From contig JAITLO010000025.1 in the NCBI GenBank assembly GCA_031277855.1, forward strand, positions 1-64,000: DNA of 64,000 nt, in the 5' to 3' direction. The notes beneath the pieces were generated by a model. The model searched no databases, was not told where the DNA came from, and was given only the letters and a program-made list of their open reading frames with translations. Shown one piece after another: positions 1 to 64,000 of the stretch. The position numbers and the translations under genes were made by a program. Position 1 is the first letter of the stretch; each line of letters opens with the position of its first letter. This DNA is from Acidovorax sp. Its GTDB lineage: Bacteria > Pseudomonadota > Gammaproteobacteria > Burkholderiales > Burkholderiaceae_C.

Positions 1-159
1 CTGCAAATCCTCTCCGTGCAGCTCACGCGCAAGAACCCCAGGCCTGACGTGGTGGCCAGTGCAATCCATCACCTGCTGGGCCACACCTCGTGGCGCGAGC
101 GAACGCTGCAGATCCTGCTCGGCGCCCCCCCATCCGCAAAAACTCTCCCTCTCTCCTGA
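1..159 (+). CDS. C-terminal end of an unidentified protein (cut by window edge)
   Basis: Frame 1 is open from the first base for 52 codons and stops with TGA at 157-159, six bases before the rdgC start. The visible peptide is rich in Leu, Arg and Pro and contains a stretch IHHLLGHTSWRERTLQILL; it shows no motif I recognise. Its tight spacing to rdgC suggests co-transcription in the mobile element. It could be a chance open frame, because GC-rich DNA gives many of these, but orientation and spacing match the genes that follow. Confidence 0.4.
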   Translation: MQILSVQLTRKNPRPDVVASAIHHLLGHTSWRERTLQILLGAPPSAKTLPLS

Positions 160-164
160 ATCTC

Positions 165-1094
165 ATGTTCAAGAACCTGATCATTTACCGCATCGCCAGC
201 AATGCTGCGTTCGGGCTGTCCGCCCTGGAAGAAGCGCTGCAAAAAACCCCGTTCACGCCTTGTGGTGCAACCCAGGAAAAATCCGTTGGCTGGGTGCCGC
301 CGCGTGGCGAAGAGCATGGCCTGCTGGCCGAGAGCGTGGGCGGCCAGTGGGTGTTGCGCTTCTTCGCCGAATCGAGGGCTGTCCCGGCCAGCGTGCTCAA
401 CCGCAAGGTGGCGGAAAAAGCCGAGGCAATCGAGAAGGAGTTCGGCCGCAAGCCTGGCAAGAAGGAAAAGCAGGAGCTCAAGGACGAGGTCAAGCTGGAT
501 CTGCTCCCCCTGGCGTTTCCCAAGCAGAGCGCCATCTGGGTCTGGATTGATCCCCGCGCCAGCCTCCTTGTTCTGGACACCGGCAGCCAGGCCCGGGCCG
601 ACGAGGTTGTGACGCTGCTGGTGGAAGGTCTGCAGGGCTTCGGCGTGGCACTGCTCGATACCCAAACCAGCCCGCAGGCCGCCATGGCGCATTGGCTGCT
701 GACCCAGGAGCCGCCGGCTGGCTTTTCCATCGACCGCGAATGCGAGCTCAAGGCAGCCGACGAATCCAAGGCCGTGGTGCGCTATGGCCGCCACCCGCTG
801 GATATTGCCGAGGTCAAAGAGCACGTTGAGCACGGGAAGCTGCCAACCAAGCTGGCCATGACCTGGGATGACCGTGTGAGCTTTGTGCTGACCGATGGCC
901 TGCAGCTCAAAAAGCTGGCGTTCTTGGACAGCGTGCTGGACGAGGCCGGCGATGAAGGCGGCTTCGATACCGATGTGGCGATTGCCACGGGCGAGTTGGG
1001 GCGACTGATTCCCGACTTGATCGAGATCCTGGGTGGCGAAGGCCGGGCCGAGCTGGAATCTAGCTTCATCACCCCGGGCGATGTCCCGTATTGA
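165..1094 (+). CDS. rdgC: Recombination-associated protein RdgC
   Basis: This 309-residue protein matches the RdgC family over its full length (E. coli RdgC is about 303 residues). It begins MFKNLIIYRI and keeps the family segments GWVPPRG, SIDRECELK and VRYGRHPLD. RdgC forms a ring-shaped dimer around double-stranded DNA and limits RecA-driven recombination; phages and islands often carry copies. I chose the ATG at 165 because the family starts with this MFKN sequence; an open frame continues upstream to 90 but is not family-like. No strong Shine-Dalgarno is visible. A terminator hairpin follows directly. Its position as first full gene of the island suggests a role in the element's own replication or recombination. 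Confidence 0.93.
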   Translation: MFKNLIIYRIASNAAFGLSALEEALQKTPFTPCGATQEKSVGWVPPRGEEHGLLAESVGGQWVLRFFAESRAVPASVLNRKVAEKAEAIEKEFGRKPGKKEKQELKDEVKLDLLPLAFPKQSAIWVWIDPRASLLVLDTGSQARADEVVTLLVEGLQGFGVALLDTQTSPQAAMAHWLLTQEPPAGFSIDRECELKAADESKAVVRYGRHPLDIAEVKEHVEHGKLPTKLAMTWDDRVSFVLTDGLQLKKLAFLDSVLDEAGDEGGFDTDVAIATGELGRLIPDLIEILGGEGRAELESSFITPGDVPY

Positions 1095-1100
1095 CCAACC

Positions 1101-1126
1101 AAGCCCGGCCCAGCGCCGGGCTTTTT
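1101..1126 (+). terminator. Rho-independent terminator after rdgC
   Basis: A 9-bp perfect stem (AAGCCCGGC at 1101-1109 with GCCGGGCTT at 1115-1123) and a 5-nt loop are followed by a T-rich run. The RBS of the next gene (CCGGAG) lies immediately after the T-run. This is the first of four terminator-plus-RBS modules in the island. Confidence 0.75.
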
Positions 1127-1142
1127 CTTTTCCGGAGTCCCC

Positions 1143-1748
1143 ATGCAGCGCGCCCATGTCCTGGCGATCTACTTCCACCTGCTTGAAACCGTCCTGCGCA
1201 AACTCATCCGCGAAACCGTGGAAGAAGGCACCTGCCTGATCTGGCAGGGTGCAGTCGATGCAGGCTCACCGGTGATGGCCATGCCCTACCGCCGGTTCGG
1301 CCAGGGCGTGGCCCCCTGCCAGCTTCGTGTGCGCGGCCTGCTGCTGGAGCTGTGCACAAACAAGCACCCACCGGCCAACGCCAAACCACGCACAGTGGTG
1401 GTGTCAGCCTCCTGCCGCAATGGCTCATGTGTTTGCCCGGACTGCTCACGCTACGTGCGGCGCACCTACTTGACGTCCCGCGCCATGGAGGAAATGAATC
1501 CGGTACTCAATGCCCTGCGCAAGGATCGCATCCTGGCCGCCCGCAAAGAGAGCGGCGTGCGTGCGTTGACCGATGAGCAAGCCCTTCGCATCAAAACCGA
1601 AACCGGCACCTCGGCCCGAGCCCTGGCCCGCGAGCTGGGCGTGAATTTCAGTGTGGTGCATCTGTGCCGCAAAAACCGAACCTACCGCGAGCTGTCGCCA
1701 GAGCCGCGCGTGCCCACCGCATCCCCATGGGCTGGCCTCGCCCAATAG
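1143..1748 (+). CDS. HNH-like phage protein with C-terminal helix-turn-helix, zinc site altered
   Basis: A 201-residue protein with RBS CCGGAG 5 bases before the ATG. The middle holds a Cys cluster (ASCRNGSCVCPDCSRYVRR) where small phage HNH proteins usually read like C-x4-C-V-N-P-x-H-L; here the Asn and His are both Cys, so an active HNH nuclease is doubtful and a structural zinc ribbon more likely. After it comes a charged linker and a segment ALTDEQALRIKTETGTSARA followed by LARELGVNFS, which looks like the DNA-binding HTH found at the end of such proteins. The role in the element is unknown. The family match is from memory of motif layout, so the function is tentative. Confidence 0.5.
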   Translation: MQRAHVLAIYFHLLETVLRKLIRETVEEGTCLIWQGAVDAGSPVMAMPYRRFGQGVAPCQLRVRGLLLELCTNKHPPANAKPRTVVVSASCRNGSCVCPDCSRYVRRTYLTSRAMEEMNPVLNALRKDRILAARKESGVRALTDEQALRIKTETGTSARALARELGVNFSVVHLCRKNRTYRELSPEPRVPTASPWAGLAQ

Positions 1749-1800
1749 GTCCGGCTCCACCCTCTTTTTCTCCCGGCGCCACTGGGGTGCCTGATCACCA

Positions 1801-2097
1801 ATGCAGACCAACATCATCAACCTGAGCCAGGTGAACCATGCCCTGGCCATCGCTTCCGTCAACGCGGCCCAGCTGGCTGAGCTGGGTTTCCAGCCACTGG
1901 ATAACAGAGCCATCTGCGAAGGCCTGCCGCCTGAGCAGGCCCGGCAGCTGCGCAACGCCAAGCTGTACCCGGCTGATTCCGTGCCCCGTATCCGCCAGGC
2001 CCTGGCCACCAAACTGGCCCAGCCCATTACCACCACCGCTTCCCCGGAGTTTGAGCGCAAGCGCGCCGACGACACCGAAGGCGGCGACCTCGATTAA
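1801..2097 (+). CDS. Small unknown island protein (98 aa)
   Basis: Open frame of 98 codons starting MQTNIINLSQVNHALAIAS, with an acidic tail ending EGGDLD. It is predicted helical and soluble; I see no membrane segment and no known motif. It lies 52 bases after the HNH-like gene and 19 bases before the H-NS-like gene on the same strand, so it is probably part of the same transcript. The region LGFQPLDNRAICEGLPPEQA could be a short DNA-binding helix pair, but this is a guess. No clear SD sequence stands before the ATG. Confidence 0.5.
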   Translation: MQTNIINLSQVNHALAIASVNAAQLAELGFQPLDNRAICEGLPPEQARQLRNAKLYPADSVPRIRQALATKLAQPITTTASPEFERKRADDTEGGDLD

Positions 2098-2116
2098 TCA
2101 CCACCCAGGAAACTCC

Positions 2117-2242
2117 ATGAGCACCTACAAAGAACTGCTGGCCCAGCGCGCTGAGCTGGAAAAGAAGATTGAAGCCGAGCGCGCCGCCGCGCGGGCTACA
2201 GCCCTGACCACGCACCAGAGCACGGCAGCCAGCGGTGCTTGA
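2117..2242 (+). CDS. H-NS-family N-terminal oligomerisation domain only (41 aa)
   Basis: The peptide starts MSTYKELLAQRAELEKKIEA, which closely resembles the N-terminal coiled-coil dimerisation helix of Burkholderiales H-NS-like proteins, and stops after 41 residues without the C-terminal AT-rich-DNA-binding domain. An AGGA motif stands 7 bases before the ATG. H-NS-like proteins in this order are usually about 95-110 residues, so this is either a truncated relic or a dominant-negative regulator of the host xenogeneic silencer, as known for H-NST proteins of enterobacterial islands. The next gene is extremely AT-rich, the kind of DNA H-NS silences, which makes the second idea attractive. Both readings are inference. 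Confidence 0.5.
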   Translation: MSTYKELLAQRAELEKKIEAERAAARATALTTHQSTAASGA

Positions 2243-2448
2243 ACTGGATGTAACAAAAGCTGGTTTTACCGTTTAACCCTCAGCCCAACCTAAGCAGCAT
2301 ATCTAACATCTCACCCATAAAACAAGACAAAGCCACTCGCAATAATTTATAGGAATAATCTTAATCAATTTCAATTTCAATTGAATTAACATGTTTTAGA
2401 TTAAATTCATGCAAAGATTTTTCAAGAATCTAAAAGGATTAATTAAAC
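2243..2448 (+). promoter_or_regulatory. AT-rich leader/promoter region of the adhesin gene
   Basis: These 206 bases change abruptly from GC-rich to AT-rich DNA. They hold several T/A tracts and a repeated CAATTTCAATTT motif ending in an imperfect palindrome (TTCAATTGAA), then AAAGGA 10 bases before the ATG at 2449. One or more sigma-70 -10-like hexamers are possible (for example around TAGATT near 2397), but I cannot assign a promoter firmly in DNA this AT-rich. It would be a natural H-NS binding region. Confidence 0.35.
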
Positions 2449-3561
2449 ATGACAAAATCTTTATTTAAATTTAATATAAAATTTATTGCGTTATTTTTAG
2501 CAATTATATTTGCAACATTAAATGCGAATGCACAGAATGCATGCTACAGATATTCCCCGCTATCTTCAAATGGTTGGACGATGAAGCCAGCAGGATCTAG
2601 CTTCACGAATGGAGAAGTGATTGGGACTACCAGAGCAAGCACCACATACTATATGCCACTAGGGCAAAATTCATCAGCCATTACTGCTGGAAGCCTTAAT
2701 GCACAACAGAACGCTTGGGATGCTATACCTATGCAACAAACACCAGGGGTAGGTGTTAGGGTTAAATGGGGAGGCTATACAGCTACAACATCGATTAGTA
2801 TCGTGCAGATGTCTCCGATAGGCTCATCAATAACAAAAAAAATTTGGGAAACATTCCTTAGATCAAGAGCATCGTCAAGCTACTACATCACATATCATTA
2901 TATTTACGAAATAGTCATAATCGACAAAGAAAAATACAAAGGAGGAAAATTAATAATTAGCGACACAACCCCTGTCACCGCTATTGCCTCAAGTGAAATA
3001 AGCGCAACCCATTACCAAACTTGTGTTAACGGATTTTTAAACCTCCTGACTGCCGTTACAAGCGAACTGAATATTCCAGAACTTCCCGAACCCGCAAAGC
3101 CAACCTGTGCTTCTGCACAAATAGGATTCACAGCGAAGATGAATCCAATCAACGCATCACAAATCGCTGCTTTCGGAAGTAACAGAAATCAGGGCATACC
3201 AGGAGAGCTAAAATTCAGGCTTATAGGAAATAATTGTGCCAAAGGTACAGTTATTAAGGCCTACTTCACAGACACAAGAGCTAGTTCGGCGGAAAACAAT
3301 TTTTTGTATTCAACTAATGAAACCGTTGGTGTTCGCCTTTATTATGATGAAGATCAAGACCCAATAAAAATGGGCCCCGCCCCTGTGGGTTCGACGCTGC
3401 CATTGCGGTCACCAATCATTGAAGGCCCGGCAATGAGCGACAATTCATCGCTTTATATTCCCATTACAGCGCAATATGTACGCCTGCCTTATGTGGGAGC
3501 CAATGATGTCAAAGCAGGTGGAATGCGAGCGGCAACTACCGTCACCTTTATATATGACTAA
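2449..3561 (+). CDS. Orphan fimbrial tip adhesin-like protein (AT-rich, foreign)
   Basis: This 370-residue protein begins with a Sec signal peptide (basic MTKSLFKFNIK, hydrophobic core, cleavage probably after NANA). A first domain of about 170 residues, rich in Ser, Thr and Tyr, is followed near residue 205 by a Pro-rich linker (PELPEPAKPTC) and a second domain that ends in a beta strand reading ATTVTFIYD. Two-domain build, linker and final strand are typical of chaperone-usher pilus tip adhesins, with the pilin domain at the C-terminus. Base composition is far lower in GC than everything around it, a sign of recent transfer. No chaperone, usher or major pilin gene is in the window, so it would have to use a pilus assembled from elsewhere. 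The receptor specificity cannot be read. Confidence 0.6.
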   Translation: MTKSLFKFNIKFIALFLAIIFATLNANAQNACYRYSPLSSNGWTMKPAGSSFTNGEVIGTTRASTTYYMPLGQNSSAITAGSLNAQQNAWDAIPMQQTPGVGVRVKWGGYTATTSISIVQMSPIGSSITKKIWETFLRSRASSSYYITYHYIYEIVIIDKEKYKGGKLIISDTTPVTAIASSEISATHYQTCVNGFLNLLTAVTSELNIPELPEPAKPTCASAQIGFTAKMNPINASQIAAFGSNRNQGIPGELKFRLIGNNCAKGTVIKAYFTDTRASSAENNFLYSTNETVGVRLYYDEDQDPIKMGPAPVGSTLPLRSPIIEGPAMSDNSSLYIPITAQYVRLPYVGANDVKAGGMRAATTVTFIYD

Positions 3562-3598
3562 CCGAGCAGTGCTCTAGTCAATTTAATTACCTACAACC

Positions 3599-3636
3599 AG
3601 CCCGCCCGGCCCAAACCGCGCGGGCTTTGTCTTTTC
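3599..3636 (+). terminator. Terminator hairpin between adhesin and next gene
   Basis: Stem AGCCCGC (3599-3605) pairs with GCGGGCT (3620-3626), followed by a T-rich stretch. The sequence then reads straight into the RBS TCTGGAG of the gene at 3650. It probably ends transcription of the adhesin gene and is the second terminator-plus-RBS module. Confidence 0.6.
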
Positions 3637-3649
3637 TGGAGCCCAAACC

Positions 3650-4015
3650 ATGCGACTGAGCATCAGCGACAAGCAAGACACCAAGCTCGCCAAGCTACTG
3701 GACAAGGCCTCTGTCCGCCTGAGTGCTGAGCCCGGCCTGCTCCGCCCGCTGCCCGATGGCACCCTGGAAATGTCGTGCCCACTGCCAGACAAATACAAGC
3801 CCAGCATGAACCCGTGGGCCACAGAGATGTGCGCCAGGATCAATGAGCACGGATGGCTGTTTGAGATCAGCGAGCGATCACGAGGCGTGAGTGGTGGCTG
3901 GGGCGCTTCGTGCATACCACCGCCGCTCTATCGAACCTTCCTCGCGGCCTGGCTGGCCCAGGCCAGTGCACCGCCACCTTTGCCATTGGGACAGCTTGAG
4001 CTGTTCGCGCTTTGA
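3650..4015 (+). CDS. Unknown island protein ending in a beta-clamp-binding-like motif
   Basis: A 121-residue protein with a strong RBS (TCTGGAGC) in the module leader. The N-terminus MRLSISDKQDTKLAKLLDKA is helical and charged; the rest has no domain I recognise. The last residues read GQLELFAL. QLELF matches the bacterial sliding-clamp-binding consensus QL[SD]LF, which occurs at the ends of polymerases, MutS, DnaA-regulatory Hda and some phage proteins. If real, the protein would dock on the host DNA polymerase III clamp; a single pentapeptide is weak evidence. Genes next to it (methyltransferase, ASCH protein) fit DNA or RNA transactions. Confidence 0.45.
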   Translation: MRLSISDKQDTKLAKLLDKASVRLSAEPGLLRPLPDGTLEMSCPLPDKYKPSMNPWATEMCARINEHGWLFEISERSRGVSGGWGASCIPPPLYRTFLAAWLAQASAPPPLPLGQLELFAL

Positions 4016-4021
4016 CAACTC

Positions 4022-4050
4022 AGGCCCGCCCACCGCGGGCCTTTCTATTT
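4022..4050 (+). terminator. Terminator hairpin before the methyltransferase gene
   Basis: An 8-bp perfect stem AGGCCCGC (4022-4029) with GCGGGCCT (4035-4042) and a 5-nt loop, followed by TTTCTATTT and then the RBS CTGGAG of the gene at 4061. Third copy of the island's terminator-plus-RBS module. Confidence 0.7.
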
Positions 4051-4060
4051 CTGGAGCTCC

Positions 4061-4552
4061 ATGACCACCACTACACCCCGCGTCCTTGACCCCTGCTGCG
4101 GCAGCCGAATGATGTGGTTCAACCGCCAGCACCCCGACGCCATTTACGGCGACCAGCGCGCCGAAAGCCATGTGCTATGCGATGGCCGCCAGCTGCACAT
4201 CCAGCCCGACACCGTGATGGACTTCCGGGCCCTGCCCTTTGCCAATGGAACTTTCCACCTGGTGGTGTTCGATCCTCCGCACCTCAAGCATGCCGGCCCC
4301 AAGAGCTGGCTGCGCGCAAAGTACGGGGTTCTGGGCGAGGACTGGCGTGAAGACCTGCGCCAAGGCTTTGCCGAGTGCTTCCGTGTGCTGGCCAGCAACG
4401 GAACGCTGATTTTCAAATGGGCCGAGGACCAGGTGAAGGTGCGCGAAGTGCTGGAACTGGTGCCCCACCCACCACTGTTTGGGCACCCCACAGGTCGCAA
4501 GGGCCTGACGCACTGGATGGTGTTCATGAAGCCGCAGGAGCAAAGCACATGA
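4061..4552 (+). CDS. Phage-type SAM-dependent methyltransferase
   Basis: A 163-residue protein with the N-terminal SAM-binding loop RVLDPCCGSRMMWF and, near residue 70, the catalytic motif FDPPHLK, a DPPY-type tetrapeptide with His in the last place. Such motifs are typical of amino-methyltransferases acting on DNA bases or similar substrates; the small size suggests a phage or satellite protein without a separate target-recognition domain. Its stop overlaps the ATG of the ASCH gene by 4 bases (ATGA), so the two are translationally coupled. The RBS CTGGAGC lies in the module leader. The substrate is unknown; self-protection against restriction is one possibility but is inferred from context only. 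Confidence 0.7.
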   Translation: MTTTTPRVLDPCCGSRMMWFNRQHPDAIYGDQRAESHVLCDGRQLHIQPDTVMDFRALPFANGTFHLVVFDPPHLKHAGPKSWLRAKYGVLGEDWREDLRQGFAECFRVLASNGTLIFKWAEDQVKVREVLELVPHPPLFGHPTGRKGLTHWMVFMKPQEQST

Positions 4553-4839
4553 CCACCCTGCACCTCCCCTTGAAACGCGAGTACTTCGAGGCCATCCGCG
4601 CTGGGACCAAGACCGAGGAATACAGGCTGTGCACACCGTACTGGCAGAAGCGCCTGTATTCCCCATTCGGCTCCTATGACCAGATCGTGCTGACCCTTGG
4701 CTATCCGGCCCGCGATGACCACGCGCGGCGCCTGGTGCTGCCTTGGCGCGGCTACACGATCAAGACCATCACCCACCCGCACTTTGGGCCCAGGCCGGTT
4801 CAGGTGTTCGCCATCGACGTGACAGGAAAGCCGCTGTGA
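4549..4839 (+). CDS. ASCH-domain protein
   Basis: A 96-residue protein with the ASCH signature: an opening strand (TLHLPLKREYFEAIRAG) followed by the GxKxxExR-type motif GTKTEEYR around residues 18-25. ASCH domains have a PUA-like beta-barrel thought to bind RNA or modified nucleosides, and some cleave acetylated cytidine. The start is fixed by the ATGA overlap with the methyltransferase gene. The pair methyltransferase + ASCH suggests modified nucleotide handling in the element. About 220 bases without a convincing gene follow. Confidence 0.65.
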   Translation: MTTLHLPLKREYFEAIRAGTKTEEYRLCTPYWQKRLYSPFGSYDQIVLTLGYPARDDHARRLVLPWRGYTIKTITHPHFGPRPVQVFAIDVTGKPL

Positions 4840-5057
4840 GCAGCATGACCGCCCCACTCGCCCAACACCGCGCCCGCGAAGCCCCGTAGACAGCAAGACA
4901 GAAAGGGAGTCGAGCCATGGTCAGCCGAAATCGCCCTCAATTCTTTTGACCAGGACAGCCTGACGCGCTCTAACATGCCTGGCGGCAAAGCAGGGAATGC
5001 GAGGTGTGGGCATGCATCACGGCGCCTACGCGTACTCTGGCTGCAGCAGGAGAAACA

Positions 5058-5255
5058 ATGACCCAAGCACAGCAACCCAGGGCGCTGCAATTGTCGGAAG
5101 AGCAGATTGCAGAGATTATGGAGCTGGTGGACGACTTCGGCCTTAAATGCGATGAGTACGGTCACACCATTACCAAACAGGAATTGATAAATGCACGGCG
5201 CGCCGTAATAGACAAGCTTCGATCCCTCCGTGTTGGACTGTGGATCCCGACATGA
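5058..5255 (+). CDS. Small unknown island protein (65 aa)
   Basis: A 65-residue open frame with a good RBS (AGGAG six bases before the ATG). The sequence contains a strongly helical acidic stretch (LSEEQIAEIMELVDDFG) and a basic C-terminal part (NARRAVIDKLRSLR). No motif is recognised. Size and charge pattern are those of small phage regulatory or accessory proteins, but no function can be given. A terminator hairpin follows 50 bases downstream. Confidence 0.5.
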   Translation: MTQAQQPRALQLSEEQIAEIMELVDDFGLKCDEYGHTITKQELINARRAVIDKLRSLRVGLWIPT

Positions 5256-5308
5256 GCCACCAGCATCGCAACAGGCAAGCACCCCAACAAGCCCCACCCA
5301 TGACAACC

Positions 5309-5336
5309 AGCCCCGCCATTGAGCGGGGTTTCTTTT
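5309..5336 (+). terminator. Terminator hairpin before the AlpA-type gene
   Basis: Stem CCCCGC (5311-5316) pairs with GCGGGG (5323-5328) over a 6-nt loop, followed by TTTCTTTTTTCT and the RBS TGGAGC of the next gene. Fourth copy of the terminator-plus-RBS module. Confidence 0.6.
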
Positions 5337-5349
5337 TTCTGGAGCAGCC

Positions 5350-5745
5350 ATGACCACCAGCGCCAGCACCTGGGGCCAGGCCGACAAGGCCTATCAGGCC
5401 CACCACTTTGCATGCCCTCAGTGCATAGCAGCCGGCGCCCGCCCTGGTGCTGGCGCGCGGGAACCCCGCCGCATTTCACGCCAGCTCGTGCTGCATGAAC
5501 GCAATGAAACGGAGAACAACAACATGACCGCAAAAACAGAAACTTTCCTGCGCGAAAAGCAGGTGCTTGCAACAGTGGCCCCCGTGCACCGGACGACCTG
5601 GTGGCGGTGGGTCAAGCAGGGTATTGCCCCCAAGCCTGTGGCAATTGGCCCGAGAGCCAAGGCCTGGCGTATGTCTGATCTGGAGCGCTGGCAGCGCGGA
5701 GAATGGGGCGTCAGGGCTCCAGCAGATCTGCCCAGTCCTGCATGA
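5350..5745 (+). CDS. AlpA-type DNA-binding regulator with N-terminal CxxC extension
   Basis: The frame starting at 5350, just after the conserved module RBS TCTGGAG, gives 131 residues. Residues 1-40 contain HFACPQCIAAG, a CxxC zinc-ribbon-like start. From residue 59 (ATG at 5524) the protein looks like an AlpA/excisionase winged-helix protein: a helix-turn-helix around HRTTWWRWVKQGIAP and WRMSDLERWQRGE. AlpA proteins of P4-like satellites activate integrase or excision. Either the 131-residue fusion is made, or translation from 5524 gives a 73-residue AlpA alone; GGAG lies about 9 bases before that inner ATG. The last 35 bases overlap the convergent integrase gene. Confidence 0.6.
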   Translation: MTTSASTWGQADKAYQAHHFACPQCIAAGARPGAGAREPRRISRQLVLHERNETENNNMTAKTETFLREKQVLATVAPVHRTTWWRWVKQGIAPKPVAIGPRAKAWRMSDLERWQRGEWGVRAPADLPSPA

Positions 5746-6907
5746 GCGGCCGGCGGCGCTCCAGCGCATCCTTGCGCCGGTATGCCGCCTCCACCTTGTT
5801 GCCCACGGTGTGGGCTAAAGCCGCCTCCAGGATGTCGCGTGGGTACTCTGTGAAATCACCCGCCCAGTCCCGGAAAGTGGATCGAAATCCGTGGGGCACA
5901 TAGTCCAGCTTCTCCCGACGCATGAGCATGGTCATGGACATATTGGAGATGGGCTTGTCCCCGCGGGCGGATGGAAAAACAAGCTCACTCCCTTCAATTC
6001 GCGGAATCGACGAGAGCAGCGCCAGCACCTGCCTGCTCAGTGGGACGCGATGCTCGACACCGGCTTTCATGCGCTCAGCCGGCACAGTCCATACTCCATC
6101 GACCATGTCGAACTCAGCCCAGCGAGCACCAAAAACCTCGCCGGAGCGCACGGCCGTCAAGATGAGCAGTCGTAGCGCTTGCGCAGCCGCTCCGGGGATT
6201 TCTGCCAGTCGAGCCATAAACGCCGGTACATCATCCACGGGCATGGATGCGAAGTGCTCGCGCTTTCGCACCTTTTCCGGCGCCGGGAGCACCTTATCAA
6301 GCAGACCGCGCCACTGGGCTGGGTTATCTCCAGTGCGCCAGCCGTGAACAAAGGCATAGCCGAGGATGGACTCGATGCGCCCGCGCAAGCGCGTGGCAGT
6401 CTCTGTCTTTTTTCCCCAGATGGGCCGCAGGACATCAAGCACATGTTGCAGCCCAACCTCCGCAACATCCATATCACCCATGACTGGGTATGCATACGTT
6501 TCGAGCGTGTTGCGCCACTGGTCAACGTGCTTTCCATTGCGCCAGCCATCGCGCTTGGATTCGATCAGCTCGATGGCCACGGCCTTAAATGTGCGCTTCT
6601 GAACCTCGATAGCGACAGGCTTTGTCGGCCTCTGGCCCACCGCAGGAAGGCCAAGATCAAGCCCCAGGCGAACAGAGCGATGTTTCTCCCTGGCCTCGTC
6701 GCGGGCCTGGCTCAGCGTGACATCTTCGTAGTACCCTAGACCTATGTCGCGCCGCACGCCGTTGACGGTAATGCGGCATATCCAAAGTCGCGTGCCGGCA
6801 TCCGTAATCCGCAGCTGCAGACCGTCCACTCCACCAACAGGATAGCGCCCTGGTTCTTTCAGTTTTGCAACCGCCGAGGCGGTAAGTTCTTTGGCTCGTT
6901 TCGGCAT
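5711..6907 (-). CDS. P4-family tyrosine recombinase (integrase)
   Basis: A 398-residue integrase with the usual P4 layout: N-terminal Arm-binding DUF4102-type domain (from MPKRAKELTASAVAKL), a core-binding domain and a C-terminal catalytic domain. The catalytic residues are visible: Arg254 in TAVRSGE, His339 and Arg342 in HGFRSTFR, His366 in LAHTVGN and the nucleophile Tyr376 in AAYRRKD. It cuts and joins DNA at attP/attB to integrate the element. The ATG at 6907 was chosen as the family start; the frame runs open a further 40 codons upstream but those are not integrase-like. The intact active site suggests a functional enzyme. It marks the right end of the element. Confidence 0.92.
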   Translation of the reverse strand: MPKRAKELTASAVAKLKEPGRYPVGGVDGLQLRITDAGTRLWICRITVNGVRRDIGLGYYEDVTLSQARDEAREKHRSVRLGLDLGLPAVGQRPTKPVAIEVQKRTFKAVAIELIESKRDGWRNGKHVDQWRNTLETYAYPVMGDMDVAEVGLQHVLDVLRPIWGKKTETATRLRGRIESILGYAFVHGWRTGDNPAQWRGLLDKVLPAPEKVRKREHFASMPVDDVPAFMARLAEIPGAAAQALRLLILTAVRSGEVFGARWAEFDMVDGVWTVPAERMKAGVEHRVPLSRQVLALLSSIPRIEGSELVFPSARGDKPISNMSMTMLMRREKLDYVPHGFRSTFRDWAGDFTEYPRDILEAALAHTVGNKVEAAYRRKDALERRRPLMQDWADLLEP

Positions 6908-7337
6908 GCCCGCGAGTGTCTCATGCCCACAACCTGCCCACAACAGAGGTGATACATTGCGCAGCCTAATGCAACAATAAATCCCCCGAACAACTAAAAA
7001 TAACAAGCAAAAACAATGCACTAGCAACTCAGTGCAGCAGATTGCAGCAACTCAACTAAGGACACAGCCTCCGCCAAGACATCGACGCACACAGCGTCAA
7101 ATCGCTTCAAAACCCGCTTCTCTCATAGGGAAGCGGGTTTTTTCTTTGTCGCAAGCAATCGTACTTCGACCCAGGGCATCCCAACTTTTTGTTGGTACTT
7201 CTGTGGGTAGCTCAATCAGAGCCCCAATCAGATACCAACGACCAAGACCAGCATGACCATATGGGACGCCCTGATACCTTCATCAAGAACTCCAAGCACA
7301 GTAGCGTACGGCAGCACTTTGTTGACATTGAAGGGCT
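6908..7337. other. Intergenic junction between island and nrd operon
   Basis: These 430 bases contain no supportable gene. They include the integrase upstream region (AT-rich around 6965-7020), a strong terminator at 7110-7143, and a stretch to 7337 without recognisable content. The element's attachment site should lie here, since the integrase is adjacent, but I find no tRNA or tmRNA end on either strand that would mark it. Confidence 0.5.
7110..7143 (+). terminator. Strong rho-independent terminator at the island/core junction
   Basis: An 11-bp perfect stem (AAACCCGCTTC at 7110-7120 with GAAGCGGGTTT at 7130-7140) and a 9-nt loop are followed by T7141-T7143 on the plus strand. The minus strand also gives a short T-run, so it may work in both directions and shield the integrase from read-through from nrdG. 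No plus-strand gene ends directly upstream, so it could be a displaced terminator at the insertion site. Confidence 0.7.
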
Positions 7338-8075
7338 TCAGGCTCTGCGCAGCACAAAGTGCGTAAACAGGACCTGCAAGCGTGCCAGCGTGTCGGGCTG
7401 GGGATAGTCCGTCGCCACCGGCGCGGGCTGTGCCTCGGTCGCACGGGCGATTTGCAGCGCATAGCGGCGCACGCCACGCTCGGCCAGGTCTTCGGCAAGC
7501 TGCAGCAAGGCGGCATCACTCAGCCACAGCGGATGGGCCGTGGTGCGTAGCTCGCAGTCCACACCGGCGCCCAGCACGGCCTGCAAGCAGGCCTCGGCCT
7601 GGGCGGCACTGCCGCGCACGCCGGTGATGCGCTCATAGGTGGCAGCATCGTGCAGCGGAGCCTTCACATCCAGCCCTATCCAGTCCAGCAAGGGCAGCAC
7701 GCTTTGCAAGCGGCGCGGGTGGGTGCCTGCACTGTGCAGGCCCACGGCAAAACCCAGGGCGCGCACCTGGCGCATGGCATCCTCCAGCATGGGGTCTACC
7801 GTGGGCTCGCCACCGCTGAACACCACGGCATCGACCAGGCCCACGCGCCGCTGCAGCCAGGCATGCACCGCGCCCCAGGTCTGGGTGCCGGCGCAGCGCT
7901 GCTGCAGATGCGGGTTGTGGCAGTAGCTGCAGCGCAGCGGGCAGCCCTGCACATAGACCACGGCGCTGAGCTTGCCGGGATAGTCAATGCTGGTGAAGGG
8001 CGTAAGCCCTCCCACCTGCAGTGCGCGCGCAGCGGTGGTGGCACGCTCCGGCGTCAACGCGATGCGGTGTGGCAT
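7338..8075 (-). CDS. nrdG: Anaerobic ribonucleoside-triphosphate reductase activating protein NrdG
   Basis: A 245-residue radical-SAM protein. The cluster motif C-x3-C-x2-C is at Cys45, Cys49 and Cys52 (GCPLRCSYCHNP), binding the [4Fe-4S] that splits S-adenosylmethionine. It installs the glycyl radical on class III ribonucleotide reductase. The GGE segment of radical-SAM enzymes is also present (VVFSGGEPTVD). The gene starts inside the end of the small glycyl-radical gene (22-base overlap), which is good evidence for translational coupling with its own substrate. It is the last gene of the minus-strand nrd operon. The length is within the usual range for the longer, pflA-like NrdG group. Confidence 0.9.
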   Translation of the reverse strand: MPHRIALTPERATTAARALQVGGLTPFTSIDYPGKLSAVVYVQGCPLRCSYCHNPHLQQRCAGTQTWGAVHAWLQRRVGLVDAVVFSGGEPTVDPMLEDAMRQVRALGFAVGLHSAGTHPRRLQSVLPLLDWIGLDVKAPLHDAATYERITGVRGSAAQAEACLQAVLGAGVDCELRTTAHPLWLSDAALLQLAEDLAERGVRRYALQIARATEAQPAPVATDYPQPDTLARLQVLFTHFVLRRA

Positions 8076-8260
8076 GGGGCCTGGGCCGCACCTTCACGGA
8101 AATGCAGGCGCTCGGCAAACTCGCCCTGCTTGCCCAGGTTAAAAGACGCCACCGGGCGGTGGTAGCCCATGACGCGGGTCCAGACCTCGCAGCGCTGGCG
8201 CTCTGCATCGCTCAGCGGGGCAACTTGGGTTTCGGGGACGGTGTGCAGGCTTGCGGTCAT
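8054..8260 (-). CDS. Separate glycyl-radical C-terminal domain of class III ribonucleotide reductase
   Basis: A 68-residue protein whose middle reads RCEVWTRVMGYHRPVASFN followed by GKQGEF. This is the C-terminal glycyl-radical loop of NrdD proteins (E. coli has RVCGYL followed by FNAGKQEE); the radical glycine would be Gly32. The large NrdD encoded upstream stops just after its zinc site and lacks this loop, so the catalytic radical residue is supplied by a second polypeptide. The start at 8260 has a clear AAGGAG SD, and 28 bases separate it from the nrdD stop. Its end overlaps nrdG. A split enzyme is the simplest reading; a frameshift fusion is possible but the strong private RBS argues against it. 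Confidence 0.85.
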   Translation of the reverse strand: MTASLHTVPETQVAPLSDAERQRCEVWTRVMGYHRPVASFNLGKQGEFAERLHFREGAAQAPCHTASR

Positions 8261-8288
8261 GGTGAACTCCTTGGTGTGGTGAAAAAAT

Positions 8289-10316
8289 TCAGGCTGCCGC
8301 AGCGTCACGCTGCTTGCGCGCCAGCAGCTCGGCATCGCACTGCGGACAAAAATCGTGGCGCCCTGCCAGATAGCCATGGGTGGGGCAGATGGAGAAGGTG
8401 GGCGTCACCGTCAGATAGGGCAGCCGAAAGCGGGTCAGCGCGCGCTGTACCAGGTCGCGGCAGGCTGCTGCGCTGGACAGGGTTTCGCTCATATACAGGT
8501 GCAGCACGGTGCCGCCGGTGTATTTGCGCTGCAGCTCGTCCTGGCGCTCCAAGGCTTCAAAGGGGTCGTCGGTAAAACCCACGGGCAGCTGTGAGGAGTT
8601 GGTATAGAACGGATGCTGCGGCGTGCCGGCCTGCAAGATGCCGGGAAAGCGCTTGCGGTCTTCCTTGGCAAAGCGGTAGGTTGTGCCTTCGGCAGGGGTG
8701 GCCTCCAGGTTGTACATATGGCCGGTCTCTTCCTGGAACTCCAGCATGCGGGCCCGCACATGGTCCAGCAGGCGCAGGGCCAGCGCATGGCCTTCGGGCG
8801 TGCTGATGTCATGGGCATCCCGCGTGAAATTGCGCACCATCTCGTTGATGCCATTCACCCCCAGCGTGGAGAAATGGTTGCGCAGCGTGCCCAGATAGCG
8901 GCGGGTATAGGGGAACAGGCCCTGGTCCATCAAACGCTGAATCAGCTTGCGTTTGATCTCCAAGCTCTGGCGCCCCAGCTCCAGCAGCTGATCCAGCCGC
9001 TCCAGCAGTGCGGCCTCATTGCCGGCGTACACATGGCCCAGGCGTGCGCAGTTGATGGTGACCACGCCCAGCGAGCCCGTTTGCTCTGCCGAGCCAAACA
9101 GGCCGTTGCCGCGCTTGAGCAGCTCACGCAGATCCAGCTGCAGGCGGCAGCACATGGAGCGGATCTGGTTGGGCTGCAGCTCGGAGTTGATGAAGTTCTG
9201 GAAGTACGGCAGGCCGTAGCGCGCCGTCATCTCGAACAAGGCCAGGGTGTTGGGGCTGTGCCAGTCGAAGTCCCGCGTGATGTTGTAGGTGGGAATGGGG
9301 AAGGTGAACACCCGGCCCTTGGCGTCGCCCGCCGTCATCACGTCGATGTAGGCGCGGTTGATCACATCCATCTCGGCCTGCAGATCGCCATAGGCAAAAG
9401 GCATTTCCTCGCCGGCAATCACCGGCACCTGCGCGCGCAAATCTTCGGGGCAGACCCAGTCGAATGTGAGGTTGGTGAATGGCGTTTGCGTGCCCCAGCG
9501 CGAGGGCACGTTGAGGTTGTAGATCAGCTCCTGCAGGCATTGACGCACCTCGGCATAGCCCAGCCCGTCTTTGCGCACATAGGGCGCGAGATAGGTGTCG
9601 AAAGAGCTGAAGGCCTGCGCCCCCGCCCATTCGTTTTGCATGGTGCCCAGAAAGTTGACGATCTGCCCCACGGCGCTGGACAGATGCTTGGGCGGTGCCG
9701 ACTCCACCTTGCCCGGCACGCCATTCAGGCCCTCGTGCAGCAGGGTGCGCAGCGACCAGCCGGCGCAGTAACCGCTGAGCATGTCCAGATCATGGATGTG
9801 CAAGTCCGCCTCGCGGTGGGCCTGGCCCACTTCAGGCGGGTAGACATGGTTGAGCCAGTAATTGGCCACCACCTTGCCCGAGACATTCAGAATCAGCCCG
9901 CCCAGCGAGTAGCCCTGGTTGGCGTTGGCATTTACGCGCCAGTCGGTCTGCTGCAGGTATTCATTCATGGAGGATTCCACATCCACCAGGCTCTGGCGCG
10001 CATCACGCAGCTGGCGGTGCTGCTCGCGGTAGACGATGTAGGCGCGCAGCGTGGCGGGGTGGCCTGCATCAAACAGCGTGGCCTCTACCGCGTCCTGAAT
10101 CTGCTCTATATGTGGCGTGGCCGCCGCCCCCTTCAAGGCCTGCGCCAGACGCGGCAAGACGCCGCGCCGCGTCAGTACCTCGGCCACCAGGGCATCAAAT
10201 TCACCACTGGCCGCACCGGCGCGAATCAGCGCCTGGGTGATCTTTTCGGGCCGGAAATCCACCACCGCGCCATGGCGCTTGACGACGTGGGCGGGCAGGT
10301 TCACAGGGTAGTCCAT
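8289..10316 (-). CDS. nrdD: Anaerobic (class III) ribonucleoside-triphosphate reductase, large part
   Basis: A 675-residue protein reducing ribonucleotides to deoxyribonucleotides under anoxia. An ATP-cone regulatory domain occupies about residues 8-100 (HVVKRHGAVVDFRPEKI), followed by the ten-stranded barrel. A double cysteine in RSMCCRLQ (about 389-390) is the candidate thiyl site. Near the end a zinc-type motif C-x2-H ... C-x2-C spans Cys644 to Cys660. The usual glycyl-radical tail is absent and is found in the next gene. Three in-frame ATGs stand close together (10328, 10322, 10316); I chose 10316 because AGGA precedes it with six bases' spacing, and the first ATG directly abuts an NrdR box. 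Regulation: paired NrdR boxes upstream. Confidence 0.92.
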   Translation of the reverse strand: MDYPVNLPAHVVKRHGAVVDFRPEKITQALIRAGAASGEFDALVAEVLTRRGVLPRLAQALKGAAATPHIEQIQDAVEATLFDAGHPATLRAYIVYREQHRQLRDARQSLVDVESSMNEYLQQTDWRVNANANQGYSLGGLILNVSGKVVANYWLNHVYPPEVGQAHREADLHIHDLDMLSGYCAGWSLRTLLHEGLNGVPGKVESAPPKHLSSAVGQIVNFLGTMQNEWAGAQAFSSFDTYLAPYVRKDGLGYAEVRQCLQELIYNLNVPSRWGTQTPFTNLTFDWVCPEDLRAQVPVIAGEEMPFAYGDLQAEMDVINRAYIDVMTAGDAKGRVFTFPIPTYNITRDFDWHSPNTLALFEMTARYGLPYFQNFINSELQPNQIRSMCCRLQLDLRELLKRGNGLFGSAEQTGSLGVVTINCARLGHVYAGNEAALLERLDQLLELGRQSLEIKRKLIQRLMDQGLFPYTRRYLGTLRNHFSTLGVNGINEMVRNFTRDAHDISTPEGHALALRLLDHVRARMLEFQEETGHMYNLEATPAEGTTYRFAKEDRKRFPGILQAGTPQHPFYTNSSQLPVGFTDDPFEALERQDELQRKYTGGTVLHLYMSETLSSAAACRDLVQRALTRFRLPYLTVTPTFSICPTHGYLAGRHDFCPQCDAELLARKQRDAAAA

Positions 10317-10328
10317 ACGCATCCTCAT

Positions 10329-10376
10329 ACACCATAGGTGGTGTGCGAGATGCATGGTATGCACCATATATAGTGC
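10329..10376 (-). promoter_or_regulatory. Tandem NrdR boxes upstream of nrdD
   Basis: Read on the minus strand, two 16-bp near-palindromes, GCACTATATATGGTGC (10361-10376) and ACACCACCTATGGTGT (10329-10344), match the NrdR consensus pattern acaCwAtATaTwGtgt. Their starts are 32 bases apart, about three helical turns, the spacing known for cooperative NrdR binding. NrdR is the ATP/dATP-sensing repressor of ribonucleotide reductase genes. The downstream box ends one base before the first in-frame ATG. A poor FNR/ANR-like sequence (10421-10434) lies upstream, too weak to call. Confidence 0.75.
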
Positions 10377-10498
10377 ACTCAAGCCCAAAAATGGGATTCA
10401 AGGCACTAACGCCCCAACATCCAATCTAGGTCAATGTTTGCCGACTCTGCATTGGACATGGGCAGGCATGCTGGCTCCCTCCCGCATTGAAAAGGCGG

Positions 10499-11002
10499 CT
10501 ACACCCTGCGCCGCATGGCCACTCGCCGGCCTGCCGGCAGCCCATGGGCCAGTTCTGCGTCCAGCACCTTGTGCAAGCGTTCGCTCAAAGGCTGCACGGG
10601 CTCGAACCCCAGCCTGGCATAGGCCGGGGCATTCCAGGGCAGATCAGAGAAGGTGGTCAAGGTCAGCGCGGCCAGCCCCTGGGCTGCGGCATGTGCATAG
10701 GCCTGGCGCAACAGGCCCGAGCCCACCCCTTGTTGCTGCCAGTCGGCATGCACCGAGAGTTCCCACAGGTGCAGCTCATCGCCAAAGACTTCGGCACTGG
10801 CAAAACCTACGAGGGTGCCGGGTTCGGCCTCGGCCACCCACACGCTGCCTTGGGCAATCAGGCGCTCATGTGCCTGTGCGCTCATCACATCGCCGTCGGC
10901 CAGCCATTCCAGACCGGGAACGTTCTTGAACAGCTGCGCGGCAGAACGCTCAATGGGCGGCAAAGCCGCAGAGTCTTCCAGGCGTGCGAGACGAAGCAGC
11001 AT
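10499..11002 (-). CDS. GNAT-family N-acetyltransferase
   Basis: A 167-residue single-domain acetyltransferase. The acetyl-CoA binding motif A is visible as VHADWQQQGVGSGLLRQAY (Q/RxxGxG/A type, about residues 85-103), preceded by the substrate strand LHLWELSV and followed by the motif B-like ARLGFEPV. Such proteins move an acetyl group from acetyl-CoA to an amine; the substrate cannot be told. The gene lies between nrdD upstream DNA and the divergent MFS gene and has its own 235-base divergent promoter region with no clear operator. The start at 11002 gives a typical GNAT length. Confidence 0.85.
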   Translation of the reverse strand: MLLRLARLEDSAALPPIERSAAQLFKNVPGLEWLADGDVMSAQAHERLIAQGSVWVAEAEPGTLVGFASAEVFGDELHLWELSVHADWQQQGVGSGLLRQAYAHAAAQGLAALTLTTFSDLPWNAPAYARLGFEPVQPLSERLHKVLDAELAHGLPAGRRVAMRRRV

Positions 11003-11237
11003 GGTGTGTCAATTCCTCTGTCAATCAAGCCCCGCATTGTGCCGTGCATATCTCTGCACAGATGCCTACAAATATGCCTGTGCCAGCGGCTCACGGCACT
11101 TGCTGCACGAGTGCTCTGCTGCGCATTGTTGAATGCAAAGCACAAGTGGTTGTTCCCAGCAGGGCTTAATCTGCCGACGCAAAACTCGCACACTCCAGCC
11201 TTCTCTTTCCCCTTTGTTTTTTGGAGGACAGGCTGCG

Positions 11238-12410
11238 ATGAAATCCTCAGCCGCTTTATGGGCCCTGGCCATTGGCGCCTTTGCCATTGGCACGACCGAA
11301 TTCACCCCCATGGGCCTGCTGCCCGTGATTGCCGACGGGGTGCAGGTCAGCATTCCCACCGCCGGCATGCTGGTGTCGGCCTACGCCGTGGGCGTGATGG
11401 TGGGCGCCCCTGTCATGACTTTGCTGTTCAGCCGCTTTGGCAAGCGCAGCGCCCTGATGGCGCTGATGCTGATTTTCACGCTGGGCAATTTGCTCTCGGC
11501 CATGGCACCGGGCTATGTCAGCCTGCTGCTGTCGCGCCTGGTCACCAGCTTGAACCATGGCGCATTCTTTGGCATCGGTGCCGTGGTGGCCGCCAGCGTG
11601 GTGCCCAAGGACAAACAGGCCAGCGCAATTGCCGCCATGTTCATGGGCCTGACCATTGCCAACATCGGCGGGGTGCCCGCCGCCACCTGGATTGGCCAGC
11701 AACTGGGCTGGCGCCTGGCCTTTGGCGGCACGGCCGTGCTGGGCCTGGTCACCATAGCCGCGCTGTGGCTGGCCTTGCCCAAGGGCGAGCCTGGCGAGCG
11801 CCCTGATGTGCGCCGGGAACTGAAGGTGCTGACCCGCCCCGAAGTGCTGCTGGCCATGGGCACCACGGTGCTGGGCTCGGGCGCGATGTTTGCGCTCTAC
11901 ACCTATGTAGCACCGGTGCTGGCCGAGATCACCCAGGCCAGCCCGGGCTTTGTGGCCCTGGCCCTGGTGTTGATTGGCATAGGTTTCACCCTGGGCAACA
12001 GCCTGGGCGGGCGCCTGGCCGACTGGTCGCTGGATGGCGCCACCCAACTCATTTTGGCAGCGCTGGCCCTCACCATGCTGGTGCTGCCGTGGCTGCTGGC
12101 TACCCACCTGGGTGCAGCCATAGGCCTGGTGGTCTGGGGCGCTGCGGCCTTTGGCATCGTGCCACCGGTGCAGATGCGTGTCATGCAGGCCGCAGCCCAG
12201 GCTCCGGGCCTTGCCTCATCGGTGAACGTCGGCGCCTTCAACCTGGGCAATGCCCTGGGGGCTGCGCTGGGCGGTGCTGTCATCAGCCAGGGGCTGGGCT
12301 ATGCCGCCGTGCCACTGGCAGGTGCTGCGCTGGCCGCAGGCGGCCTGGCCCTGGTCTGGTGGGGCAATGCCCGCCGCCGGACTGCGGTGTCCCCTTCTTC
12401 CTGTCTCTGA
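11238..12410 (+). CDS. MFS efflux transporter, DHA1/YdhP-AraJ type
   Basis: A 390-residue membrane protein with twelve likely transmembrane helices. It opens [20 protein letters not shown] followed by [12 protein letters not shown], the start typical of the YdhP/AraJ/NepI exporters, and has the loop-2 motif [10 protein letters not shown]. These proteins use the proton gradient to export sugars, nucleosides or drugs; the substrate is unknown. GGAGG lies nine bases before the ATG at 11238. The dkgB-like gene follows after 28 bases, so the two probably form an operon, as MFS plus aldo-keto reductase pairs often do. Confidence 0.85.
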
Positions 12411-12438
12411 TTTTGACCACGGACTTTTTGGAGTTTTC

Positions 12439-13245
12439 ATGTCCCATATTCCTGTTTTCGGCCTTGGTACTTTCCGCCTGCAAGGCCAGGTGGTGATCGA
12501 TTCGGTGCGCAACGCACTGGAGCTGGGCTACCGCACCATCGACACGGCGCAGATTTACGGCAACGAGGCCGAAGTCGGCCAGGCAGTGGCAGAAAGCGGC
12601 ATCCCGCGTTCCGAGCTGTTTGTCACCACCAAGATCTGGACCGCCAACTACGGCAAGGCCCAACTCATTCCCAGCCTGCGCGAAAGCCTGGACAAGCTGC
12701 GCAGCGACTATGTGGACCTGACCCTGATCCACTGGCCAGCCCCGGGCAATGGCGTGGAGCTGGGCGAGTACATGCAGGCCCTGGCCGAGGCCAAGGCGCT
12801 GGGACTGACGCGCCAGATCGGCATCTCCAACTTCAACATCGCGTTGACCCGGCAAGCCATTGCCGCCGTTGGCCAGGGCGAGATTGCCACCAACCAGATC
12901 GAGCTCAGCCCCTATCTGCAAAACCGGCAGCTCACCGCCTTTCTCCAGGCCCAGGGCATTGCCGTGACCTCCTACATGACCCTGGCCTATGGCAAGGTGC
13001 TGCAAGACCCTGTGCTGGCCGGCATCGCTGCCAAGCACCATGCCACCGTGGCCCAGGTGGCCCTGGCCTGGGCGTTGCAGCTGGGTTATGCCGTCATTCC
13101 CTCCTCGACCCGGCGCGAAAACCTGGCCAGCAATCTGCGCGCCCGCGAGCTGAAGCTGGATGCCGAGGACATGGCCTTGATCGCCACGCTGGAGCGCAAC
13201 GGCCGCGAGGTCAACCCCGAGGGACTGGCGCCGGTTTGGGACTAG
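12439..13245 (+). CDS. dkgB: 2,5-diketo-D-gluconate reductase B-type aldo/keto reductase
   Basis: A 268-residue NADPH-dependent aldo/keto reductase, colinear with E. coli DkgB (267 residues), with long shared stretches such as [14 protein letters not shown] and [10 protein letters not shown] and the ending PEGLAPVWD. The catalytic tetrad is visible: Asp in YRTIDTAQ, Tyr in QIYGNE, Lys in TTKIW and His in LIHWP. It reduces small carbonyl compounds (diketogluconate, methylglyoxal-type aldehydes). The ATG at 12439 fits family length and follows TTTTTGGAG. It ends 13 bases before the convergent stop of the outer membrane factor gene, with no terminator hairpin between. Confidence 0.93.
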
Positions 13246-13258
13246 CCCCTCGCACGGC

Positions 13259-14650
13259 TTAGTCTCCCGGGCCCGTGCCAGCCGCCACGACCTGCTCCCA
13301 GCCCCCACCCAAGGCCTTGTAAAGCCCCACGCTGGCCAGCAGGCGTTGCTGGTGCAGTTGCACGGCCAGGTCCTGGGCCTGGTAGAGGGTTTGCTGCGTG
13401 GCCAGCAAGCTCATCAGGGTTTCGCCCCCGGCCCGGTAACGGGCCTCGGCCAGTGTCAGGGCCTTGCGGGCCTGGGCCAGCTCCTGGGCCTGGGCCTGTG
13501 CCTGCTCCCGGGTACCGGCCACGGTGTGCAGCGCGCTCTGTACATCGCCAAAGGCCTGGACAATGGCCTGCCGGTAGCCGGCCAACAACTCCTCACGCCG
13601 GGCATCGGCCAGGTCGCGGTCTGCAGCCAGGCGACCCGCGTCGAAGATGGGCGCTGCCAGGCCGGCGGCCAAGGTGTACAAGGGGTTGTCGAATACACGG
13701 CGCAAGCTGTCATCGCCCGAGCCTATCTGGGCCGACAGCGTCACCCGAGGCAGCATGGCGGCCCGGGCCACCTGCAAATTGGCCTGTGCCGCCGCCAGAC
13801 TGGCCTCGGCACGCGCAATATCGGGCCGGCGCGTCAACAGCGCCGCAGGTTCCCCCTGCTGAATGTCCGGCACGTTCAGCAGCGTCAGTTTGGCCGGCGC
13901 CAGGGCAAGGCTCTCGGCCTGGCCCAGCAGCAGGGCCAGGGCCGTCAGCGACTGGGCTTGCTGCTGCCGCAGCAGGGCCAGCGTGCGCTGCTGCGCTGCC
14001 ACCAGGCCGCGTTGCTGGGCCAGTTCCACCGCCGTGGCGGCGCCCAGTCTGGCCCTGGCCTCCACCAGTTGCAGCAAACGCTGTGCGGTGGCCAGATTGG
14101 CCTGTGCAATGCCTTCGCGCTCCTGCAATGCCTGGCTGCCCAGCCATGCGCTGGCCACGGCGGCCGTCACCGTCAGCCCCACCGTGTCCCTGTCGTAGAC
14201 ACTGGCCTGCAAGGCGGCCTGTGCCGCATCCCGCGCGCTGGCGTTGCGGCCCCAGAAATCCAGCTCGTAGCTGGCCGAGAGCCCGGCCTTGAAAGCATTG
14301 CCTGCCGTATCGGAATGGCTGTCCAGACGGCCTTGGCGTGCGGCATTCAGCTCGGCCGTGACTTCGGGGAACAGCGCCGCACCGGCATGGCGCGCACTGG
14401 CGTGGGCCTGGTGTACGCGCGCCACGGCGGCCGCCACATCCCAGCTTTGGCGCTGTGCCTGTGCGATCAACCCATCCAGCTCGGCACTGCCAAAGCTGCG
14501 CCACCAGCCCTGGGTGACGGCGTCTCCTACACCCAGCCCGCCGGCCCAGCGCGCCGGCAGCTCCGGGGGCTGCACCGCATGCTGGAGGGCAGGCCCCATG
14601 CACCCGGGCAATACCAACGCGGCGGCCAAGGCCGCTGCCAATTTCTGCAT
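13259..14650 (-). CDS. TolC-like outer membrane factor lipoprotein (NodT/OprM type)
   Basis: A 463-residue outer membrane channel protein. The N-terminus MQKLAAALAAALVLPGCMGP is a lipoprotein signal with lipobox LPGC, so Cys17 would be acylated. Two repeated alpha-helical hairpin segments follow (for example SWDVAAAVARVHQAHASARH and the later matching half), typical of the OMF trimer. It gives the exit duct for the MacAB pump encoded just upstream. Two starts, 14656 and 14650, are possible; the second has GGA six bases ahead. It is last in the macA-macB-OMF operon and starts 8 bases after the macB stop. Confidence 0.88.
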   Translation of the reverse strand: MQKLAAALAAALVLPGCMGPALQHAVQPPELPARWAGGLGVGDAVTQGWWRSFGSAELDGLIAQAQRQSWDVAAAVARVHQAHASARHAGAALFPEVTAELNAARQGRLDSHSDTAGNAFKAGLSASYELDFWGRNASARDAAQAALQASVYDRDTVGLTVTAAVASAWLGSQALQEREGIAQANLATAQRLLQLVEARARLGAATAVELAQQRGLVAAQQRTLALLRQQQAQSLTALALLLGQAESLALAPAKLTLLNVPDIQQGEPAALLTRRPDIARAEASLAAAQANLQVARAAMLPRVTLSAQIGSGDDSLRRVFDNPLYTLAAGLAAPIFDAGRLAADRDLADARREELLAGYRQAIVQAFGDVQSALHTVAGTREQAQAQAQELAQARKALTLAEARYRAGGETLMSLLATQQTLYQAQDLAVQLHQQRLLASVGLYKALGGGWEQVVAAGTGPGD

Positions 14651-14658
14651 ACACATTC

Positions 14659-16677
14659 CTACTCTCCCGCCAGGGCCCGCACGGGGTCCAGGCGTGCCGC
14701 CGTTTTGGCAGGCATATAGCCAAAAATCAGCCCGGTCAGCACCGCACACACAAAGGCGCCCACCATGGCGCGCACGGAAAACACCAGAGGCACATCCAGG
14801 GCAAGCAGCACACCGCCCACGGCCAGGCCGGCCAGCAAGCCCACACAGCCTCCGACCAAGGTCACCAGGCTGGCCTCGGTCAGGAACTGGCGCAGGATGT
14901 CGCTCTGCCGCGCGCCCACTGCCATGCGTATGCCGATCTCGCGCGTGCGCTCGCGCACCGTCATCAGCATCACATTCATCACGCCTATGCCGCCCACCAC
15001 CAGCGAGACCGCGGCAATCAGGCCCAGCATCACGGCCATGCTTTTGCGCGTGGCGGCCTCGGCCTGTATGCGGGCCGCAGCATTGCCAATGCCGAAGTCT
15101 TCGCGCCCGCCGTGGCGCTCCAGCAGCACACGGTGCATCTCGGTTTCGGCCTCGTTGACCAGGTCCGAGGACATGGCCTCGATCACCACATAGTCGGGCT
15201 GGGTCTGGGCCTGGTAGACACGCGCCCGCCCCGATTGGTAGGGAATGAAGACCATATCGTCGTAGTTCTGCGCCCCGGAATCGGCGCCGCGCTCGCTCAT
15301 CACGCCGATGACCTCGAAGGCCGAGCTGCCGATGATGAGCTGGCGCCCCAGCGGGTTGGGCGTGTCAGGAAAGAAATGCTGGTGCGCCTTGTGGCCCAGC
15401 ACCACCAGCGGTGCCAGATCCTGGTCTTCGGCATCGGTGTAGTAGCGGCCCTGGCCGACCTTCCAGTGGTGCACCAGGGGCATTTCCTCGCTGGAGGCAA
15501 AGACATAGATCTGCTTGTCCGCATTGCCATAGCGCACGGTGATGGGGTCCCCGATGACGGGCATCACCCGCCGTATCTCGGGCAGCTCACGCAGGGCGGC
15601 CAAATCCTCTTCGGTGATCTGACCCGCCGGCCCGCCCGTGGATGGCGACTTGCTGCCCATATACAGAATGGCCGTGCCCATGGTGCCCATCTGCTCCACC
15701 ACCTTGCGCCGCGCACCTTCGCCAATGGCCAGCATGACGATGACCGACACCACGCCGATGACAATGCCCAGCAGGGTGAGGCTGGTGCGTACCCGGTTCA
15801 GCCGCATGCCGCGCCAGGCGCTGCGTGCGGCCTCGGCCAGCTCGGCCAGCAGAGGGGCGGTGCTGGCACTGCCCTGGGCGGGGATGGCAGGGATGGCAGA
15901 CAGGGGACGCTCGGAACCGCTTCCCTTGGCGTCCTTTTGCGTCGCGTCCTGGCCAAGCTGGCCGGCGCTGTCGCCGATGATGCGTCCATCACGGATCTCT
16001 ATCACCCGCTGCGCCTGGTCTGCAACGCTGCGGTCGTGGGTGATGAGGATGATGGTGTGGCCTGCTGCAGCCAGCTCACGTAGCAAGGCCATGACTTCGG
16101 CGCCACTGTGTGAATCCAGGGCGCCCGTGGGCTCGTCGGCCAAGATGATGTGTCCGCCATTCATCAAGGCCCGGGCAATCGACACCCGCTGCTGCTGGCC
16201 ACCCGAGAGCTGGTTGGGCCGGTTGCCCAGGCGCTCGCCCAGGCCCAGGCGTTGCAGCAGCGCCTGGGCACGCTGCACGCGCTGGGGCTTGGGCAGGCCG
16301 GTGTAGATGGCAGGCATTTCCACGTTCTCGCTGGCGCTTTCGCTGGCGATCAGGTGGTAGCCCTGGAACACAAAGCCAAAGGCCTCGCGGCGCAGCCAGG
16401 CCAGGGCGTCGGCATCGAGCTGGGCCACATCCTGGCCCTGAAAGTGGTAGCTGCCTTCGCTGGGCCGGTCCAGACAGCCCAGGATATTCATCAGCGTGGA
16501 CTTGCCCGATCCCGAGCTGCCCACCACGGCCACAAACTCGCCCGCGTGGATGTCCAGGTCAATACCATGCAGCACAGTGACGGCGGGTTGGCCGCTGTCG
16601 CCACCGCCGTAGTGCTTGCGGATGGCGCGCAAGGCAATCAGCGGCGGCCCATCGCAGGACTCGGCCGCGCTCACCAT
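14659..16677 (-). CDS. macB: MacB-type ABC exporter (ATPase + permease)
   Basis: A 672-residue half-transporter. The N-terminal ATPase has Walker A GSSGSGKST (about residues 53-61), signature LSGGQQQR and Walker B IILADEPTGALDS. After a linker come the first membrane helix (SLTLLGIVIGVVSVIVMLAI), a periplasmic MacB core domain and three C-terminal helices (including VSLVVGGIGVMNVMLM). MacB is a mechanotransmission pump that drives export of substrates already in the periplasm through MacA and an OMF. The chosen ATG overlaps the macA end (ATGGTGA) and has AGGTG six bases upstream. Known MacB relatives export macrolides, lipopeptides and pyoverdine (PvdT). Confidence 0.93.
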   Translation of the reverse strand: MVSAAESCDGPPLIALRAIRKHYGGGDSGQPAVTVLHGIDLDIHAGEFVAVVGSSGSGKSTLMNILGCLDRPSEGSYHFQGQDVAQLDADALAWLRREAFGFVFQGYHLIASESASENVEMPAIYTGLPKPQRVQRAQALLQRLGLGERLGNRPNQLSGGQQQRVSIARALMNGGHIILADEPTGALDSHSGAEVMALLRELAAAGHTIILITHDRSVADQAQRVIEIRDGRIIGDSAGQLGQDATQKDAKGSGSERPLSAIPAIPAQGSASTAPLLAELAEAARSAWRGMRLNRVRTSLTLLGIVIGVVSVIVMLAIGEGARRKVVEQMGTMGTAILYMGSKSPSTGGPAGQITEEDLAALRELPEIRRVMPVIGDPITVRYGNADKQIYVFASSEEMPLVHHWKVGQGRYYTDAEDQDLAPLVVLGHKAHQHFFPDTPNPLGRQLIIGSSAFEVIGVMSERGADSGAQNYDDMVFIPYQSGRARVYQAQTQPDYVVIEAMSSDLVNEAETEMHRVLLERHGGREDFGIGNAAARIQAEAATRKSMAVMLGLIAAVSLVVGGIGVMNVMLMTVRERTREIGIRMAVGARQSDILRQFLTEASLVTLVGGCVGLLAGLAVGGVLLALDVPLVFSVRAMVGAFVCAVLTGLIFGYMPAKTAARLDPVRALAGE

Positions 16678-17891
16678 TGCAGCCACCTGAAGCCGCCTTC
16701 CTGCAGGGTCTCGCCGACGATGACCTGCTCCCCTTCAGCCAGACCATCCAACACCTCGACCTGATGGCGGCTGCGCACGCCCAGCTTGACGTTGCGCGGC
16801 TGTGGCCGACCCTGGGCATCCAGCACCCGTGCCACATAGGCGCCTGGCTGGGCGGGGTCTTCCTCCACCGCTGTCAGCGTCACATGCAGCACCTGGTTGG
16901 CGCTGGCGCTGACAAACACCACCTGGGCCGTCATCTGCGGCATCAACTCGGCATCCTGGTTGTCCACATCAAACAGCACCGTATAGGCCACGGCCTTGGT
17001 GGCCGGTGCAGGCGTCTGCCCGCTGCCAGCGGCCTGGGCCTGGCTGGCCACCGGGGCCGGCAGTACCTGGCGCACCGCGCCGTTCCAGCGCCTGGGCTTG
17101 GACTGGCCGGCTCCGCCCAGCGTGGTGAAGTACACCGCCATGCCTTCTTTGACGCGGCGCACATCGGCTTCAGAGACCTCCGTCCAGACCGTCATGGCCG
17201 ACAGATCGGCAATGCGCAGAATGTTCGGAGTCTGGTAGGTGGCATTCAGCGTCTGGCCTTCCCGGGCCTCCACCGACACCACGGTGCCCGCCATGGGCGC
17301 GTAGATGCGCGTGTAGCCCAGGCGTGCCTCATCGGCCTTGAGCGTGGCCTCGGTCTGGCTGATCTGCGCTCTCAGGTGCTCCATGCGGGCAGCGGCCATG
17401 GCCAGGTTGGCCTGCGCGGTCTGCAGGTCTTCCTCGCGCGTGGCTTCGTGCTGGCTGAGCTGCTGCTGGCGTGTCAGTTGCTGCCCCGCCAGCCTGTGCT
17501 GTGCCTGTTGCTCGGCCCGTTGGGCGCGCAGGCCGGCCAACGAGGCACGCCCCGCATCCACCGTGGCGCGCTGCACGCTGGGGTCGATCTCCACCAGCAA
17601 ATCCCCCTTGGCCACCTGGGCCCCGGGCTCCACACGCAGCTTCAGAATCTGGCCCGAGACCTGCGCCCCCACATCCACATAGCTGCGCGGCTGCAGCGTG
17701 CCGATGGCAGTGACCGTGGCCTCCACCGCGCCGCGCTGCACAGCCACCGTGGTGTAGAGCGTGCGCGCACGGCTGCCCCACCACAGCGCCAGCACCACGG
17801 CCACCAGCAGCAACCCCAGCAACGGCCAACCCAAGCGCTGCAAACCACCACCTTGCCCACGATCCCGATTCGACCTCTCACGCATTGGCAT
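16671..17891 (-). CDS. macA: MacA-type periplasmic adaptor
   Basis: A 406-residue membrane-fusion protein: N-terminal transmembrane anchor (WPLLGLLLVAVVLALWWG, about residues 22-39), lipoyl half-motifs around ALGTLQP-like VTAIGTLQPRSYVDVGAQVS, a long alpha-hairpin rich in Gln and Leu, and beta-barrel and membrane-proximal domains toward the end. It links MacB to the outer membrane factor and stimulates the ATPase. I chose the ATG at 17891 because GGGGAG lies 8 bases before it. It starts 48 bases after the iron-reductase-like gene set on the same strand, which suggests transcription together with that set. Confidence 0.92.
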   Translation of the reverse strand: MPMRERSNRDRGQGGGLQRLGWPLLGLLLVAVVLALWWGSRARTLYTTVAVQRGAVEATVTAIGTLQPRSYVDVGAQVSGQILKLRVEPGAQVAKGDLLVEIDPSVQRATVDAGRASLAGLRAQRAEQQAQHRLAGQQLTRQQQLSQHEATREEDLQTAQANLAMAAARMEHLRAQISQTEATLKADEARLGYTRIYAPMAGTVVSVEAREGQTLNATYQTPNILRIADLSAMTVWTEVSEADVRRVKEGMAVYFTTLGGAGQSKPRRWNGAVRQVLPAPVASQAQAAGSGQTPAPATKAVAYTVLFDVDNQDAELMPQMTAQVVFVSASANQVLHVTLTAVEEDPAQPGAYVARVLDAQGRPQPRNVKLGVRSRHQVEVLDGLAEGEQVIVGETLQEGGFRWLQW

Positions 17892-17939
17892 GCACCATGC
17901 TCCCCTCTTAGAAAAACCCATACCGGGCCAGCGCGCAAA

Positions 17940-18296
17940 TCACGCGGCCCAGACTCTGATCCCGGTCCACACCAGCGCGGCCAGGCCTGCCAGTGCCACC
18001 AGCAACGCACCACCTCGGGGTGCATAAGCCAGCAGCCAGGCCACGCCCAATGCGCCCACACTCAACCACCCCAGCCAGGCCACAAAACCCACCGAGGCAC
18101 CCCAACCCTGCAGACACAGCCACAGCGCCAGCACCAGCAACCCCGCGCCCCACAAGCGCAGCAAGGCCCGCTGCAGGGCGCCAGGCTCGGCCCGGGCCAG
18201 CAACTGGCTGCAATGCCTATCCATGGCCTGGCTCAGCAGCAACATGCCGGCCAGGCACAGCGCCAGCGCGCAAGCCATGATTTCCAGCAGCGTCAT
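17940..18296 (-). CDS. DUF3325-type small membrane protein (copy 1)
   Basis: A 118-residue protein with about four hydrophobic helices. It shares AMDRH near the first helix and the central WGAxVGxVAWLGWxSVxAL pattern with the second copy at 24586-24948. Proteins of this DUF3325 type are found beside PepSY membrane proteins in siderophore loci; their exact role is unknown. The ATG overlaps the end of the DUF3649 gene by 4 bases, showing tight coupling. With the PepSY and DUF3649 proteins it probably forms an inner-membrane complex for release of iron from siderophores. That role is inference by neighbourhood. Confidence 0.75.
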   Translation of the reverse strand: MTLLEIMACALALCLAGMLLLSQAMDRHCSQLLARAEPGALQRALLRLWGAGLLVLALWLCLQGWGASVGFVAWLGWLSVGALGVAWLLAYAPRGGALLVALAGLAALVWTGIRVWAA

Positions 18297-18610
18297 AAAC
18301 CGTCTTTCAACACCGCCAGCGCAGCCGCCAACACCAGGGCCCAGGCCGCAAGCACGGCGGCCACGCGCCGCACGCGAGGTACATGAAACACCCACAACAC
18401 CACCACGGTGTAGAGCACAAAACTGAGCAAGGTGAGCAGTTGCACGGCCGGCGCACGCTCCATGGCACCCAGGGCCACCAGGCCATGGGTCAGCACGGTG
18501 CAGGCCAGGGCCGTGATTCCATAGCCACCCAGCACGGCCAGCAGCACCCGGCACAGCACGGCCCAGCGGTAGCGCAGGGCTTGCGTCTGCGTCATCGCCT
18601 GCGCCTTCAT
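18293..18610 (-). CDS. DUF3649-type small membrane protein (copy 1)
   Basis: A 105-residue protein with three likely transmembrane helices, containing CRVLLAVLGGYGITAL, comparable with SRLLAAVLGGYALASA in the second copy (26641-26925). The ATG at 18610 overlaps the PepSY stop by four bases and GGGAG lies 8 bases before it. It is encoded between the PepSY and DUF3325 genes, whereas in the second module the order is DUF3649, PepSY, DUF3325. Function not established; association with iron uptake operons is known for the family. Confidence 0.75.
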   Translation of the reverse strand: MKAQAMTQTQALRYRWAVLCRVLLAVLGGYGITALACTVLTHGLVALGAMERAPAVQLLTLLSFVLYTVVVLWVFHVPRVRRVAAVLAAWALVLAAALAVLKDGL

Positions 18611-20244
18611 GTCGCAGCTCCCACCGGCGTCACACGCCTTGCACGTGGTTCCGGCTTGCGGCCGGAATGCACAGAGAGCCACGCCATCCAGGCAGCCAGC
18701 AGGCCCAGGGCCATGCATGTCAGCTCTACCCCGGAACGCAGGCCATCGCCCCGCACCAGATACAGGCCCAGGTGCTGGCCGGTGGTTGCAGCATTGAGCA
18801 AGGGCAGCCCCAGACACAGCAGAGCCAGGCCCCACAGCTGCTCACGCCAGGCCTGGCGCTGGCTGCGCAGCAGCGCATGCAACAGGCTCAGCGCCCAGAC
18901 AGCAAAGAACACGCGAATCTCCCAGCTGCTGCGCGCCTCCAGGCCTTGGGGCAGCAAACGGTTGCCATACAGATAGGCAATGGAAGCCAGAGCCGATCCC
19001 GCCAGCGCCGCCACATTCAGCGCATCGATGCAGCGGTAGAACTGGGGCGTTGCAGCGCCCCATTCATGGCCGCTTTTGGTCTTGCGCTTGACGGCAAACA
19101 GCAGCGAGCCTGTGGCCACCATGGCCGTACCCATCAGGCCGCAGACAAAGTACAGCCACTTCATGGGCCAGCCGCCAAAGCTCACAAAATGCAGAGCGCT
19201 GATCACCGGATGCACCTCACTGACCATGCTGCGGGGCGCATCGGGCTGCGAAATCTGCAGCACATGGCCGCTAGCGGCATCGAATGTCACCGACTCAGGG
19301 CTGTTGAGCATGCGCCGGCTTGTTCCTGTCTCCGGCTGGTGTCCCAGCATGCGCACGGTGGCCGGGCCTTGCTCTGGCCGCTGCACGATCACGCTCTCCA
19401 CGGGCTGCGACAGCAAAAGCCGGGCCTGCCGGGTCAGGCCCGCGAGGTCTGCACCTTCAGCCTTGGCAGCAGCGGCATCTGCGGGCTGTCTGTCCTCCGC
19501 ATGGGCGTTCAACGCTTCCTGGTAGCGGCTGTATGCCGACCGATCCGCGCCATAGACCGACTGCAGCGGCCAGGGCATATAGCTGGTGTAGAAGTGCGCC
19601 AGCCCGGTGTAGACGATCATGAACAGAAAAGGCAGCGTCAACACAGCCGAAGCGTTGTGCGCATCCAGCCAGGAGCGCTGGCCCTTGCCTGGCCTAAAGG
19701 TGAAGAAGTCCTGAAAAATGCGCCGGTGCACGATGACGCCGGAGACCAGGGCCACCAGCATGCACATGGACACCAGGCCCACGGCCCAAAAGCCCGCGAT
19801 ACCGCCTTGCAACGAATAGTGGAAAGACATGAAGTGGCGGCCGCCTTCGGTGCTGCGTGTCTGCGGTTCGGGCAATACCGCTCCTGTCTGCCAATCCAGC
19901 GCGGCCTGCACATTGCCGCTCTTGCTGCGCGCAAATACCTGGAGCCCATCCGCCGTGGTCTGCGGCAGCTGAATGCGCCAAAGACTGGCATCGGCCGCAT
20001 GCTGCGCCAGATGCTGCTCGGCCAGGCCCAGCGCCAGCCAGCGCTGGGCCTCGGTGAGGTCACGGGCCTGCAAGCTGGTGAGCGGAGCCGCTTCCATCCA
20101 GCGCGTGATGGGCTCGCGGAACACGCTGAGGGTGCCGGTCAGGAAAATGGCGCACAACAGCCAGCCACAGACCAGGCCGCACCAGGTGTGCAGCCAGGAC
20201 ATGGTCTGGCGAAGGCCGGGAGAAGACGCGGGCTTATGGTCCAT
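18607..20244 (-). CDS. PepSY-associated inner-membrane protein, probable ferric-siderophore reductase (copy 1)
   Basis: A 545-residue protein with an N-terminal helix preceded by WLHTWCGLVCGWLL, a periplasmic PepSY-containing part, the segment VIVHRRIFQDFFTFRPGKGQ followed by SWLDAHNASAV, and several helices toward the end. The conserved His residues (HTW, HRR, DAHN, FHYS) fit a haem- or metal-binding membrane redox protein. FpvG, which reduces ferripyoverdine in Pseudomonas, belongs to this PepSY group, so a ferric-siderophore reductase is the likely role. It starts 10 bases after the TonB receptor of cassette A, linking it to that receptor. An alternative GTG start lies at 20268. Paralogue of 24945-26639. 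Confidence 0.82.
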   Translation of the reverse strand: MDHKPASSPGLRQTMSWLHTWCGLVCGWLLCAIFLTGTLSVFREPITRWMEAAPLTSLQARDLTEAQRWLALGLAEQHLAQHAADASLWRIQLPQTTADGLQVFARSKSGNVQAALDWQTGAVLPEPQTRSTEGGRHFMSFHYSLQGGIAGFWAVGLVSMCMLVALVSGVIVHRRIFQDFFTFRPGKGQRSWLDAHNASAVLTLPFLFMIVYTGLAHFYTSYMPWPLQSVYGADRSAYSRYQEALNAHAEDRQPADAAAAKAEGADLAGLTRQARLLLSQPVESVIVQRPEQGPATVRMLGHQPETGTSRRMLNSPESVTFDAASGHVLQISQPDAPRSMVSEVHPVISALHFVSFGGWPMKWLYFVCGLMGTAMVATGSLLFAVKRKTKSGHEWGAATPQFYRCIDALNVAALAGSALASIAYLYGNRLLPQGLEARSSWEIRVFFAVWALSLLHALLRSQRQAWREQLWGLALLCLGLPLLNAATTGQHLGLYLVRGDGLRSGVELTCMALGLLAAWMAWLSVHSGRKPEPRARRVTPVGAAT

Positions 20245-20254
20245 GTCCACTCGT

Positions 20255-22807
20255 TCAGAAAGCGCCACGCAGCGTCAACGTCGCATTGCGCGGATCGCCA
20301 TACCAGTTGCCACCACCGGTGTTGCCCACCGTTTTGTAGTAGGTCTTGTCGAACAGGTTGTTCACATTGAGCGTGGCCGACCAGCTGCGGTTGATGCGGT
20401 ATTGCACGCTGGCATTCCACACGGCATAGCCGGCCTGGGTGAACTGGAAGGGCACGAGCGCACCATCAAACTTGCCCGAGCCCGGGTTGTAGCTGTTGGC
20501 TTTGCCGCTGACATAGGTGCTGCTTTGCAGGCTCACGCCGCCACCCAGGGTCCAAGGCGACAGCTCTCCCGGCAGTTGGTAGGTGCTCCACAGCTTGAAC
20601 AAATGCTTGGGCGTGATGGAGCTGTAGACCAGTTGCGACGGGTCGGTCTTGTTGCGGTTGTGGTTGTAGGTGTAGCCGGCGAAGAGATTCCAGCCCCGTG
20701 CAATCTGGCCCGAGATTTCGGTATCCACCCCTTGGCTGACGATCTTGCCCTGGGCGATATAGCAGCAGGTCAGGCCCAGGTCGCCCACATTGGTATCCGG
20801 GTAGCGTGGATCACGCGCAGCCTGGCCCGTGCGCTCTATGCGATACAGCGCCAGCGCGGTGTTGAGCTTGCCATCGGCCTGCTCGCCCTTGAGCCCCAGC
20901 TCGAAGTTGCGGCCCTTGATGGGATCCAGCGGCGTGCCCGGCAAGGGGCCCCGCAGATTGCTGGCCTGGGACTTGTAGATCTCGGAGACGCTGCCATAAG
21001 CCGTCCACTGCTCGCTCAGGTCATAGACCAGGCCGGCATAGGGAGTGAAGATGCCGCTTTCGCTGTAATACTCGCGGCCGCTGGAGCGGATGCTGCCATC
21101 GGCGTTGTAGTTGGCATAGGGCGTGTTGTAGGCGTAGCTGGCATAGCGCCCACCGACAATGGCGGTGAGCTTGTCCGTCAGGCTCAGGTTGATGCGGCCG
21201 TACAGGCCTTTTTGCGTCGCGCCATAGCCGGGGTAGCTGCGCGTCAGCCACTCGCCCACTGCCGGAGGCACCTTGCCTGGGTCAAAGCCGTAGATATTGG
21301 TCGAAGGCCCAGGGTTCCCCATCTCGGAGTAATAGGTGTCCTGATCGTCACTCACCCGCGTCCAGTCCGCACCAATCAACAGCTGGTGGGTACGGCCCAG
21401 CAACGTAAACGGGCCGCTGGCGTTCAGGTCCAGGCTTTTTTTCTGGGAGCGAAAGTCGTTGGAAAAGCCGGTCCAGTTAGCGCCCTCTCCCGTTGCGGGG
21501 TCCACCGCTCCTGTCAGATTGGCCAGCCGCGAATCGCTGTCCACTTTCTGGTAGTTGAGCTGCAGCTTGGCTTTCCAGCCCCCCGCCAGCGCTTGGTCCA
21601 GCTGTGCAAACAGCTCCTTGGCCGTCTTGTCGTAGTGCCCCCAACCCGCCATCAGCGCGGTGCGGCGCGGCAAATGGAGGTCGTCTCCATTGGCTGCGCG
21701 CGGCAGACCTTCGCGCCACGGAGTGGATGCCAGCTTGTCGTAGCTGGCTCCCAGGCTGAGCTTGGTGGAGCGGCCAAGATCGGCCTCCACAATACCGTAG
21801 AGCAGGCTGTTCTTGGAGTCCGCACTGCGGTAGAAAAACTCCCTGTCGGTGTGGGCAATGACGGCACGGCCGCGCACGCTGCCGTCGGCATTCAAAGGGC
21901 CTGCGGCGTCCAGTTCAAGCTGTTTGCGACTCCAGCTGCCCAAGGCGGCCGAGGCCAGCAATTGCTTGTGTTCTGTGGGGCGCTTGCGCACCAGGTTGAT
22001 GGCACCGCCCGGCTCGCCGTTACCGCTGAACAGGCCGTTGGCACCACGCACCACCTGCACGCTGTCGTACATGGCCAGATTGGGGTCGAAAAGTTGCTGG
22101 CTGAAGGCATCGACACTGGCGCCGTCGATTTGCACATTGCCGATCTCAAAACCACGTGAGAGGAATTTGGTGGCCGAGCCCCCCAGGCCGCCGGCACCGG
22201 AGTAATCCACCGTCACGCCCGTGGTCTGCTGCATGACCTCGCCCACCGAGCCCAAGGCTTGGTCCTCAATGCGCTGGCGCGTCACCACGGAAATGGACTG
22301 CGGCACTTCGCGCACATCCTGGCCCTTGCCCAAAGACACGTGCGAGGCGGCATAGGAGCCGCTGCCTTCGGTGGTCTCTCCGCGCTGCGCCTGGGCCTTG
22401 ACCGTCACCTCACCCAAGGTGCTGCTGCGGCTGGCGCGCTGCACGCTGATGGCCGCACCCGCAGGAATGGCCTCCAGGCCGCTGCCGGCCAAGGCCTTGG
22501 CCAGCGCCTGCCCCAGCGTGGACTGGCCCTGCAAGGCCGGTGCCATACGCCCTTCCACCAAGGCGGCATCCACCGAGATCGCCACCCCCCAGGTACGGGC
22601 AAGTGCATTCAAGGCCTGGCCCAGTGGCTGGGCTGGCAGATTCAGGCTCTGCGAGACCACCATGGCGGACTGGCCTGCGCTCTGCTGTGCCTGGGCGGCC
22701 GGCCATGCCGACCAGCCCGCCAAGGCCATGAGACAGGCCAGAGCCACGGTCTGCGGGCGTGAAGCCCGGCATTTTTGAGAAGATGAATGAGAGTGATAGC
22801 GTTTCAT
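20255..22807 (-). CDS. TonB-dependent siderophore receptor with STN domain, cassette A
   Basis: An 850-residue outer membrane receptor. It has a signal peptide (ending AAQAQQ near residue 40), an STN signalling domain (LNLPAQPLGQALNALARTWG onward, about 52-105), a TonB-box-like LGEVTVKAQ, a plug (DVREVPQSISVVTRQRIED) and a 22-strand barrel ending in PRNATLTLRGAF with terminal Phe. The FpvA/FhuE-like plug and end suggest a hydroxamate or mixed-type ferric siderophore; the ligand cannot be named. AGGA precedes the chosen ATG by 7 bases. It is the third gene of sigma-fecR-receptor cassette A and is followed at 10 bases by a PepSY reductase-like gene, a pairing seen in no other cassette here. Confidence 0.9.
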   Translation of the reverse strand: MKRYHSHSSSQKCRASRPQTVALACLMALAGWSAWPAAQAQQSAGQSAMVVSQSLNLPAQPLGQALNALARTWGVAISVDAALVEGRMAPALQGQSTLGQALAKALAGSGLEAIPAGAAISVQRASRSSTLGEVTVKAQAQRGETTEGSGSYAASHVSLGKGQDVREVPQSISVVTRQRIEDQALGSVGEVMQQTTGVTVDYSGAGGLGGSATKFLSRGFEIGNVQIDGASVDAFSQQLFDPNLAMYDSVQVVRGANGLFSGNGEPGGAINLVRKRPTEHKQLLASAALGSWSRKQLELDAAGPLNADGSVRGRAVIAHTDREFFYRSADSKNSLLYGIVEADLGRSTKLSLGASYDKLASTPWREGLPRAANGDDLHLPRRTALMAGWGHYDKTAKELFAQLDQALAGGWKAKLQLNYQKVDSDSRLANLTGAVDPATGEGANWTGFSNDFRSQKKSLDLNASGPFTLLGRTHQLLIGADWTRVSDDQDTYYSEMGNPGPSTNIYGFDPGKVPPAVGEWLTRSYPGYGATQKGLYGRINLSLTDKLTAIVGGRYASYAYNTPYANYNADGSIRSSGREYYSESGIFTPYAGLVYDLSEQWTAYGSVSEIYKSQASNLRGPLPGTPLDPIKGRNFELGLKGEQADGKLNTALALYRIERTGQAARDPRYPDTNVGDLGLTCCYIAQGKIVSQGVDTEISGQIARGWNLFAGYTYNHNRNKTDPSQLVYSSITPKHLFKLWSTYQLPGELSPWTLGGGVSLQSSTYVSGKANSYNPGSGKFDGALVPFQFTQAGYAVWNASVQYRINRSWSATLNVNNLFDKTYYKTVGNTGGGNWYGDPRNATLTLRGAF

Positions 22808-22991
22808 GCGAATTCCTGTGAGAGAGCTTTTCGAAGGCTTTTCACAGTGAAGACGTATGAGGCGCGATCTACCGGACAAATTTTTTGGAGCGTGGCCTGT
22901 TGGGCACCGCCGGGGACTCCCCGCCCCCGCCACCAAGAAGGCAGAGCGATGGAAACATGCCGAAGGCAATGCAGAAAGCAGCTGCCGCATC

Positions 22992-23969
22992 TCAACGCCG
23001 CTGAATGACCGTGCGGCCATCCGGCAGATATTCCACGCGCACCGGCAGCGAGCGCGGCAGGCTGGAGATAAAGGTGGCGGGCTCGCGCAACTTGAAGCTG
23101 CCGGTCAGGCGCAGCGATTGCAGCGACGCATCTTCGGCCAGCAGCAGCGGCCGTGCCAGATAGTCATTCCAGCGCGCCACCACGTCGGGCAGCGGCGTGC
23201 GGTCAAACACCAGCCAGCCTTCACGCCAGGCCCCCACATCCTGGGTGTTCACGGCAAAGGGCTGGATATGACCGCTCGCATCCAGACGCAGTGCCTCGCC
23301 CATGGACAGCACGGCATCTGCGGCCCGGTCGGCATCAGCACCTGGGCGCCACACGGCCACCCTGCCCTGTGCCACCCGCACCTGCAGGCTACCGCCGTGC
23401 AGGGCCACGGAAAACACCGTGCCCAGCACCCGCACCCGGCCCAGCGGGGTCAGCACTTCCAGTGGCCGACTCGCATCGTGGGCCACCTGCAAGCGGATCT
23501 CGCCCTGGGTCAAATGCACTGCTCGGCGCTGGCGGTAAAGCAGCACCAGGGCCTCGGTCGCCGGTGCCAGATCCAGCTGGCTGCCATCGGCCAGTTGCCG
23601 GCTCAACTGCTGACCATGACCGGTGTGCAAGGCCAAGCGCTCCAAGGGCTGCAACCAATGCCAACGCCCCAGCGCCCCGGTCAGGCCTGCCACACCGAGC
23701 ACGCTCAGCACCGACAGCGCACGGCGGCGCGTCTGCCGCTCACGCTGAGCCTGGCTGGCCGGCAGCGGCAGCTCGCCTTGCAAAGCCTGGCCGTCGGTTG
23801 CGGTCCAGGCTGCCTGTGCGGCCTGGGCTGCGGCCTCGTTGGCCGGCTCCTGCGCCCGCCAACGCGCCAGCGCTTCCTTGGCGGCCTGCGCCGTCTGCGT
23901 GCTGCCGCCATGCTGGCGGGCAATCAACAGCAGCGCGTGCTCCAGCCGCTTGCGTTCGGCCGCCATCAT
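22992..23969 (-). CDS. FecR-type sigma regulator, cassette A
   Basis: A 325-residue protein: N-terminal cytoplasmic DUF4880-like part (ALARWRAQEPANEAAAQAAQ), a basic RRR followed by one membrane segment (ALSVLSVLGVAGLTGAL, about 84-100), then the periplasmic FecR domain (LEVLTPLGRVRVLGTVFSV). It senses the receptor's STN domain and controls the partner sigma factor. Its C-terminus (VRVEYLPDGRTVIQRR) differs from the RYWV-type tail in several FecR proteins of cassettes B to G, so cassette A belongs to another lineage. Two adjacent ATGs overlap the sigma stop (ATGATGG), giving coupled translation. Confidence 0.87.
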   Translation of the reverse strand: MMAAERKRLEHALLLIARQHGGSTQTAQAAKEALARWRAQEPANEAAAQAAQAAWTATDGQALQGELPLPASQAQRERQTRRRALSVLSVLGVAGLTGALGRWHWLQPLERLALHTGHGQQLSRQLADGSQLDLAPATEALVLLYRQRRAVHLTQGEIRLQVAHDASRPLEVLTPLGRVRVLGTVFSVALHGGSLQVRVAQGRVAVWRPGADADRAADAVLSMGEALRLDASGHIQPFAVNTQDVGAWREGWLVFDRTPLPDVVARWNDYLARPLLLAEDASLQSLRLTGSFKLREPATFISSLPRSLPVRVEYLPDGRTVIQRR

Positions 23970-24496
23970 GGCAGCAGCCCCATGCAGTCACACACGGCGC
24001 GCACCACGTGTTTTTCAATCGCCACTTCGCTGATGCCCATGTGCACCGCCGCCTCGGCATGGCTGAAGCCATAGATGCGCACCAGCACAAAGACCTCGCG
24101 CCGCTTGCGCGGCATGGCTTGCAACCTGCGGCTCAGCAGCTCCAGCTGCTGGCGGCCATCTACCTGGCGTTCGGCTGAGGGCATCTCATCTGTCCCCACC
24201 ACGGCCAGGGTTTGCAGCATATGGACTTCGGCCTGGCGGCGGCGCGCATCGTCGATCACGATGTTCTTGCCCGTGCGAAACAGCAGCGCCCGCAGATCGC
24301 GCACCGCCACCTCACGCGCCTGCAGCGCCAGCACACGGGCATAGCTTTCCTGCACCACATCGGTGGCGGCTTCTCTATCTTTCAGGGAGCGGGCAAAGAA
24401 ACTGACAAGCTCTGCGTAATAGTGCGCAACCACGACAAACACCTCGGCCCGCTGGCGGGGCATGCCGCCGGGCAAGAGGTGGCGCAGCCATGGCAT
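23966..24496 (-). CDS. ECF sigma factor, FecI-like, cassette A
   Basis: A 176-residue ECF sigma factor. Region 2 contains YYAELVSFFARSLKDREAAT followed by DVVQESYARVLAL; region 4 contains PRKRREVFVLVRIYGFSHAE followed by AAVHMGISEVAIEKHV. It would direct RNA polymerase to the receptor promoter when ligand is present. It lacks the HHGWLQGWLR stretch found with small variation in the other six sigma factors, so it is a distant member of the set. The ATG at 24496 was chosen from length; 24463 is an alternative. A Fur-box-like palindrome lies 39 bases upstream. Confidence 0.85.
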   Translation of the reverse strand: MPWLRHLLPGGMPRQRAEVFVVVAHYYAELVSFFARSLKDREAATDVVQESYARVLALQAREVAVRDLRALLFRTGKNIVIDDARRRQAEVHMLQTLAVVGTDEMPSAERQVDGRQQLELLSRRLQAMPRKRREVFVLVRIYGFSHAEAAVHMGISEVAIEKHVVRAVCDCMGLLP

Positions 24497-24534
24497 GCCC
24501 CCCCGTAGGCGGGAAAGCGGCGACTGTAGCAGAA

Positions 24535-24553
24535 AATGAGAATTAATCTCATT
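24535..24553 (-). promoter_or_regulatory. Fur-box-like palindrome upstream of sigma A
   Basis: AATGAGA and TCTCATT form a 7-bp perfect inverted repeat around ATTAA. This is close to the beta-proteobacterial Fur box pattern (AATGAGAAT ... ATTCTCATT). It sits between the end of the DUF3325 gene and the sigma gene, so cassette A probably has its own iron-repressed promoter. Confidence 0.65.
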
Positions 24554-24585
24554 AACAACACAAGCACCCCGGATAGCCTGCAGGC

Positions 24586-24948
24586 TCATCGCTGCAAGCT
24601 CTCCCACAGCCAGGCCAGCCAAGGCAATGCCCCCAACCCACCCAGGCTGGCCACCAGACCTGCCCAGCGCGGTGCCGCACTGATCAGCGCCACCACAGCC
24701 AAAGCCGCCACCGAGATCCAGCCCAGCCAAGCCACGGCACCCACGGTGGCGCCCCAGGCCGCCACACAGGGAAAGATGGCGGCAACCAGCGCCACCGTGC
24801 CCAGGCAACGCAGCAGCCAACGCTGTGCGAGGGGAATTTCGTATCTGCCGGTGAGTTGCTCGTAATGGCGGTCCATGGCAAAGGCCAAAGCAGCCATACC
24901 CGTAAAGCTCAGGGCCAGCGCCAGCAGTGATGCATGCAGTGTGTTCAT
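24586..24948 (-). CDS. DUF3325-type small membrane protein (copy 2)
   Basis: A 120-residue protein with about four transmembrane helices and the copy-1 hallmarks: AFAMDRHYEQL and WGATVGAVAWLGWISVAAL. The ATG overlaps the PepSY stop (ATGA) and follows GAGGTGG, so it is translated together with the PepSY protein. Last gene of the second reductase module. Role unknown beyond the neighbourhood link to siderophore use. Confidence 0.77.
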   Translation of the reverse strand: MNTLHASLLALALSFTGMAALAFAMDRHYEQLTGRYEIPLAQRWLLRCLGTVALVAAIFPCVAAWGATVGAVAWLGWISVAALAVVALISAAPRWAGLVASLGGLGALPWLAWLWESLQR

Positions 24949-26639
24949 GCCGCCACCTCGGCTTTCACGGGCTGTGCATTGCGCACCGTCCGCATGCCTG
25001 CAGTCTGGCGGCGTTTCAGCCACCACCCTGTCCAGGCTGCGGCCACGCCCGAGACCAGGCAGAACAGCTCCACCCCCGCGCTCTCCCAGTCGCCTTCGGC
25101 GATATAGGCCAGCAGATGCTCGCCCATGGTCAGCCAGCTCAGCAGCGGCAGCAGCAGGCACAGCGCGGCCAGCACCGCCAGTTGCTGGCGCCACGCTGCG
25201 GCAACGGGAACCCACAGTGCATGTGCCAGCATCAGCAACCACAGGCCAAAAAACACGGCCAGCTCCCAGTCATCGCGGTGGGCAATCCCCACAGGCACCA
25301 GGCGGTTGGCCCACAAATAGCCTATGCAGGCCACGCCCAGACCGGTGATAGAAGCCACATTCAGCCCCTCGATCAGCCGGTAGACGCGGGCCGTGGCCCC
25401 GCCAAATTCGCCCTGGTGCTTGCTACGGCGCTTGACCATGAAAAGAATGGCGCCCGTGGCCATCAGCGCGCTACCGGCCAAACCGCTGACAAAGTACAAC
25501 CACTTCATGGCCCAGCCACCGAACTTGACCATGTGCAGCCCACTCATGACGGACTGGGCCTGCGAGGACACTCCGCCATCCACCTCGCCCGGCAGGCGCA
25601 CGCGCAGCACCTCGCCCGTGGCAACCGAGAACATCACCATGCCCGAGGTTTCACTCAAACGCTGGGCATACCTGTCGTCGCTGTTCCAGCCATAAATACC
25701 TATGCGGGCCGATGACTCACCGGGCTGGTAAATGACCACGGCGCGCACGGCCTGGCCCATCAACTCCTGGCCCCGGCGCGCAAAAGGCTCCAGGTCCGGC
25801 ACGGCCAAGGGCTGGCCGCTGCGCTGCTGCAGATAGGGGTTGTCCAGCTCGCGCAGAAACTGCTGCTGTGCCTGAACGCCCAGACCGTATTGGCTGATCT
25901 TGGGTGCCGGCATAAAGGTGATGCCGGAGATCACGATGCCGGTGAAGGCGATCATGAACAGAAAAGGCAGGGTCAGCACCCCGGTGGCGTTGTGCGCGTC
26001 CAACCAGCTGCGCTGGCCCTTGCGCGGGCGAAAGGTGAAAAAGTCCTTGAAGATGCGCCGGTGGGTGATGATGCCGCTGACCAGCGCCACCAGCATGGCC
26101 ATGGTGGCAATGCCCACGGCCCACAAGCCCCAGCTGCCCGCATGCAGCTCGTGGTGGAACTCCACAAAATGGTGGCCGCCCAGGGTCTGGCGCACCGCAG
26201 ACGACGGCAGCTCCACAGGCTGACCTGTGCTGGGGTCCAGGGGCTGCATGGCGTATTCGCGCTTGCCGTCAAACCAATAGGCTGTCAGCCGACCACCGCC
26301 TTGCGCATCCGCAGGCCATAGCTCCCACATCTCCGCGCCCTGGTGCTCGCGGGTCATATAGCCCAGCCCCCATGCCAGGCGCTGGGCCAGATCGCCGCCC
26401 TTGGGCTCCAGGGCCTGGGCCGCCTCCTCGGCATGGTGTTCGGGCGTCATCCAATGGGTGATGGACTCCTCGAACACCGCCAGCGTGCCCGTGAGAAACA
26501 CGGCAAACAGCAGCCACGAGAACCACAGGCCGCACCAGGTATGCAGCCAAGCCTGGGCCTGGCGGAACCCGCCGGCGCCAGCCCCCGTCTGGTTGGAGGC
26601 AGCGGTCTGGGTGTTTTTCTTGTTGTCGGTCATCTCCAT
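24945..26639 (-). CDS. PepSY-associated inner-membrane protein, probable ferric-siderophore reductase (copy 2)
   Basis: A 564-residue paralogue of 18607-20244. It keeps the same order: WLHTWCGLWFSWLLFAVFLT, the His-rich FVEFHHELHAGSWGLW, IITHRRIFKDFFTFRPRKGQ followed by SWLDAHNATGV, MKWLYFVSGL and several C-terminal helices. In the inner membrane it may pass electrons to ferric siderophores in the periplasm. GGGAGG lies 5 bases before the ATG at 26639. It stands between DUF3649 (2 bases upstream) and DUF3325 (4-base overlap). The ORF is intact and full-length. Confidence 0.82.
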   Translation of the reverse strand: MEMTDNKKNTQTAASNQTGAGAGGFRQAQAWLHTWCGLWFSWLLFAVFLTGTLAVFEESITHWMTPEHHAEEAAQALEPKGGDLAQRLAWGLGYMTREHQGAEMWELWPADAQGGGRLTAYWFDGKREYAMQPLDPSTGQPVELPSSAVRQTLGGHHFVEFHHELHAGSWGLWAVGIATMAMLVALVSGIITHRRIFKDFFTFRPRKGQRSWLDAHNATGVLTLPFLFMIAFTGIVISGITFMPAPKISQYGLGVQAQQQFLRELDNPYLQQRSGQPLAVPDLEPFARRGQELMGQAVRAVVIYQPGESSARIGIYGWNSDDRYAQRLSETSGMVMFSVATGEVLRVRLPGEVDGGVSSQAQSVMSGLHMVKFGGWAMKWLYFVSGLAGSALMATGAILFMVKRRSKHQGEFGGATARVYRLIEGLNVASITGLGVACIGYLWANRLVPVGIAHRDDWELAVFFGLWLLMLAHALWVPVAAAWRQQLAVLAALCLLLPLLSWLTMGEHLLAYIAEGDWESAGVELFCLVSGVAAAWTGWWLKRRQTAGMRTVRNAQPVKAEVAA

Positions 26640-26640
26640 C

Positions 26641-26925
26641 TCAGCCTCCCAACGCCCAGGCTGCAGCAAATGTCGCTGCCGTCAGCCCCAGCAGCCAGCC
26701 CCACATGCGCGCCAGCGCAACCGGAGAAAAGGCCCAGATGGCCACCACCACATGGGCTACAAAACTCCATTGCATGCCTGCCAGCACGGCCTCGGCCCTG
26801 GGAATGGGCAAGGCAGCCGCCAGCAGCACCGCCACGGCGCTGGCCAGGGCATAGCCGCCCAGCACAGCAGCCAGCAGGCGCGAAAGAATGGAAAAGCCCG
26901 GTCGGGCCGTAAAAGCAAAGGTCAT
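26641..26925 (-). CDS. DUF3649-type small membrane protein (copy 2)
   Basis: A 94-residue protein with three hydrophobic helices, carrying SRLLAAVLGGYALASA and AHVVVAIWAFSPVALARMW. First gene of the DUF3649-PepSY-DUF3325 module; only one base separates it from the PepSY gene. The ATG at 26925 has no clear SD, and a TTG at 26946 is an alternative start. A possible terminator or attenuator at 27012-27048 lies between it and the Fur-box-like site upstream, so how it is transcribed is not obvious. Confidence 0.7.
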   Translation of the reverse strand: MTFAFTARPGFSILSRLLAAVLGGYALASAVAVLLAAALPIPRAEAVLAGMQWSFVAHVVVAIWAFSPVALARMWGWLLGLTAATFAAAWALGG

Positions 26926-27004
26926 GGAGTCAATGGCCAAAAGCAAAAAGTGGGGGATGACGGGGGCATGGTTCTGCCCCTCTCATAAGACATGACAAAC
27001 GAGA

Positions 27005-27205
27005 ACGAAAAAAGGGCCATTTCCTCGTCTATGCGGGAAGCGGCCCTTGGCCTGGAGAGGTCTGCAGAACGCCTCAGCGCCTACAGATCACTCGGATTCA
27101 GCCTTGCGCAAGCCCCAGGCCAGGCCTGTTCAGTGAATGCGCCCCCTTGAAGCCAGACGGTGGGAAAGGCCATGAAGTGCGATCAGGTTCCAAATGGCAT
27201 CTTCG
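27005..27205 (-). ncRNA. Candidate Fur-controlled small RNA
   Basis: A minus-strand transcript starting near the Fur box at 27210-27222 would end after about 190 bases at a strong terminator: AAGGGCC and GGCCCTT enclose an inner TTCC/GGAA pair and lead into a run of six U. This is the classic layout of iron-stress small RNAs such as RyhB or PrrF, though no sequence similarity is claimed. A 30-codon frame inside has no good SD. Alternatives: the hairpin simply ends the receptor B transcript, or it is an attenuator for the DUF3649 module. No promoter hexamers were assigned. Confidence 0.3.
27008..27048 (-). terminator. Rho-independent terminator, minus strand
   Basis: On the minus strand AAGGGCC (27042-27048) pairs with GGCCCTT (27012-27018), with a second pair TTCC/GGAA inside, followed by a U-tract at 27013-27008. 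It is the most convincing minus-strand terminator I found in the iron region. Confidence 0.7.
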
Positions 27206-27209
27206 TAAA

Positions 27210-27222
27210 GAGAATCATTCTC
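27210..27222 (-). promoter_or_regulatory. Fur box in front of the second reductase module
   Basis: GAGAATCATTCTC is a perfect 13-bp palindrome matching the core of the Fur box. It lies 53 bases past the receptor B stop codon and 285 bases upstream of the DUF3649 start. It implies iron repression of whatever is transcribed leftward from here: the candidate small RNA, the reductase module, or both. Confidence 0.7.
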
Positions 27223-27274
27223 AAAAATACCAAACACCCGGCTCCATCGGGACCACTCCATGGGCAGTGTCAGA

Positions 27275-29773
27275 TCACCACTTGTAGTTCAGCTTGGCGA
27301 TGGCCGTGCGCCCTTCGCCCAGATTGCATCCCAGCGAGAAGGCGCAGGACGCCACGTAATAGCGGTCCGTCAGATTGCGTACATTCAGGCTGGCACTCCA
27401 GCCTCGCCACGCCGGGTTGGTGCGCCCCAGGTCGTAGCGCAGTGCCAGGTCCCACAAGGTATAGGCAGGCACCTTGAAGGTGTTGGCAGCATCTCCCCAG
27501 GAGGCACCGGTGTAGCGTGCGCCCACGCCCACGCTCAGGCCCTGCACGGGCCCTTCGTTGAAGGCATAGTCCAGCCACAGCGATGCCAGGTGGGCGGGCA
27601 CGCGCGCCGGGCTCTTGCCGATATTGCTGGCCAGCGTGTCGCGTGTGGTCTCGATATCGAGCACGCTATAGGCCCCCACCATCTTCAGGTCACGGGTGAT
27701 CTGGCCCACTCCTTCCAGCTCCACCCCACGCGCCCGCACCTCTCCGGTCTGCACGCTGTAGTTGCTGTTGTCCGGGTCCATCGTGCTGACGTTCTGGCGT
27801 CGCAGGTCAAAGGCGGTCACAGTGAAGAAGCTCTTGGCGCCTGCAGGTTGGAACTTGACACCCACCTCACGCTGCACGCCGCGTTCGGGATCGAACGGCC
27901 GGCTGCCGCGCGCTGGTGAGCTTGTACCCGAGACCGGATTGAAGGACTGCGAATAGCTCACATAAGGTGCCCAGCCACTGTCAAAAACATAGTTGAGCCC
28001 GGCGCGCGCGGTTGTGGCGCTCCAGTCCCGATCGGTAAGAACGGCGTTGGCCAGGCGATCGTCTATGCGCGTGGACACCTTGTCATGGCGCACGCCCAAG
28101 GTACCTACCCAGTTCTGCCAGCGCATTTGGTCCTGGGCATAAAAGCCCAACTGGGCCGTGCGCTCCAACTGGTTGGAGCGGGAGGTGTAATGCGAGGTAT
28201 CGACCGGCTGGCTGTAGTCAGGCTGGTACAGGTCCAAACTGGGGGCCACCCCGGTCTGCACACGGGTGTCACCCTCATAACGGGCGTAGTCCAGGCCCAG
28301 CAGCAGGCGGTGCTCCACCGCCCCCGTGGCCAGGCGGCCCTTGAGTTGTTGGTCCACCGTGGTGTTGCGGGCCCGCATGTTACGCAGGTCGTAAGAGCGG
28401 TTGATGAGCGCTCCACCGATGAGCCCGCTGGTACGGTAGATGGAACGCATATCGCTGTGCCCATAAGAGTAGCGGAAGTTCTGCTGCACGCTCCAGTCGT
28501 CGTTGAACGCATGCTCGAACTCATAGCCCAGCGAGGCCAGCACATTGGTATCGCCAAAGCCGGGAGCCCCCGTGTTGCGCGACATGGGAACGCGCCCCCT
28601 CGGGTTGCTGCCATCCATGGCGGCGTAGGGCAGCAAACTGGTAAAGCTGGCCCAGTTCTTCTGGAAGGAGGGCAGCAGCGTCAAACGCGTGCGTGCACCG
28701 GGCTTCCACGTCAGGCTGGGCGCCAGGTAAAGACGGTCATCCCGGAAGCCGTCGACATACATGTCAGCATCACGCACCAGGGCCACAAAGCGGTAGAGCA
28801 CGCTGCCGTCCGCATTCACAGGCCCGCCTACATCTACAGCGACCTGGGCTCGTTTGCCTGTGCCCGTGGACAGCTCCAGCTCGCCTATGCGCTCGGATGT
28901 GGGACGCTTGGACACCAGGGCAATGGCACCACCCGGTACGGCGGACTGGCCGAACAGCACCGAGGTCGGGCCCTTGAAGAACTCCAGCCGCTCCAGCCCG
29001 AAAGGCTCTTCGGACCAATAGCCCACGGTGCGTAAACGCAGCCCGTCCAGAAAGGCGCCGCCCTGCCCCGAGGTCGTGAAGCCCCGCAGCATCAGCGCAT
29101 TGCCCGCGTTCTGCGCGCCGCTGTAATCAGTGCGCACCCCGGCCGTGTAGCGCAGCGCCTCTGCCGTGGTCTGTGCAGCCTGCTCGCGCATCTGGTCTGC
29201 AGTGATGACGGAGATGGCCTGCGGAGTCTCCAGCAAGGCGGTATCGGTCTTGGTGGCACTGGCACCCCGCGTGGCCACCCAACCGTCCACCGCAGCCCAG
29301 GGGCTTTCGCGCAAGGCCTCAGCCGTCACCCTCACCTCAGCCATGTCGGCATCTGTGACTTGCACCACCGGCATGACCCGCAGCACATGGCTGCCATCGG
29401 CGCGGCGCACGGCCTCCAGCCCCGTGCCCTTCAGCAACACGGCCAGACCGTCTGCTGCGCCAAAGCGGCCCTGCACACCGGGGCTGGCCTTGCCCTGCAC
29501 CAGCTCCGTGGTGGTGGCCAGCAACAGGCCCGACTCACTCAGAAAGCGCGTCAGCACCTCGGCCAGAGGCCCTGCAGGAATGGCATAGCTGCGCACGGCT
29601 GCATCTGCTGCAGCCAGAGCCTGTGGGGCGGTATCCTGGGCCCGGGCGGCAGAGATTCCAACACCCACCATGCTGCCCATCAGCAGCAACTGGATGGCGC
29701 AGGCCACAGAACGGTGGCCTGGCGTGCGGCGCGGTGCGGCCGCGCTGGGGGACAAGAGATGGCGACGGGACAT
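27275..29773 (-). CDS. TonB-dependent receptor with STN domain, FhuA type, cassette B
   Basis: An 832-residue receptor. A long signal peptide ends near ISAARAQ; the STN domain starts YAIPAGPLAEVLTRFLSESG; a TonB-box-like MAEVRVTAEA follows; the plug begins LLETPQAISVITADQMREQA. The barrel ends with CAFSLGCNLGEGRTAIAKLN, a Cys pair, and terminal Trp as in the FhuA/FoxA group, so a hydroxamate siderophore of ferrichrome or ferrioxamine type is the best guess. AGAGGG stands 5 bases before the ATG at 29773. It is third in cassette B (sigma 31530, fecR 30970). Confidence 0.9.
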   Translation of the reverse strand: MSRRHLLSPSAAAPRRTPGHRSVACAIQLLLMGSMVGVGISAARAQDTAPQALAAADAAVRSYAIPAGPLAEVLTRFLSESGLLLATTTELVQGKASPGVQGRFGAADGLAVLLKGTGLEAVRRADGSHVLRVMPVVQVTDADMAEVRVTAEALRESPWAAVDGWVATRGASATKTDTALLETPQAISVITADQMREQAAQTTAEALRYTAGVRTDYSGAQNAGNALMLRGFTTSGQGGAFLDGLRLRTVGYWSEEPFGLERLEFFKGPTSVLFGQSAVPGGAIALVSKRPTSERIGELELSTGTGKRAQVAVDVGGPVNADGSVLYRFVALVRDADMYVDGFRDDRLYLAPSLTWKPGARTRLTLLPSFQKNWASFTSLLPYAAMDGSNPRGRVPMSRNTGAPGFGDTNVLASLGYEFEHAFNDDWSVQQNFRYSYGHSDMRSIYRTSGLIGGALINRSYDLRNMRARNTTVDQQLKGRLATGAVEHRLLLGLDYARYEGDTRVQTGVAPSLDLYQPDYSQPVDTSHYTSRSNQLERTAQLGFYAQDQMRWQNWVGTLGVRHDKVSTRIDDRLANAVLTDRDWSATTARAGLNYVFDSGWAPYVSYSQSFNPVSGTSSPARGSRPFDPERGVQREVGVKFQPAGAKSFFTVTAFDLRRQNVSTMDPDNSNYSVQTGEVRARGVELEGVGQITRDLKMVGAYSVLDIETTRDTLASNIGKSPARVPAHLASLWLDYAFNEGPVQGLSVGVGARYTGASWGDAANTFKVPAYTLWDLALRYDLGRTNPAWRGWSASLNVRNLTDRYYVASCAFSLGCNLGEGRTAIAKLNYKW

Positions 29774-29953
29774 GAAACCCTCTGGAACGGTGAATGGGTC
29801 AACGGCAATGCGAGCACCCCGCCCCAGGCCATGGCCTGGATGCCCTGCCTGTGCGGCAGCTTGGGGTGTTCTTCGCTCTGTTGATCGAACAGCTCCAGAA
29901 AAAGTGGAAGTCGCGCCGCAAAAAAATCCCCCAGCCATACGGCACCTGCCGTG

Positions 29954-30970
29954 CTAACCAGGCACGGCGGGCTCTATGCGCGTCCACCACGGCATGGTGT
30001 GGCGCAGCCGTATGGGCAGCACCGCCTGCAGCATGGCCAGGGCTGCATCGGTGTCATGCAGCGGGTAGCTGCCCAGCACTGGAAGATCGGCCAGCTCGGG
30101 CGCCAGCGACAGATGCCCCTGGCGATAGCGCCCCAGTTCCTCCACAAAACTCGACAATGCCATGCCATTGGCCAGCAGAATGCCCCGGCTCCAGGCCTCG
30201 TGTGCGGGATTGACCGCTACATCCGGGCCGACGGAGCGGGCATCGAAATACACCTGCCTGCCTGCAGCCACCGTGATGGACTGCGATGCATCCACAGGCT
30301 GGATACGCACCGCCCCCTCGTACACTGCCAGCAGCCCTCCCTGCCCCTGCAATCGGGTGGTGAAGCGCGTACCCAGCGCCTGCAGGCGTGCCCAGGGCGT
30401 GTCCACCACCAAAGGCCGCTGCGGGTCGGATGCGGTCTGCACCAACATCTCGCCCATGCGCAGCAGCAGACGGCGCAAATCGTGGGTGTAGTGCAGGTCC
30501 ACCGCCGTCGCGGTGTTGAGCCAGATGCGCGTGCCATCTTCCAGCGCCAGCGCCCGCATTTCCCCCGTGGCTGTGCGGTGGTCGGCAGTCCAGGCCGCCA
30601 GCTGCTGCGGCAGCGGCGTGTGCTGCCACAGGCCCCAGCCCAGCGTGCCCGAGCCGGCCAGCACCGCCATGCCACGCAGCAGCTGGCGCCGCGCCATGCG
30701 CTGGCGGGCCGTACCCAAAGCTCGGGCGGCCAGCATGCCGCTGTCACCGGTTTGCAGTGGCTGGAACTGCTGGCTGACGCGCTCGACAAAGGCCCACGCT
30801 GCCCTGGCCCCCTCTTCTTCCAGCCAGGCCTGCCAGCGTGCCTGGTCGGCAGGCGTGGCCGTGCCGGACTGCAGCAACGCAAACCATTCGGCCGCCTGCT
30901 CCATGGCAGCCAGAGAAGGCGTTGCAGCCGGAGCCTGCCCCAGCGCTGATGGTGGATAAGCCACGGTCAT
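29954..30970 (-). CDS. FecR-type sigma regulator, cassette B
   Basis: A 338-residue protein with an N-terminal DUF4880-like segment (AAEWFALLQSGTATPADQAR), a twin-Arg-like ARRQLLRGMAVLAG before the single membrane segment, a FecR domain (VVDTPWARLQALGTRFTTRL) and a C-terminal STN-like part (SSFVEELGRYRQGHLSLAPE). The Arg pair before the helix recalls the Tat-dependent insertion reported for E. coli FecR. The ATG overlaps the sigma stop by four bases. The final residues (WWTRIEPAVPG) deviate somewhat from the RYWV tail of the neighbours. Confidence 0.87.
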   Translation of the reverse strand: MTVAYPPSALGQAPAATPSLAAMEQAAEWFALLQSGTATPADQARWQAWLEEEGARAAWAFVERVSQQFQPLQTGDSGMLAARALGTARQRMARRQLLRGMAVLAGSGTLGWGLWQHTPLPQQLAAWTADHRTATGEMRALALEDGTRIWLNTATAVDLHYTHDLRRLLLRMGEMLVQTASDPQRPLVVDTPWARLQALGTRFTTRLQGQGGLLAVYEGAVRIQPVDASQSITVAAGRQVYFDARSVGPDVAVNPAHEAWSRGILLANGMALSSFVEELGRYRQGHLSLAPELADLPVLGSYPLHDTDAALAMLQAVLPIRLRHTMPWWTRIEPAVPG

Positions 30971-31530
30971 GGTGCGGCTGACGGAGCTGAAACCGGTGCT
31001 GCCAGCTTGCTTGTCTCCAGCTGCATGCAATGCAGCATGGCCTTGGCGATATAGCTACCCACCATGCGCGAGGACACCCTCAGCTCGGCAGCAGCCTCCT
31101 GGTGGGTCATGCGGCAGGCCATCACCAACACAAAAGCCTGCGCGGCCTTGGGCGGCAGGCGGCGCAGCATCTGGTCGATCTCCTGCAGCGCCTGCAGCAC
31201 CATGGCCTGGTGCTCCGCAGAAGGCTGCAAGGCCTCGGGCTGGGCCGCCAGCGTGTCCAGCCAGGCCTGCTCGACCTCACGCCGGCGCCACAGGTCAATG
31301 CACAGGCCATTGGCCATGGTGCGCAGATAGACACGGGCCTCCGGCGCTGTGCCGAAGTGCCGCGGCGTGACCAGCAGGCGCACAAAGGCATCCTGGGCCA
31401 GATCGGCAGCATCCAGGGCATTGCCCAGGCGCTTGCGCAGCCAGCCCTGCAGCCAGCCCTGCAGCCAGCCATGGTGGCTGAGGTACAGGGCGGAGATATC
31501 AGCGTGCGGCGTGTTGGAAACGGAAGGCAT
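30967..31530 (-). CDS. ECF sigma factor, FecI-like, cassette B
   Basis: A 187-residue FecI-type sigma factor. Region 2 reads HHGWLQGWLQGWLRKRLGN, then DAADLAQDAFVRLL; region 4 has LPPKAAQAFVLVMACRMTHQ. The WLQG unit occurs twice here and only once in the sister proteins: a 12-base direct duplication in the DNA near 31440-31470 adds four residues to the first helix of region 2. It probably still folds. The C-terminus has an extra Ala/Pro/Ser tail (LAAPVSAPSAAP). A perfect Fur-like palindrome lies 51 bases upstream. Confidence 0.87.
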   Translation of the reverse strand: MPSVSNTPHADISALYLSHHGWLQGWLQGWLRKRLGNALDAADLAQDAFVRLLVTPRHFGTAPEARVYLRTMANGLCIDLWRRREVEQAWLDTLAAQPEALQPSAEHQAMVLQALQEIDQMLRRLPPKAAQAFVLVMACRMTHQEAAAELRVSSRMVGSYIAKAMLHCMQLETSKLAAPVSAPSAAP

Positions 31531-31580
31531 GGCAGAACTGCGCCGGCACGGCCTAGATGCAGGAAGATCGCGTCGACACA

Positions 31581-31599
31581 AACAAGAATAATTCTTGTT
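31581..31599 (-). promoter_or_regulatory. Fur-box-like palindrome upstream of sigma B
   Basis: AACAAGAAT and ATTCTTGTT form a perfect 9-bp inverted repeat around a single A. It is nearly identical to the site of cassette C, and similar in core to those of E, F and G. Confidence 0.65.
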
Positions 31600-31684
31600 C
31601 AATTATAGCCAGCACCCCAGTTTTACCCACTGCCATGCCCACTCTCGCGCCCTCCAGCACCGTCCAGAGATCGCAAGCACGCGC

Positions 31685-34183
31685 CTAGAACTGGCCACGC
31701 AACGTCAGCATGGCATTGCGCGGTACGCCGTACATATTGTGGAAAGTGGCACTGCCCACCGATTGCAGATAGCTGCGGTCTGTGAGATTGTTCAACGCCA
31801 GATGGGCATGCCAGCGCGGGTTGATGCGGTAGCCCAACGTGGCCGAGACCGTGGCATACCCGCCCTGACGCGAGCCATTGGCAATGTAGATATCGCTTTG
31901 TGCCTGCACGCCCATACCCAGGCTCCAGCCCTTCATGCGGCCCCCCAGGGCCTGGTCATTGAACCGGTAATGGCTCCACAGCTTGAACAAATGGCGCGGC
32001 GTGGTTTCCGGCGCAAAGCGCTGGCCAGCGTTGGCGCTGTCGCGCAGGTATTTGGCATTCAGATGGGTATAGCTGGTCGAGACATCCCAACCCGGGGCCA
32101 GTTTGCCTACAACCTCCGCCTCCCAGCCCTGGCTCTGGACTTCGCCTGCGGCCTTGCTGCAAGTGCCATCCCAGGAGTCTGCGCAAATGTGGCTGGGATC
32201 AGGGTCAAGCATGCTGCGGTTTTTCTCACGAATGCGGAAGGCCGCCAGCGAGACGTTCAGGCGATCATCGAAGAACGCCCCCTTGATACCTGTCTCCACC
32301 TGCCAGCCCACGCGCGGATCCAACAACCGCCCCTGATAGTCCTTGACCGTCTGCGGTGCAAAAATATCGGCATAGCCGGCATACCAAGTCAGTTGCGGCG
32401 TCCAATCCCACAACAGTCCCCCATAGGGAGTGAACTCATGACGCACCTTGGAGTTTTCGCTCCAGGGCTCATGTCCTGCTGCCGTGATACCGCGGCTGCG
32501 GCTTTCATAGCTGGTCCAGCGCCCTCCCAACACCAGGGTCAACGGGTCTGCCAGCTTCAAGCGGGTCACGCCGTAAAAGCCGGATTCGATGGTGTAGTCA
32601 TTGCTGGTTCGCGCAGCAGGACCAGGTAGCAAAGCACCAAAGTCGTGCTGGTGGAGCACGTCCCAGCCCGGCACCGACACATAGTTGTTATTGCCCTTGA
32701 AGTCCTCGGTGATGCGGTTGTATCCCAAGGTCGCAGTGTGGCGACGTCCCAGCAGCTCGAATGGCCCGGAAACGCTGGCATCCACACCGGTCCACACATC
32801 GTCTTGCTGAATACGCCCCAGGGAGACGCCGACCAATCCGCCATTGCTGGAGTCCAGGCCGCTCCAGGGGTAGGCGGTGTAGCCGGCGTTGTAATCCAAC
32901 GTCTTCCGAGACAGTGTGCCCTTGGCCGTCCAGCCGTTTGCGAACTGGTGGCTGGCATCCAGCGCCACCTCATTGATCTCCCGAGGGGCACGCCTGTTCG
33001 ACCCCACAAAGGCTTTGCGATTTTCCAGCAGCGAACCATCAACCTTTGTGGGCTGGCCAAAGAAGTTGACGCGCTCCACGTCCATGTGGGTCAGCGCCAG
33101 CCCCAGCTTGGTCTGCGGAGTCAGGTCGTACTCCATCACGCCATAGGCCACCATGCTGCGGGCATGGCCCACGTCATAGAACATGTCCTGGTCGCTATAG
33201 GCCAGCACAGCCCTGCCACGCAATGTGCCCTCCTGGTTCAAGGGGCCCGTGGCATCGACTTCGGCACGGTAGTGATTCCACGAGCCAGCGGACAGGGCCA
33301 CTTCAACGCCTGCCGTGTCCTTGGGCCGCTTGCGCACATAGTTGACCGATCCCGCAGGGCTGCCACTGCCCTGCAGCAGTCCTGAAGGACCGCGCAGCAC
33401 CTCTACCCGGTCATACAGAGCCAGATCATTGTGCATGTACAGCAGCGAGGCCATCTGCGGCACCCCGTCGAACTGCGCGCCCAAGGTATAGCCACGTACC
33501 GACATGCGCTCCTCGCCGGCATAACTATCGGTACGCACGCCAGCGACCGACTGCATGGCCTGGGCCATATCGGTCATGCCTTGGTCCTTGATCTGGGCCT
33601 GCGTCAGCACCGATACCGACTGGGGAATTTCCCGCAGCGTCAGCGTGTCCTTGCCTATGCTGACTGCACGTGCAGCGTACTGTCCCGTGTCTTCGGTCAC
33701 GGCGCTGCGCAACGCTTCAGCCTTCACGGTCACAGCCGCCAGGCTGACCCCTTGCGAATCGGCCATGCTCTGCACCGAGGCCAGCTCACGCAAGGTGTAG
33801 CCGCCCCCTTGCGCAGGCACTGCTGCCAGCCGAGTGCCGCGCAAGGCCTGGGCCAGCGCCTGCTCCACCGTCAAAAGACCTTGAACACCCGGGCTGTGCT
33901 GCCCTTCGGTGAGCTGTGAGCCAAAGGTGACCAGCACACCAGCCTCATGCCCCAGGCGGCTGAGCGTATCGCCCAAAGGGCCTGCGGGTATGCGGTAGTG
34001 ACGCTGTGTACCGTCCTCGTCCTGCGCCCACGCGGTGCGTGGAGTGACCACTCCAGAGCCTACTCCGGCCAGAAGCCCCAGGCACAGCACATGCAGTGCC
34101 ATAGCGACAGGTCGAAGAGCAGGCAGAATCCGGAGTGTGGGAGAGAAAGCGACAGCGCGTGACCGGACAGGCAGAGAGCACAT
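31685..34183 (-). CDS. TonB-dependent siderophore receptor with STN domain, cassette C
   Basis: An 832-residue receptor: signal peptide ending near TAWAQDED, STN domain (YRIPAGPLGDTLSRLGHEAG), TonB-box-like LAAVTVKAEA, plug (LREIPQSVSVLTQAQIKDQG) and an FpvA/FhuE-type barrel ending PRNAMLTLRGQF. A loop with two Cys (ICADSWDGTCS) is unusual among the receptors here and may form a surface disulphide near the ligand site. The ATG at 34183 gives the signal peptide; the SD is weak. The gene stop lies 102 bases before the Fur-like site of cassette B. Ligand unknown. Confidence 0.9.
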   Translation of the reverse strand: MCSLPVRSRAVAFSPTLRILPALRPVAMALHVLCLGLLAGVGSGVVTPRTAWAQDEDGTQRHYRIPAGPLGDTLSRLGHEAGVLVTFGSQLTEGQHSPGVQGLLTVEQALAQALRGTRLAAVPAQGGGYTLRELASVQSMADSQGVSLAAVTVKAEALRSAVTEDTGQYAARAVSIGKDTLTLREIPQSVSVLTQAQIKDQGMTDMAQAMQSVAGVRTDSYAGEERMSVRGYTLGAQFDGVPQMASLLYMHNDLALYDRVEVLRGPSGLLQGSGSPAGSVNYVRKRPKDTAGVEVALSAGSWNHYRAEVDATGPLNQEGTLRGRAVLAYSDQDMFYDVGHARSMVAYGVMEYDLTPQTKLGLALTHMDVERVNFFGQPTKVDGSLLENRKAFVGSNRRAPREINEVALDASHQFANGWTAKGTLSRKTLDYNAGYTAYPWSGLDSSNGGLVGVSLGRIQQDDVWTGVDASVSGPFELLGRRHTATLGYNRITEDFKGNNNYVSVPGWDVLHQHDFGALLPGPAARTSNDYTIESGFYGVTRLKLADPLTLVLGGRWTSYESRSRGITAAGHEPWSENSKVRHEFTPYGGLLWDWTPQLTWYAGYADIFAPQTVKDYQGRLLDPRVGWQVETGIKGAFFDDRLNVSLAAFRIREKNRSMLDPDPSHICADSWDGTCSKAAGEVQSQGWEAEVVGKLAPGWDVSTSYTHLNAKYLRDSANAGQRFAPETTPRHLFKLWSHYRFNDQALGGRMKGWSLGMGVQAQSDIYIANGSRQGGYATVSATLGYRINPRWHAHLALNNLTDRSYLQSVGSATFHNMYGVPRNAMLTLRGQF

Positions 34184-34293
34184 GGGAATATCAACTCGGA
34201 AAGTGACAAAAATTGCAGGCACCGAAATGCCTTTCTTTCCTGTTTGACAATCCAACGGGGCCAGCTAGCTCATTTTTCTGCAGTTCTTTTCCG

Positions 34294-35316
34294 TCAAGTG
34301 CCTGCGGCCTGCACATTCACCCAGTAGCGGGAGAAGAAACGCAGCTGCACCGGCAAGGCCGAGGTCAGCGACGCCAGCACCTTGTCGGTATCGGCCAGCG
34401 GATAGCTGCCAGATACCCGCAAGTCCGCAACGACCGGATCGCAACCCAGATGCCCACGCCTGTAACGCCCCAACTCAGCCAGGAAATCCTGCAGCCGCAT
34501 GTGCGAGACCACCAGCATGCCATCCGCCCAGGCAGCTGCAGCCGGCTCCAAAGGGCCATTGCGATGCGCTGCGACTCGCTCCAGCCACCCGCGCTCTCCT
34601 GCTGCCAGGCGCAGCACGCCTGCGGCAGCATCGATCGGGCGCAGCTCTACCGCGCCCTCCAACACCCCCACCTCAAAGGCCTGCTCTCGCTCGCGGACCA
34701 TGAAGCGCGTACCCAGCGCACGCACACTGCCCAGCGCGGTCTGCACACTGAAGGGCCGCCGCTGGGCATCGGGCGCGGTCTGCACCAGGATTTCACCGCG
34801 CACCAGTTGCAGCACACGCATGTCTGCACGGTAGAGGATGTTCAGCGCACTACCGGTGTTGAGCACGACCGAGCCACCGTCGGGCAGGCTCAACCTGCGC
34901 TGCTCCCCCACGGCAGCCACGACCTCTGCCGACCATGCCCGCCAGGACTGCGAACGCAGCAGGGCCGCCGTGCCGCTACCCGACACCAGCGCTACCGCCA
35001 ACAGTTGCATGCTGCGCCGCCGGCGCGGCGAGGCCGGCGCCCCCAGGGCTGCGCGCGCCAGGGGCAGCGGAATGCCGGCCATCTCGCTGCCCATGGTCTC
35101 TATGCGCTGCCAGGCCGCCTCGTGCAAAGAATCGGCTTCCCGCCAGCGTTGCAGCTCCAACCGGGTTTGGGCCGTCTCCTCTCCTGCACGCAGGGCCACC
35201 CACCAGCGCACGGCCTGCTCGGCCACCTCGGCAGGAATGGCTGTACCCAGGGCACAGCCGCCTGGAGTTGCGCTATGAACATGGCCATCTGAAGCGGCAG
35301 CGGACGAAGAGGACAT
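34294..35316 (-). CDS. FecR-type sigma regulator, cassette C
   Basis: A 340-residue protein with a Ser/Ala-rich start, the DUF4880-like AVRWWVALRAGEETAQTRLE, a RRRRS stretch before a membrane segment (MQLLAVALVSGSGTAALL), a FecR domain (SVQTALGSVRALGTRFMVRE) and the STN-like end with tail RYWVNVQAAGT. It begins two bases after the sigma stop (not overlapping as in most cassettes) and has CGGAG five bases upstream. A long in-frame extension upstream of 35316 runs through the sigma gene and is not real. Confidence 0.87.
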   Translation of the reverse strand: MSSSSAAASDGHVHSATPGGCALGTAIPAEVAEQAVRWWVALRAGEETAQTRLELQRWREADSLHEAAWQRIETMGSEMAGIPLPLARAALGAPASPRRRRSMQLLAVALVSGSGTAALLRSQSWRAWSAEVVAAVGEQRRLSLPDGGSVVLNTGSALNILYRADMRVLQLVRGEILVQTAPDAQRRPFSVQTALGSVRALGTRFMVREREQAFEVGVLEGAVELRPIDAAAGVLRLAAGERGWLERVAAHRNGPLEPAAAAWADGMLVVSHMRLQDFLAELGRYRRGHLGCDPVVADLRVSGSYPLADTDKVLASLTSALPVQLRFFSRYWVNVQAAGT

Positions 35317-35318
35317 GG

Positions 35319-35822
35319 CTACTCCGGGAAAAAGCAGCGCAGCGCAGCCTTGGCGAGATGGCGCTTGACCGTGGAGACTGAGATGCCCAGTTCCGCCGCA
35401 ATCTGGCCATGGCTGAGCTCTTCCAGCTGCGCCAGCAAAAAAGCCTGCTTGGCCGGCGCAGGCAACGTGCCCAGGCGCCGGTCTATCTCCACCAGCGTTT
35501 CCAACAGCATCAGCCGTGCCTCGGGCGGTGGTGCAGTTGGCTCGGGCATGGCAGCCAGGGCATCCAGATAGGCCTGTTCGATGGCGCGCCGGCGCACCTG
35601 GTTGATCAACAGATTGCGGGCAATGGTCGTCAGATAGGCTCGCGGCTCCAGCAAAGGTGCCTGCTGGCGTGCGCACAGCACTTTGACAAATGTGCTTTGT
35701 GCCAAATCGGCTGCATCAAACGCATTGCCCACTTTTTTGCGCAGCCAGCCCTGCAACCAGCCATGGTGGGCGGCATACAGGGCAGCGATATCAGCGTGCG
35801 ACGTGTTGGAGGCGGGAGGCAT
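35319..35822 (-). CDS. ECF sigma factor, FecI-like, cassette C
   Basis: A 167-residue sigma factor close to E. coli FecI in layout: HHGWLQGWLRKKVGNAFDAA followed by DLAQSTFVKVL (region 2), then EPRAYLTTIARNLLINQVRR, and region 4 with LSHGQIAAELGISVSTVKRH. The polypeptide ends soon after (RCFFPE), slightly shorter than its sisters. The ATG at 35822 lies 50 bases from the palindromic Fur-like site. It should transcribe receptor C when receptor and FecR signal ligand binding. Confidence 0.88.
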   Translation of the reverse strand: MPPASNTSHADIAALYAAHHGWLQGWLRKKVGNAFDAADLAQSTFVKVLCARQQAPLLEPRAYLTTIARNLLINQVRRRAIEQAYLDALAAMPEPTAPPPEARLMLLETLVEIDRRLGTLPAPAKQAFLLAQLEELSHGQIAAELGISVSTVKRHLAKAALRCFFPE

Positions 35823-35871
35823 GGCAAAACTGCATCGGTACGGCCCGAAGGCAGGAGGAGCGCACCGATGC

Positions 35872-35892
35872 AAACAAGAATAATTCTTGTTT
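35872..35892 (-). promoter_or_regulatory. Fur-box-like palindrome upstream of sigma C
   Basis: AAACAAGAAT and ATTCTTGTTT form a perfect 10-bp inverted repeat around one A. Same core as the cassette B site. Confidence 0.68.
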
Positions 35893-35979
35893 ATTCTATC
35901 CAATACCGTCTGCGGCGTGCATCAGAGCCCATGTATCCACAGACTTCATCACACCCATGCGGCGCAGCAGCCCCCTCGC

Positions 35980-38415
35980 CTACCAGTAGTACCTGATACT
36001 CACATTGGCCTCACGGTCCACACCGCGGAAGATGCCGCCGTAGTAGGTCTTGTTGAACAGGTTGTTGATGTTCAGCGCGATCCTGTATTGGGGCGTTTCG
36101 TAGGCCACGGCCAGGTCGGCCACGGTGAATGCGTCATTGACGTTCAGGCTGCCGTCTGCTGCCACGTTATAGGGAGAGCGGCCCTTGTAGCGCAGGCCGC
36201 CGGCCAGCATCAGGCCGGGCACGGCGCGGGGGCGATAGTCCAGCCACACGCTGGCCATGTGGCGGCTGGTTTGCATGGTCTGGCGATCCACCTCGGCGGG
36301 CCGGGTGCTTTGTGTGGTGCGCGGGTCCAGCCAGGTGTAGCTGAGCAGGCTGCTGAGTTCGCGTGTCAAGCCGACCCTGGCCTCCAGTTCCATCCCCGTC
36401 GCGCGCACCTCACCCGTCTGGATGCTGAAGCGCGGGTGGTCGGGATCCGGGGTGGTGACATTGGTCTGGCGCAGGTCAAACACCGAGGCCGTGATCAGGG
36501 TGCTACTGCCTGGCGGCTGGTACTTCACCCCGACTTCGTACTGTTTGCCACGGCGCGGCAGGAAGGCGCTGCCATCGAACTTCAGGCCGGTGGCCGGATC
36601 GAAGGAGGTGGCATAACTGGCGTAAGGTGCCCAGCCGCTGTCGAACTGGTAGAGCACACCGGCGCTGCCCGTGGTGGCGCTGTCCTTCATGCGCGGTTGG
36701 GTCGTGCTGTTCTGCGTGGTACGGGCCTGGTCGTGGCGCAGGCTGAGGTTGGCTGTCCAGCGGTTCCACTGGAGCTGGTTGAGGGTATAGATGCCGGTCT
36801 GGCGCAGGTCGGAGCTGCTGTCTTCCATCTCCGGCATCTCCACGGACTGGCCATACACCGGGGCATTCAGGTCCAGGTCGGGCACGTTCCAGCCAAAGCC
36901 CATGCCACCGCGCTCCTTGTACTTGCTGTGGTCCAGGCCAAAGGCCAGGCGGTGTTGCAGCGCCCCCCAGCGCAGGTCTTTCTGTGCCCGGTTGTCTATG
37001 ACCAGGGCCGTTCCCTTGGTGCGCTGGGCCAGGTTGGCGCGCGAGATGCTGTGCCCATCGGCCAGCACGTCCATGGCGTAGATGTGGCGGTAGTCGATGT
37101 CGATGCGGGAGTGGCGCAGGTTCTGCGTCAGCTGCCAGCCGCTGGCGGTCTGATGGCCGAATTCATAGCCCAGGGACTGGGTGTCACGGTCGAACCTGTC
37201 GAAAGCCGGATCGCCAGCTGTGAGCTTGGGCGAGAGCTGCTTGATCTGCGGGTAGGTGAACAGGCTGGGCCACCAGGATTTGGGTGTGCCGCGCTCGCGC
37301 GAGTAGGAGCCTAGCAGGGTGAGCTGGGTCTGGCCCGAAAGGTTCCAGCGCAGCGAAGGTGCGATGGAGATGCGGTCGTCACGCGATCCCACGGTGCGGC
37401 CGTCGCTGTCACGGCCCTTGAGGTTGAGGCGGTAGAGCACATCGCCGCGCTCGTCCAGCGCCCCGCCCAGATCGGCCGTGAGCTGGGTACGGTGATAGCG
37501 ACCATAGGACAGGCCCACGCTGTTGACATGGTCGGCCTCGGGTTTCTTGGACACCACATTGATCACACCGCCCGGGCGGCCCTGGCCAAAAAGCACCGAG
37601 GCAGGACCCTTGATGACTTCGATGCTCTCCAGCTCATCGATCTCGTCGTTCCACGAGCCATAGGTGCCGGCCGAGAACTGGCGCAGCCCGTCCTTGTAGT
37701 AGGAACTGCCATCGCTGAAGCCCCGGATGACGGCCCCCGTCATGCGCAGATCGGCGCCCGTGACCTCGGTGGACACGCCGGCCGTGTACGACAGCGCCTG
37801 CTCTATGCTCTTGGGCGCCTGGGTCTTGATCTGCTCCTGGCTGACGATGGAGATGGAGCGCGGCGTCTCCATCAGCGTGCTGCCGAGCTTGGTGCTGGCA
37901 GCACGGCCCGAGCCCGCATAAAGCGCCTCGGCTGCATAGGCCTGGGAGCTTACCGTGACCGTCGACAGCGCAGCCGTGCCGGCCGTGGGGGCCACCGGTG
38001 CCGGGGCCTTTCGCAGCAGCACCGCGCCCTGGGCCGAGCGCTGGGCCATCAGACCGGTGCCAGCCAGCAGACGGTCCAGCGCCTGGGCCTGGGTCAGCCG
38101 CCCCTGCAGCCCCGGGCTGTGCAAGCCCTGCACCTGGTCTTGCGTGAAAGACAGCAGCAGGCCCGAGGCGCGGCCGAAACGGGTCAAGGCCTCATCCAGC
38201 GGGCCGGCGGGAATGCGGTAGTCCCGCAGGGCATCCATCGCCGCGGCAGACGGTGCGGCGGCTGGGACAGCGGTTTCTGCAGCCACCTGCGTTGCAGCGC
38301 AGACGCACAGGCCGGCAGCGGCCAGGGCCAGCACCAGACGGTGCAGTGCCCATGCAGGGGCCGCAGAGGAAGGGGAGAGATGCGCAGCGTGCGCCTGCGC
38401 CAGAAGATCAGCCAT
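35980..38415 (-). CDS. TonB-dependent receptor with STN domain, FhuA-like, cassette D
   Basis: An 811-residue receptor. The N-terminus MADLLAQAHAAHLSPSSAAP precedes the signal helix, making the leader long. The STN domain is YRIPAGPLDEALTRFGRASG; the TonB-box-like segment LSTVTVSSQA; the plug begins LMETPRSISIVSQEQIKTQA; the barrel ends NNLFNKTYYGGIF and terminal YYW. The plug and Trp end place it with FhuA-like receptors, like B but without the Cys pair. Ligand unknown. About 295 bases without a gene separate its start from the FecR stop. Confidence 0.9.
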   Translation of the reverse strand: MADLLAQAHAAHLSPSSAAPAWALHRLVLALAAAGLCVCAATQVAAETAVPAAAPSAAAMDALRDYRIPAGPLDEALTRFGRASGLLLSFTQDQVQGLHSPGLQGRLTQAQALDRLLAGTGLMAQRSAQGAVLLRKAPAPVAPTAGTAALSTVTVSSQAYAAEALYAGSGRAASTKLGSTLMETPRSISIVSQEQIKTQAPKSIEQALSYTAGVSTEVTGADLRMTGAVIRGFSDGSSYYKDGLRQFSAGTYGSWNDEIDELESIEVIKGPASVLFGQGRPGGVINVVSKKPEADHVNSVGLSYGRYHRTQLTADLGGALDERGDVLYRLNLKGRDSDGRTVGSRDDRISIAPSLRWNLSGQTQLTLLGSYSRERGTPKSWWPSLFTYPQIKQLSPKLTAGDPAFDRFDRDTQSLGYEFGHQTASGWQLTQNLRHSRIDIDYRHIYAMDVLADGHSISRANLAQRTKGTALVIDNRAQKDLRWGALQHRLAFGLDHSKYKERGGMGFGWNVPDLDLNAPVYGQSVEMPEMEDSSSDLRQTGIYTLNQLQWNRWTANLSLRHDQARTTQNSTTQPRMKDSATTGSAGVLYQFDSGWAPYASYATSFDPATGLKFDGSAFLPRRGKQYEVGVKYQPPGSSTLITASVFDLRQTNVTTPDPDHPRFSIQTGEVRATGMELEARVGLTRELSSLLSYTWLDPRTTQSTRPAEVDRQTMQTSRHMASVWLDYRPRAVPGLMLAGGLRYKGRSPYNVAADGSLNVNDAFTVADLAVAYETPQYRIALNINNLFNKTYYGGIFRGVDREANVSIRYYW

Positions 38416-38710
38416 GGTGGTCAGGGCCCGAAGGCCAGAAAAATAAAGTGCAACCCACAGCCCAAAGACCGCACCGGGTTGGCCCGCAGACGGTGTGCAC
38501 ACCGCCTTCCTTATCCATGTCCCGCCAACCGCCAAAACAGCCCAGCCTGGCTGAAAAATTTTTTGAGTGCGGGTATGTGCCGCCCTGACTCATCCAAGCG
38601 GCCCGCTGTTTTTATGCATAGCGGCCTGTGCAACAAGCACCTTGGTTTCAGCAGCTTTGAAGGCGATGGATCCCACCGCATCAGCACCAACAGCTATCAG
38701 CTGCATAGCA

Positions 38711-39727
38711 CTACAGCGCGCCCACCGGGCCTATGGCCAGCTCCTGACCACCCCACCAACGGGTCAGCGTGCGCACCTCCAGATGCAGCAGGCTGCCCAG
38801 GGCCAGCATCACCCGGGGCACATCCTCCAGCGGGTAGGTGCCGGACACCTGCAGCGCCGCCACGGCGGGGTGGCAGACCAGGGTGGCGGTGCTGGCCGGC
38901 TGCAAGGCCTGCAGCACGGCATCCAGCCGCATGCCGCGTGCCACCAGCATGCCGTCCACCCAGGCCGCAGCCTCTTCCCGCGCAGGCGCTGGCGTTTGCA
39001 CCTGACGGGCATTCAGCCAGGCCTGCTCGCCGGCCTGCAGCACCAGGGAGCGGTCTGCTGCAAGCCGGGGCGCAAGCTGCACTGCACCTTCGTAGACGGC
39101 CACCAGGCTGCGGCCATCCTCTTCGCTGCGCACGGTAAAGCGCGTTCCCAGGGGCCGTATCTCGCCCGCCGTGGTCTGCACCACCAGCGGCCGCGCGGGT
39201 TCCTGGGTGTCCGGCGCAGAGGTGATATAGACCTCGCCCGCGCGCAGCAGCAGCCGGCGTTCGCTGCGGTCATAGGCCACATCCAGTGCACTGCCGCCTT
39301 GCAGCACCAGCTGCGTGCCGTCGTCCAGGGTCAGGCTCCGGCGCTCACCACGCGGCGTGCGCACATCGGCTACCCAATTGCGCCTGGAGTTGCGCCAGGG
39401 CGTTTGCGTTTCCAGCTGCCAGGCCACTCCGCCGCCAAACACCAGCAACACCAGCGCCTGCACCGTACGACGCCGGCGCGCTGCAGGCCTCGGCGCCAGC
39501 GCCTGCTGGGCCAGCCCCTGGTGGAGCGCAGCCACCGCCGCCAGGCGCTGCTGCATGGCTTCTACACGCTGCCAGGCCTGCGCATGCAAAGGGCTTTGCC
39601 CCCGCCAGACCTGCCACTGTTGCTGCAGGGCGGCGCTGTCCGGCGCCTCCTGCAACTGCAGCCACCACTCCACGGCCTGCCGGGCAATGTCCTGCGGCAC
39701 AGCTTGCTGGCCCGCTGGAGCGCTCAT
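38711..39727 (-). CDS. FecR-type sigma regulator, cassette D
   Basis: A 338-residue protein: DUF4880-like AVEWWLQLQEAPDSAALQQQ, RRRRTVQALVLLVFGGGVAW as basic-flanked membrane segment, FecR domain (VVQTTAGEIRPLGTRFTVRS), STN-like C-terminal part with VSGTYPLEDVPRVMLALGS. The tail is changed (TRWWGGQELAIGPVGAL). The ATG overlaps the sigma stop by four bases. It would sit in the inner membrane with its C-terminal half in the periplasm. Confidence 0.87.
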   Translation of the reverse strand: MSAPAGQQAVPQDIARQAVEWWLQLQEAPDSAALQQQWQVWRGQSPLHAQAWQRVEAMQQRLAAVAALHQGLAQQALAPRPAARRRRTVQALVLLVFGGGVAWQLETQTPWRNSRRNWVADVRTPRGERRSLTLDDGTQLVLQGGSALDVAYDRSERRLLLRAGEVYITSAPDTQEPARPLVVQTTAGEIRPLGTRFTVRSEEDGRSLVAVYEGAVQLAPRLAADRSLVLQAGEQAWLNARQVQTPAPAREEAAAWVDGMLVARGMRLDAVLQALQPASTATLVCHPAVAALQVSGTYPLEDVPRVMLALGSLLHLEVRTLTRWWGGQELAIGPVGAL

Positions 39728-40242
39728 GTGGGCTCCGCTGCGATGGCTGCCATGCAGTGCATGCCGGCCTGGACCAGATAGCGTTTGACCGTGGTCAACG
39801 ACAGGCCCAGGGTGGTGGCGATGTCGGCCTGCTTCATGCCGTCGAGCTGGGCCAGCAAAAAGGCGCGGCGCACGGGCGCTGGCAGGCCGTCGAGCATGCG
39901 GTCTATGGCATCCAGCACCTCCAGCAGCAGGGCCCGCTCCTCGGGCGAAGGCGCCATGGCCTGCGGCATCTGTGCCAGCGCCTCCAGATAGGCCCTCTCC
40001 AGCTTCTGGCGGCGGTAATGGTTGGCCAGCACGCGCTGGGCCACCGTGGTCAAAAAGGCCCGGGGCTCCCGCGCCTGCACCGGCTCCTCGCGCGCCAGCA
40101 GGCGCACAAAGGTGTCATGTGCCAGATCGGCCGCCTGGTGCACATCGCCCAGTTTTTTGCGCAACCAGGTTTGCAGCCAGCCATGGTGGTCGGTGTAGAG
40201 GGTGGCGACTTCGCGGTGCAAAGCGGTTTCGGCGGCGGGCAT
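39724..40242 (-). CDS. ECF sigma factor, FecI-like, cassette D
   Basis: A 172-residue sigma factor with HHGWLQTWLRKKLGDVHQAA then DLAHDTFVRLL, EPRAFLTTVAQRVLANHYRR, APSPEERALLLEVLDAIDRM and region 4 (MKQADIATTLGLSLTTVKRY). It keeps FecI family length and order. Its Fur-like site is of the ATGATATCAATTCTCAT kind rather than the AACAAGAAT kind shared by B, C, E, F and G, which sets cassette D slightly apart. Confidence 0.88.
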   Translation of the reverse strand: MPAAETALHREVATLYTDHHGWLQTWLRKKLGDVHQAADLAHDTFVRLLAREEPVQAREPRAFLTTVAQRVLANHYRRQKLERAYLEALAQMPQAMAPSPEERALLLEVLDAIDRMLDGLPAPVRRAFLLAQLDGMKQADIATTLGLSLTTVKRYLVQAGMHCMAAIAAEPT

Positions 40243-40271
40243 GGGGAGCAGCGGTGGATCTGGAAAACATC

Positions 40272-40291
40272 AAATGATATCAATTCTCATT
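40272..40291 (-). promoter_or_regulatory. Fur-box-like site upstream of sigma D
   Basis: AAATGATATCAATTCTCATT resembles the Fur box with one strong arm (ATTCTCATT) and one weaker arm (AATGATATC). It lies 30 bases upstream of the sigma D start. Confidence 0.5.
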
Positions 40292-40457
40292 TAACACTCC
40301 AGGCTATGCAGCATTCTTTCGCTCCAGTCCCGCCGCCGGCTTTGCACGATGCAGCTGCGTCCATGCAAAAACAAGAGCACCCTGCGCTTTCATTTATTGG
40401 ATCGCAGCCATAAAGGCACTTGAATCCAGGGTGCAGAAAGCACAAGCCGCTCTCTTT

Positions 40458-42905
40458 TTAAAAGTCGTAGCGCATGCCCACATTCACGCTACGCGGTGCG
40501 CCCCAGGTGTACTGGATGCGGCCGGCATCCCGCATGCTGGCGAAGTAGCTTTTGTCGAAGGCGTTTCTGACATTGAGGCTCAGGCTCAGGTGCTGGTTCA
40601 CGCGGTAGCGCGCCATCAGATCCACCACCCAGAATGCGGGCTGCTCCAGCGCCCCGGCCGATGTCTTGCTTTGCCAACGTGTGGATACACCAGCGGTCAG
40701 GCCACCCAATGCGCCGCCGAACTGGTAGGTTGTGCCCAGCTTGAATTGGTTTTTGGGAAGATAACTTGCGCTGCTCAGGCTGCTGCTGTTCATCACATAG
40801 CCGCCCTGTGCCTGCCAGCCACGGGCCAGTTCGCCCGAAAGCTCCAGCTCATAGCCATGCCGGGAGACGCCCGAGACGGAGCGGTAGATGCTGGTGCCAT
40901 CGGGCATCTGGTCTCCGGTCAACTCGGCCACGTTGTCGGTCTTCATCCAGAAATGGGCAATGCTGGCGTTCAGGCGCTTGTCAAAGAACTCGCCCTTGGC
41001 GCCCACCTCATAGGTCTGGCCTTCTTCGGGGTCCAGCATTCGGCCTTGCGCATCAATGGCACTTTGCGGCTTGAAGATGCTGGCATAGCTGCCATAGAGC
41101 GAGACGTTCTCGTGCATGTCCAGCACCAGCCCGGCATAGGGCGTGATGACGCCATTTTTCTTGTAGTCATTGTTCGACCAGGCATAGGGCGTGAGGTCGT
41201 ACTGCTGGTAGTTGGTGATGCGCGCCCCCGTAATCAGCTTGAGCGGATCGGCCAGGCTGAAGCGGCCTGTGGCGTAGAAAGAACTGCGCTTGGAGCTGAA
41301 ATGGCTGTGGTTGTCTTCCGGGTAGCTGTCCAGATCGGGGCGCACAATAGCGCCGCCACCGTTGGCGTAATCCAGCCCCAGGTTGCTGAGGCGGTCGCTG
41401 CCTGAATGGGCATCGGAGCGGGTGCGCGCAAAGTCGGCCCCGAACATCACTTCATGCGAGCGGCCAAAAAGCTGGAAGGGCCCTTGGACTTCAAGCGCTA
41501 GCCCGCGGTTGCGGTTGGTGTAGTCACGCGTCCAGGACACATCAACAGCCTCGGGCACCGCAGTCCACCAGTAGCCCGATTCCGCATAGGGATTTTTCGT
41601 CTGCTCTTCGCTGGCCCGCAGCTTGGCTGTCCAGCCGCCGCCAAAGCGATGCTCCAGATTGGCAAAAAGCGTATGGGCGTCTTGTTCATAACCCGACCAG
41701 GGCGCCGCCACATTGAAGGAGCGCGGCCGCAGTCCCAGATACTGGCCGTTGGCCGCATAGGCCTGGATCATGGCGGTGTCACCTGCGCCGTAATACTCGC
41801 GGTGCCGGTAGATGAAGCCGACATTGAGCAGCGTGTCCGACGTCAGATCGACATCCAGCGTGCCGAAAAGCGTCTGGTTCTTGCGCTTGACGTTATCGCG
41901 AAAATCCTTGCCATCTGCCGCCGCAGCCACGATGCGGCCACGCACCGTGCCGCTGGCGTTGAGCGGGCCGCCCAAGTCCGCATCGGTGCGGTAGTTGCCC
42001 CAGCTTCCCGCGCTGGCTCCCACACTGGCCTTGAATTCATGTGTCGGGCGCTTTCGGACCATGTTGACGGTGGCCCCGTATTTGCCATCTCCATTCATCA
42101 AACCCGACGAGCCCTTGAGCACTTCGATGCGGTCGATCTCCACCATATCGTCCATCGAATACTGTTTGTGCGTATCAACAGCCCAGCCACCCGCCATCTG
42201 GCGCATCCCATCGACTTGCAGGTTGACGTTTTCACCCCGCACAAAGAAGTTGTTGGCATCACCTTGGTGGTCAACGAACAGGCCTGGTGTCTGCTCCATC
42301 ACATCCGTCAGCGTCTCCAGCTTGAAATCGTCCATGCGCTGGCGTGTCATCACGCTGACGGACTGTGGCGTCTCGCGCAGCGACAGCGCTAGGCCCGTGG
42401 CCGTGCGGCTGGGGCCGGTCTGGGTGTAGCTGCCCGTGTCCTCGGTGATGCCGCTGCGCTCGGCCTGGGCCTGCACCCGCACTTCGGCCAGCGTGGCGCC
42501 TGCAGCCGCACCGGCCGGGAGCACCTCGGCAACGGCACGCAACACATAGCTGCCCTGCCCTGCTGCCTCAGCCTGCAGGTCTGAGCCAGCGAGCAGCCGC
42601 TCCAGCGCCTCCCGCACGGTATAGCGCCCCTGCAGTCCTGCCGTGCGCTTTCCCTGCACCAGCGCGGGCGGCGCACTCACGCTCACGCCGGCATCGGCGG
42701 CAAATGCCGTCAGTGCCTGGGCCAGTGGCCCGGGTGGCACCAGGAACTGGCGCGGTGCCGACGCAGCGGCCTGTGCCTGCATCACCGGCTGGGCCCGGGC
42801 CATGCCTGGCGAGGCAGCAACCACAAGGCCCACGGCCATCAGCACGGCCAGGCCTGCCTGGGAAATGGGGTGAAGCGGAAAAGATGCGCTGGACTGCGAA
42901 ACCAT
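40458..42905 (-). CDS. TonB-dependent siderophore receptor with STN domain, cassette E
   Basis: An 815-residue receptor: signal peptide ending near GMARAQ, STN (FLVPPGPLAQALTAFAADAG), TonB-box-like LAEVRVQAQAERS, plug (LRETPQSVSVMTRQRMDDFK) and barrel ending PRSVNVGMRYDF. The segment after the TonB box (GITEDTGSYTQTGPSRTATG) closely resembles the matching parts of F and G, which suggests that E, F and G arose by duplication. AAGGAA stands about nine bases before the ATG. FpvA-type family; ligand unknown. Confidence 0.9.
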   Translation of the reverse strand: MVSQSSASFPLHPISQAGLAVLMAVGLVVAASPGMARAQPVMQAQAAASAPRQFLVPPGPLAQALTAFAADAGVSVSAPPALVQGKRTAGLQGRYTVREALERLLAGSDLQAEAAGQGSYVLRAVAEVLPAGAAAGATLAEVRVQAQAERSGITEDTGSYTQTGPSRTATGLALSLRETPQSVSVMTRQRMDDFKLETLTDVMEQTPGLFVDHQGDANNFFVRGENVNLQVDGMRQMAGGWAVDTHKQYSMDDMVEIDRIEVLKGSSGLMNGDGKYGATVNMVRKRPTHEFKASVGASAGSWGNYRTDADLGGPLNASGTVRGRIVAAAADGKDFRDNVKRKNQTLFGTLDVDLTSDTLLNVGFIYRHREYYGAGDTAMIQAYAANGQYLGLRPRSFNVAAPWSGYEQDAHTLFANLEHRFGGGWTAKLRASEEQTKNPYAESGYWWTAVPEAVDVSWTRDYTNRNRGLALEVQGPFQLFGRSHEVMFGADFARTRSDAHSGSDRLSNLGLDYANGGGAIVRPDLDSYPEDNHSHFSSKRSSFYATGRFSLADPLKLITGARITNYQQYDLTPYAWSNNDYKKNGVITPYAGLVLDMHENVSLYGSYASIFKPQSAIDAQGRMLDPEEGQTYEVGAKGEFFDKRLNASIAHFWMKTDNVAELTGDQMPDGTSIYRSVSGVSRHGYELELSGELARGWQAQGGYVMNSSSLSSASYLPKNQFKLGTTYQFGGALGGLTAGVSTRWQSKTSAGALEQPAFWVVDLMARYRVNQHLSLSLNVRNAFDKSYFASMRDAGRIQYTWGAPRSVNVGMRYDF

Positions 42906-43015
42906 GGTGTGTGTTTCCTTGAAGAAAAATACGGGTCGATGAAATGGCTTGTCATCGAACAGGACACACCGGCTTCGCAAAAGGGGCCAAGCCTGGCTCC
43001 ATCAGAGGAAAAAAA

Positions 43016-43999
43016 TCAGGCCGCAGGCAGCAAGGTGACCCAGTAGCGCGTGCGGTAGAGCAGGCGCAGGGGCAGCAGATGCAGCAGGTTATGCAGCACG
43101 GCATCGGTATCCGCCAGCTGGAAGGCGCCCGTGATGCGCAGGCCGGCCACGGCTGGGTCACAGCGCAGCAGGCCGGGGCGGTAGCGGCCCAGCTCGGCCA
43201 CAAAATCGTCCAATCGCATATCGTCCACGGCCAGCACACCGCGCGCCCACTGGCCAGCGTTGCTGGCTGCGGCTTGCACCGTTTCGACATGCTCGCTGCC
43301 AAAAACCGCCTGCTCACCGGCCTGCAGCCGTTGCGCCGTGTGGCCATGGCGAGGGGTCAGTTCCACCACGCCCTGCAGCACGGCCACCTGGCTGCGGTCG
43401 CCCTCGGTGCGCACGCCAAAACGCGTGCCTATGGCCCGCACACTGCCCTGGGGTGTGCGCACCACCAGGGGCCGGTGCACGGGCTGCGGGTCGGGCGCTG
43501 TTTCCACCCAAACAGCCCCGGAGCGCAGATGGAGAGCGCGCTGGTAGCTATCAAATTCAATGTCAACCGTGCTGGCCGTGTCCAGCGTCATGCGGCTGCC
43601 GTCGGCCAAGGTCCAGCTGCGCCATTCACCCGTGGCCGTAGCATGGCTGGCCGACCAGCGCTGCCAGGGCTCCACCTGCCAGGCCAGCCAGCCCGCAGGT
43701 GCTGCCACCATCAACACAGCCAGTGCGCGGGCCGCATCGCGGCGCGCCAGGCGCTGGGGCCGGCGCAGGCTGGAACTGCCCAGTGCGGGCGGGACGCCGG
43801 CGGCGCGCAGGCTCACGGCCTGGGCGCGCTGCCAAGCCAGCTCATGCTCGGGTGCCCTGGCACGCCAGGCCGCACAAGCCTGGTGGTCGGCAGCCGTGGC
43901 CGCATCTTCTTGCAGCCGCACAAACCACTCGGCAGCCTGCAGGGCCACTGCACGCGTCAGCACCGGCGGCGCCTCGGCAACTGGGGTGGCGCTGCTCAT
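43016..43999 (-). CDS. FecR-type sigma regulator, cassette E
   Basis: A 327-residue protein: DUF4880-like AAEWFVRLQEDAATAADHQA, basic ARRDAARALAVLMVAAPAGW membrane segment, FecR domain (VVRTPQGSVRAIGTRFGVRT), and STN-like end DFVAELGRYRPGLLRCDPAV with tail RTRYWVTLLPAA. The ATG (43999) overlaps the sigma stop by four bases. Close in sequence to the FecR of cassette G, for instance the membrane segment APAGWLAW versus APTGWLAW. Confidence 0.88.
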   Translation of the reverse strand: MSSATPVAEAPPVLTRAVALQAAEWFVRLQEDAATAADHQACAAWRARAPEHELAWQRAQAVSLRAAGVPPALGSSSLRRPQRLARRDAARALAVLMVAAPAGWLAWQVEPWQRWSASHATATGEWRSWTLADGSRMTLDTASTVDIEFDSYQRALHLRSGAVWVETAPDPQPVHRPLVVRTPQGSVRAIGTRFGVRTEGDRSQVAVLQGVVELTPRHGHTAQRLQAGEQAVFGSEHVETVQAAASNAGQWARGVLAVDDMRLDDFVAELGRYRPGLLRCDPAVAGLRITGAFQLADTDAVLHNLLHLLPLRLLYRTRYWVTLLPAA

Positions 44000-44520
44000 G
44001 GCGCCAGCAAAATGCATTCGGCCATGGCCTGGGCCATATAGCGCTTGACAGAGCGCAGGCCCATGCCCAGTTCCTCGGCAATGGCTGCATAGGTCAGCCC
44101 GTCGACCTGGGACAGCACAAACACCGCCCTCACCTTGGGTGGCAGGCCGTCCAGCATGGCGTCCAGCTCCTGCAGGGCCTGCAAAATCAGCAACTGCTGC
44201 TCGGGCGAAGGCGCCTGGGCTTCGGGCAAGGCGGCCAGGGCCGCCAGATAGGTCTGCTCCAGCGACTGGCGACGCAGATGGTTCAGCAGCAGCCGCTTTG
44301 CCACCGTGGCCAGATAGGCGCGCGGTTCACGCAGCGGCGTGGCCTGCAGCCCGGACTGGCCTGCCGGCGTGACCAGCAGACGCACAAAGGTGTCCTGGGC
44401 CAGATCGGCCGCCTCCCAGGCATTGCCCAAACGCCGGCGCAGCCAGCCCTGCAGCCAGCCGTGGTGTTCGGTATAGAGGGTGGTGACTTCGCGGTGCAAA
44501 AGACTGGGGGAAGAGGTCAT
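43996..44520 (-). CDS. ECF sigma factor, FecI-like, cassette E
   Basis: A 174-residue sigma factor: HHGWLQGWLRRRLGNAWEAA then DLAQDTFVRLLV, REPRAYLATVAKRLLLNHLR, PSPEQQLLILQALQELDAML, and region 4 LTYAAIAEELGMGLRSVKRY. Ends AECILLAP, as in G (ARCILLLP). It lies 36 bases downstream of a long Fur-like palindrome. I chose the ATG at 44520; a frame extension into the palindrome is open but not family-like. Confidence 0.88.
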   Translation of the reverse strand: MTSSPSLLHREVTTLYTEHHGWLQGWLRRRLGNAWEAADLAQDTFVRLLVTPAGQSGLQATPLREPRAYLATVAKRLLLNHLRRQSLEQTYLAALAALPEAQAPSPEQQLLILQALQELDAMLDGLPPKVRAVFVLSQVDGLTYAAIAEELGMGLRSVKRYMAQAMAECILLAP

Positions 44521-44556
44521 GGCGGCGGCCCGGGTGTATTGCAGGCCCGGTCGCCG

Positions 44557-44587
44557 CAATCAAACAAGAATCATTCTTATTTGATTG
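44557..44587 (-). promoter_or_regulatory. Extended Fur-box-like palindrome upstream of sigma E
   Basis: A 31-base inverted repeat: outer arms CAATCAAA/TTTGATTG and inner arms AAGAAT/ATTCTT around a central C, with one mismatched pair. It covers a Fur box plus flanks and may bind two Fur dimers. Cassettes F and G share its left half almost exactly. Confidence 0.7.
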
Positions 44588-44641
44588 TATCTGCTTCGCA
44601 CAGCACTGCACACCGCCCTATTACTGCAGCTGCCAGCGACC

Positions 44642-47143
44642 TCAAAAATGGTAGCGTGCCGTCAGGTTCACATTGCGCTTGTCGCCATAGACGCCTGTGC
44701 CGTAGGAGCCCAGACCGGGCATAAAGGTCTTGTCGAACAGGTTGTTGATATTCAGCGCCAGCGACCATTGCTTGTCCACCTCATAGCGCGCCATCAGGCC
44801 CACCAGTGCATAGGCGCGCTGGTCCGCACGCCAGTAAGGGGCGCTCGATTGCTGGAAGTAGGTCAGGCTCTGCCAGGTCAGCGAGCCACCCACGGTCCAA
44901 CGCTGGCCCACGCCGGGCAGGCGGTAGCTGGTGCTGAGCTTGAACAAATGCTTGGGCTGGTTGGTGTTGACCGCGCTCAGAATCACATCGGGTTGCGCCG
45001 GTGCCTTCGATGTCCGATAGGTGTAGCCACCATAAACATTCCAGCCCGGTGTGATGGTGCCGGAGACCTCCACCTCCACGCCCTTGCTGGTCACCCCATC
45101 CATGACCACATAGGCCTCCTCGCCAGAGCCGGGGTTGGTGCCCACAAACTGCGGCGCATTGCGCTGCTGGATATGGAACAGCGCCAGCGAGGTGTTGAGC
45201 TTGCCATCCAGCAACTCGCCCTTGACTCCGACCTCCTTGCTCTTGCCCGTCAATGGCGGCAATGGATTGCCGGCCCGGTCCTTGTAATAGGTCTGGGGGT
45301 TGAAGATGTCGGTATAGCTGGCGTAGAGCGAGAACTGCGAGTCCAGGTCATACACCACACCGGCATAGGGCACGGTCTTGTGTGCCACGCGCAGCTGATT
45401 GCCCACGCTGTAGCTGCCGTTGAGGCCGGTGGTGTCGTCCAGCATGTCGTACCAGCTCACACGCGAACCCAAAATGACAGACAGCGCATCCGTAGGCCGC
45501 AGACGTGCCGCCGCAAAAGCCCCCTTTTCCACAATGCGGGTCATGCGGTGGTTGCGCAACACAAAGTTGGGCCGTGGCGCCGAGCCATCCCATTCAAAGT
45601 AGTTGCCCACAGGGCCATAGGCATTGCTATAGCCCGGCGCATGCCGGCGCTGGCGCGACCAGCTGGTGCCAAAGCTCAGCTCATGCTCGCGCCCCAGCAG
45701 CTCAAACGGCCCGGACAGCACGGCATTCACCGCATGGGTTGTCGCATCGGAAGGAATCTTGTTGGACAGCATATTCACCCCCAGCCCGGTGACCGGGTCC
45801 ACCATGCCGTGGGCTGCCACGCCAACCTCCACATCGCGTGACTGGCGCAAGCGGCCGGCCGAGACATCCAGCTTCCAGCCGTTGGCAAAGCCATGTTTGA
45901 GCTCGGCAAACACATTGGTGCTGTCGTTGTCCCAGTAAGACCAGCGCGCAGCGGGGTTGAACGAGGTCGGGAAATGCGTGCGGCTGCCGTCCGTGAAGAA
46001 CAGGGGAATGTGGCCAAAGCTCGCTCCCCGGGCCCGGGTCTGCATATGGTCCAGCCCCAGGCTCAGGGTGGTGTGTGCAGCCAGATCGGCTTCCACAATG
46101 GCGTAGAGATTGCGTGCATTGCGGCTGTAGTCATCCACCTGCGACTTGGCGTTCTGGGCCACGGCCACCACACGGCCACGCACGCGCCCATCGGCCGTGA
46201 TGGGGGTCGAAATGTCGGCCACGCCACGCAAGCGATCATGGCTGCCTATGCCGGCCTCCACCGAGGCCTGGAATTCACGGCCAGGGCGCTTGCGCACCAG
46301 ATTCACCACGGCCGAAGGGTAGCCCGCCCCCGTCAGCAAGCCGGTTGCGCCCTTGACCACTTCCACCCGGTCATAGATGGCGCTGTCGGCCAGCGAGGTG
46401 GTGTATTGGTTGGCCGCGTCCATGGTGTTGGGCACACCATCGAACTGGAAGTTCTCTATGGAGTAGCCACGTGAATAAAAGGTCGTGCGCTCGCTGTCAT
46501 TGCGGCCCACGGTCACGCCCGTGGTCTTTTCCAGCACCTCGGGAAGGCTGGTCAGCCCTTGTTCGTCCATCATCTGCCGGGTGATTACCGTGGCTGACTG
46601 CGGCGTCTCGCGCAGCGACAAGCCCATGCGCGTGGCCGTTCCACTCTGGCGCACGGTGTAGGAGCCCGAGCCTTCGGTGGCCGTGCTGCGCTCCGCCTGG
46701 GCCGTCACCTTCACCTCGGCCAGCGCGGCTGCACTGGCATCGGCGCTCTGGGCCTGGGCCTTGGTCAACCGGCGCAGCACAAAGATCTGTTCCCCCACCT
46801 GGGTCACCGCCAGCCCCGAGCCCTGCAGCAGTTGGGCAAACCCATCCAGCAGGCCATAGCGGCCATGCAGCCCCGGGGTCTTCCGGCCTTCGGTCAGCGC
46901 CGGGTCGGCCGACAGGGTGATTCCGGACTGGCCGGCAAAGTGCGCCAGCGCCGGCCCCAGAGCACCGGCAGCGATGTCGTAGCCACGCGTGGCGGCCCCA
47001 GCCTGGGCTGTGGCTGCTGGCTCCGTAGATTGGGCCCAGGCTGGAGCGGCAGCCAGCACAGTGAGCACTGCAGCCTGCACCATGGTGCGACGCATACGCG
47101 CTAGGGCGGGAACGCTGGAGTGGCCTGCAAACAGGGATGGCAT
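44642..47143 (-). CDS. TonB-dependent siderophore receptor with STN domain, cassette F
   Basis: An 833-residue receptor: signal peptide ending AAPAWAQ, STN domain (YDIAAGALGPALAHFAGQSG), TonB-box-like LAEVKVTAQAERS, plug (LRETPQSATVITRQMMDEQG) and barrel ending KRNVNLTARYHF. FpvA/FhuE-like. It uses ATG 47143 directly before MPSLFAGHSSVPALARM; no strong SD, AAAGGT about ten bases before. Ligand unknown. The STN domain makes it a transducer for the FecR encoded upstream. Confidence 0.9.
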   Translation of the reverse strand: MPSLFAGHSSVPALARMRRTMVQAAVLTVLAAAPAWAQSTEPAATAQAGAATRGYDIAAGALGPALAHFAGQSGITLSADPALTEGRKTPGLHGRYGLLDGFAQLLQGSGLAVTQVGEQIFVLRRLTKAQAQSADASAAALAEVKVTAQAERSTATEGSGSYTVRQSGTATRMGLSLRETPQSATVITRQMMDEQGLTSLPEVLEKTTGVTVGRNDSERTTFYSRGYSIENFQFDGVPNTMDAANQYTTSLADSAIYDRVEVVKGATGLLTGAGYPSAVVNLVRKRPGREFQASVEAGIGSHDRLRGVADISTPITADGRVRGRVVAVAQNAKSQVDDYSRNARNLYAIVEADLAAHTTLSLGLDHMQTRARGASFGHIPLFFTDGSRTHFPTSFNPAARWSYWDNDSTNVFAELKHGFANGWKLDVSAGRLRQSRDVEVGVAAHGMVDPVTGLGVNMLSNKIPSDATTHAVNAVLSGPFELLGREHELSFGTSWSRQRRHAPGYSNAYGPVGNYFEWDGSAPRPNFVLRNHRMTRIVEKGAFAAARLRPTDALSVILGSRVSWYDMLDDTTGLNGSYSVGNQLRVAHKTVPYAGVVYDLDSQFSLYASYTDIFNPQTYYKDRAGNPLPPLTGKSKEVGVKGELLDGKLNTSLALFHIQQRNAPQFVGTNPGSGEEAYVVMDGVTSKGVEVEVSGTITPGWNVYGGYTYRTSKAPAQPDVILSAVNTNQPKHLFKLSTSYRLPGVGQRWTVGGSLTWQSLTYFQQSSAPYWRADQRAYALVGLMARYEVDKQWSLALNINNLFDKTFMPGLGSYGTGVYGDKRNVNLTARYHF

Positions 47144-47331
47144 AGGAAGAGCGACCTTTCGTCAAAGAGGCAGCTGCGTCAGGCAGCAGGTGATGTCCTC
47201 TGTATGACCGGCAACTTTCCGAAAGGGGACATGGATGCGGTGCCATCGTTGAAATCTATGAGCACGCACCGCGGCTGGATCTATGGCAAAGAGCGCATGT
47301 GCGGCTGCGCTCAGCGAACGGCTGGAGGGAC

Positions 47332-48363
47332 TCAACGCTCCCGTGGAGCAAGCGTCACCCACCAGCGTGTGCGCATGTCCACACGCACCGGCAGCGAAGC
47401 GGCCAGGGCCGTCAGGGCGGCATCGGTATCCGCCAGCTGAAAAGCGCCGCTGACGGGCAGATGGGCCACAGCCGGATCGCAGCGCAACAGCCCACGGCGG
47501 TAGCGCGCCAGCTCGGCAGTGAATTGCCCCAGGGGCATCTTCTCGGCATAAAGCACACCCTCGGTCCAGCCATCGGCCAGCGGCTCACGCTCGGCGATGG
47601 CACTGGCCTCGTCCATGCTGGTGCTGGCCTGCTCGCCCGCGGCGATGCGCACCGGCCTGCCGCCATGTGCCGGGCGCAGCTCCACCGCCCCCTGGCTCAC
47701 GGCCACCTGTGTGCGCTGCTCCACCATACGCACAGTGAAACGGGTGCCCAGGGCCAGCGCCGAGCCCTGCGGGGTCTGCACCTGAAAAGGCCGGCCCGCA
47801 GCGTCAGGCGCCGTCTGCACCCACAGCGCACCGCTGTGCAGCACGATACGGCGGCTATCAGCGCTGTAGGCGATGTCCACGGCACTGGCCGTGTCCAGGC
47901 GCAGACGCCCGCCATCGGGCAGGGTCAGCTCGCGCTGCTCGCCCGTGGCAGTGCGTACATCGGCCGTCCAATCCTGCCAGGGCGCCTGCCGCCAGGCTAC
48001 GACGGCGGCAGGGCCGGCCACGATGGCCAAGGCCAGCATGCGCGTAGCGGCACGGCGCTGGGCCTGGCCAGCCTGACCGGACAGGCGCAACGCCGTGGCA
48101 CCGGCCGGCCCCAAAGGGCCAGGCGCCATGACAGGAGCATTGTTGCGGGTGGCGCCATGGGCGGCGCTGCCGTGGCCGAGTTGCTGCAACACACGCTCGG
48201 CTCGCTGCCAGGCGGCTTCATGCCGGGGATCGGCCGCACGCCAGCGGCACAGCGCCTGCTGCTGCGCGGCATCGGGCGTCTCGGTCTGCAGGCGCACCAG
48301 CCACTGCGCGGCCTCACGGGCGGCGCGTGGGTCAATGCCCGGTGCGAGCGTGGAGCGGCTCAT
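47332..48363 (-). CDS. FecR-type sigma regulator, cassette F
   Basis: A 343-residue protein: DUF4880-like AAQWLVRLQTETPDAAQQQA, AQRRAATRMLALAIVAGPAA before the periplasmic part, FecR domain (QVQTPQGSALALGTRFTVRM) and STN-like end with tail RTRWWVTLAPRER. A Gly/Ala/Pro-rich insertion (VMAPGPLGPAGATALRL) precedes the membrane segment. The gene starts 22 bases after the sigma stop, so it is not overlapped as in B, D, E and G. Confidence 0.87.
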   Translation of the reverse strand: MSRSTLAPGIDPRAAREAAQWLVRLQTETPDAAQQQALCRWRAADPRHEAAWQRAERVLQQLGHGSAAHGATRNNAPVMAPGPLGPAGATALRLSGQAGQAQRRAATRMLALAIVAGPAAVVAWRQAPWQDWTADVRTATGEQRELTLPDGGRLRLDTASAVDIAYSADSRRIVLHSGALWVQTAPDAAGRPFQVQTPQGSALALGTRFTVRMVEQRTQVAVSQGAVELRPAHGGRPVRIAAGEQASTSMDEASAIAEREPLADGWTEGVLYAEKMPLGQFTAELARYRRGLLRCDPAVAHLPVSGAFQLADTDAALTALAASLPVRVDMRTRWWVTLAPRER

Positions 48364-48385
48364 AGCCCTTTTCCAATAGAGCGCT

Positions 48386-48907
48386 TCATGCGCCGTCCAC
48401 CAGCAAAATGCATTGCTCGAAAGCCTGGGCCATATAGCGTTTGATGGTGCGATCGGTCACGCCCAGCCGCTCCGCCACCTGGGCATAGCTCAGGCCATCG
48501 AGCTGGGAGAGCAAAAAGGCTTCGCGCACCTTGGGCGGCAGGCCATCGAGCATGGCATCGATCTGGTGCAGGGTTTCCAGAATCAGCAGGCGCTGCTCGG
48601 GGGACGGGGCCAGAGGCTCGGGCACCAGGGCCATGGCCTCCAGCCAGGCCCGCTCCAGCGACTGGCGCTGCACATGGTTGATCAACAGATTGCGCGCCAC
48701 CGTGGTCAGGTAGGCACGCGGCTCGCGCAGGGCCACCGCGCGCTGCGGCGCCTGGGAGCTCATCAGTCGCACAAAAGTGTCCTGCGCCAGATCGGCAGCA
48801 TGGTCGGCCCCGCTGAGCTTGCGGCGCAGCCACCCCAGCAACCAGGAATGGTGGGCGGTGTAGAGGGCGGCGACTTCGGCGTGAAGAGGGCTGGGTGCGG
48901 TGGGCAT
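48386..48907 (-). CDS. ECF sigma factor, FecI-like, cassette F
   Basis: A 173-residue sigma factor: HHSWLLGWLRRKLSGADHAA then DLAQDTFVRLM, LREPRAYLTTVARNLLINHV, PSPEQRLLILETLHQIDAML and region 4 LSYAQVAERLGVTDRTIKRY. In the region 2 helix the usual GWLQ is SWLL. The ATG at 48907 lies 36 bases from the Fur-like palindrome. Transcribes, by inference, receptor F. Confidence 0.88.
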   Translation of the reverse strand: MPTAPSPLHAEVAALYTAHHSWLLGWLRRKLSGADHAADLAQDTFVRLMSSQAPQRAVALREPRAYLTTVARNLLINHVQRQSLERAWLEAMALVPEPLAPSPEQRLLILETLHQIDAMLDGLPPKVREAFLLSQLDGLSYAQVAERLGVTDRTIKRYMAQAFEQCILLVDGA

Positions 48908-48943
48908 GGCGAGTCCCGATTCCTTTGCAGGACGGGGCGCCTA

Positions 48944-48974
48944 CAATCAAACAAGAATCATTCTTATTGGATTG
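48944..48974 (-). promoter_or_regulatory. Extended Fur-box-like palindrome upstream of sigma F
   Basis: Same layout as the cassette E site: CAATCAAAC, AAGAAT, C, ATTCTT and then ATTGGATTG, with one more mismatch in the outer arms. Confidence 0.68.
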
Positions 48975-49016
48975 TAGCCAATCTACAGCCTTACAGCTGC
49001 CGCCGTGTTGGTGATC

Positions 49017-51494
49017 TCAGAACCGATAGCGTGCGCTCAGCAGCGCATTGCGCGGCGCGCCGAAGTGGTTGTTGTCCTGCGTGCTCCCCAGGGCCTGGTA
49101 GTAGTACTTGTCCGTGATGTTGTACACATTCAGCCGCAAATCCAGTTGCGGACTGAGTTGGTAGCTCAGCATCAGATCCGCCACGGTATAGCCGCCCTGG
49201 CGCACCGGGTAGGAGGGAGTACGGGTTGCGCTACGTGTACGCAGCGAGGCCCCCATTGCCCAGCGGCTCCACTCGCCAGGCAGCTGATAGCGGGTCGAAA
49301 GCTTGAAGAGGTGGCGCGGCGTCAGCGTGTCATAAGGCGTCCCGGCCTTGGCCGTGTCCGAATCCTTCACATGCTCGGCCTTGTTGTAGGTATAGCCGGC
49401 CATGAGTTGCAGCCCGGGGGCAATTTGGCCGGCCAGTTCCAGCTCCAGTCCCCGGCTGCGTACCTCACCTGTTTGGGCATAGCAGGCCGGCACCTTCGGG
49501 TCGCAAGCGCTTTGCGGCAGCTGCAGCGGCAGGTTTTGCTGATTGACCTGGAAGACCGCAGCACTGGCCTGCAGCCGCCGATTGAAATACTCGCCCTTGA
49601 TACCTGCTTCCAGATTGCGACCTGTCACCGGCTCCAGCAATGCGCCACGGGGGCTTTGGTAGTTCTGTGGCTGAAACACGCTGGTCCAACTGGCATAGAG
49701 GGAATGATGGTTATCCAGTGTGTAAACCAGGCCGGCATAGGGAGTGAACCGGTCATGCACCTTGTAGGGCGTGCTTTCGCTCCAGGCCCCCGACACTGTC
49801 AACATGTCGTAGGAGTAGGAGTCCAGCCTCGCCCCCAGCAGCACGGTCAGCGGATCTGAGATGCTCAGACGCAGTGTGCCGTAGGCACCGGCCTGACGCT
49901 GGTGACCCCGGCGCGACCACTGCAGATTGAACGCAGGCTTGGTCACAGCGCTGGAGTCCCAATGGAGGGGGTCGACCACGGGCGCATAGTCGGCAGGCCA
50001 GCCTCCGGGGCCATCGTCATCGCTGCTCTGCCGAATACCAACCCCCACCACCAGTTCATGGGTGCGCCCCCATGCCTGCCAAGGCCCTTGGGCAAAGGCA
50101 TCGAGGCTGTATTGCGTCTTCTGGTAAGCATAGGCGCCCGCCCCCTGGCCAAAGGACTCGGAGTTCGCCAAGGGGTATAGATAAGTGCCCAGCATGTCCA
50201 TCTTGGTGCGCAGCACACGGGCTGTGATCTGGCTTTTCCAGCCATTGGAAAAACCATGCTCCAACTCGGCAAACAGGCTGGCGTTCTCCTTGTTCCAGTA
50301 GGCCCAGTCGGGCGTCATGCGTGCCGAGCGGGGAAAGGGGTAGAAGCTGCCATCGCGCCGCGTGGGCAGGCCGTTCCAGTCGGCACCCGGGCTGTCTTCC
50401 CGGTTGTAGTAACCGCCCACGCTGAGCAAGGTGTGCGGTGCGATGTCGGCCTCCAACGTGCCATAGACCAGTTGGCGCTCATGGCGATAGGCTTTTTTGA
50501 AGGTATCGGCATCCTGCAACGCGACCACCCCCCGGCCACGCAGCGTGCCGGCCGCATTCAGCGGCCCTGCGGCATCGACTTCGCCACGCCAGTTGTTCCA
50601 GGAGCCCACGCTACCCGTCAGCGTGAGCTGGGGTGTGGCCGTGGGGCGTTTGCGCACCAGGTTGATGGTGCCCGAGGGGTTGCCCGTGCCCGTCATCAAA
50701 CCGGCCGCACCGCGCAGAACCTCCACACGGTCATACATAGCCATGGTAGCCAGACCCTGGGTGTCGTAATCAAAGGCCAGGGGCACACCATCGGCCAGAA
50801 AGTTGTTGACCTCAAATCCACGCATGAAGAACTGGGTGCGTTCGCCACCGCCAATCTGGCGGGTGCTCAAGCCAGTGGCATCCAGCGCCACCTCATCCAG
50901 GGTCTGAAAGCCCCGGTCATCGATCTGCTCGCGCGTGATCACGCTGATGGACTGCGGCGTCTCGCGCTGCGACAACGCAAATCGTGTGGCAGTGCTGCTG
51001 GGGCCTGCTGCCACATAAGCGCCCGAACCTTCCGTCACGCTACTGCGCTGCGCTTCGGCCGTCACTGTGACCTCACCCAGCGTGGCGCCCTGCCCTGCAG
51101 CCCCCGGCACCACCACCGGCAAGGCACGCAAGGTATAGACGCCGCCGCTGCCCGCCACGGCCTCCAAGCCCGTTCCAGCCAGCAGGCCGGCAAAGCCCTC
51201 GCGCAGGCCATAGCGGCCCTGCAGGCCGGGCGAGGTCTTGCCCTGGACCAGGGCCGGCGGCATGGTGATGCTGATGCCCGCACGCACGGCGAAAGCGGCC
51301 AAGGTTTCATCCAGTGCGCCCGGGGCAATCTGGTAGTTCTGCGTGACCTCGGACTGCGCCGCTGCAGATGCGGCCAAGCCTTGGGCCTGGCCGGTGCCCG
51401 CCGTGCAGGCCATGGCAATCAAGGCGCAGCGCACCGCCATCGCCAGGGCGTGGTGTGGGCTTGCGGGATGGAGATGAAAAAACGGGCGTGCCAT
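49017..51494 (-). CDS. TonB-dependent siderophore receptor with STN domain, cassette G
   Basis: An 825-residue receptor: signal peptide ending TGTGQAQ, STN domain (YQIAPGALDETLAAFAVRAG), TonB-box-like LGEVTVTAEAQRS, plug (QRETPQSISVITREQIDDRG) and barrel ending PRNALLSARYRF. A barrel loop holds two Cys (ACDPKVPACY), comparable to the loop pair in receptor C. CAGGAG lies about 12 bases before the ATG at 51494. FpvA-type family; ligand not determinable. Confidence 0.9.
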   Translation of the reverse strand: MARPFFHLHPASPHHALAMAVRCALIAMACTAGTGQAQGLAASAAAQSEVTQNYQIAPGALDETLAAFAVRAGISITMPPALVQGKTSPGLQGRYGLREGFAGLLAGTGLEAVAGSGGVYTLRALPVVVPGAAGQGATLGEVTVTAEAQRSSVTEGSGAYVAAGPSSTATRFALSQRETPQSISVITREQIDDRGFQTLDEVALDATGLSTRQIGGGERTQFFMRGFEVNNFLADGVPLAFDYDTQGLATMAMYDRVEVLRGAAGLMTGTGNPSGTINLVRKRPTATPQLTLTGSVGSWNNWRGEVDAAGPLNAAGTLRGRGVVALQDADTFKKAYRHERQLVYGTLEADIAPHTLLSVGGYYNREDSPGADWNGLPTRRDGSFYPFPRSARMTPDWAYWNKENASLFAELEHGFSNGWKSQITARVLRTKMDMLGTYLYPLANSESFGQGAGAYAYQKTQYSLDAFAQGPWQAWGRTHELVVGVGIRQSSDDDGPGGWPADYAPVVDPLHWDSSAVTKPAFNLQWSRRGHQRQAGAYGTLRLSISDPLTVLLGARLDSYSYDMLTVSGAWSESTPYKVHDRFTPYAGLVYTLDNHHSLYASWTSVFQPQNYQSPRGALLEPVTGRNLEAGIKGEYFNRRLQASAAVFQVNQQNLPLQLPQSACDPKVPACYAQTGEVRSRGLELELAGQIAPGLQLMAGYTYNKAEHVKDSDTAKAGTPYDTLTPRHLFKLSTRYQLPGEWSRWAMGASLRTRSATRTPSYPVRQGGYTVADLMLSYQLSPQLDLRLNVYNITDKYYYQALGSTQDNNHFGAPRNALLSARYRF

Positions 51495-51804
51495 GAACAG
51501 TCGGTCTCCTGAAGCTGTGTTGTGCAAAGTTCTCCTAGGCTTCACACGCCAGATCTGGAAAAGGGACAGCTGGTTAGAAAAAATGCAGCGCATTGGCTTT
51601 CCGTAATGTCTGGAATCAAGCGCTGTGCTTGGCGGGGTGGCCCCTCACCCCCACCCTCTCCCCAAAGGGGCGAGGGAGTAAGACCAGGGGCAAGAGAGCA
51701 AGGCAGGGCACACAAAACTGGCGCGACCCAGGCCAGCAGACAGCGAGCAAGGGCCGCCCCGCAGCGAGGCTGTCGTCCCCCTTGGGGGGAAGGCGCGCAG
51801 CGCC
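51495..51804. other. 310-base intergenic stretch with GC-rich dispersed repeats
   Basis: No gene is supported here. On the left (51540-51600) is the receptor G leader with a TGTCCCTTTT element (minus strand). In the middle (51640-51685) is a C-rich inverted repeat (CCCTCTCCCC and GGGGCGAGGG) resembling the one at 60427-60450. On the right (51745-51812) is a GC-rich element with CCCCCTTGGGGGGAAGGCGC and a GGCGCGCAGCGCC hairpin, a type common in Comamonadaceae intergenic DNA. Confidence 0.6.
51640..51685. repeat. C-rich extragenic inverted repeat, copy 1
   Basis: The sequence CCCTCACCCCCACCCTCTCC is followed by CCAAAGG and GGCGAGGGAGTAAG, a hairpin with arms CCCTCTCCCC/GGGGCGAGGG. A related element stands at 60365-60462. 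Such CCCTCTCCC-type palindromes are dispersed in many proteobacterial genomes outside genes. Confidence 0.6.
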
Positions 51805-51812
51805 TCAGGGGG
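51745..51812. repeat. GC-rich Comamonadaceae-type repeat overlapping the fecR G end
   Basis: The element contains CCCCCTTGGGGGGAAGGCGC, a small hairpin GGCGCGCAGCGCC and a G8 run. Its right end supplies the last codons and the TGA stop of the cassette G fecR gene (VAPP then stop), so the repeat borders or has replaced the original gene end. It may also slow or end transcription. Confidence 0.45.
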
Positions 51813-52794
51813 GGGCCACCAGGCTCACCCAGTACCGCGTTCGATAGCGCACAGCCACGGGCAGCACCTGGGGCAGGCTTTCCAGCACAGCCGTGGTGCC
51901 GCCCTGCAGCTGAAAAGTGCCCGAGATGCGCAGCTCGGCCACTGCAGGGTCGCAGTGCAGCACGCCAGGACGGTAGCGGCCCAGCTCGGCCGCGAAGTCC
52001 GCCAGCCGCATATTGCGTACCTGGAGCACGCCGTGGGCCCAGCCATCCGCATCGGGCGTCACCGCCTGCGCTGCGGCAATGCTCTGCGCCGTCATGCGGG
52101 TTTGCTGGCCGGCTTGCAGCACCAGCACCTGCTCGGGCGCCGCACGCGGGCGCAGTTCCACCGCACCTTCGAGCACAGCCACGCGCGTGGTATCGCCTTC
52201 CTGGCGCACGGTAAAGCGCGTGCCCAAGGCACGCATGCGCCCCTGGGCCGTGGTCACCACCAGGGGCCTTGGCGGGAGCTGGGCATCGGCGGCGGTTTCT
52301 ATATGAATTGCCCCGTGAAGCAGATGCAGCAAGCGCAATTCGCTATTAAATTTGATGTTAACGGCGCTGTCCGTGTCCAGCTGCAGCCGGCTGCCGTCGG
52401 CCAGTTGCAGCGTGCGGCGCTCGCCCGTGGCGGTATGCAGATCGGCCAGCAAGTCGGCTGCACCACCATGGCGCCAGGCCAGCCAGCCCGTGGGCGCCGC
52501 CACCAGCAGCAGGGCCAAGGCCTTGACGGCGCGGCGCCTTTGCACAGCTTGCACGGCAGAACGGTTCAACACCGGCAGCGCCAGCTTGGGCGGCAAGCGG
52601 CCCAAACTCTGGCCCACGCGCTCGGCGCGCTCCCAGGCTGCAGCATGCGCGGGATGGGCTGCATGCCAATGCAGCCAGCGTTGCCGGTCCTGGCCGCTGG
52701 CCGCGCCGGACTGCAGCAGAAAAAACCACTCCGCCGCCTGCAACGCCACCTGCTCGCTGATGGCCGCCGGGGCCACGCTCTGCACCCCGCTCAT
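51805..52794 (-). CDS. FecR-type sigma regulator, cassette G
   Basis: A 329-residue protein: DUF4880-like AAEWFFLLQSGAASGQDRQR, QRRRAVKALALLLVAAPTGW membrane segment, FecR domain (VVTTAQGRMRALGTRFTVRQ) and the STN-like end DFAAELGRYRPGVLHCDPAV with tail RTRYWVSLVAPP. The final PP and stop lie inside the GC-rich repeat at 51745-51812. The ATG overlaps the sigma stop by four bases. Confidence 0.88.
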   Translation of the reverse strand: MSGVQSVAPAAISEQVALQAAEWFFLLQSGAASGQDRQRWLHWHAAHPAHAAAWERAERVGQSLGRLPPKLALPVLNRSAVQAVQRRRAVKALALLLVAAPTGWLAWRHGGAADLLADLHTATGERRTLQLADGSRLQLDTDSAVNIKFNSELRLLHLLHGAIHIETAADAQLPPRPLVVTTAQGRMRALGTRFTVRQEGDTTRVAVLEGAVELRPRAAPEQVLVLQAGQQTRMTAQSIAAAQAVTPDADGWAHGVLQVRNMRLADFAAELGRYRPGVLHCDPAVAELRISGTFQLQGGTTAVLESLPQVLPVAVRYRTRYWVSLVAPP

Positions 52795-53318
52795 GGCAGC
52801 AGCAGAATGCAGCGCGCCATGGCCTGTGCCATGTAGCGCTTGACGGTGCGTTCGCTCAGGCGCAGGCGGGTGGCGATCTCGGCATAGCCCAGGCCTTCGA
52901 GCTGGGCCAGCAAAAAGGCGGCGCGCACCGGCGGCTTGAGGCCGTCCAGCATGGCGTCCACCTGCTGCAGCGTCTCCAGGATGATGGCCTGGTCTTCAGG
53001 TGATGGCGCCATGGGCTCGGGCAACTGGGCCAGGGCCTCCAGATAGGCCTGCTCCAGCGAGCGGCGCCGGTACAGATTGGCCAGCAGGCGCTTGGCAATC
53101 AGCGTCAGATAGGCACGCGGCTCACGCAGCTGCCAGCCTCCCTGCTTCTCGGGCGTGGCATCGGGTGCATCGAGCAGGCGCACAAAGGTGTCTTGCGCCA
53201 GGTCGGCCGCATCGCAGCTATTGCCCAGGCGCCGGCGCAGCCAGCCCTGCAGCCAACCGTGGTGCTCCACATAGAGGGTGGCGACTTCGCCATGCGTGGC
53301 GCAGGAGGAAGGGTTCAT
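52791..53318 (-). CDS. ECF sigma factor, FecI-like, cassette G
   Basis: A 175-residue sigma factor: HHGWLQGWLRRRLGNSCDAA then DLAQDTFVRLLDAP, REPRAYLTLIAKRLLANLYR, PSPEDQAIILETLQQVDAML and region 4 LGYAEIATRLRLSERTVKRY. First gene of the seven-cassette array in transcription order. The Fur-like site upstream lies between it and the divergent BtuF-like gene, so both may be iron-controlled. Confidence 0.88.
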   Translation of the reverse strand: MNPSSCATHGEVATLYVEHHGWLQGWLRRRLGNSCDAADLAQDTFVRLLDAPDATPEKQGGWQLREPRAYLTLIAKRLLANLYRRRSLEQAYLEALAQLPEPMAPSPEDQAIILETLQQVDAMLDGLKPPVRAAFLLAQLEGLGYAEIATRLRLSERTVKRYMAQAMARCILLLP

Positions 53319-53355
53319 GGCGGGTGCCCGGTTTCTTTGCGGAGCCTGGCATCCG

Positions 53356-53386
53356 CAATCAAACAAGAATCATTACTATTTATGGA
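53356..53386 (-). promoter_or_regulatory. Fur-box-like site upstream of sigma G and the divergent binding-protein gene
   Basis: CAATCAAACAAGAATCATT is identical to the left half of the E and F sites; the right half (ACTATTTATGG) has decayed. Located 37 bases from the sigma G start and 89 bases before the plus-strand gene at 53476. Confidence 0.55.
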
Positions 53387-53475
53387 TTCTAGCCTGGGCA
53401 GGCCCTGGGCTATCATCGCGGCCCTTTCCTTCCCCACACGCCGACAGCGTTTTTACGCGGCAGCCGCGCAACGAT

Positions 53476-54390
53476 ATGAGCGACTATCTCAAGGCCCTGG
53501 CGCTGTCCTCGGCGCTTTCTCTGGCAAGCGCCCCCACCCAGGCCGCGCCGCCCCAGGGCATACGGCTGGTGGACGCCAGACACAAAGCGATTGCCCTGCC
53601 CCGCCCGGCCCAGCGCATCGTCTCGCTGCAGCCCTCGTTCACCGAAGCCATTTGCGCCCTGGGCGGCTGCCATGCCCTGGTGGGCGTGGACCGCTATTCA
53701 AGCTGGCCGATGCAGGCCACCACCCTGCCCCAGGTGGGCAGCATCCGGGACCCGGACATAGAACGCATCATCGCCCTCAAGCCTGATGTGGTGCTGGCCC
53801 GGCCCAACCACCGCGTGGACGAACGCCTGGAACGCCTGGGCATCACCGTGCTGACCCTGAATGCCCAGACCTATGAGGACATGGAGCGCGAGCTGGAAAC
53901 CCTGGCCCAACTGCTGGGCCGCCCGGGTGACGGCACCAGGCTGTGGCGGCAGACGCGGGAGCGGCTGGAAGCCCTGCGCCGCCAGATGCCGGCGCAGTGG
54001 CAGGGGAAAAAAGTCTATTTCGAGCTGCACAGCGGCATGGCGGCTGCGGGCGAGGCCTCGTTCATAGGGCAGACGCTGCACAACCTGGGCCTGGTCAACA
54101 TCGCCGGACGCGATCTGCCCATGTACCCCAAGCTCAGCCCCGAATATGTGGTGCGTGCCAACCCCGACCTCATCATCACCATGGCCGACCTGCCCGTACC
54201 GCCCCCCGAGCGCCAGGGCTGGAGCCGCGTCACGGCCTTGCGCGGCAACCACTATTGCCGCATTCCCAATGCCGAGTTTGATGTGCTGGTACGCCCCGGC
54301 CCCCGCATCGATGAGGCAGCGCGGCACATCGTGCAATGTTTACAGCGCATGCCCCTGCCGGCGGGTGGCATGGATGCATCCAAAAGATAG
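53476..54390 (+). CDS. BtuF-like periplasmic cobalamin/metal-chelate binding protein
   Basis: A 304-residue binding protein of the helical-backbone (class III) family. A signal peptide (MSDYLKALALSSALSLASAP) is followed by RIVSLQPSFTEAICALGGCH, the start typical of BtuF, then VGVDRYSSWP and LKPDVVLARP. The second lobe begins after a long helix (near KKVYFELHSG). It would deliver vitamin B12 or a related corrinoid to a BtuCD-type ABC transporter, but no such transporter genes are in the window. A plus-strand singleton, divergent from the sigma G gene. No SD is visible before the ATG at 53476; family length supports it. Confidence 0.8.
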   Translation: MSDYLKALALSSALSLASAPTQAAPPQGIRLVDARHKAIALPRPAQRIVSLQPSFTEAICALGGCHALVGVDRYSSWPMQATTLPQVGSIRDPDIERIIALKPDVVLARPNHRVDERLERLGITVLTLNAQTYEDMERELETLAQLLGRPGDGTRLWRQTRERLEALRRQMPAQWQGKKVYFELHSGMAAAGEASFIGQTLHNLGLVNIAGRDLPMYPKLSPEYVVRANPDLIITMADLPVPPPERQGWSRVTALRGNHYCRIPNAEFDVLVRPGPRIDEAARHIVQCLQRMPLPAGGMDASKR

Positions 54391-54458
54391 CGGCCTGTGC
54401 TGGAGGGACAAGTGCTGGAGGCTGATTTGACTCCATCAGCAAACAGCCCCATCCATTC

Positions 54459-55052
54459 TCACTCCGGCAACGCCAACCTCACCGCATCCGGCCAGGCCCG
54501 TGCCAGGCGCTGTGCGCCTGCAAACTGCGGCTTGGCCGATGCCTGCTCGCAATCCACCAGCACCTGGGACAGGCCTTGGGGGCCGCGCTGCTGCTCCAGC
54601 GCCAGCACATCGGGGCTGCGAAAGTCGCTGAGCAGCCACAGGCAGGCGGGCTGGCCCTGCTGCTGTGCACGCCGGGCCAGCAGCTCCCATGCCTGGTGCA
54701 CGGCCTGGGCCAAGGGCGTGCCGCCGCCGCCTGCCAGGGGCTCAATCAGTGCGGCATTCCAGCGCGGTGCGCGGCCGGGTGCCAGCCGCCATTGCACCTG
54801 GCCGGCGCCAAAGCACAGCAAGGCCACGGGCATGCGCTGCAGATAGGCCCAGCGCAGCCACTGCAGCACCAGGCCTTTGGCGCGCGCCAAGGCTCCGCTG
54901 GCCGTCATGGAGGCCGAGCAGTCCAGCGCAAACACATGCAGGGTCTGGGGCGTGGCCAAGGCCTGGCGCCAGCGTAGATGTGCGGGCTGCAGGCCTGCCC
55001 CGAGGCCAGCATCCAGCAGGCGGGCACGCAAGGTGGCGGGCCAGTCCAGCAT
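54459..55052 (-). CDS. VWA domain: C-terminal part of a ChlD-type chelatase subunit, probably reached by -1 frameshift
   Basis: From the first ATG this frame encodes 197 residues with the VWA fold: metal-site motif DCSASM (DxSxS), then AKGLVLQWLRWAYLQRMPVA, and GGGGTPLAQAV, all hallmarks of the ChlD/BchD C-terminus. The text before it (LDWPATLRA, LQPAHLRWR) is also ChlD-like. The ATG at 55052 has no SD, and the frame is open upstream for 43 codons to an A7 slippery site inside the preceding gene. A -1 shift there would fuse the AAA+ domain, the Pro-rich linker and this VWA domain into one protein of about 645 residues (56395 to 54459). Separate translation from 55052 remains possible. Confidence 0.75.
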   Translation of the reverse strand: MLDWPATLRARLLDAGLGAGLQPAHLRWRQALATPQTLHVFALDCSASMTASGALARAKGLVLQWLRWAYLQRMPVALLCFGAGQVQWRLAPGRAPRWNAALIEPLAGGGGTPLAQAVHQAWELLARRAQQQGQPACLWLLSDFRSPDVLALEQQRGPQGLSQVLVDCEQASAKPQFAGAQRLARAWPDAVRLALPE

Positions 55053-55126
55053 GGCGCCGGCATCTGTTGCCTGGGCTCCCGGCCGCGTCTGGCCGGCCAG
55101 GGCTGCACCCTGGGCAGACGTGTTAG

Positions 55127-55202
55127 CACGCCCCCGACCGCGACCCGCTGGGCTTAGCGCGGCAGGCCGGGGGCGCGGGCTTTTTTTGCGGCCAGGGCCT
55201 CC
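55127..55202 (-). promoter_or_regulatory. Programmed -1 ribosomal frameshift signal in chlD
   Basis: On the minus strand: GGAGG (55202-55198), a 10-base spacer, the heptamer A_AAA_AAA (55187-55181) read as GCA AAA AAA in frame, then a 10-bp stem CGCGCCCCCG (55177-55168) with CGGGGGCGTG (55136-55127, one G-U pair) enclosing inner pairs CCGCG/CGCGG. SD-like sequence, slippery site and stem-loop are the three parts of known bacterial signals such as dnaX. The -1 frame leads without a stop into the VWA domain; the zero frame stops 24 bases after the A-run. Confidence 0.72.
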
Positions 55203-56395
55203 ATGGCGGCCTGGGCCAGGGCATCACCCAGCGGCGGCGCGCAGGGCGTGCTGGCCTGTGACTGAGGGTGGCCCCAGCCCGCCGGTGGCTGCTCCATGGC
55301 CTGGGGGGCCATGGCGGTTTGAGGTTGCTGCGCTGGCGGCTCCGTGCCCGGGGCAGCGCTGTGCGCGGACAGTGTGGGAGCCGGTGCTGCGGATGGAGCG
55401 GGCCCTGCACCCTGCGATTGCGGGGCTTGCCCGGCCTGCGCATCGGCGGACCGTGGCGGTGTCGCCTGTGATGGCTGCTGTGGCTGATTCTGCGACGGGG
55501 CCAATACCGGCTGCTGCGGCTCGGCGCCACGGTGGGCCAGCACCAGAGGCGCGACCCGGGACACATGCTCTGTCTCTATGGCCGGGCTTTGCTCCCAGGC
55601 CGCCAGGGCCCGGGCCGCGCGCAGCATCACCAGGTCTGCACGCAGGCCGTCGACCTGGGCCGCAATGCATTGCTGGGCCACGGCCTCGTGGATGGCATCG
55701 CTCCAGGGCAGTTCGTCGGGGTTGGCGCAGCGTGCACGCGCCACGCGCAAACGCTCTGCCAGCGCGGCCTGCTGGGGTGCATGCTCCCGTGCAAAGCCTG
55801 CAGGGTCCAGCTCAAAGCGCAGCCTGGACTTGACGATGGCGCTGCGCAACTGCACATCCTGGGCATTGGCCAGTTGCACGCACAGACCCAGCCGGTCCAG
55901 CAGCTGCGGGCGCAGCAAGCCTTCCTCGGGGTTCATGGTGCCTATCAGCACAAAGCGCGCCGCATGGCTGTGGGAGATGCCGTCGCGCTCCACACGGTTC
56001 ACGCCCGAGGCGGCCACATCCAGCAGTACATCGACGATGGCATCGGGCAGCAGATTGATTTCGTCCACATAGAGAACGCCGCCATGGGCCTTGGCTACCA
56101 CGCCGGGGGCGAATACCAGCTCGTTGCCTGCCAGGGCCTTGCCCAGGTCCAGACTGCCCAGCACATGCTCCACCGAGGCCCCCAGCGGCAACGTGGCAAA
56201 GGGGGCCGGCGCCAGCAGCTCGGCCAGGGCCCGCGCTGCCGTGGACTTGGCCGTGCCACGCGGCCCCTGTACCAGCACGCCGCCCAGGGCTGGTTCGATG
56301 GCTGCCAGCAGCAGGGCCTGGACCAGTTGGGGCTGGCCTTGTATGGCGGAAAGCGGGAAGTTGCCCCCTGCTTCGTAGGCTTTGGCTTGCGTCAT
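55154..56395 (-). CDS. chlD: ChlD/ChlI-type AAA+ chelatase subunit (zero-frame product)
   Basis: A 413-residue protein. The AAA+ domain has Walker A GPRGTAKST (about residues 43-51), Walker B GGVLYVDEINLLPD and the sensor segment FVLIGTMNPEEG, as in ChlI/BchI and the N-terminal half of ChlD. After residue 310 comes a Pro/Gln/Ala-rich linker of about 95 residues, normal for ChlD but not for ChlI, which suggests the gene is really chlD. ATP-driven insertion of cobalt by CobN needs such a partner. The ATG overlaps the cobN stop by four bases. No separate small-subunit gene is seen, so this short product may serve as one. Confidence 0.85.
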   Translation of the reverse strand: MTQAKAYEAGGNFPLSAIQGQPQLVQALLLAAIEPALGGVLVQGPRGTAKSTAARALAELLAPAPFATLPLGASVEHVLGSLDLGKALAGNELVFAPGVVAKAHGGVLYVDEINLLPDAIVDVLLDVAASGVNRVERDGISHSHAARFVLIGTMNPEEGLLRPQLLDRLGLCVQLANAQDVQLRSAIVKSRLRFELDPAGFAREHAPQQAALAERLRVARARCANPDELPWSDAIHEAVAQQCIAAQVDGLRADLVMLRAARALAAWEQSPAIETEHVSRVAPLVLAHRGAEPQQPVLAPSQNQPQQPSQATPPRSADAQAGQAPQSQGAGPAPSAAPAPTLSAHSAAPGTEPPAQQPQTAMAPQAMEQPPAGWGHPQSQASTPCAPPLGDALAQAAMEALAAKKARAPGLPR

Positions 56396-59300
56396 GGGTT
56401 GACACGTCCTTCCATGAATTCTTCCTGCTCCAGCATGCGCGCCAGCAGTGTCTGGTGCATGTCTTCGGGCTTCGCCCACATACCACGGCCTATGGCCTCG
56501 AGCAGGCGATTCACGATATCGCTCAAGGCCTGGGGATTGTGCGCGCGCAAAAAGCTGCGTACCTGCTCGTCTTCCACATAGGCCTGGGCCACCATCTGGT
56601 AGTGGCGGTCGGAGACCAGGGCCGTGGTGGCGTCAAAGCCGAACAAATAGTCCACCGTGGCCGCCATCTCAAAGCCGCCCTTGTAGCCATGGCGCATGGC
56701 GCCGGCAATCCATTTGGGATTGGTCACACGGGCGCGCACCACGCGGCCGATTTCCTCGGCCAGCGAGCGGATCTTGGCCGACTGTGGATTCCCATGGTCG
56801 CCGTGGTAGACCGCAGGCTCGGCCCCACCCAGATGGCGCACGGCGGCCACCATGCCGCCCTGGTGCTGGTAGTACTCGCTGGAATCGAGTAAATCGTGCT
56901 CGCGGCTGTCCTGGTTTTGCAGCACCACGTCCAGGGCCTGCAAGCGCGTTTCCAGCGCCTGGCGCGCGGGCAGGCCGTCGGCCTGCTGGCCATAGGCATA
57001 GGCACCCCAATGCAGATAGTGGCGAGCAAAGTCGCCGGCATCGGTCCACTGCCCGGTGCGCAGCATCTCGTGCATGCTGGCGCCATAGCTGCCTGCGGGT
57101 GCGCCAAAAACGCGCCACAGGGCCTGCTCATGGGCCAGGGCTGCGTCCATGCCCTGGGCCGTCCAGGCTGCGGCATCGCGCTGCACGCGGGCGCGCAGCG
57201 GGTTGTCTTCCGCGTCTTCCTCCTGCGCGGCCACGGCGCGCACGGCAGCGTCGAACATCTGCACCACATTCGGAAAAGCATCGCGGAAAAAGCCGCTGAT
57301 GCGCAGCGTCACATCCACACGCGGGCGCTGCAGGCCCACGCGGGGGATGACCTCAAAGTCCAGCACGCGCTGGCTGCCCGGCGCCCATTTGGGGCGCACG
57401 CCAATCAGCGCAAAGGCCTGGGCGATATCGTCACCGCCGGTGCGCATGGTGGCCGTACCCCAGACCGAGATGCCTATGGCCTGCGGGTACTCGCCATGCT
57501 CTTGCAGATAGCGCTCTATCAGCCGCACGCTTGACTGCTGGCCCAGGGCCCAGGCGGTCTGCGTGGGAATGGCGCGCGTATCTACGGTGTAGAAATTACG
57601 CCCCGTGGGCAGGGTGTCGCAGCGCCCGCGCGAGGGCGAGCCGCTGGGCCCGGGCGGCACAAAGCGGCCCTGCAGCGCGCGCGAGAACTGGCGCAGTTCC
57701 TCGCTGCCGCAGGCGTCCAGGGCCGGCGCCACCTCGCGCGCCAGGCGCTCGAGCACGGCCTGGGTGTGGTGCCAGTCCTGGGCGATTTGTGGGTCGTCCA
57801 GCACCTGCAAGGCCAGCAACTCCAGGCGCTCGCGCGTATCACCGCCATGGCGCCAGGGGCCGGCATCCAGGGCTGCCAGCAGCGCCGGGCGCGGGCCGGC
57901 CCAGGGGGCGGCCGCATCCATGTCCAGCGGATTCCAATCGCCACCCGGTAAATCCGGCAGCAGATCGGCCACCAGCGCATGCAGCAAACCTTGGGCGCTG
58001 TCGCCCTTGCCTGCGCTGGGGTAGCGGGCCAGGGACAGCAGCGTGGAGGTGCGCAGCTGGCCCTCGGGCGAGCGGCCAAAGACATGCAGGCCGTCACGGA
58101 TTTGCGTTTCCTTCAGCTCGCACAGATAGGAGTCGATGCGCTCCAGCAGTTGCGCGTCCGCATCGACCTTCTGCTCGGCGCTTGGGCCGTCGCTCTGAGC
58201 CTCCGCTTTCGCCTCCAGCCCCAGCTCGCGCAGCAGGTCCTGCTCGCGGGCAACATCCAGAATCTGGCGGCGCAGCATGGTGGCGCGGCGCTGGTCCACC
58301 AGCAGGGCCTCGTAGTACTCGTCCACCAGCCGCTCCAGCTCCTGCATGGGGCCGTGGTTTTCGGCACGCGTGAGCGGCGGCATCAGGTGGTCGATGATCA
58401 CGGCCTGGCTGCGGCGCTTGGCCTGGGCACCCTCGCCGGGGTCGTTGACGATAAAGGGATAGACATGGGGCAGCGGCCCCAGGATGGCATCGGGCCAGCA
58501 CTGGCTGGACAGGGCCAGGCTCTTGCCTGGCAACCACTCCAGATTGCCGTGCTTGCCCACATGGACCATGGCGTCCACGCCGAAGCTGTCGCGCAGCCAG
58601 AAGTAGAACGCCAGGTAGTGATGGGGCGGCACCAGCTCGGCATCGTGGTAGCTGGCGTAGTCGTTCTTGCCATCCAGCGCGCGCACGGGCTGTATGCCCA
58701 CAAACACATGGCCCAGCTGCAGGCCGGCCACCATGAACCAGCCTTGGCGCAGCATGGGGTCCTGCTCGGGCGCGCCCCATTGGGCTTCCAGCGCGGCGCG
58801 CATGGCCTCGGGCAGCTGCTGCAGGCGCTGGCGGTAGGCATCGAGGGAATAGCCCTGGCGGGCCGGGCGCAGCGCCCATTGTTTGGGGTCGTTGGCAATG
58901 CCTTGCTGCAGCTGCTCCATCAGCGCCTGGCCGCTGGCGGGGAGGGCCGCAGCCTCGCCCAGGTTCCAGCCATCACGCTCCAGCTGGGCCAGCAGTTCCA
59001 TCACGGATGCGGGTGTGTCCAGGCCCACGCCGCTGCCCATGCGGGCCTCGCTGCCAGGGTAGTTGGCCAACACCAGGGCCACGCGTTTTTCGGCCGCGGG
59101 CTTGCTGCGCAACGCGCACCAGCGAGCCGCCAGCTCGGCAATCCATTGCACGCGGTCGGGCTCGGCCTGGTAGGCCACGACATCGGTTTGGGTCAGCTCG
59201 CAGCGGTGCACCAGGCCTTTGAAACTCATGGCCCGGGTCATGATGCGGCCGTCCATTTCGGGCAGCACCACCTGCATGGCGATATCGCGCGGGCGCAAGC

Positions 59301-60282
59301 CCTGGGTGTCGGCCTGCCAGTCCTCGCGGTTGCTGCCGCTGGCAATCACCTGCAGCACGGGAATGTCGCCGGCCAGGGTGTCGATCTCCCCCCCTGCCAC
59401 ACCTGCCCGGGCATGCTCGCCCAGGGCCGCAAACGCCGTGGTGTTGAGTATGAGCTGCACCTGGTGGGCCATGCACAGCGTGCGCAGCGTTTGCAGGCAC
59501 AGCGCATCCTTGAGCGACTCCAGCGCCAGCGGCAGCGGGTTCAGGCCCTGCTCCAGCAAGGCCTGGGCCATGGCATCGAAGGCATCGGTGTTGGCGGCCA
59601 GCAGATGCGAGCGATAGAAGACCAGCATCACCACCGGCGCGCCCGGTGTCCAGCGGGCTTGCAGATCGTCCAGGCCGGGAATGTGCGTGGCCCTGTCGTC
59701 CACCCAATCCAGCGGCACATGCACGGCCACCGGCGGCAGCAGGCGCACGGGCGCGCCCTGCTCCGCCCGGCCCAGCCCCCAGGCCGCGGCCATGCGCAAG
59801 AACTCGCGCGCATTGCCCAGGCCACCCGCACGCAGGTATTGCCACAGCGCCCGGCTGTGCTCGGGTGCCAGCGTGCCCCTGGCCAGCAGCTCTGCGTCTT
59901 CCTGGCTGTCGCCCGAGAACAGGGCCAGCTTCTGGCCTTTTTGCAGTGCCAGCTTGCGCAGTTGCTCTATGCCATAGGGCCAGGCCGACTCGGCGCCCAG
60001 GTGGTCGACAATGACCGTCTTGGCATGCTGCAACACCTCGTCGATGTACAAATCCAGTGAGGCGTTCTGGCGCAGATGCAGCAGATTGGCCAGGCGCAGC
60101 GAAGGCACTGACTCGGACGCCTGGGGCTCGGTCTGCTGCCAGATCCGGTAGGCATCGGCCAGCAGGGACAGCGTGGTGTCGGCCGAACTCAGCACCACGA
60201 TCTCTGCAGGGGTCTGATCGAGGCGGGTGATGATGCTGTCGTCTTCGACAAAGCCACCGGGGCGGGTGCTGAGCAAGTGCAT
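56392..60282 (-). CDS. cobN: Cobaltochelatase large subunit CobN
   Basis: A 1296-residue protein, the usual length for CobN. It starts MHLLSTRPGGFVEDDS and carries the family segments DAMVHVGKHGNLEWLPGK, ISVWGTATMRTGGDD and, near the end, NPKWIAGAMRHGYKGGFEMA. CobN binds hydrogenobyrinate a,c-diamide and takes cobalt in the aerobic cobalamin pathway, using ATP hydrolysed by the smaller AAA+ subunits. The gene begins 189 bases after the cobW stop and overlaps the chlD-type gene by four bases. No SD is visible before the ATG. No cobalamin riboswitch was recognised in the 60283-60471 gap. Confidence 0.95.
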   Translation of the reverse strand: MHLLSTRPGGFVEDDSIITRLDQTPAEIVVLSSADTTLSLLADAYRIWQQTEPQASESVPSLRLANLLHLRQNASLDLYIDEVLQHAKTVIVDHLGAESAWPYGIEQLRKLALQKGQKLALFSGDSQEDAELLARGTLAPEHSRALWQYLRAGGLGNAREFLRMAAAWGLGRAEQGAPVRLLPPVAVHVPLDWVDDRATHIPGLDDLQARWTPGAPVVMLVFYRSHLLAANTDAFDAMAQALLEQGLNPLPLALESLKDALCLQTLRTLCMAHQVQLILNTTAFAALGEHARAGVAGGEIDTLAGDIPVLQVIASGSNREDWQADTQGLRPRDIAMQVVLPEMDGRIMTRAMSFKGLVHRCELTQTDVVAYQAEPDRVQWIAELAARWCALRSKPAAEKRVALVLANYPGSEARMGSGVGLDTPASVMELLAQLERDGWNLGEAAALPASGQALMEQLQQGIANDPKQWALRPARQGYSLDAYRQRLQQLPEAMRAALEAQWGAPEQDPMLRQGWFMVAGLQLGHVFVGIQPVRALDGKNDYASYHDAELVPPHHYLAFYFWLRDSFGVDAMVHVGKHGNLEWLPGKSLALSSQCWPDAILGPLPHVYPFIVNDPGEGAQAKRRSQAVIIDHLMPPLTRAENHGPMQELERLVDEYYEALLVDQRRATMLRRQILDVAREQDLLRELGLEAKAEAQSDGPSAEQKVDADAQLLERIDSYLCELKETQIRDGLHVFGRSPEGQLRTSTLLSLARYPSAGKGDSAQGLLHALVADLLPDLPGGDWNPLDMDAAAPWAGPRPALLAALDAGPWRHGGDTRERLELLALQVLDDPQIAQDWHHTQAVLERLAREVAPALDACGSEELRQFSRALQGRFVPPGPSGSPSRGRCDTLPTGRNFYTVDTRAIPTQTAWALGQQSSVRLIERYLQEHGEYPQAIGISVWGTATMRTGGDDIAQAFALIGVRPKWAPGSQRVLDFEVIPRVGLQRPRVDVTLRISGFFRDAFPNVVQMFDAAVRAVAAQEEDAEDNPLRARVQRDAAAWTAQGMDAALAHEQALWRVFGAPAGSYGASMHEMLRTGQWTDAGDFARHYLHWGAYAYGQQADGLPARQALETRLQALDVVLQNQDSREHDLLDSSEYYQHQGGMVAAVRHLGGAEPAVYHGDHGNPQSAKIRSLAEEIGRVVRARVTNPKWIAGAMRHGYKGGFEMAATVDYLFGFDATTALVSDRHYQMVAQAYVEDEQVRSFLRAHNPQALSDIVNRLLEAIGRGMWAKPEDMHQTLLARMLEQEEFMEGRVNP

Positions 60283-60364
60283 ATTTCAAAAAGGAGAGCT
60301 GCTTATGCTGGATGGATAAGGGCTAGAGGGCGATTTTCCTTGTGAGAGTGTGTGCATGGGCCGT

Positions 60365-60462
60365 GCCCACCCTCACCCCTGCCCTCTCCCGCTTGAGACG
60401 GTGGAGCCAGCCCATACTGTCTTACTCCCTCTCCCGCTTGCGGGAGAGGGTTGGGGTGAGGG
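60365..60462. repeat. C-rich extragenic inverted repeat, copy 2 (paired head to head)
   Basis: Two inverted copies of a C-rich element lie between cobW and cobN: CACCCTCACCCCTGCCCTCT on the left and GGGAGAGGGTTGGGGTGAGG on the right. Inside is an 11-bp perfect hairpin, CCCTCTCCCGC and GCGGGAGAGGG (60427-60450). It starts 22 bases after the cobW stop and has no U-tract; it might act in mRNA processing or partial termination between cobW and cobN. Confidence 0.65.
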
Positions 60463-60471
60463 CCAGGGCAA

Positions 60472-61518
60472 TCAAGCCAGCGCTGTATTCAACTCCTGCT
60501 GCAGCACCTCGGCATTCAAACCCTTGCCGATAAACACCAGGCGCGTTGCTGCCTTCTCATCCTCGCGCCAGGCGCGGTCGAAATAGGCGTCAAAGCGGCG
60601 GCCCACGCCCTGCACCAGCAGGCGCATCTTCTTGCCCGGCAGGGCCACAAAGCCCTTGACGCGCAGCACCGCGTGCTTTTGCACAATGGCTTGCAGCGCC
60701 TGCATCAAACGGTCGCGGTCCACGGCGCCCAGGTCGATGAACAGCGAGTCGAATTCATCGTGGTCATGGTCTTCGTCATGGTCGTGGTTGGAGTGGCGCG
60801 CATCGATGTGCAACTCGGCCGCGCGCTGCTGGCCCAGCAGCACCGACAGCGGCACGCTGCCCTGCACGGCTTCGATCATCTTGACCTCGGCCGGCACCTC
60901 TTCGGCCACCATGGCGCGCACCTGGGCCAGCTGCTCGGGCGTGACCAGATCGGCCTTGGACAGCACCACCAGGTCGGCGGCCGAGAGCTGGTCTTCGAAC
61001 AGCTCGTGCAGGCTGGCGTCATGGTCCAGGTTCGGGTCGTCCTTGCGCTGGGCGTCCACGGCCTGGGGGTCATGGGCAAACTGGCCAGCCGCAGCGGCGG
61101 GAGTATCGACCACGGTGACCACGGAATCCACGGTGAACACGCTGGCAATCTCGGGCCACTGGAAGGCCTGGACCAGGGGCTTGGGCAGGGCTAGGCCGCT
61201 GGTTTCGATCAGCAGCACATCGATGTCGTTGCGGCGCTCGGCCAGAGCCTTCATCACCGGGAAGAATTCTTCCTGCACCGTGCAGCACATGCAGCCATTG
61301 GCCAGCTCGTAGATCTGGCCGGGCTCGGCGCCCTCTTCGGCGCAGCCTATGGCGCAGGTCTTGAGGATTTCGCCATCAATGCCCAGCTCACCAAACTCGT
61401 TGACGATGACGGCCACGCGCAGGCCCTGGGCCTGCTCCAGGATGTGGCGCATCAGCGTGGTCTTGCCGCTGCCGAGAAAGCCGGTGACGATGGTGGCGGG
61501 GATTTTGGTGGTTTGCAT
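60472..61518 (-). CDS. cobW: CobW-family metallochaperone GTPase
   Basis: A 348-residue G3E GTPase: Walker A GFLGSGKT (residues 13-20), the metal-binding CxCC motif GCMCCTV (about 75-81), the switch SGLALPKP, the base-recognition SKAD, a His/Asp-rich linker (HSNHDHDEDHDHDEF) and a C-terminal CobW domain ending in RLVFIGKGLN. It supplies Co2+ to the chelatase by GTP-dependent transfer. The position between the CbiX-like gene and cobN supports cobalt rather than zinc. It starts three bases after the CbiX-like stop. Confidence 0.93.
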   Translation of the reverse strand: MQTTKIPATIVTGFLGSGKTTLMRHILEQAQGLRVAVIVNEFGELGIDGEILKTCAIGCAEEGAEPGQIYELANGCMCCTVQEEFFPVMKALAERRNDIDVLLIETSGLALPKPLVQAFQWPEIASVFTVDSVVTVVDTPAAAAGQFAHDPQAVDAQRKDDPNLDHDASLHELFEDQLSAADLVVLSKADLVTPEQLAQVRAMVAEEVPAEVKMIEAVQGSVPLSVLLGQQRAAELHIDARHSNHDHDEDHDHDEFDSLFIDLGAVDRDRLMQALQAIVQKHAVLRVKGFVALPGKKMRLLVQGVGRRFDAYFDRAWREDEKAATRLVFIGKGLNAEVLQQELNTALA

Positions 61519-61521
61519 GGG

Positions 61522-62421
61522 TCAGGCTCCTGAAGAGGTTTCGCGAGGAATCGGGGAAAGCAGCGGGGAAGGCTGCAGGGAAGGCGGTGGGCAAGAGGAT
61601 TCGGCCTTTGCAGCCTGGCCATGCACGCACAGCGCGCTATCCACCTCACCATGCAGCACATGGCGGCTGAGCACGGCCTGCATCTCGCCTGCATCCTGCA
61701 CGGGCCCATACCAGGCCCCTTGGGGGTAGAGAATCATCAACGGACCGTGGTTGCAGGGATATTGGCAGCTGGTCTGCAGCAGCATGAGGCGCTTTTTCAG
61801 CGGTGGATTCTCGCGCACCACACGCGCCAGTTCGGGCCACAGCTGCACCGCGCCCTTGGCCGCACAGCGCGGCCCCATGCACCACAGCACATGGTGGCTG
61901 TGCTCGGGCACGCTGGACCAGCCCTTGGGGTCATGCTCCCAGGCATCATCTCCCACCACGGCGGGCACATCGGCGGTATCGGGCGCGGCCAGCAGTTGCC
62001 GCACTGTGCCTGCCAGCGTCTCGGCCAGTTGCGGGGCCTCGGGCAGCGGGGGGGCAAAAATCAGCTTGGGGGTGTGGGCATGCTCACCACGCCTTGCACT
62101 CCAGCGCATGATGAGCTTGTGCATCCAGCGGCGCAGCGCGGGCTCATCGGGCACCATGACCGGCATGATGACCACGGTGTGCGCGGCCTGGCAAGCGTCC
62201 AGGGCCTCGGGCAAGGCCGGCTGGTAGCGGTCCACAAAGGCAGGCTGCACGACGATCTGCGTCCAGGTCGGCTCCATGCCCTGTGCCTGTGTTTCGGCCT
62301 GCAAACGGGCATGTACATGCGCTGCCAGCTGGGCCAGTTCCGCCTCGCTGGCGGCATAGACCGCTCCACGTCCGAGCAGGATGACGGCCAACGAATGCGA
62401 AGAGCTTGCGGTGGTGTTCAA
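61522..62421 (-). CDS. CbiX-like domain fused to a thioredoxin-like [2Fe-2S] ferredoxin
   Basis: A 299-residue protein. The N-terminal 150 residues resemble the CbiX/SirB chelatase fold (LAVILLGRGAVYAASEAELA; IVVQPAFVDRYQPALPEALD), but where CbiX has GHG with a metal-binding His this protein reads LLGRGA, so chelatase activity is doubtful. The C-terminal half has four Cys in the ferredoxin pattern: CMGPRC and, 30-odd residues later, CQYPCNHGP. It could pass electrons for cobalt reduction or ring handling in corrin synthesis. A Pro/Ser-rich tail ends the protein. Its start overlaps the binding-protein gene by four bases and its stop lies three bases before cobW. Confidence 0.75.
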   Translation of the reverse strand: MNTTASSSHSLAVILLGRGAVYAASEAELAQLAAHVHARLQAETQAQGMEPTWTQIVVQPAFVDRYQPALPEALDACQAAHTVVIMPVMVPDEPALRRWMHKLIMRWSARRGEHAHTPKLIFAPPLPEAPQLAETLAGTVRQLLAAPDTADVPAVVGDDAWEHDPKGWSSVPEHSHHVLWCMGPRCAAKGAVQLWPELARVVRENPPLKKRLMLLQTSCQYPCNHGPLMILYPQGAWYGPVQDAGEMQAVLSRHVLHGEVDSALCVHGQAAKAESSCPPPSLQPSPLLSPIPRETSSGA

Positions 62422-63467
62422 TGCAGGGCCTCCCGCTGGAACTCCACCGCATTGACGCCGATCTTTCGCTCGGGATGCAGGGCCGCAGCCAGCCGCTGCG
62501 CCGTCTCCACATTGCGCGGGCCGGGTGTAGCCTCGGCGTAGCTCATGACAAAAAACCGGCGATGGCGAATCGCACTCACCGCTTCCAGCTCTTTTTTCTG
62601 CAGCAGAAAATCAATTTTCCCCTGTGCGTTGGGCGTGCCGTAGTCGACGATGATGATCCACTCGGGGTTGCGGTCGATCACATCTTCCCAGTTGCCCTTG
62701 GGCCAGTTTTTGGCCAGGTCAGCAAAGATATTGGTGGCTCCGGCCTCATCCATCATGGCCTGGGGCATGCCCAAACGCCCCACGGTGGTGGGGAGTTTTT
62801 CGCCGCTGTCAAAGACAAAGACGCGGGGGCGATCTACCACGCCCTGCATTTGCTGCCTCAGCTGCTGCAGCGCTGCACGCAGCGGCGCCATGCGCGCCTC
62901 GGCCTGCGGCCGAATGCCAAAGATGTGACCCACGTTCTCCATGTCTTTGAAGCCATCGTCCAGCGCCACACGCTCGCGCTGTTGCACATGGATGCAGGAC
63001 TCGGACAGCACATAGGACGCCACCCCATGCTCTGCCAGGCGCTCGGGCGTGACACCGCCCGGGCGAAAGCCATAGCTCCAGCCGCCGAAGACAAAATCAG
63101 CGTTCACGCCCAGCAGGCTCTCCATATTCATGCCCTGCTCCGACAGATTGGGCACCCGCGCAAGCCAGGGTGAAAGCTGTGGGCTGATGGCTTTTTGCGA
63201 CGAGATGCCGCCATAGCCCACCAGCTTCTCACCCAATCCGAGGAATAAAAACATCTCGGCAATATTCACATCATGTGTGACGGCGCGCTGGGGCACGTGG
63301 TCATAGCGCGTGGGCTGGCCGCACACATCGATGACCACGGCAGGCGCATGCTCCCGGGCATGGGCCTGGTCCGCTGCAGGCTGCGGCGTTTTTTGCTCGC
63401 CACAGCCTGCCGCCAGCAGAGCCAGCGGCAGCATGCAAGCGCGAAGCAGAAATCTGCGCATGGGCAT
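62418..63467 (-). CDS. Lipoprotein periplasmic binding protein (BtuF/FepB class)
   Basis: A 349-residue class III binding protein with a lipoprotein signal (MRRFLLRACMLPLALLAAGC, lipobox LAAGC). The domain starts VIDVCGQPTRYDHVPQRAVT and NIAEMFLFLGLGEKLVGYGG; the second lobe follows the connecting helix (PRVFVFDSGEKLPTTVGRLG). It captures a substrate passed in by the TonB receptor of the preceding gene: corrinoid by context, though the family also binds haem and siderophores. Start: the ATG shares one base with the receptor stop (TGATG). No ABC permease or ATPase gene is in the window. Confidence 0.82.
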   Translation of the reverse strand: MPMRRFLLRACMLPLALLAAGCGEQKTPQPAADQAHAREHAPAVVIDVCGQPTRYDHVPQRAVTHDVNIAEMFLFLGLGEKLVGYGGISSQKAISPQLSPWLARVPNLSEQGMNMESLLGVNADFVFGGWSYGFRPGGVTPERLAEHGVASYVLSESCIHVQQRERVALDDGFKDMENVGHIFGIRPQAEARMAPLRAALQQLRQQMQGVVDRPRVFVFDSGEKLPTTVGRLGMPQAMMDEAGATNIFADLAKNWPKGNWEDVIDRNPEWIIIVDYGTPNAQGKIDFLLQKKELEAVSAIRHRRFFVMSYAEATPGPRNVETAQRLAAALHPERKIGVNAVEFQREALH

Positions 63468-64000
63468 CAAAAGCGCATCTGCGCCATCAGCTCCACGCTG
63501 CGGCTTGTACCCAGAATCCACTGGGTGTTATAGGCCGAGGTGGCATAGACGCGGTTGGTCAGATTGCGGCCAATCAGGCTCAAGGTGGTCTTGGGGTTCA
63601 CATTCCAGCGCACCACTGCATCCACCAGGGTGTAGGCAGGCAGGCGCTTGGCGTCGCTGTTGGCGTTGTCGCCAAAGCGCTGGCCCACATGGCGTAGGCC
63701 CAGCGAGGTCTGCCAATCACCCATGCGGTAATGGCCCCACAGATTGGCCGTGAGCTTGGGCACATTGGCGGGGCGGTTTCCGGCGCGGTTGGCACCTCCT
63801 GCCTCGATCAGCTCGTCAAATTTGGCGCGTGTATAGGCGGCATTGGCTTCCAGGCGGAATGCCGGGGTCACATTGAAGGCGCCCGCCAACTCCAGCCCAT
63901 TCGAGGACTGCTTTCCGCCCTGAATCGACAGGGCCGAATTGTTCGGGTCGCGCGTGATGATGTCGTTCTTGGTGATCTGGAACAGCGCCACCGTCCATTC
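63467..64000 (-). CDS. TonB-dependent receptor, C-terminal part (cut by window edge)
   Basis: The visible 177 residues are the last strands of a TonB-dependent barrel: NGLELAGAFNVTPAFRLEAN, LPAYTLVDAVVRWNVNPKTT, NLTNRVYATSAYNTQWILG and final ELMAQMRF with terminal Phe. The N-terminal part lies beyond 64000, so an STN domain cannot be judged. It is the first gene of the cobalt/cobalamin series, so a BtuB-like corrinoid receptor is likely from context, but family-level evidence alone would also fit a siderophore receptor. Confidence 0.8.
   Translation of the reverse strand, partial: EWTVALFQITKNDIITRDPNNSALSIQGGKQSSNGLELAGAFNVTPAFRLEANAAYTRAKFDELIEAGGANRAGNRPANVPKLTANLWGHYRMGDWQTSLGLRHVGQRFGDNANSDAKRLPAYTLVDAVVRWNVNPKTTLSLIGRNLTNRVYATSAYNTQWILGTSRSVELMAQMRF

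Follow-up and report, generated by a model that had tools for sequence, protein, structure and literature searches.

The window, by which we mean the whole 64,000-nucleotide stretch of Acidovorax sp. DNA analysed here, carries on its minus strand a cobN gene and, directly downstream and coupled to it, a chlD gene whose AAA+ and VWA parts lie in different reading frames. The stop codon of cobN and the start codon of chlD overlap as ATGA. The features of the locus are as follows.

56392..60282, minus strand: cobN, open reading frame for the cobaltochelatase large subunit (TIGR02257, 1499 bits against a cut-off of 822)
55154..56395, minus strand: zero frame of chlD, comprising AAA+ domain, lid and Pro-rich linker; putative small subunit of 413 amino acids
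55198..55202, minus strand: GGAGG, an SD-like element 10 nt before the slip site
55181..55187, minus strand: slip site A_AAA_AAA, in phase with the AAA+ frame (the zero frame reads GCA AAA AAA)
55175..55180, minus strand: 6-nt spacer GCCCGC, with a sense codon in the window's clade where other loci have a stop
55127..55177, minus strand: putative stimulatory stem-loop (arms 55177-55165 and 55139-55127), with the zero-frame stop in its loop
54459..55223, minus strand: -1 frame, with a 43-codon linker after the slip followed by a VWA domain (stop at 54461-54459)

The zero frame ends at a TAA (55156-55154). Its AAA+ part matches AAA_lid_2 and Mg_chelatase and, partially and below the whole-protein cut-offs in every case, TIGR02442, TIGR02030 and TIGR02031; the models matched are those for putative cobaltochelatase, BchI/ChlI and BchD/ChlD, and the solved BchI/ChlI structures 1g8p, 8osf and 6l8d are matched as well. 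The -1 frame is open from 55223 to 54462. Its VWA part matches the C-terminal parts of D-type models (TIGR02442, 406-617; TIGR02031, 412-546), again below the whole-protein cut-offs, together with the solved BchD domain 2x31, and it is the sole VWA of this type in the genome. The DxSxS, T and D residues of the VWA part, which we take to be the VWA metal site, are invariant across 24 aligned relatives. A -1 slip at the heptamer would give a product of 645 amino acids that includes the AAA+ part and whose C-terminal part is the -1 frame, a putative medium subunit. The window thus has the layout of a frameshifted chlD gene (hereafter fs-chlD), namely an AAA+ frame that is ChlI/ChlD-N-like followed by a ChlD-type VWA frame at -1. 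The initial annotation of this DNA had read from its letters a Pro-rich ChlD linker in the AAA+ product, a -1 frame without a stop for 43 codons leading into a ChlD-type VWA domain, an A_AAA_AAA slippery site read as GCA AAA AAA, and GGAGG 10 bases upstream of it, and all four were recovered at the coordinates listed (the A7 at 55187-55181).

A minus-strand open reading frame beside cobW (61522-62421) has a C-terminal part that matches 2Fe-2S ferredoxin models below their cut-offs, and its N-terminal part, judged by eye, may be a CbiX-like chelatase. Between 44642 and 53366 lie, again judged by eye, two sets each of a TonB-type receptor with FecR-like and ECF-sigma-like open reading frames; beyond them, the plus strand encodes a BtuF-like binding protein.

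Related loci were gathered in two scans. The family scan gave a VWA match in 119 of 399 genomes, of which the best 52 places, the window's own included, were read, and the named-genome scan contributed 70 loci. An A_AAA_AAR in phase with the AAA+ frame lies where the two frames overlap in 99 of the 108 loci that were scored as -1, and removal of five duplicates left 94 nonredundant sites, 86 of them AAAAAAA and eight AAAAAAG. The nine -1-scored loci that lack A_AAA_AAR are L044, L053, L061 and six read as bchI-bchD pairs. From the first 50 family loci we dropped L016 and L037 (no AAA+ part), L012 (an in-frame fusion), and L044 and L053 (no heptamer). From the 70 named-genome loci we dropped L096, L100 and L102 (no AAA+ match), ten bchI-bchD pairs, the in-frame fusions L062 and L105, and L061, in which the A7 is present and the AAA+ frame is broken. 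L129 (with the heptamer) and L130 (with C_CCA_AAG) stand outside the 94, and L131 has no VWA match. Ten distant loci (L115, L117, L118 and L122-L128) were considered as split or fused relatives and rejected; each consists of an AAA+ gene and then a long single VWA-bearing frame, and they are therefore counted as bchI-bchD pairs. In L117, L118 and L123 the long frame showed no AAA+ match.

Along the AAA+ frames of the 94 loci, in-phase A_AAA_AAR occurs once per junction and at none of the 41,958 other codon positions, so that the slip site is more than a chance occurrence. The A7 is conserved in relatives that include Comamonas composti. The locus of C. composti DSM 21721 (L059), an independent assembly and the nearest of the 70 named-genome loci (96% identity over the VWA query), has the same A7, the same -1 offset and the same stop position as the window, which argues against a sequencing error. 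The shift site is placed most tightly by L109 and L114. Their frames share no more than 10 nt, AAAAAAAGCC, and a -1-frame stop immediately precedes the A-run; unless translation starts anew, the A-run is the sole point of entry into the second frame. An ATG beside the A-run of these two loci was considered as a VWA start and rejected, as by eye it lies outside the VWA frame. In three family genomes (L044, L053 and L130), C_CCA_AAR takes the place of A_AAA_AAR, with the -1 offset and the stop inside the spacer both retained, an apparent turnover of the slip site.

Most SD-like tetramers upstream of the heptamer are separated from it by 9, 10 or 11 nt (7, 29 and 26 counts, respectively), and no other spacer between 4 and 49 nt has more than two. 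Such a tetramer stands 7-13 nt before the heptamer at 44 of the 94 sites; control windows placed further upstream gave 5.1 on average and at most 10. At these 44 sites the SD-like element, GGAGG in the window, is conserved in position, and the remaining 50 have no SD-like tetramer at 7-13 nt.

Downstream of the slip site, the longest uninterrupted stem in the window measures 13 bp, with a 12-bp core in the RNAfold centroid. Beginning at offset 3, this best helix takes in the stem at offset 6, and the 10-bp GC stem that had been annotated a few bases downstream is contained in it, with a start 3-6 nt past the heptamer. Folded alone, the 76 nt downstream in the window do not exceed dinucleotide shuffles in stability (z -0.64; 47 of 200 fold as well), and the window's stem is convincing by comparison with relatives only. 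In 87 of the 94 loci, compared with 35% of mononucleotide shuffles, a helix of 5 bp or longer begins precisely 6 nt past the heptamer, the best downstream helix begins at offset 6 in 65, and the best helix has a mean length of 9.1 bp versus 5.8 in shuffles. The stem also covaries. Its fourth pair is seen as A-U, U-A, C-G and G-C, and when one pair was hidden while the partner arm was chosen, the masked pair proved complementary in 64-84 of the 94 loci versus about 32% in shuffles, the shared ancestry of the loci staying in all of these shuffle controls.

The genomic setting was then compared with the pathway that such a gene would serve. There is one cobN in the genome, the sole CobN match, and the annotated arrangement, in which cobN adjoins chlD and no chlI lies in the window, was confirmed. 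Contig C40 carries a B12 cluster encoding CobF, CobM, CbiE/CbiT, CobJ, CobI, precorrin-8X methylmutase and CobG. CobG and CobF are marks of the oxygen-dependent B12 route, where CobN and two partner proteins insert cobalt at a late step. A genome-wide search for a separate chlI or cobS found neither in this draft of 49 contigs (95.5% complete); the best CobS match reaches 35 bits against a cut-off of 559, and the better of two TIGR02030 matches is, among the matches listed, the chlD locus itself. The other three PF01078 matches were considered as chlI and rejected, since they are the YifB ATPase and two sigma-54-type regulators. Across the family, ChlI scores above the cut-off in 63 of 399 genomes. 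Among the matches listed, one of the 45 heptamer genomes (G109) has a separate ChlI above the cut-off; this genome holds fs-chlD (L038) and ChlI together, on L038 and other contigs. A match to the C-terminal part of CobN lies upstream on the same strand at 63 of the 64 loci with enough flank, L040 being the exception. Outside the window, no B12-synthesis gene was present among the eight open reading frames scanned in the first 20 kb of the 40 kb beyond it. A search of Rfam returned one match, at 8.6 bits versus a gathering score of 55, and the plasmid collection gave no match.

The initial annotation had interpreted the locus as a chlD gene that yields both chelatase subunits by frameshifting, and the A7, the positioned SD-like element, the stem and the failure to find chlI or cobS in the draft genome support that interpretation. 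Judged from these comparisons of sequence, the -1 frameshift signal in chlD is real and well conserved, and one gene very probably gives rise to the putative 413-residue small and 645-residue medium subunits of a cobaltochelatase by a -1 slip. Ribosomes translating the AAA+ frame would reach A_AAA_AAA, and those that stay in frame would read eight more codons, stop at the TAA and release the 413-residue AAA+ protein as a ChlI/CobS-like small subunit. A fraction would slip back by one base, assisted by GGAGG 10 nt upstream and by the downstream stem, and would read on through the VWA part to produce a 645-residue ChlD/CobT-like medium subunit. Both subunits together with CobN would then form the aerobic cobaltochelatase of the CobG/CobF-type B12 pathway of the same genome.

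Three other accounts of the two frames deserve consideration. The VWA frame might be started separately, by coupling after the AAA+ stop or at an ATG of its own, and never be joined to the AAA+ part. The window does contain a first -1-frame ATG at 55052, 43 codons past the slip site, and in 17 of 91 loci at least one ATG, GTG or TTG of the -1 stretch is accompanied by an SD-like tetramer (L049, L094 and L107, which gave no motif match, are omitted from this count). However, the window's ATG stands about 100 nt past the zero-frame stop and, as had been annotated, has no SD-like tetramer; C. composti has no start codon at its position, and in 57 of the 91 loci no ATG at all occurs from the heptamer to the VWA metal-site motif. 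Ahead of the ATG, moreover, the -1 frame changes mainly by synonymous substitutions. Between the slip and the ATG, 14 codons differ between the window and C. composti, nine of them synonymously in the -1 frame and one of the same 14 in either other frame, a comparison of one sequence pair. Separate initiation, which would also leave the heptamer, its phase and the placed stem unexplained, is on this evidence very unlikely.

A slip at the same A-run could also occur during transcription, with RNA polymerase adding or dropping an A at the A7 and the altered messages being translated. The site is a pure A-run, and PMC3711429 reports higher shift with 9 and 11 A, but the run here is of seven, the 94 sites read AAAAAAA or AAAAAAG (86 and eight), and ribosomal slippage, unlike transcriptional slippage, would be expected to have an SD-like element and a stem at set positions; we regard this account as slightly less probable even than separate initiation. 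That the offset is a sequencing or assembly error, or the mark of a decayed pseudogene, is scarcely credible. Homopolymers do invite errors and the assembly consists of 49 contigs, yet the same A7 and offset recur in C. composti DSM 21721 and in dozens more genomes, some of them in one contig, and the invariance of the VWA metal-site residues in the 24 aligned relatives speaks against decay.

Programmed -1 frameshifting at the ribosome, the reading we prefer, has precedent in this gene. The initial annotation had stated that the production of both subunits from one chlD by frameshifting was already reported in some cobN-containing genomes, and three papers agree (PMC3711429, PMC5009743, PMC9227772). 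PMC3711429 (Antonov et al. 2013) describes 23 magnesium-chelatase fs-genes from six genera, including Burkholderia, Delftia and Pseudomonas, and for other members of the group gives 63, 40 and 10% frameshifting in E. coli reporters with cassettes of 11, 9 and 7 A. PMC5009743 (Atkins et al. 2016) places A_AAA_AAR under strong purifying selection and notes that the stem sequence is not strongly conserved, a remark that the covariation of the stem observed here fits. The model of two subunits from one gene is put forward in PMC9227772 (Kuznetsov et al. 2022), which cites Antonov 2020. A literature search on Comamonas and programmed frameshifting found no paper in the collection searched. Since chlD frameshifting, in Delftia and Burkholderia among others, has been in print since 2013, the kind of event is known and the window is a further member.

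The known fs-chlD genes resemble the window in that AAA+ and VWA frames are joined at A_AAA_AAR by a -1 shift with a downstream stem, and in that cobN is present and no small-subunit gene was found. They differ in having the zero-frame stop in the spacer, whereas the window and four relatives have it inside the hairpin loop, 24 nt past the heptamer. Magnesium chelatase, a related chelatase, likewise has an AAA+ small subunit and an AAA+/VWA medium subunit. Unlike the window, however, it uses two genes, chlI/bchI and a single-frame chlD/bchD; ten compared loci are read as this type and lack the heptamer, and the window has no such combination of a separate small-subunit gene with a single-frame medium-subunit gene. 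CobNST would be expected from the pathway to share its reaction and its CobN partner with the window's system, but has cobS and cobT, whereas the window's genome has no cobS above the cut-off. A further likeness is to Escherichia coli dnaX, whose SD-like element precedes the slippery heptamer by about 10 nt and whose stem follows within a few nt. The A_AAA_AAG, SD-like element and hairpin of dnaX form a layout like that of chlD (PMC3711429), although the gene is unrelated and the shifted product is shorter in dnaX and longer in chlD.

The position of the zero-frame stop sets the window's clade apart. At 89 of the 94 sites this stop is the second codon after the heptamer, inside the spacer. In the remaining five (the window, C. 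composti, L006, L007 and L008) the spacer stop has become a sense codon and the stop lies 24 nt after the heptamer, that is, 21 nt further downstream, in the hairpin loop. These five loci form one group on a long branch with full SH-aLRT support in a quick tree of 93 loci, from which L038 was left out. Two genomes of the window's genus (L018 and L019) have the usual layout. One may speculate, tentatively and as a reading we hold to be rather doubtful, that the signal was rebuilt in this Comamonas composti-type clade such that unshifted ribosomes must also open the stem, possibly coupling efficiency to traffic.

Acidovorax sp. SUPP3334 (L012, L062) presents a natural one-product case, with an in-frame AAA+/VWA fusion in a single-frame chlD that has no A-run. 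No separate ChlI above the cut-off was found in its genome (G328), which is a draft in about 140 contigs; the full-length protein may be enough in this strain, unless a gene is missing from the assembly. Both products would presumably be needed for cobalt insertion where chlD is frameshifted, and the SUPP3334 fusion speaks against a general need.

These results extend a known kind of recoding to one more genus, Comamonas, and the comparison of loci defines its layout: an SD-like element, in most cases 9-11 nt before the heptamer, then a spacer of 6 nt and a stem that covaries. Without thought of recoding, an fs-chlD gene reads as two separate open reading frames. The displaced stop, A_AAA_AAG, C_CCA_AAR and the in-frame fusion are natural variants with which the need for two products can be tested. 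In the window's clade, the displaced stop would lengthen the small subunit, with eight residues rather than one past the slip site, and, if the tentative reading above is true, could couple frameshift efficiency to ribosome traffic.
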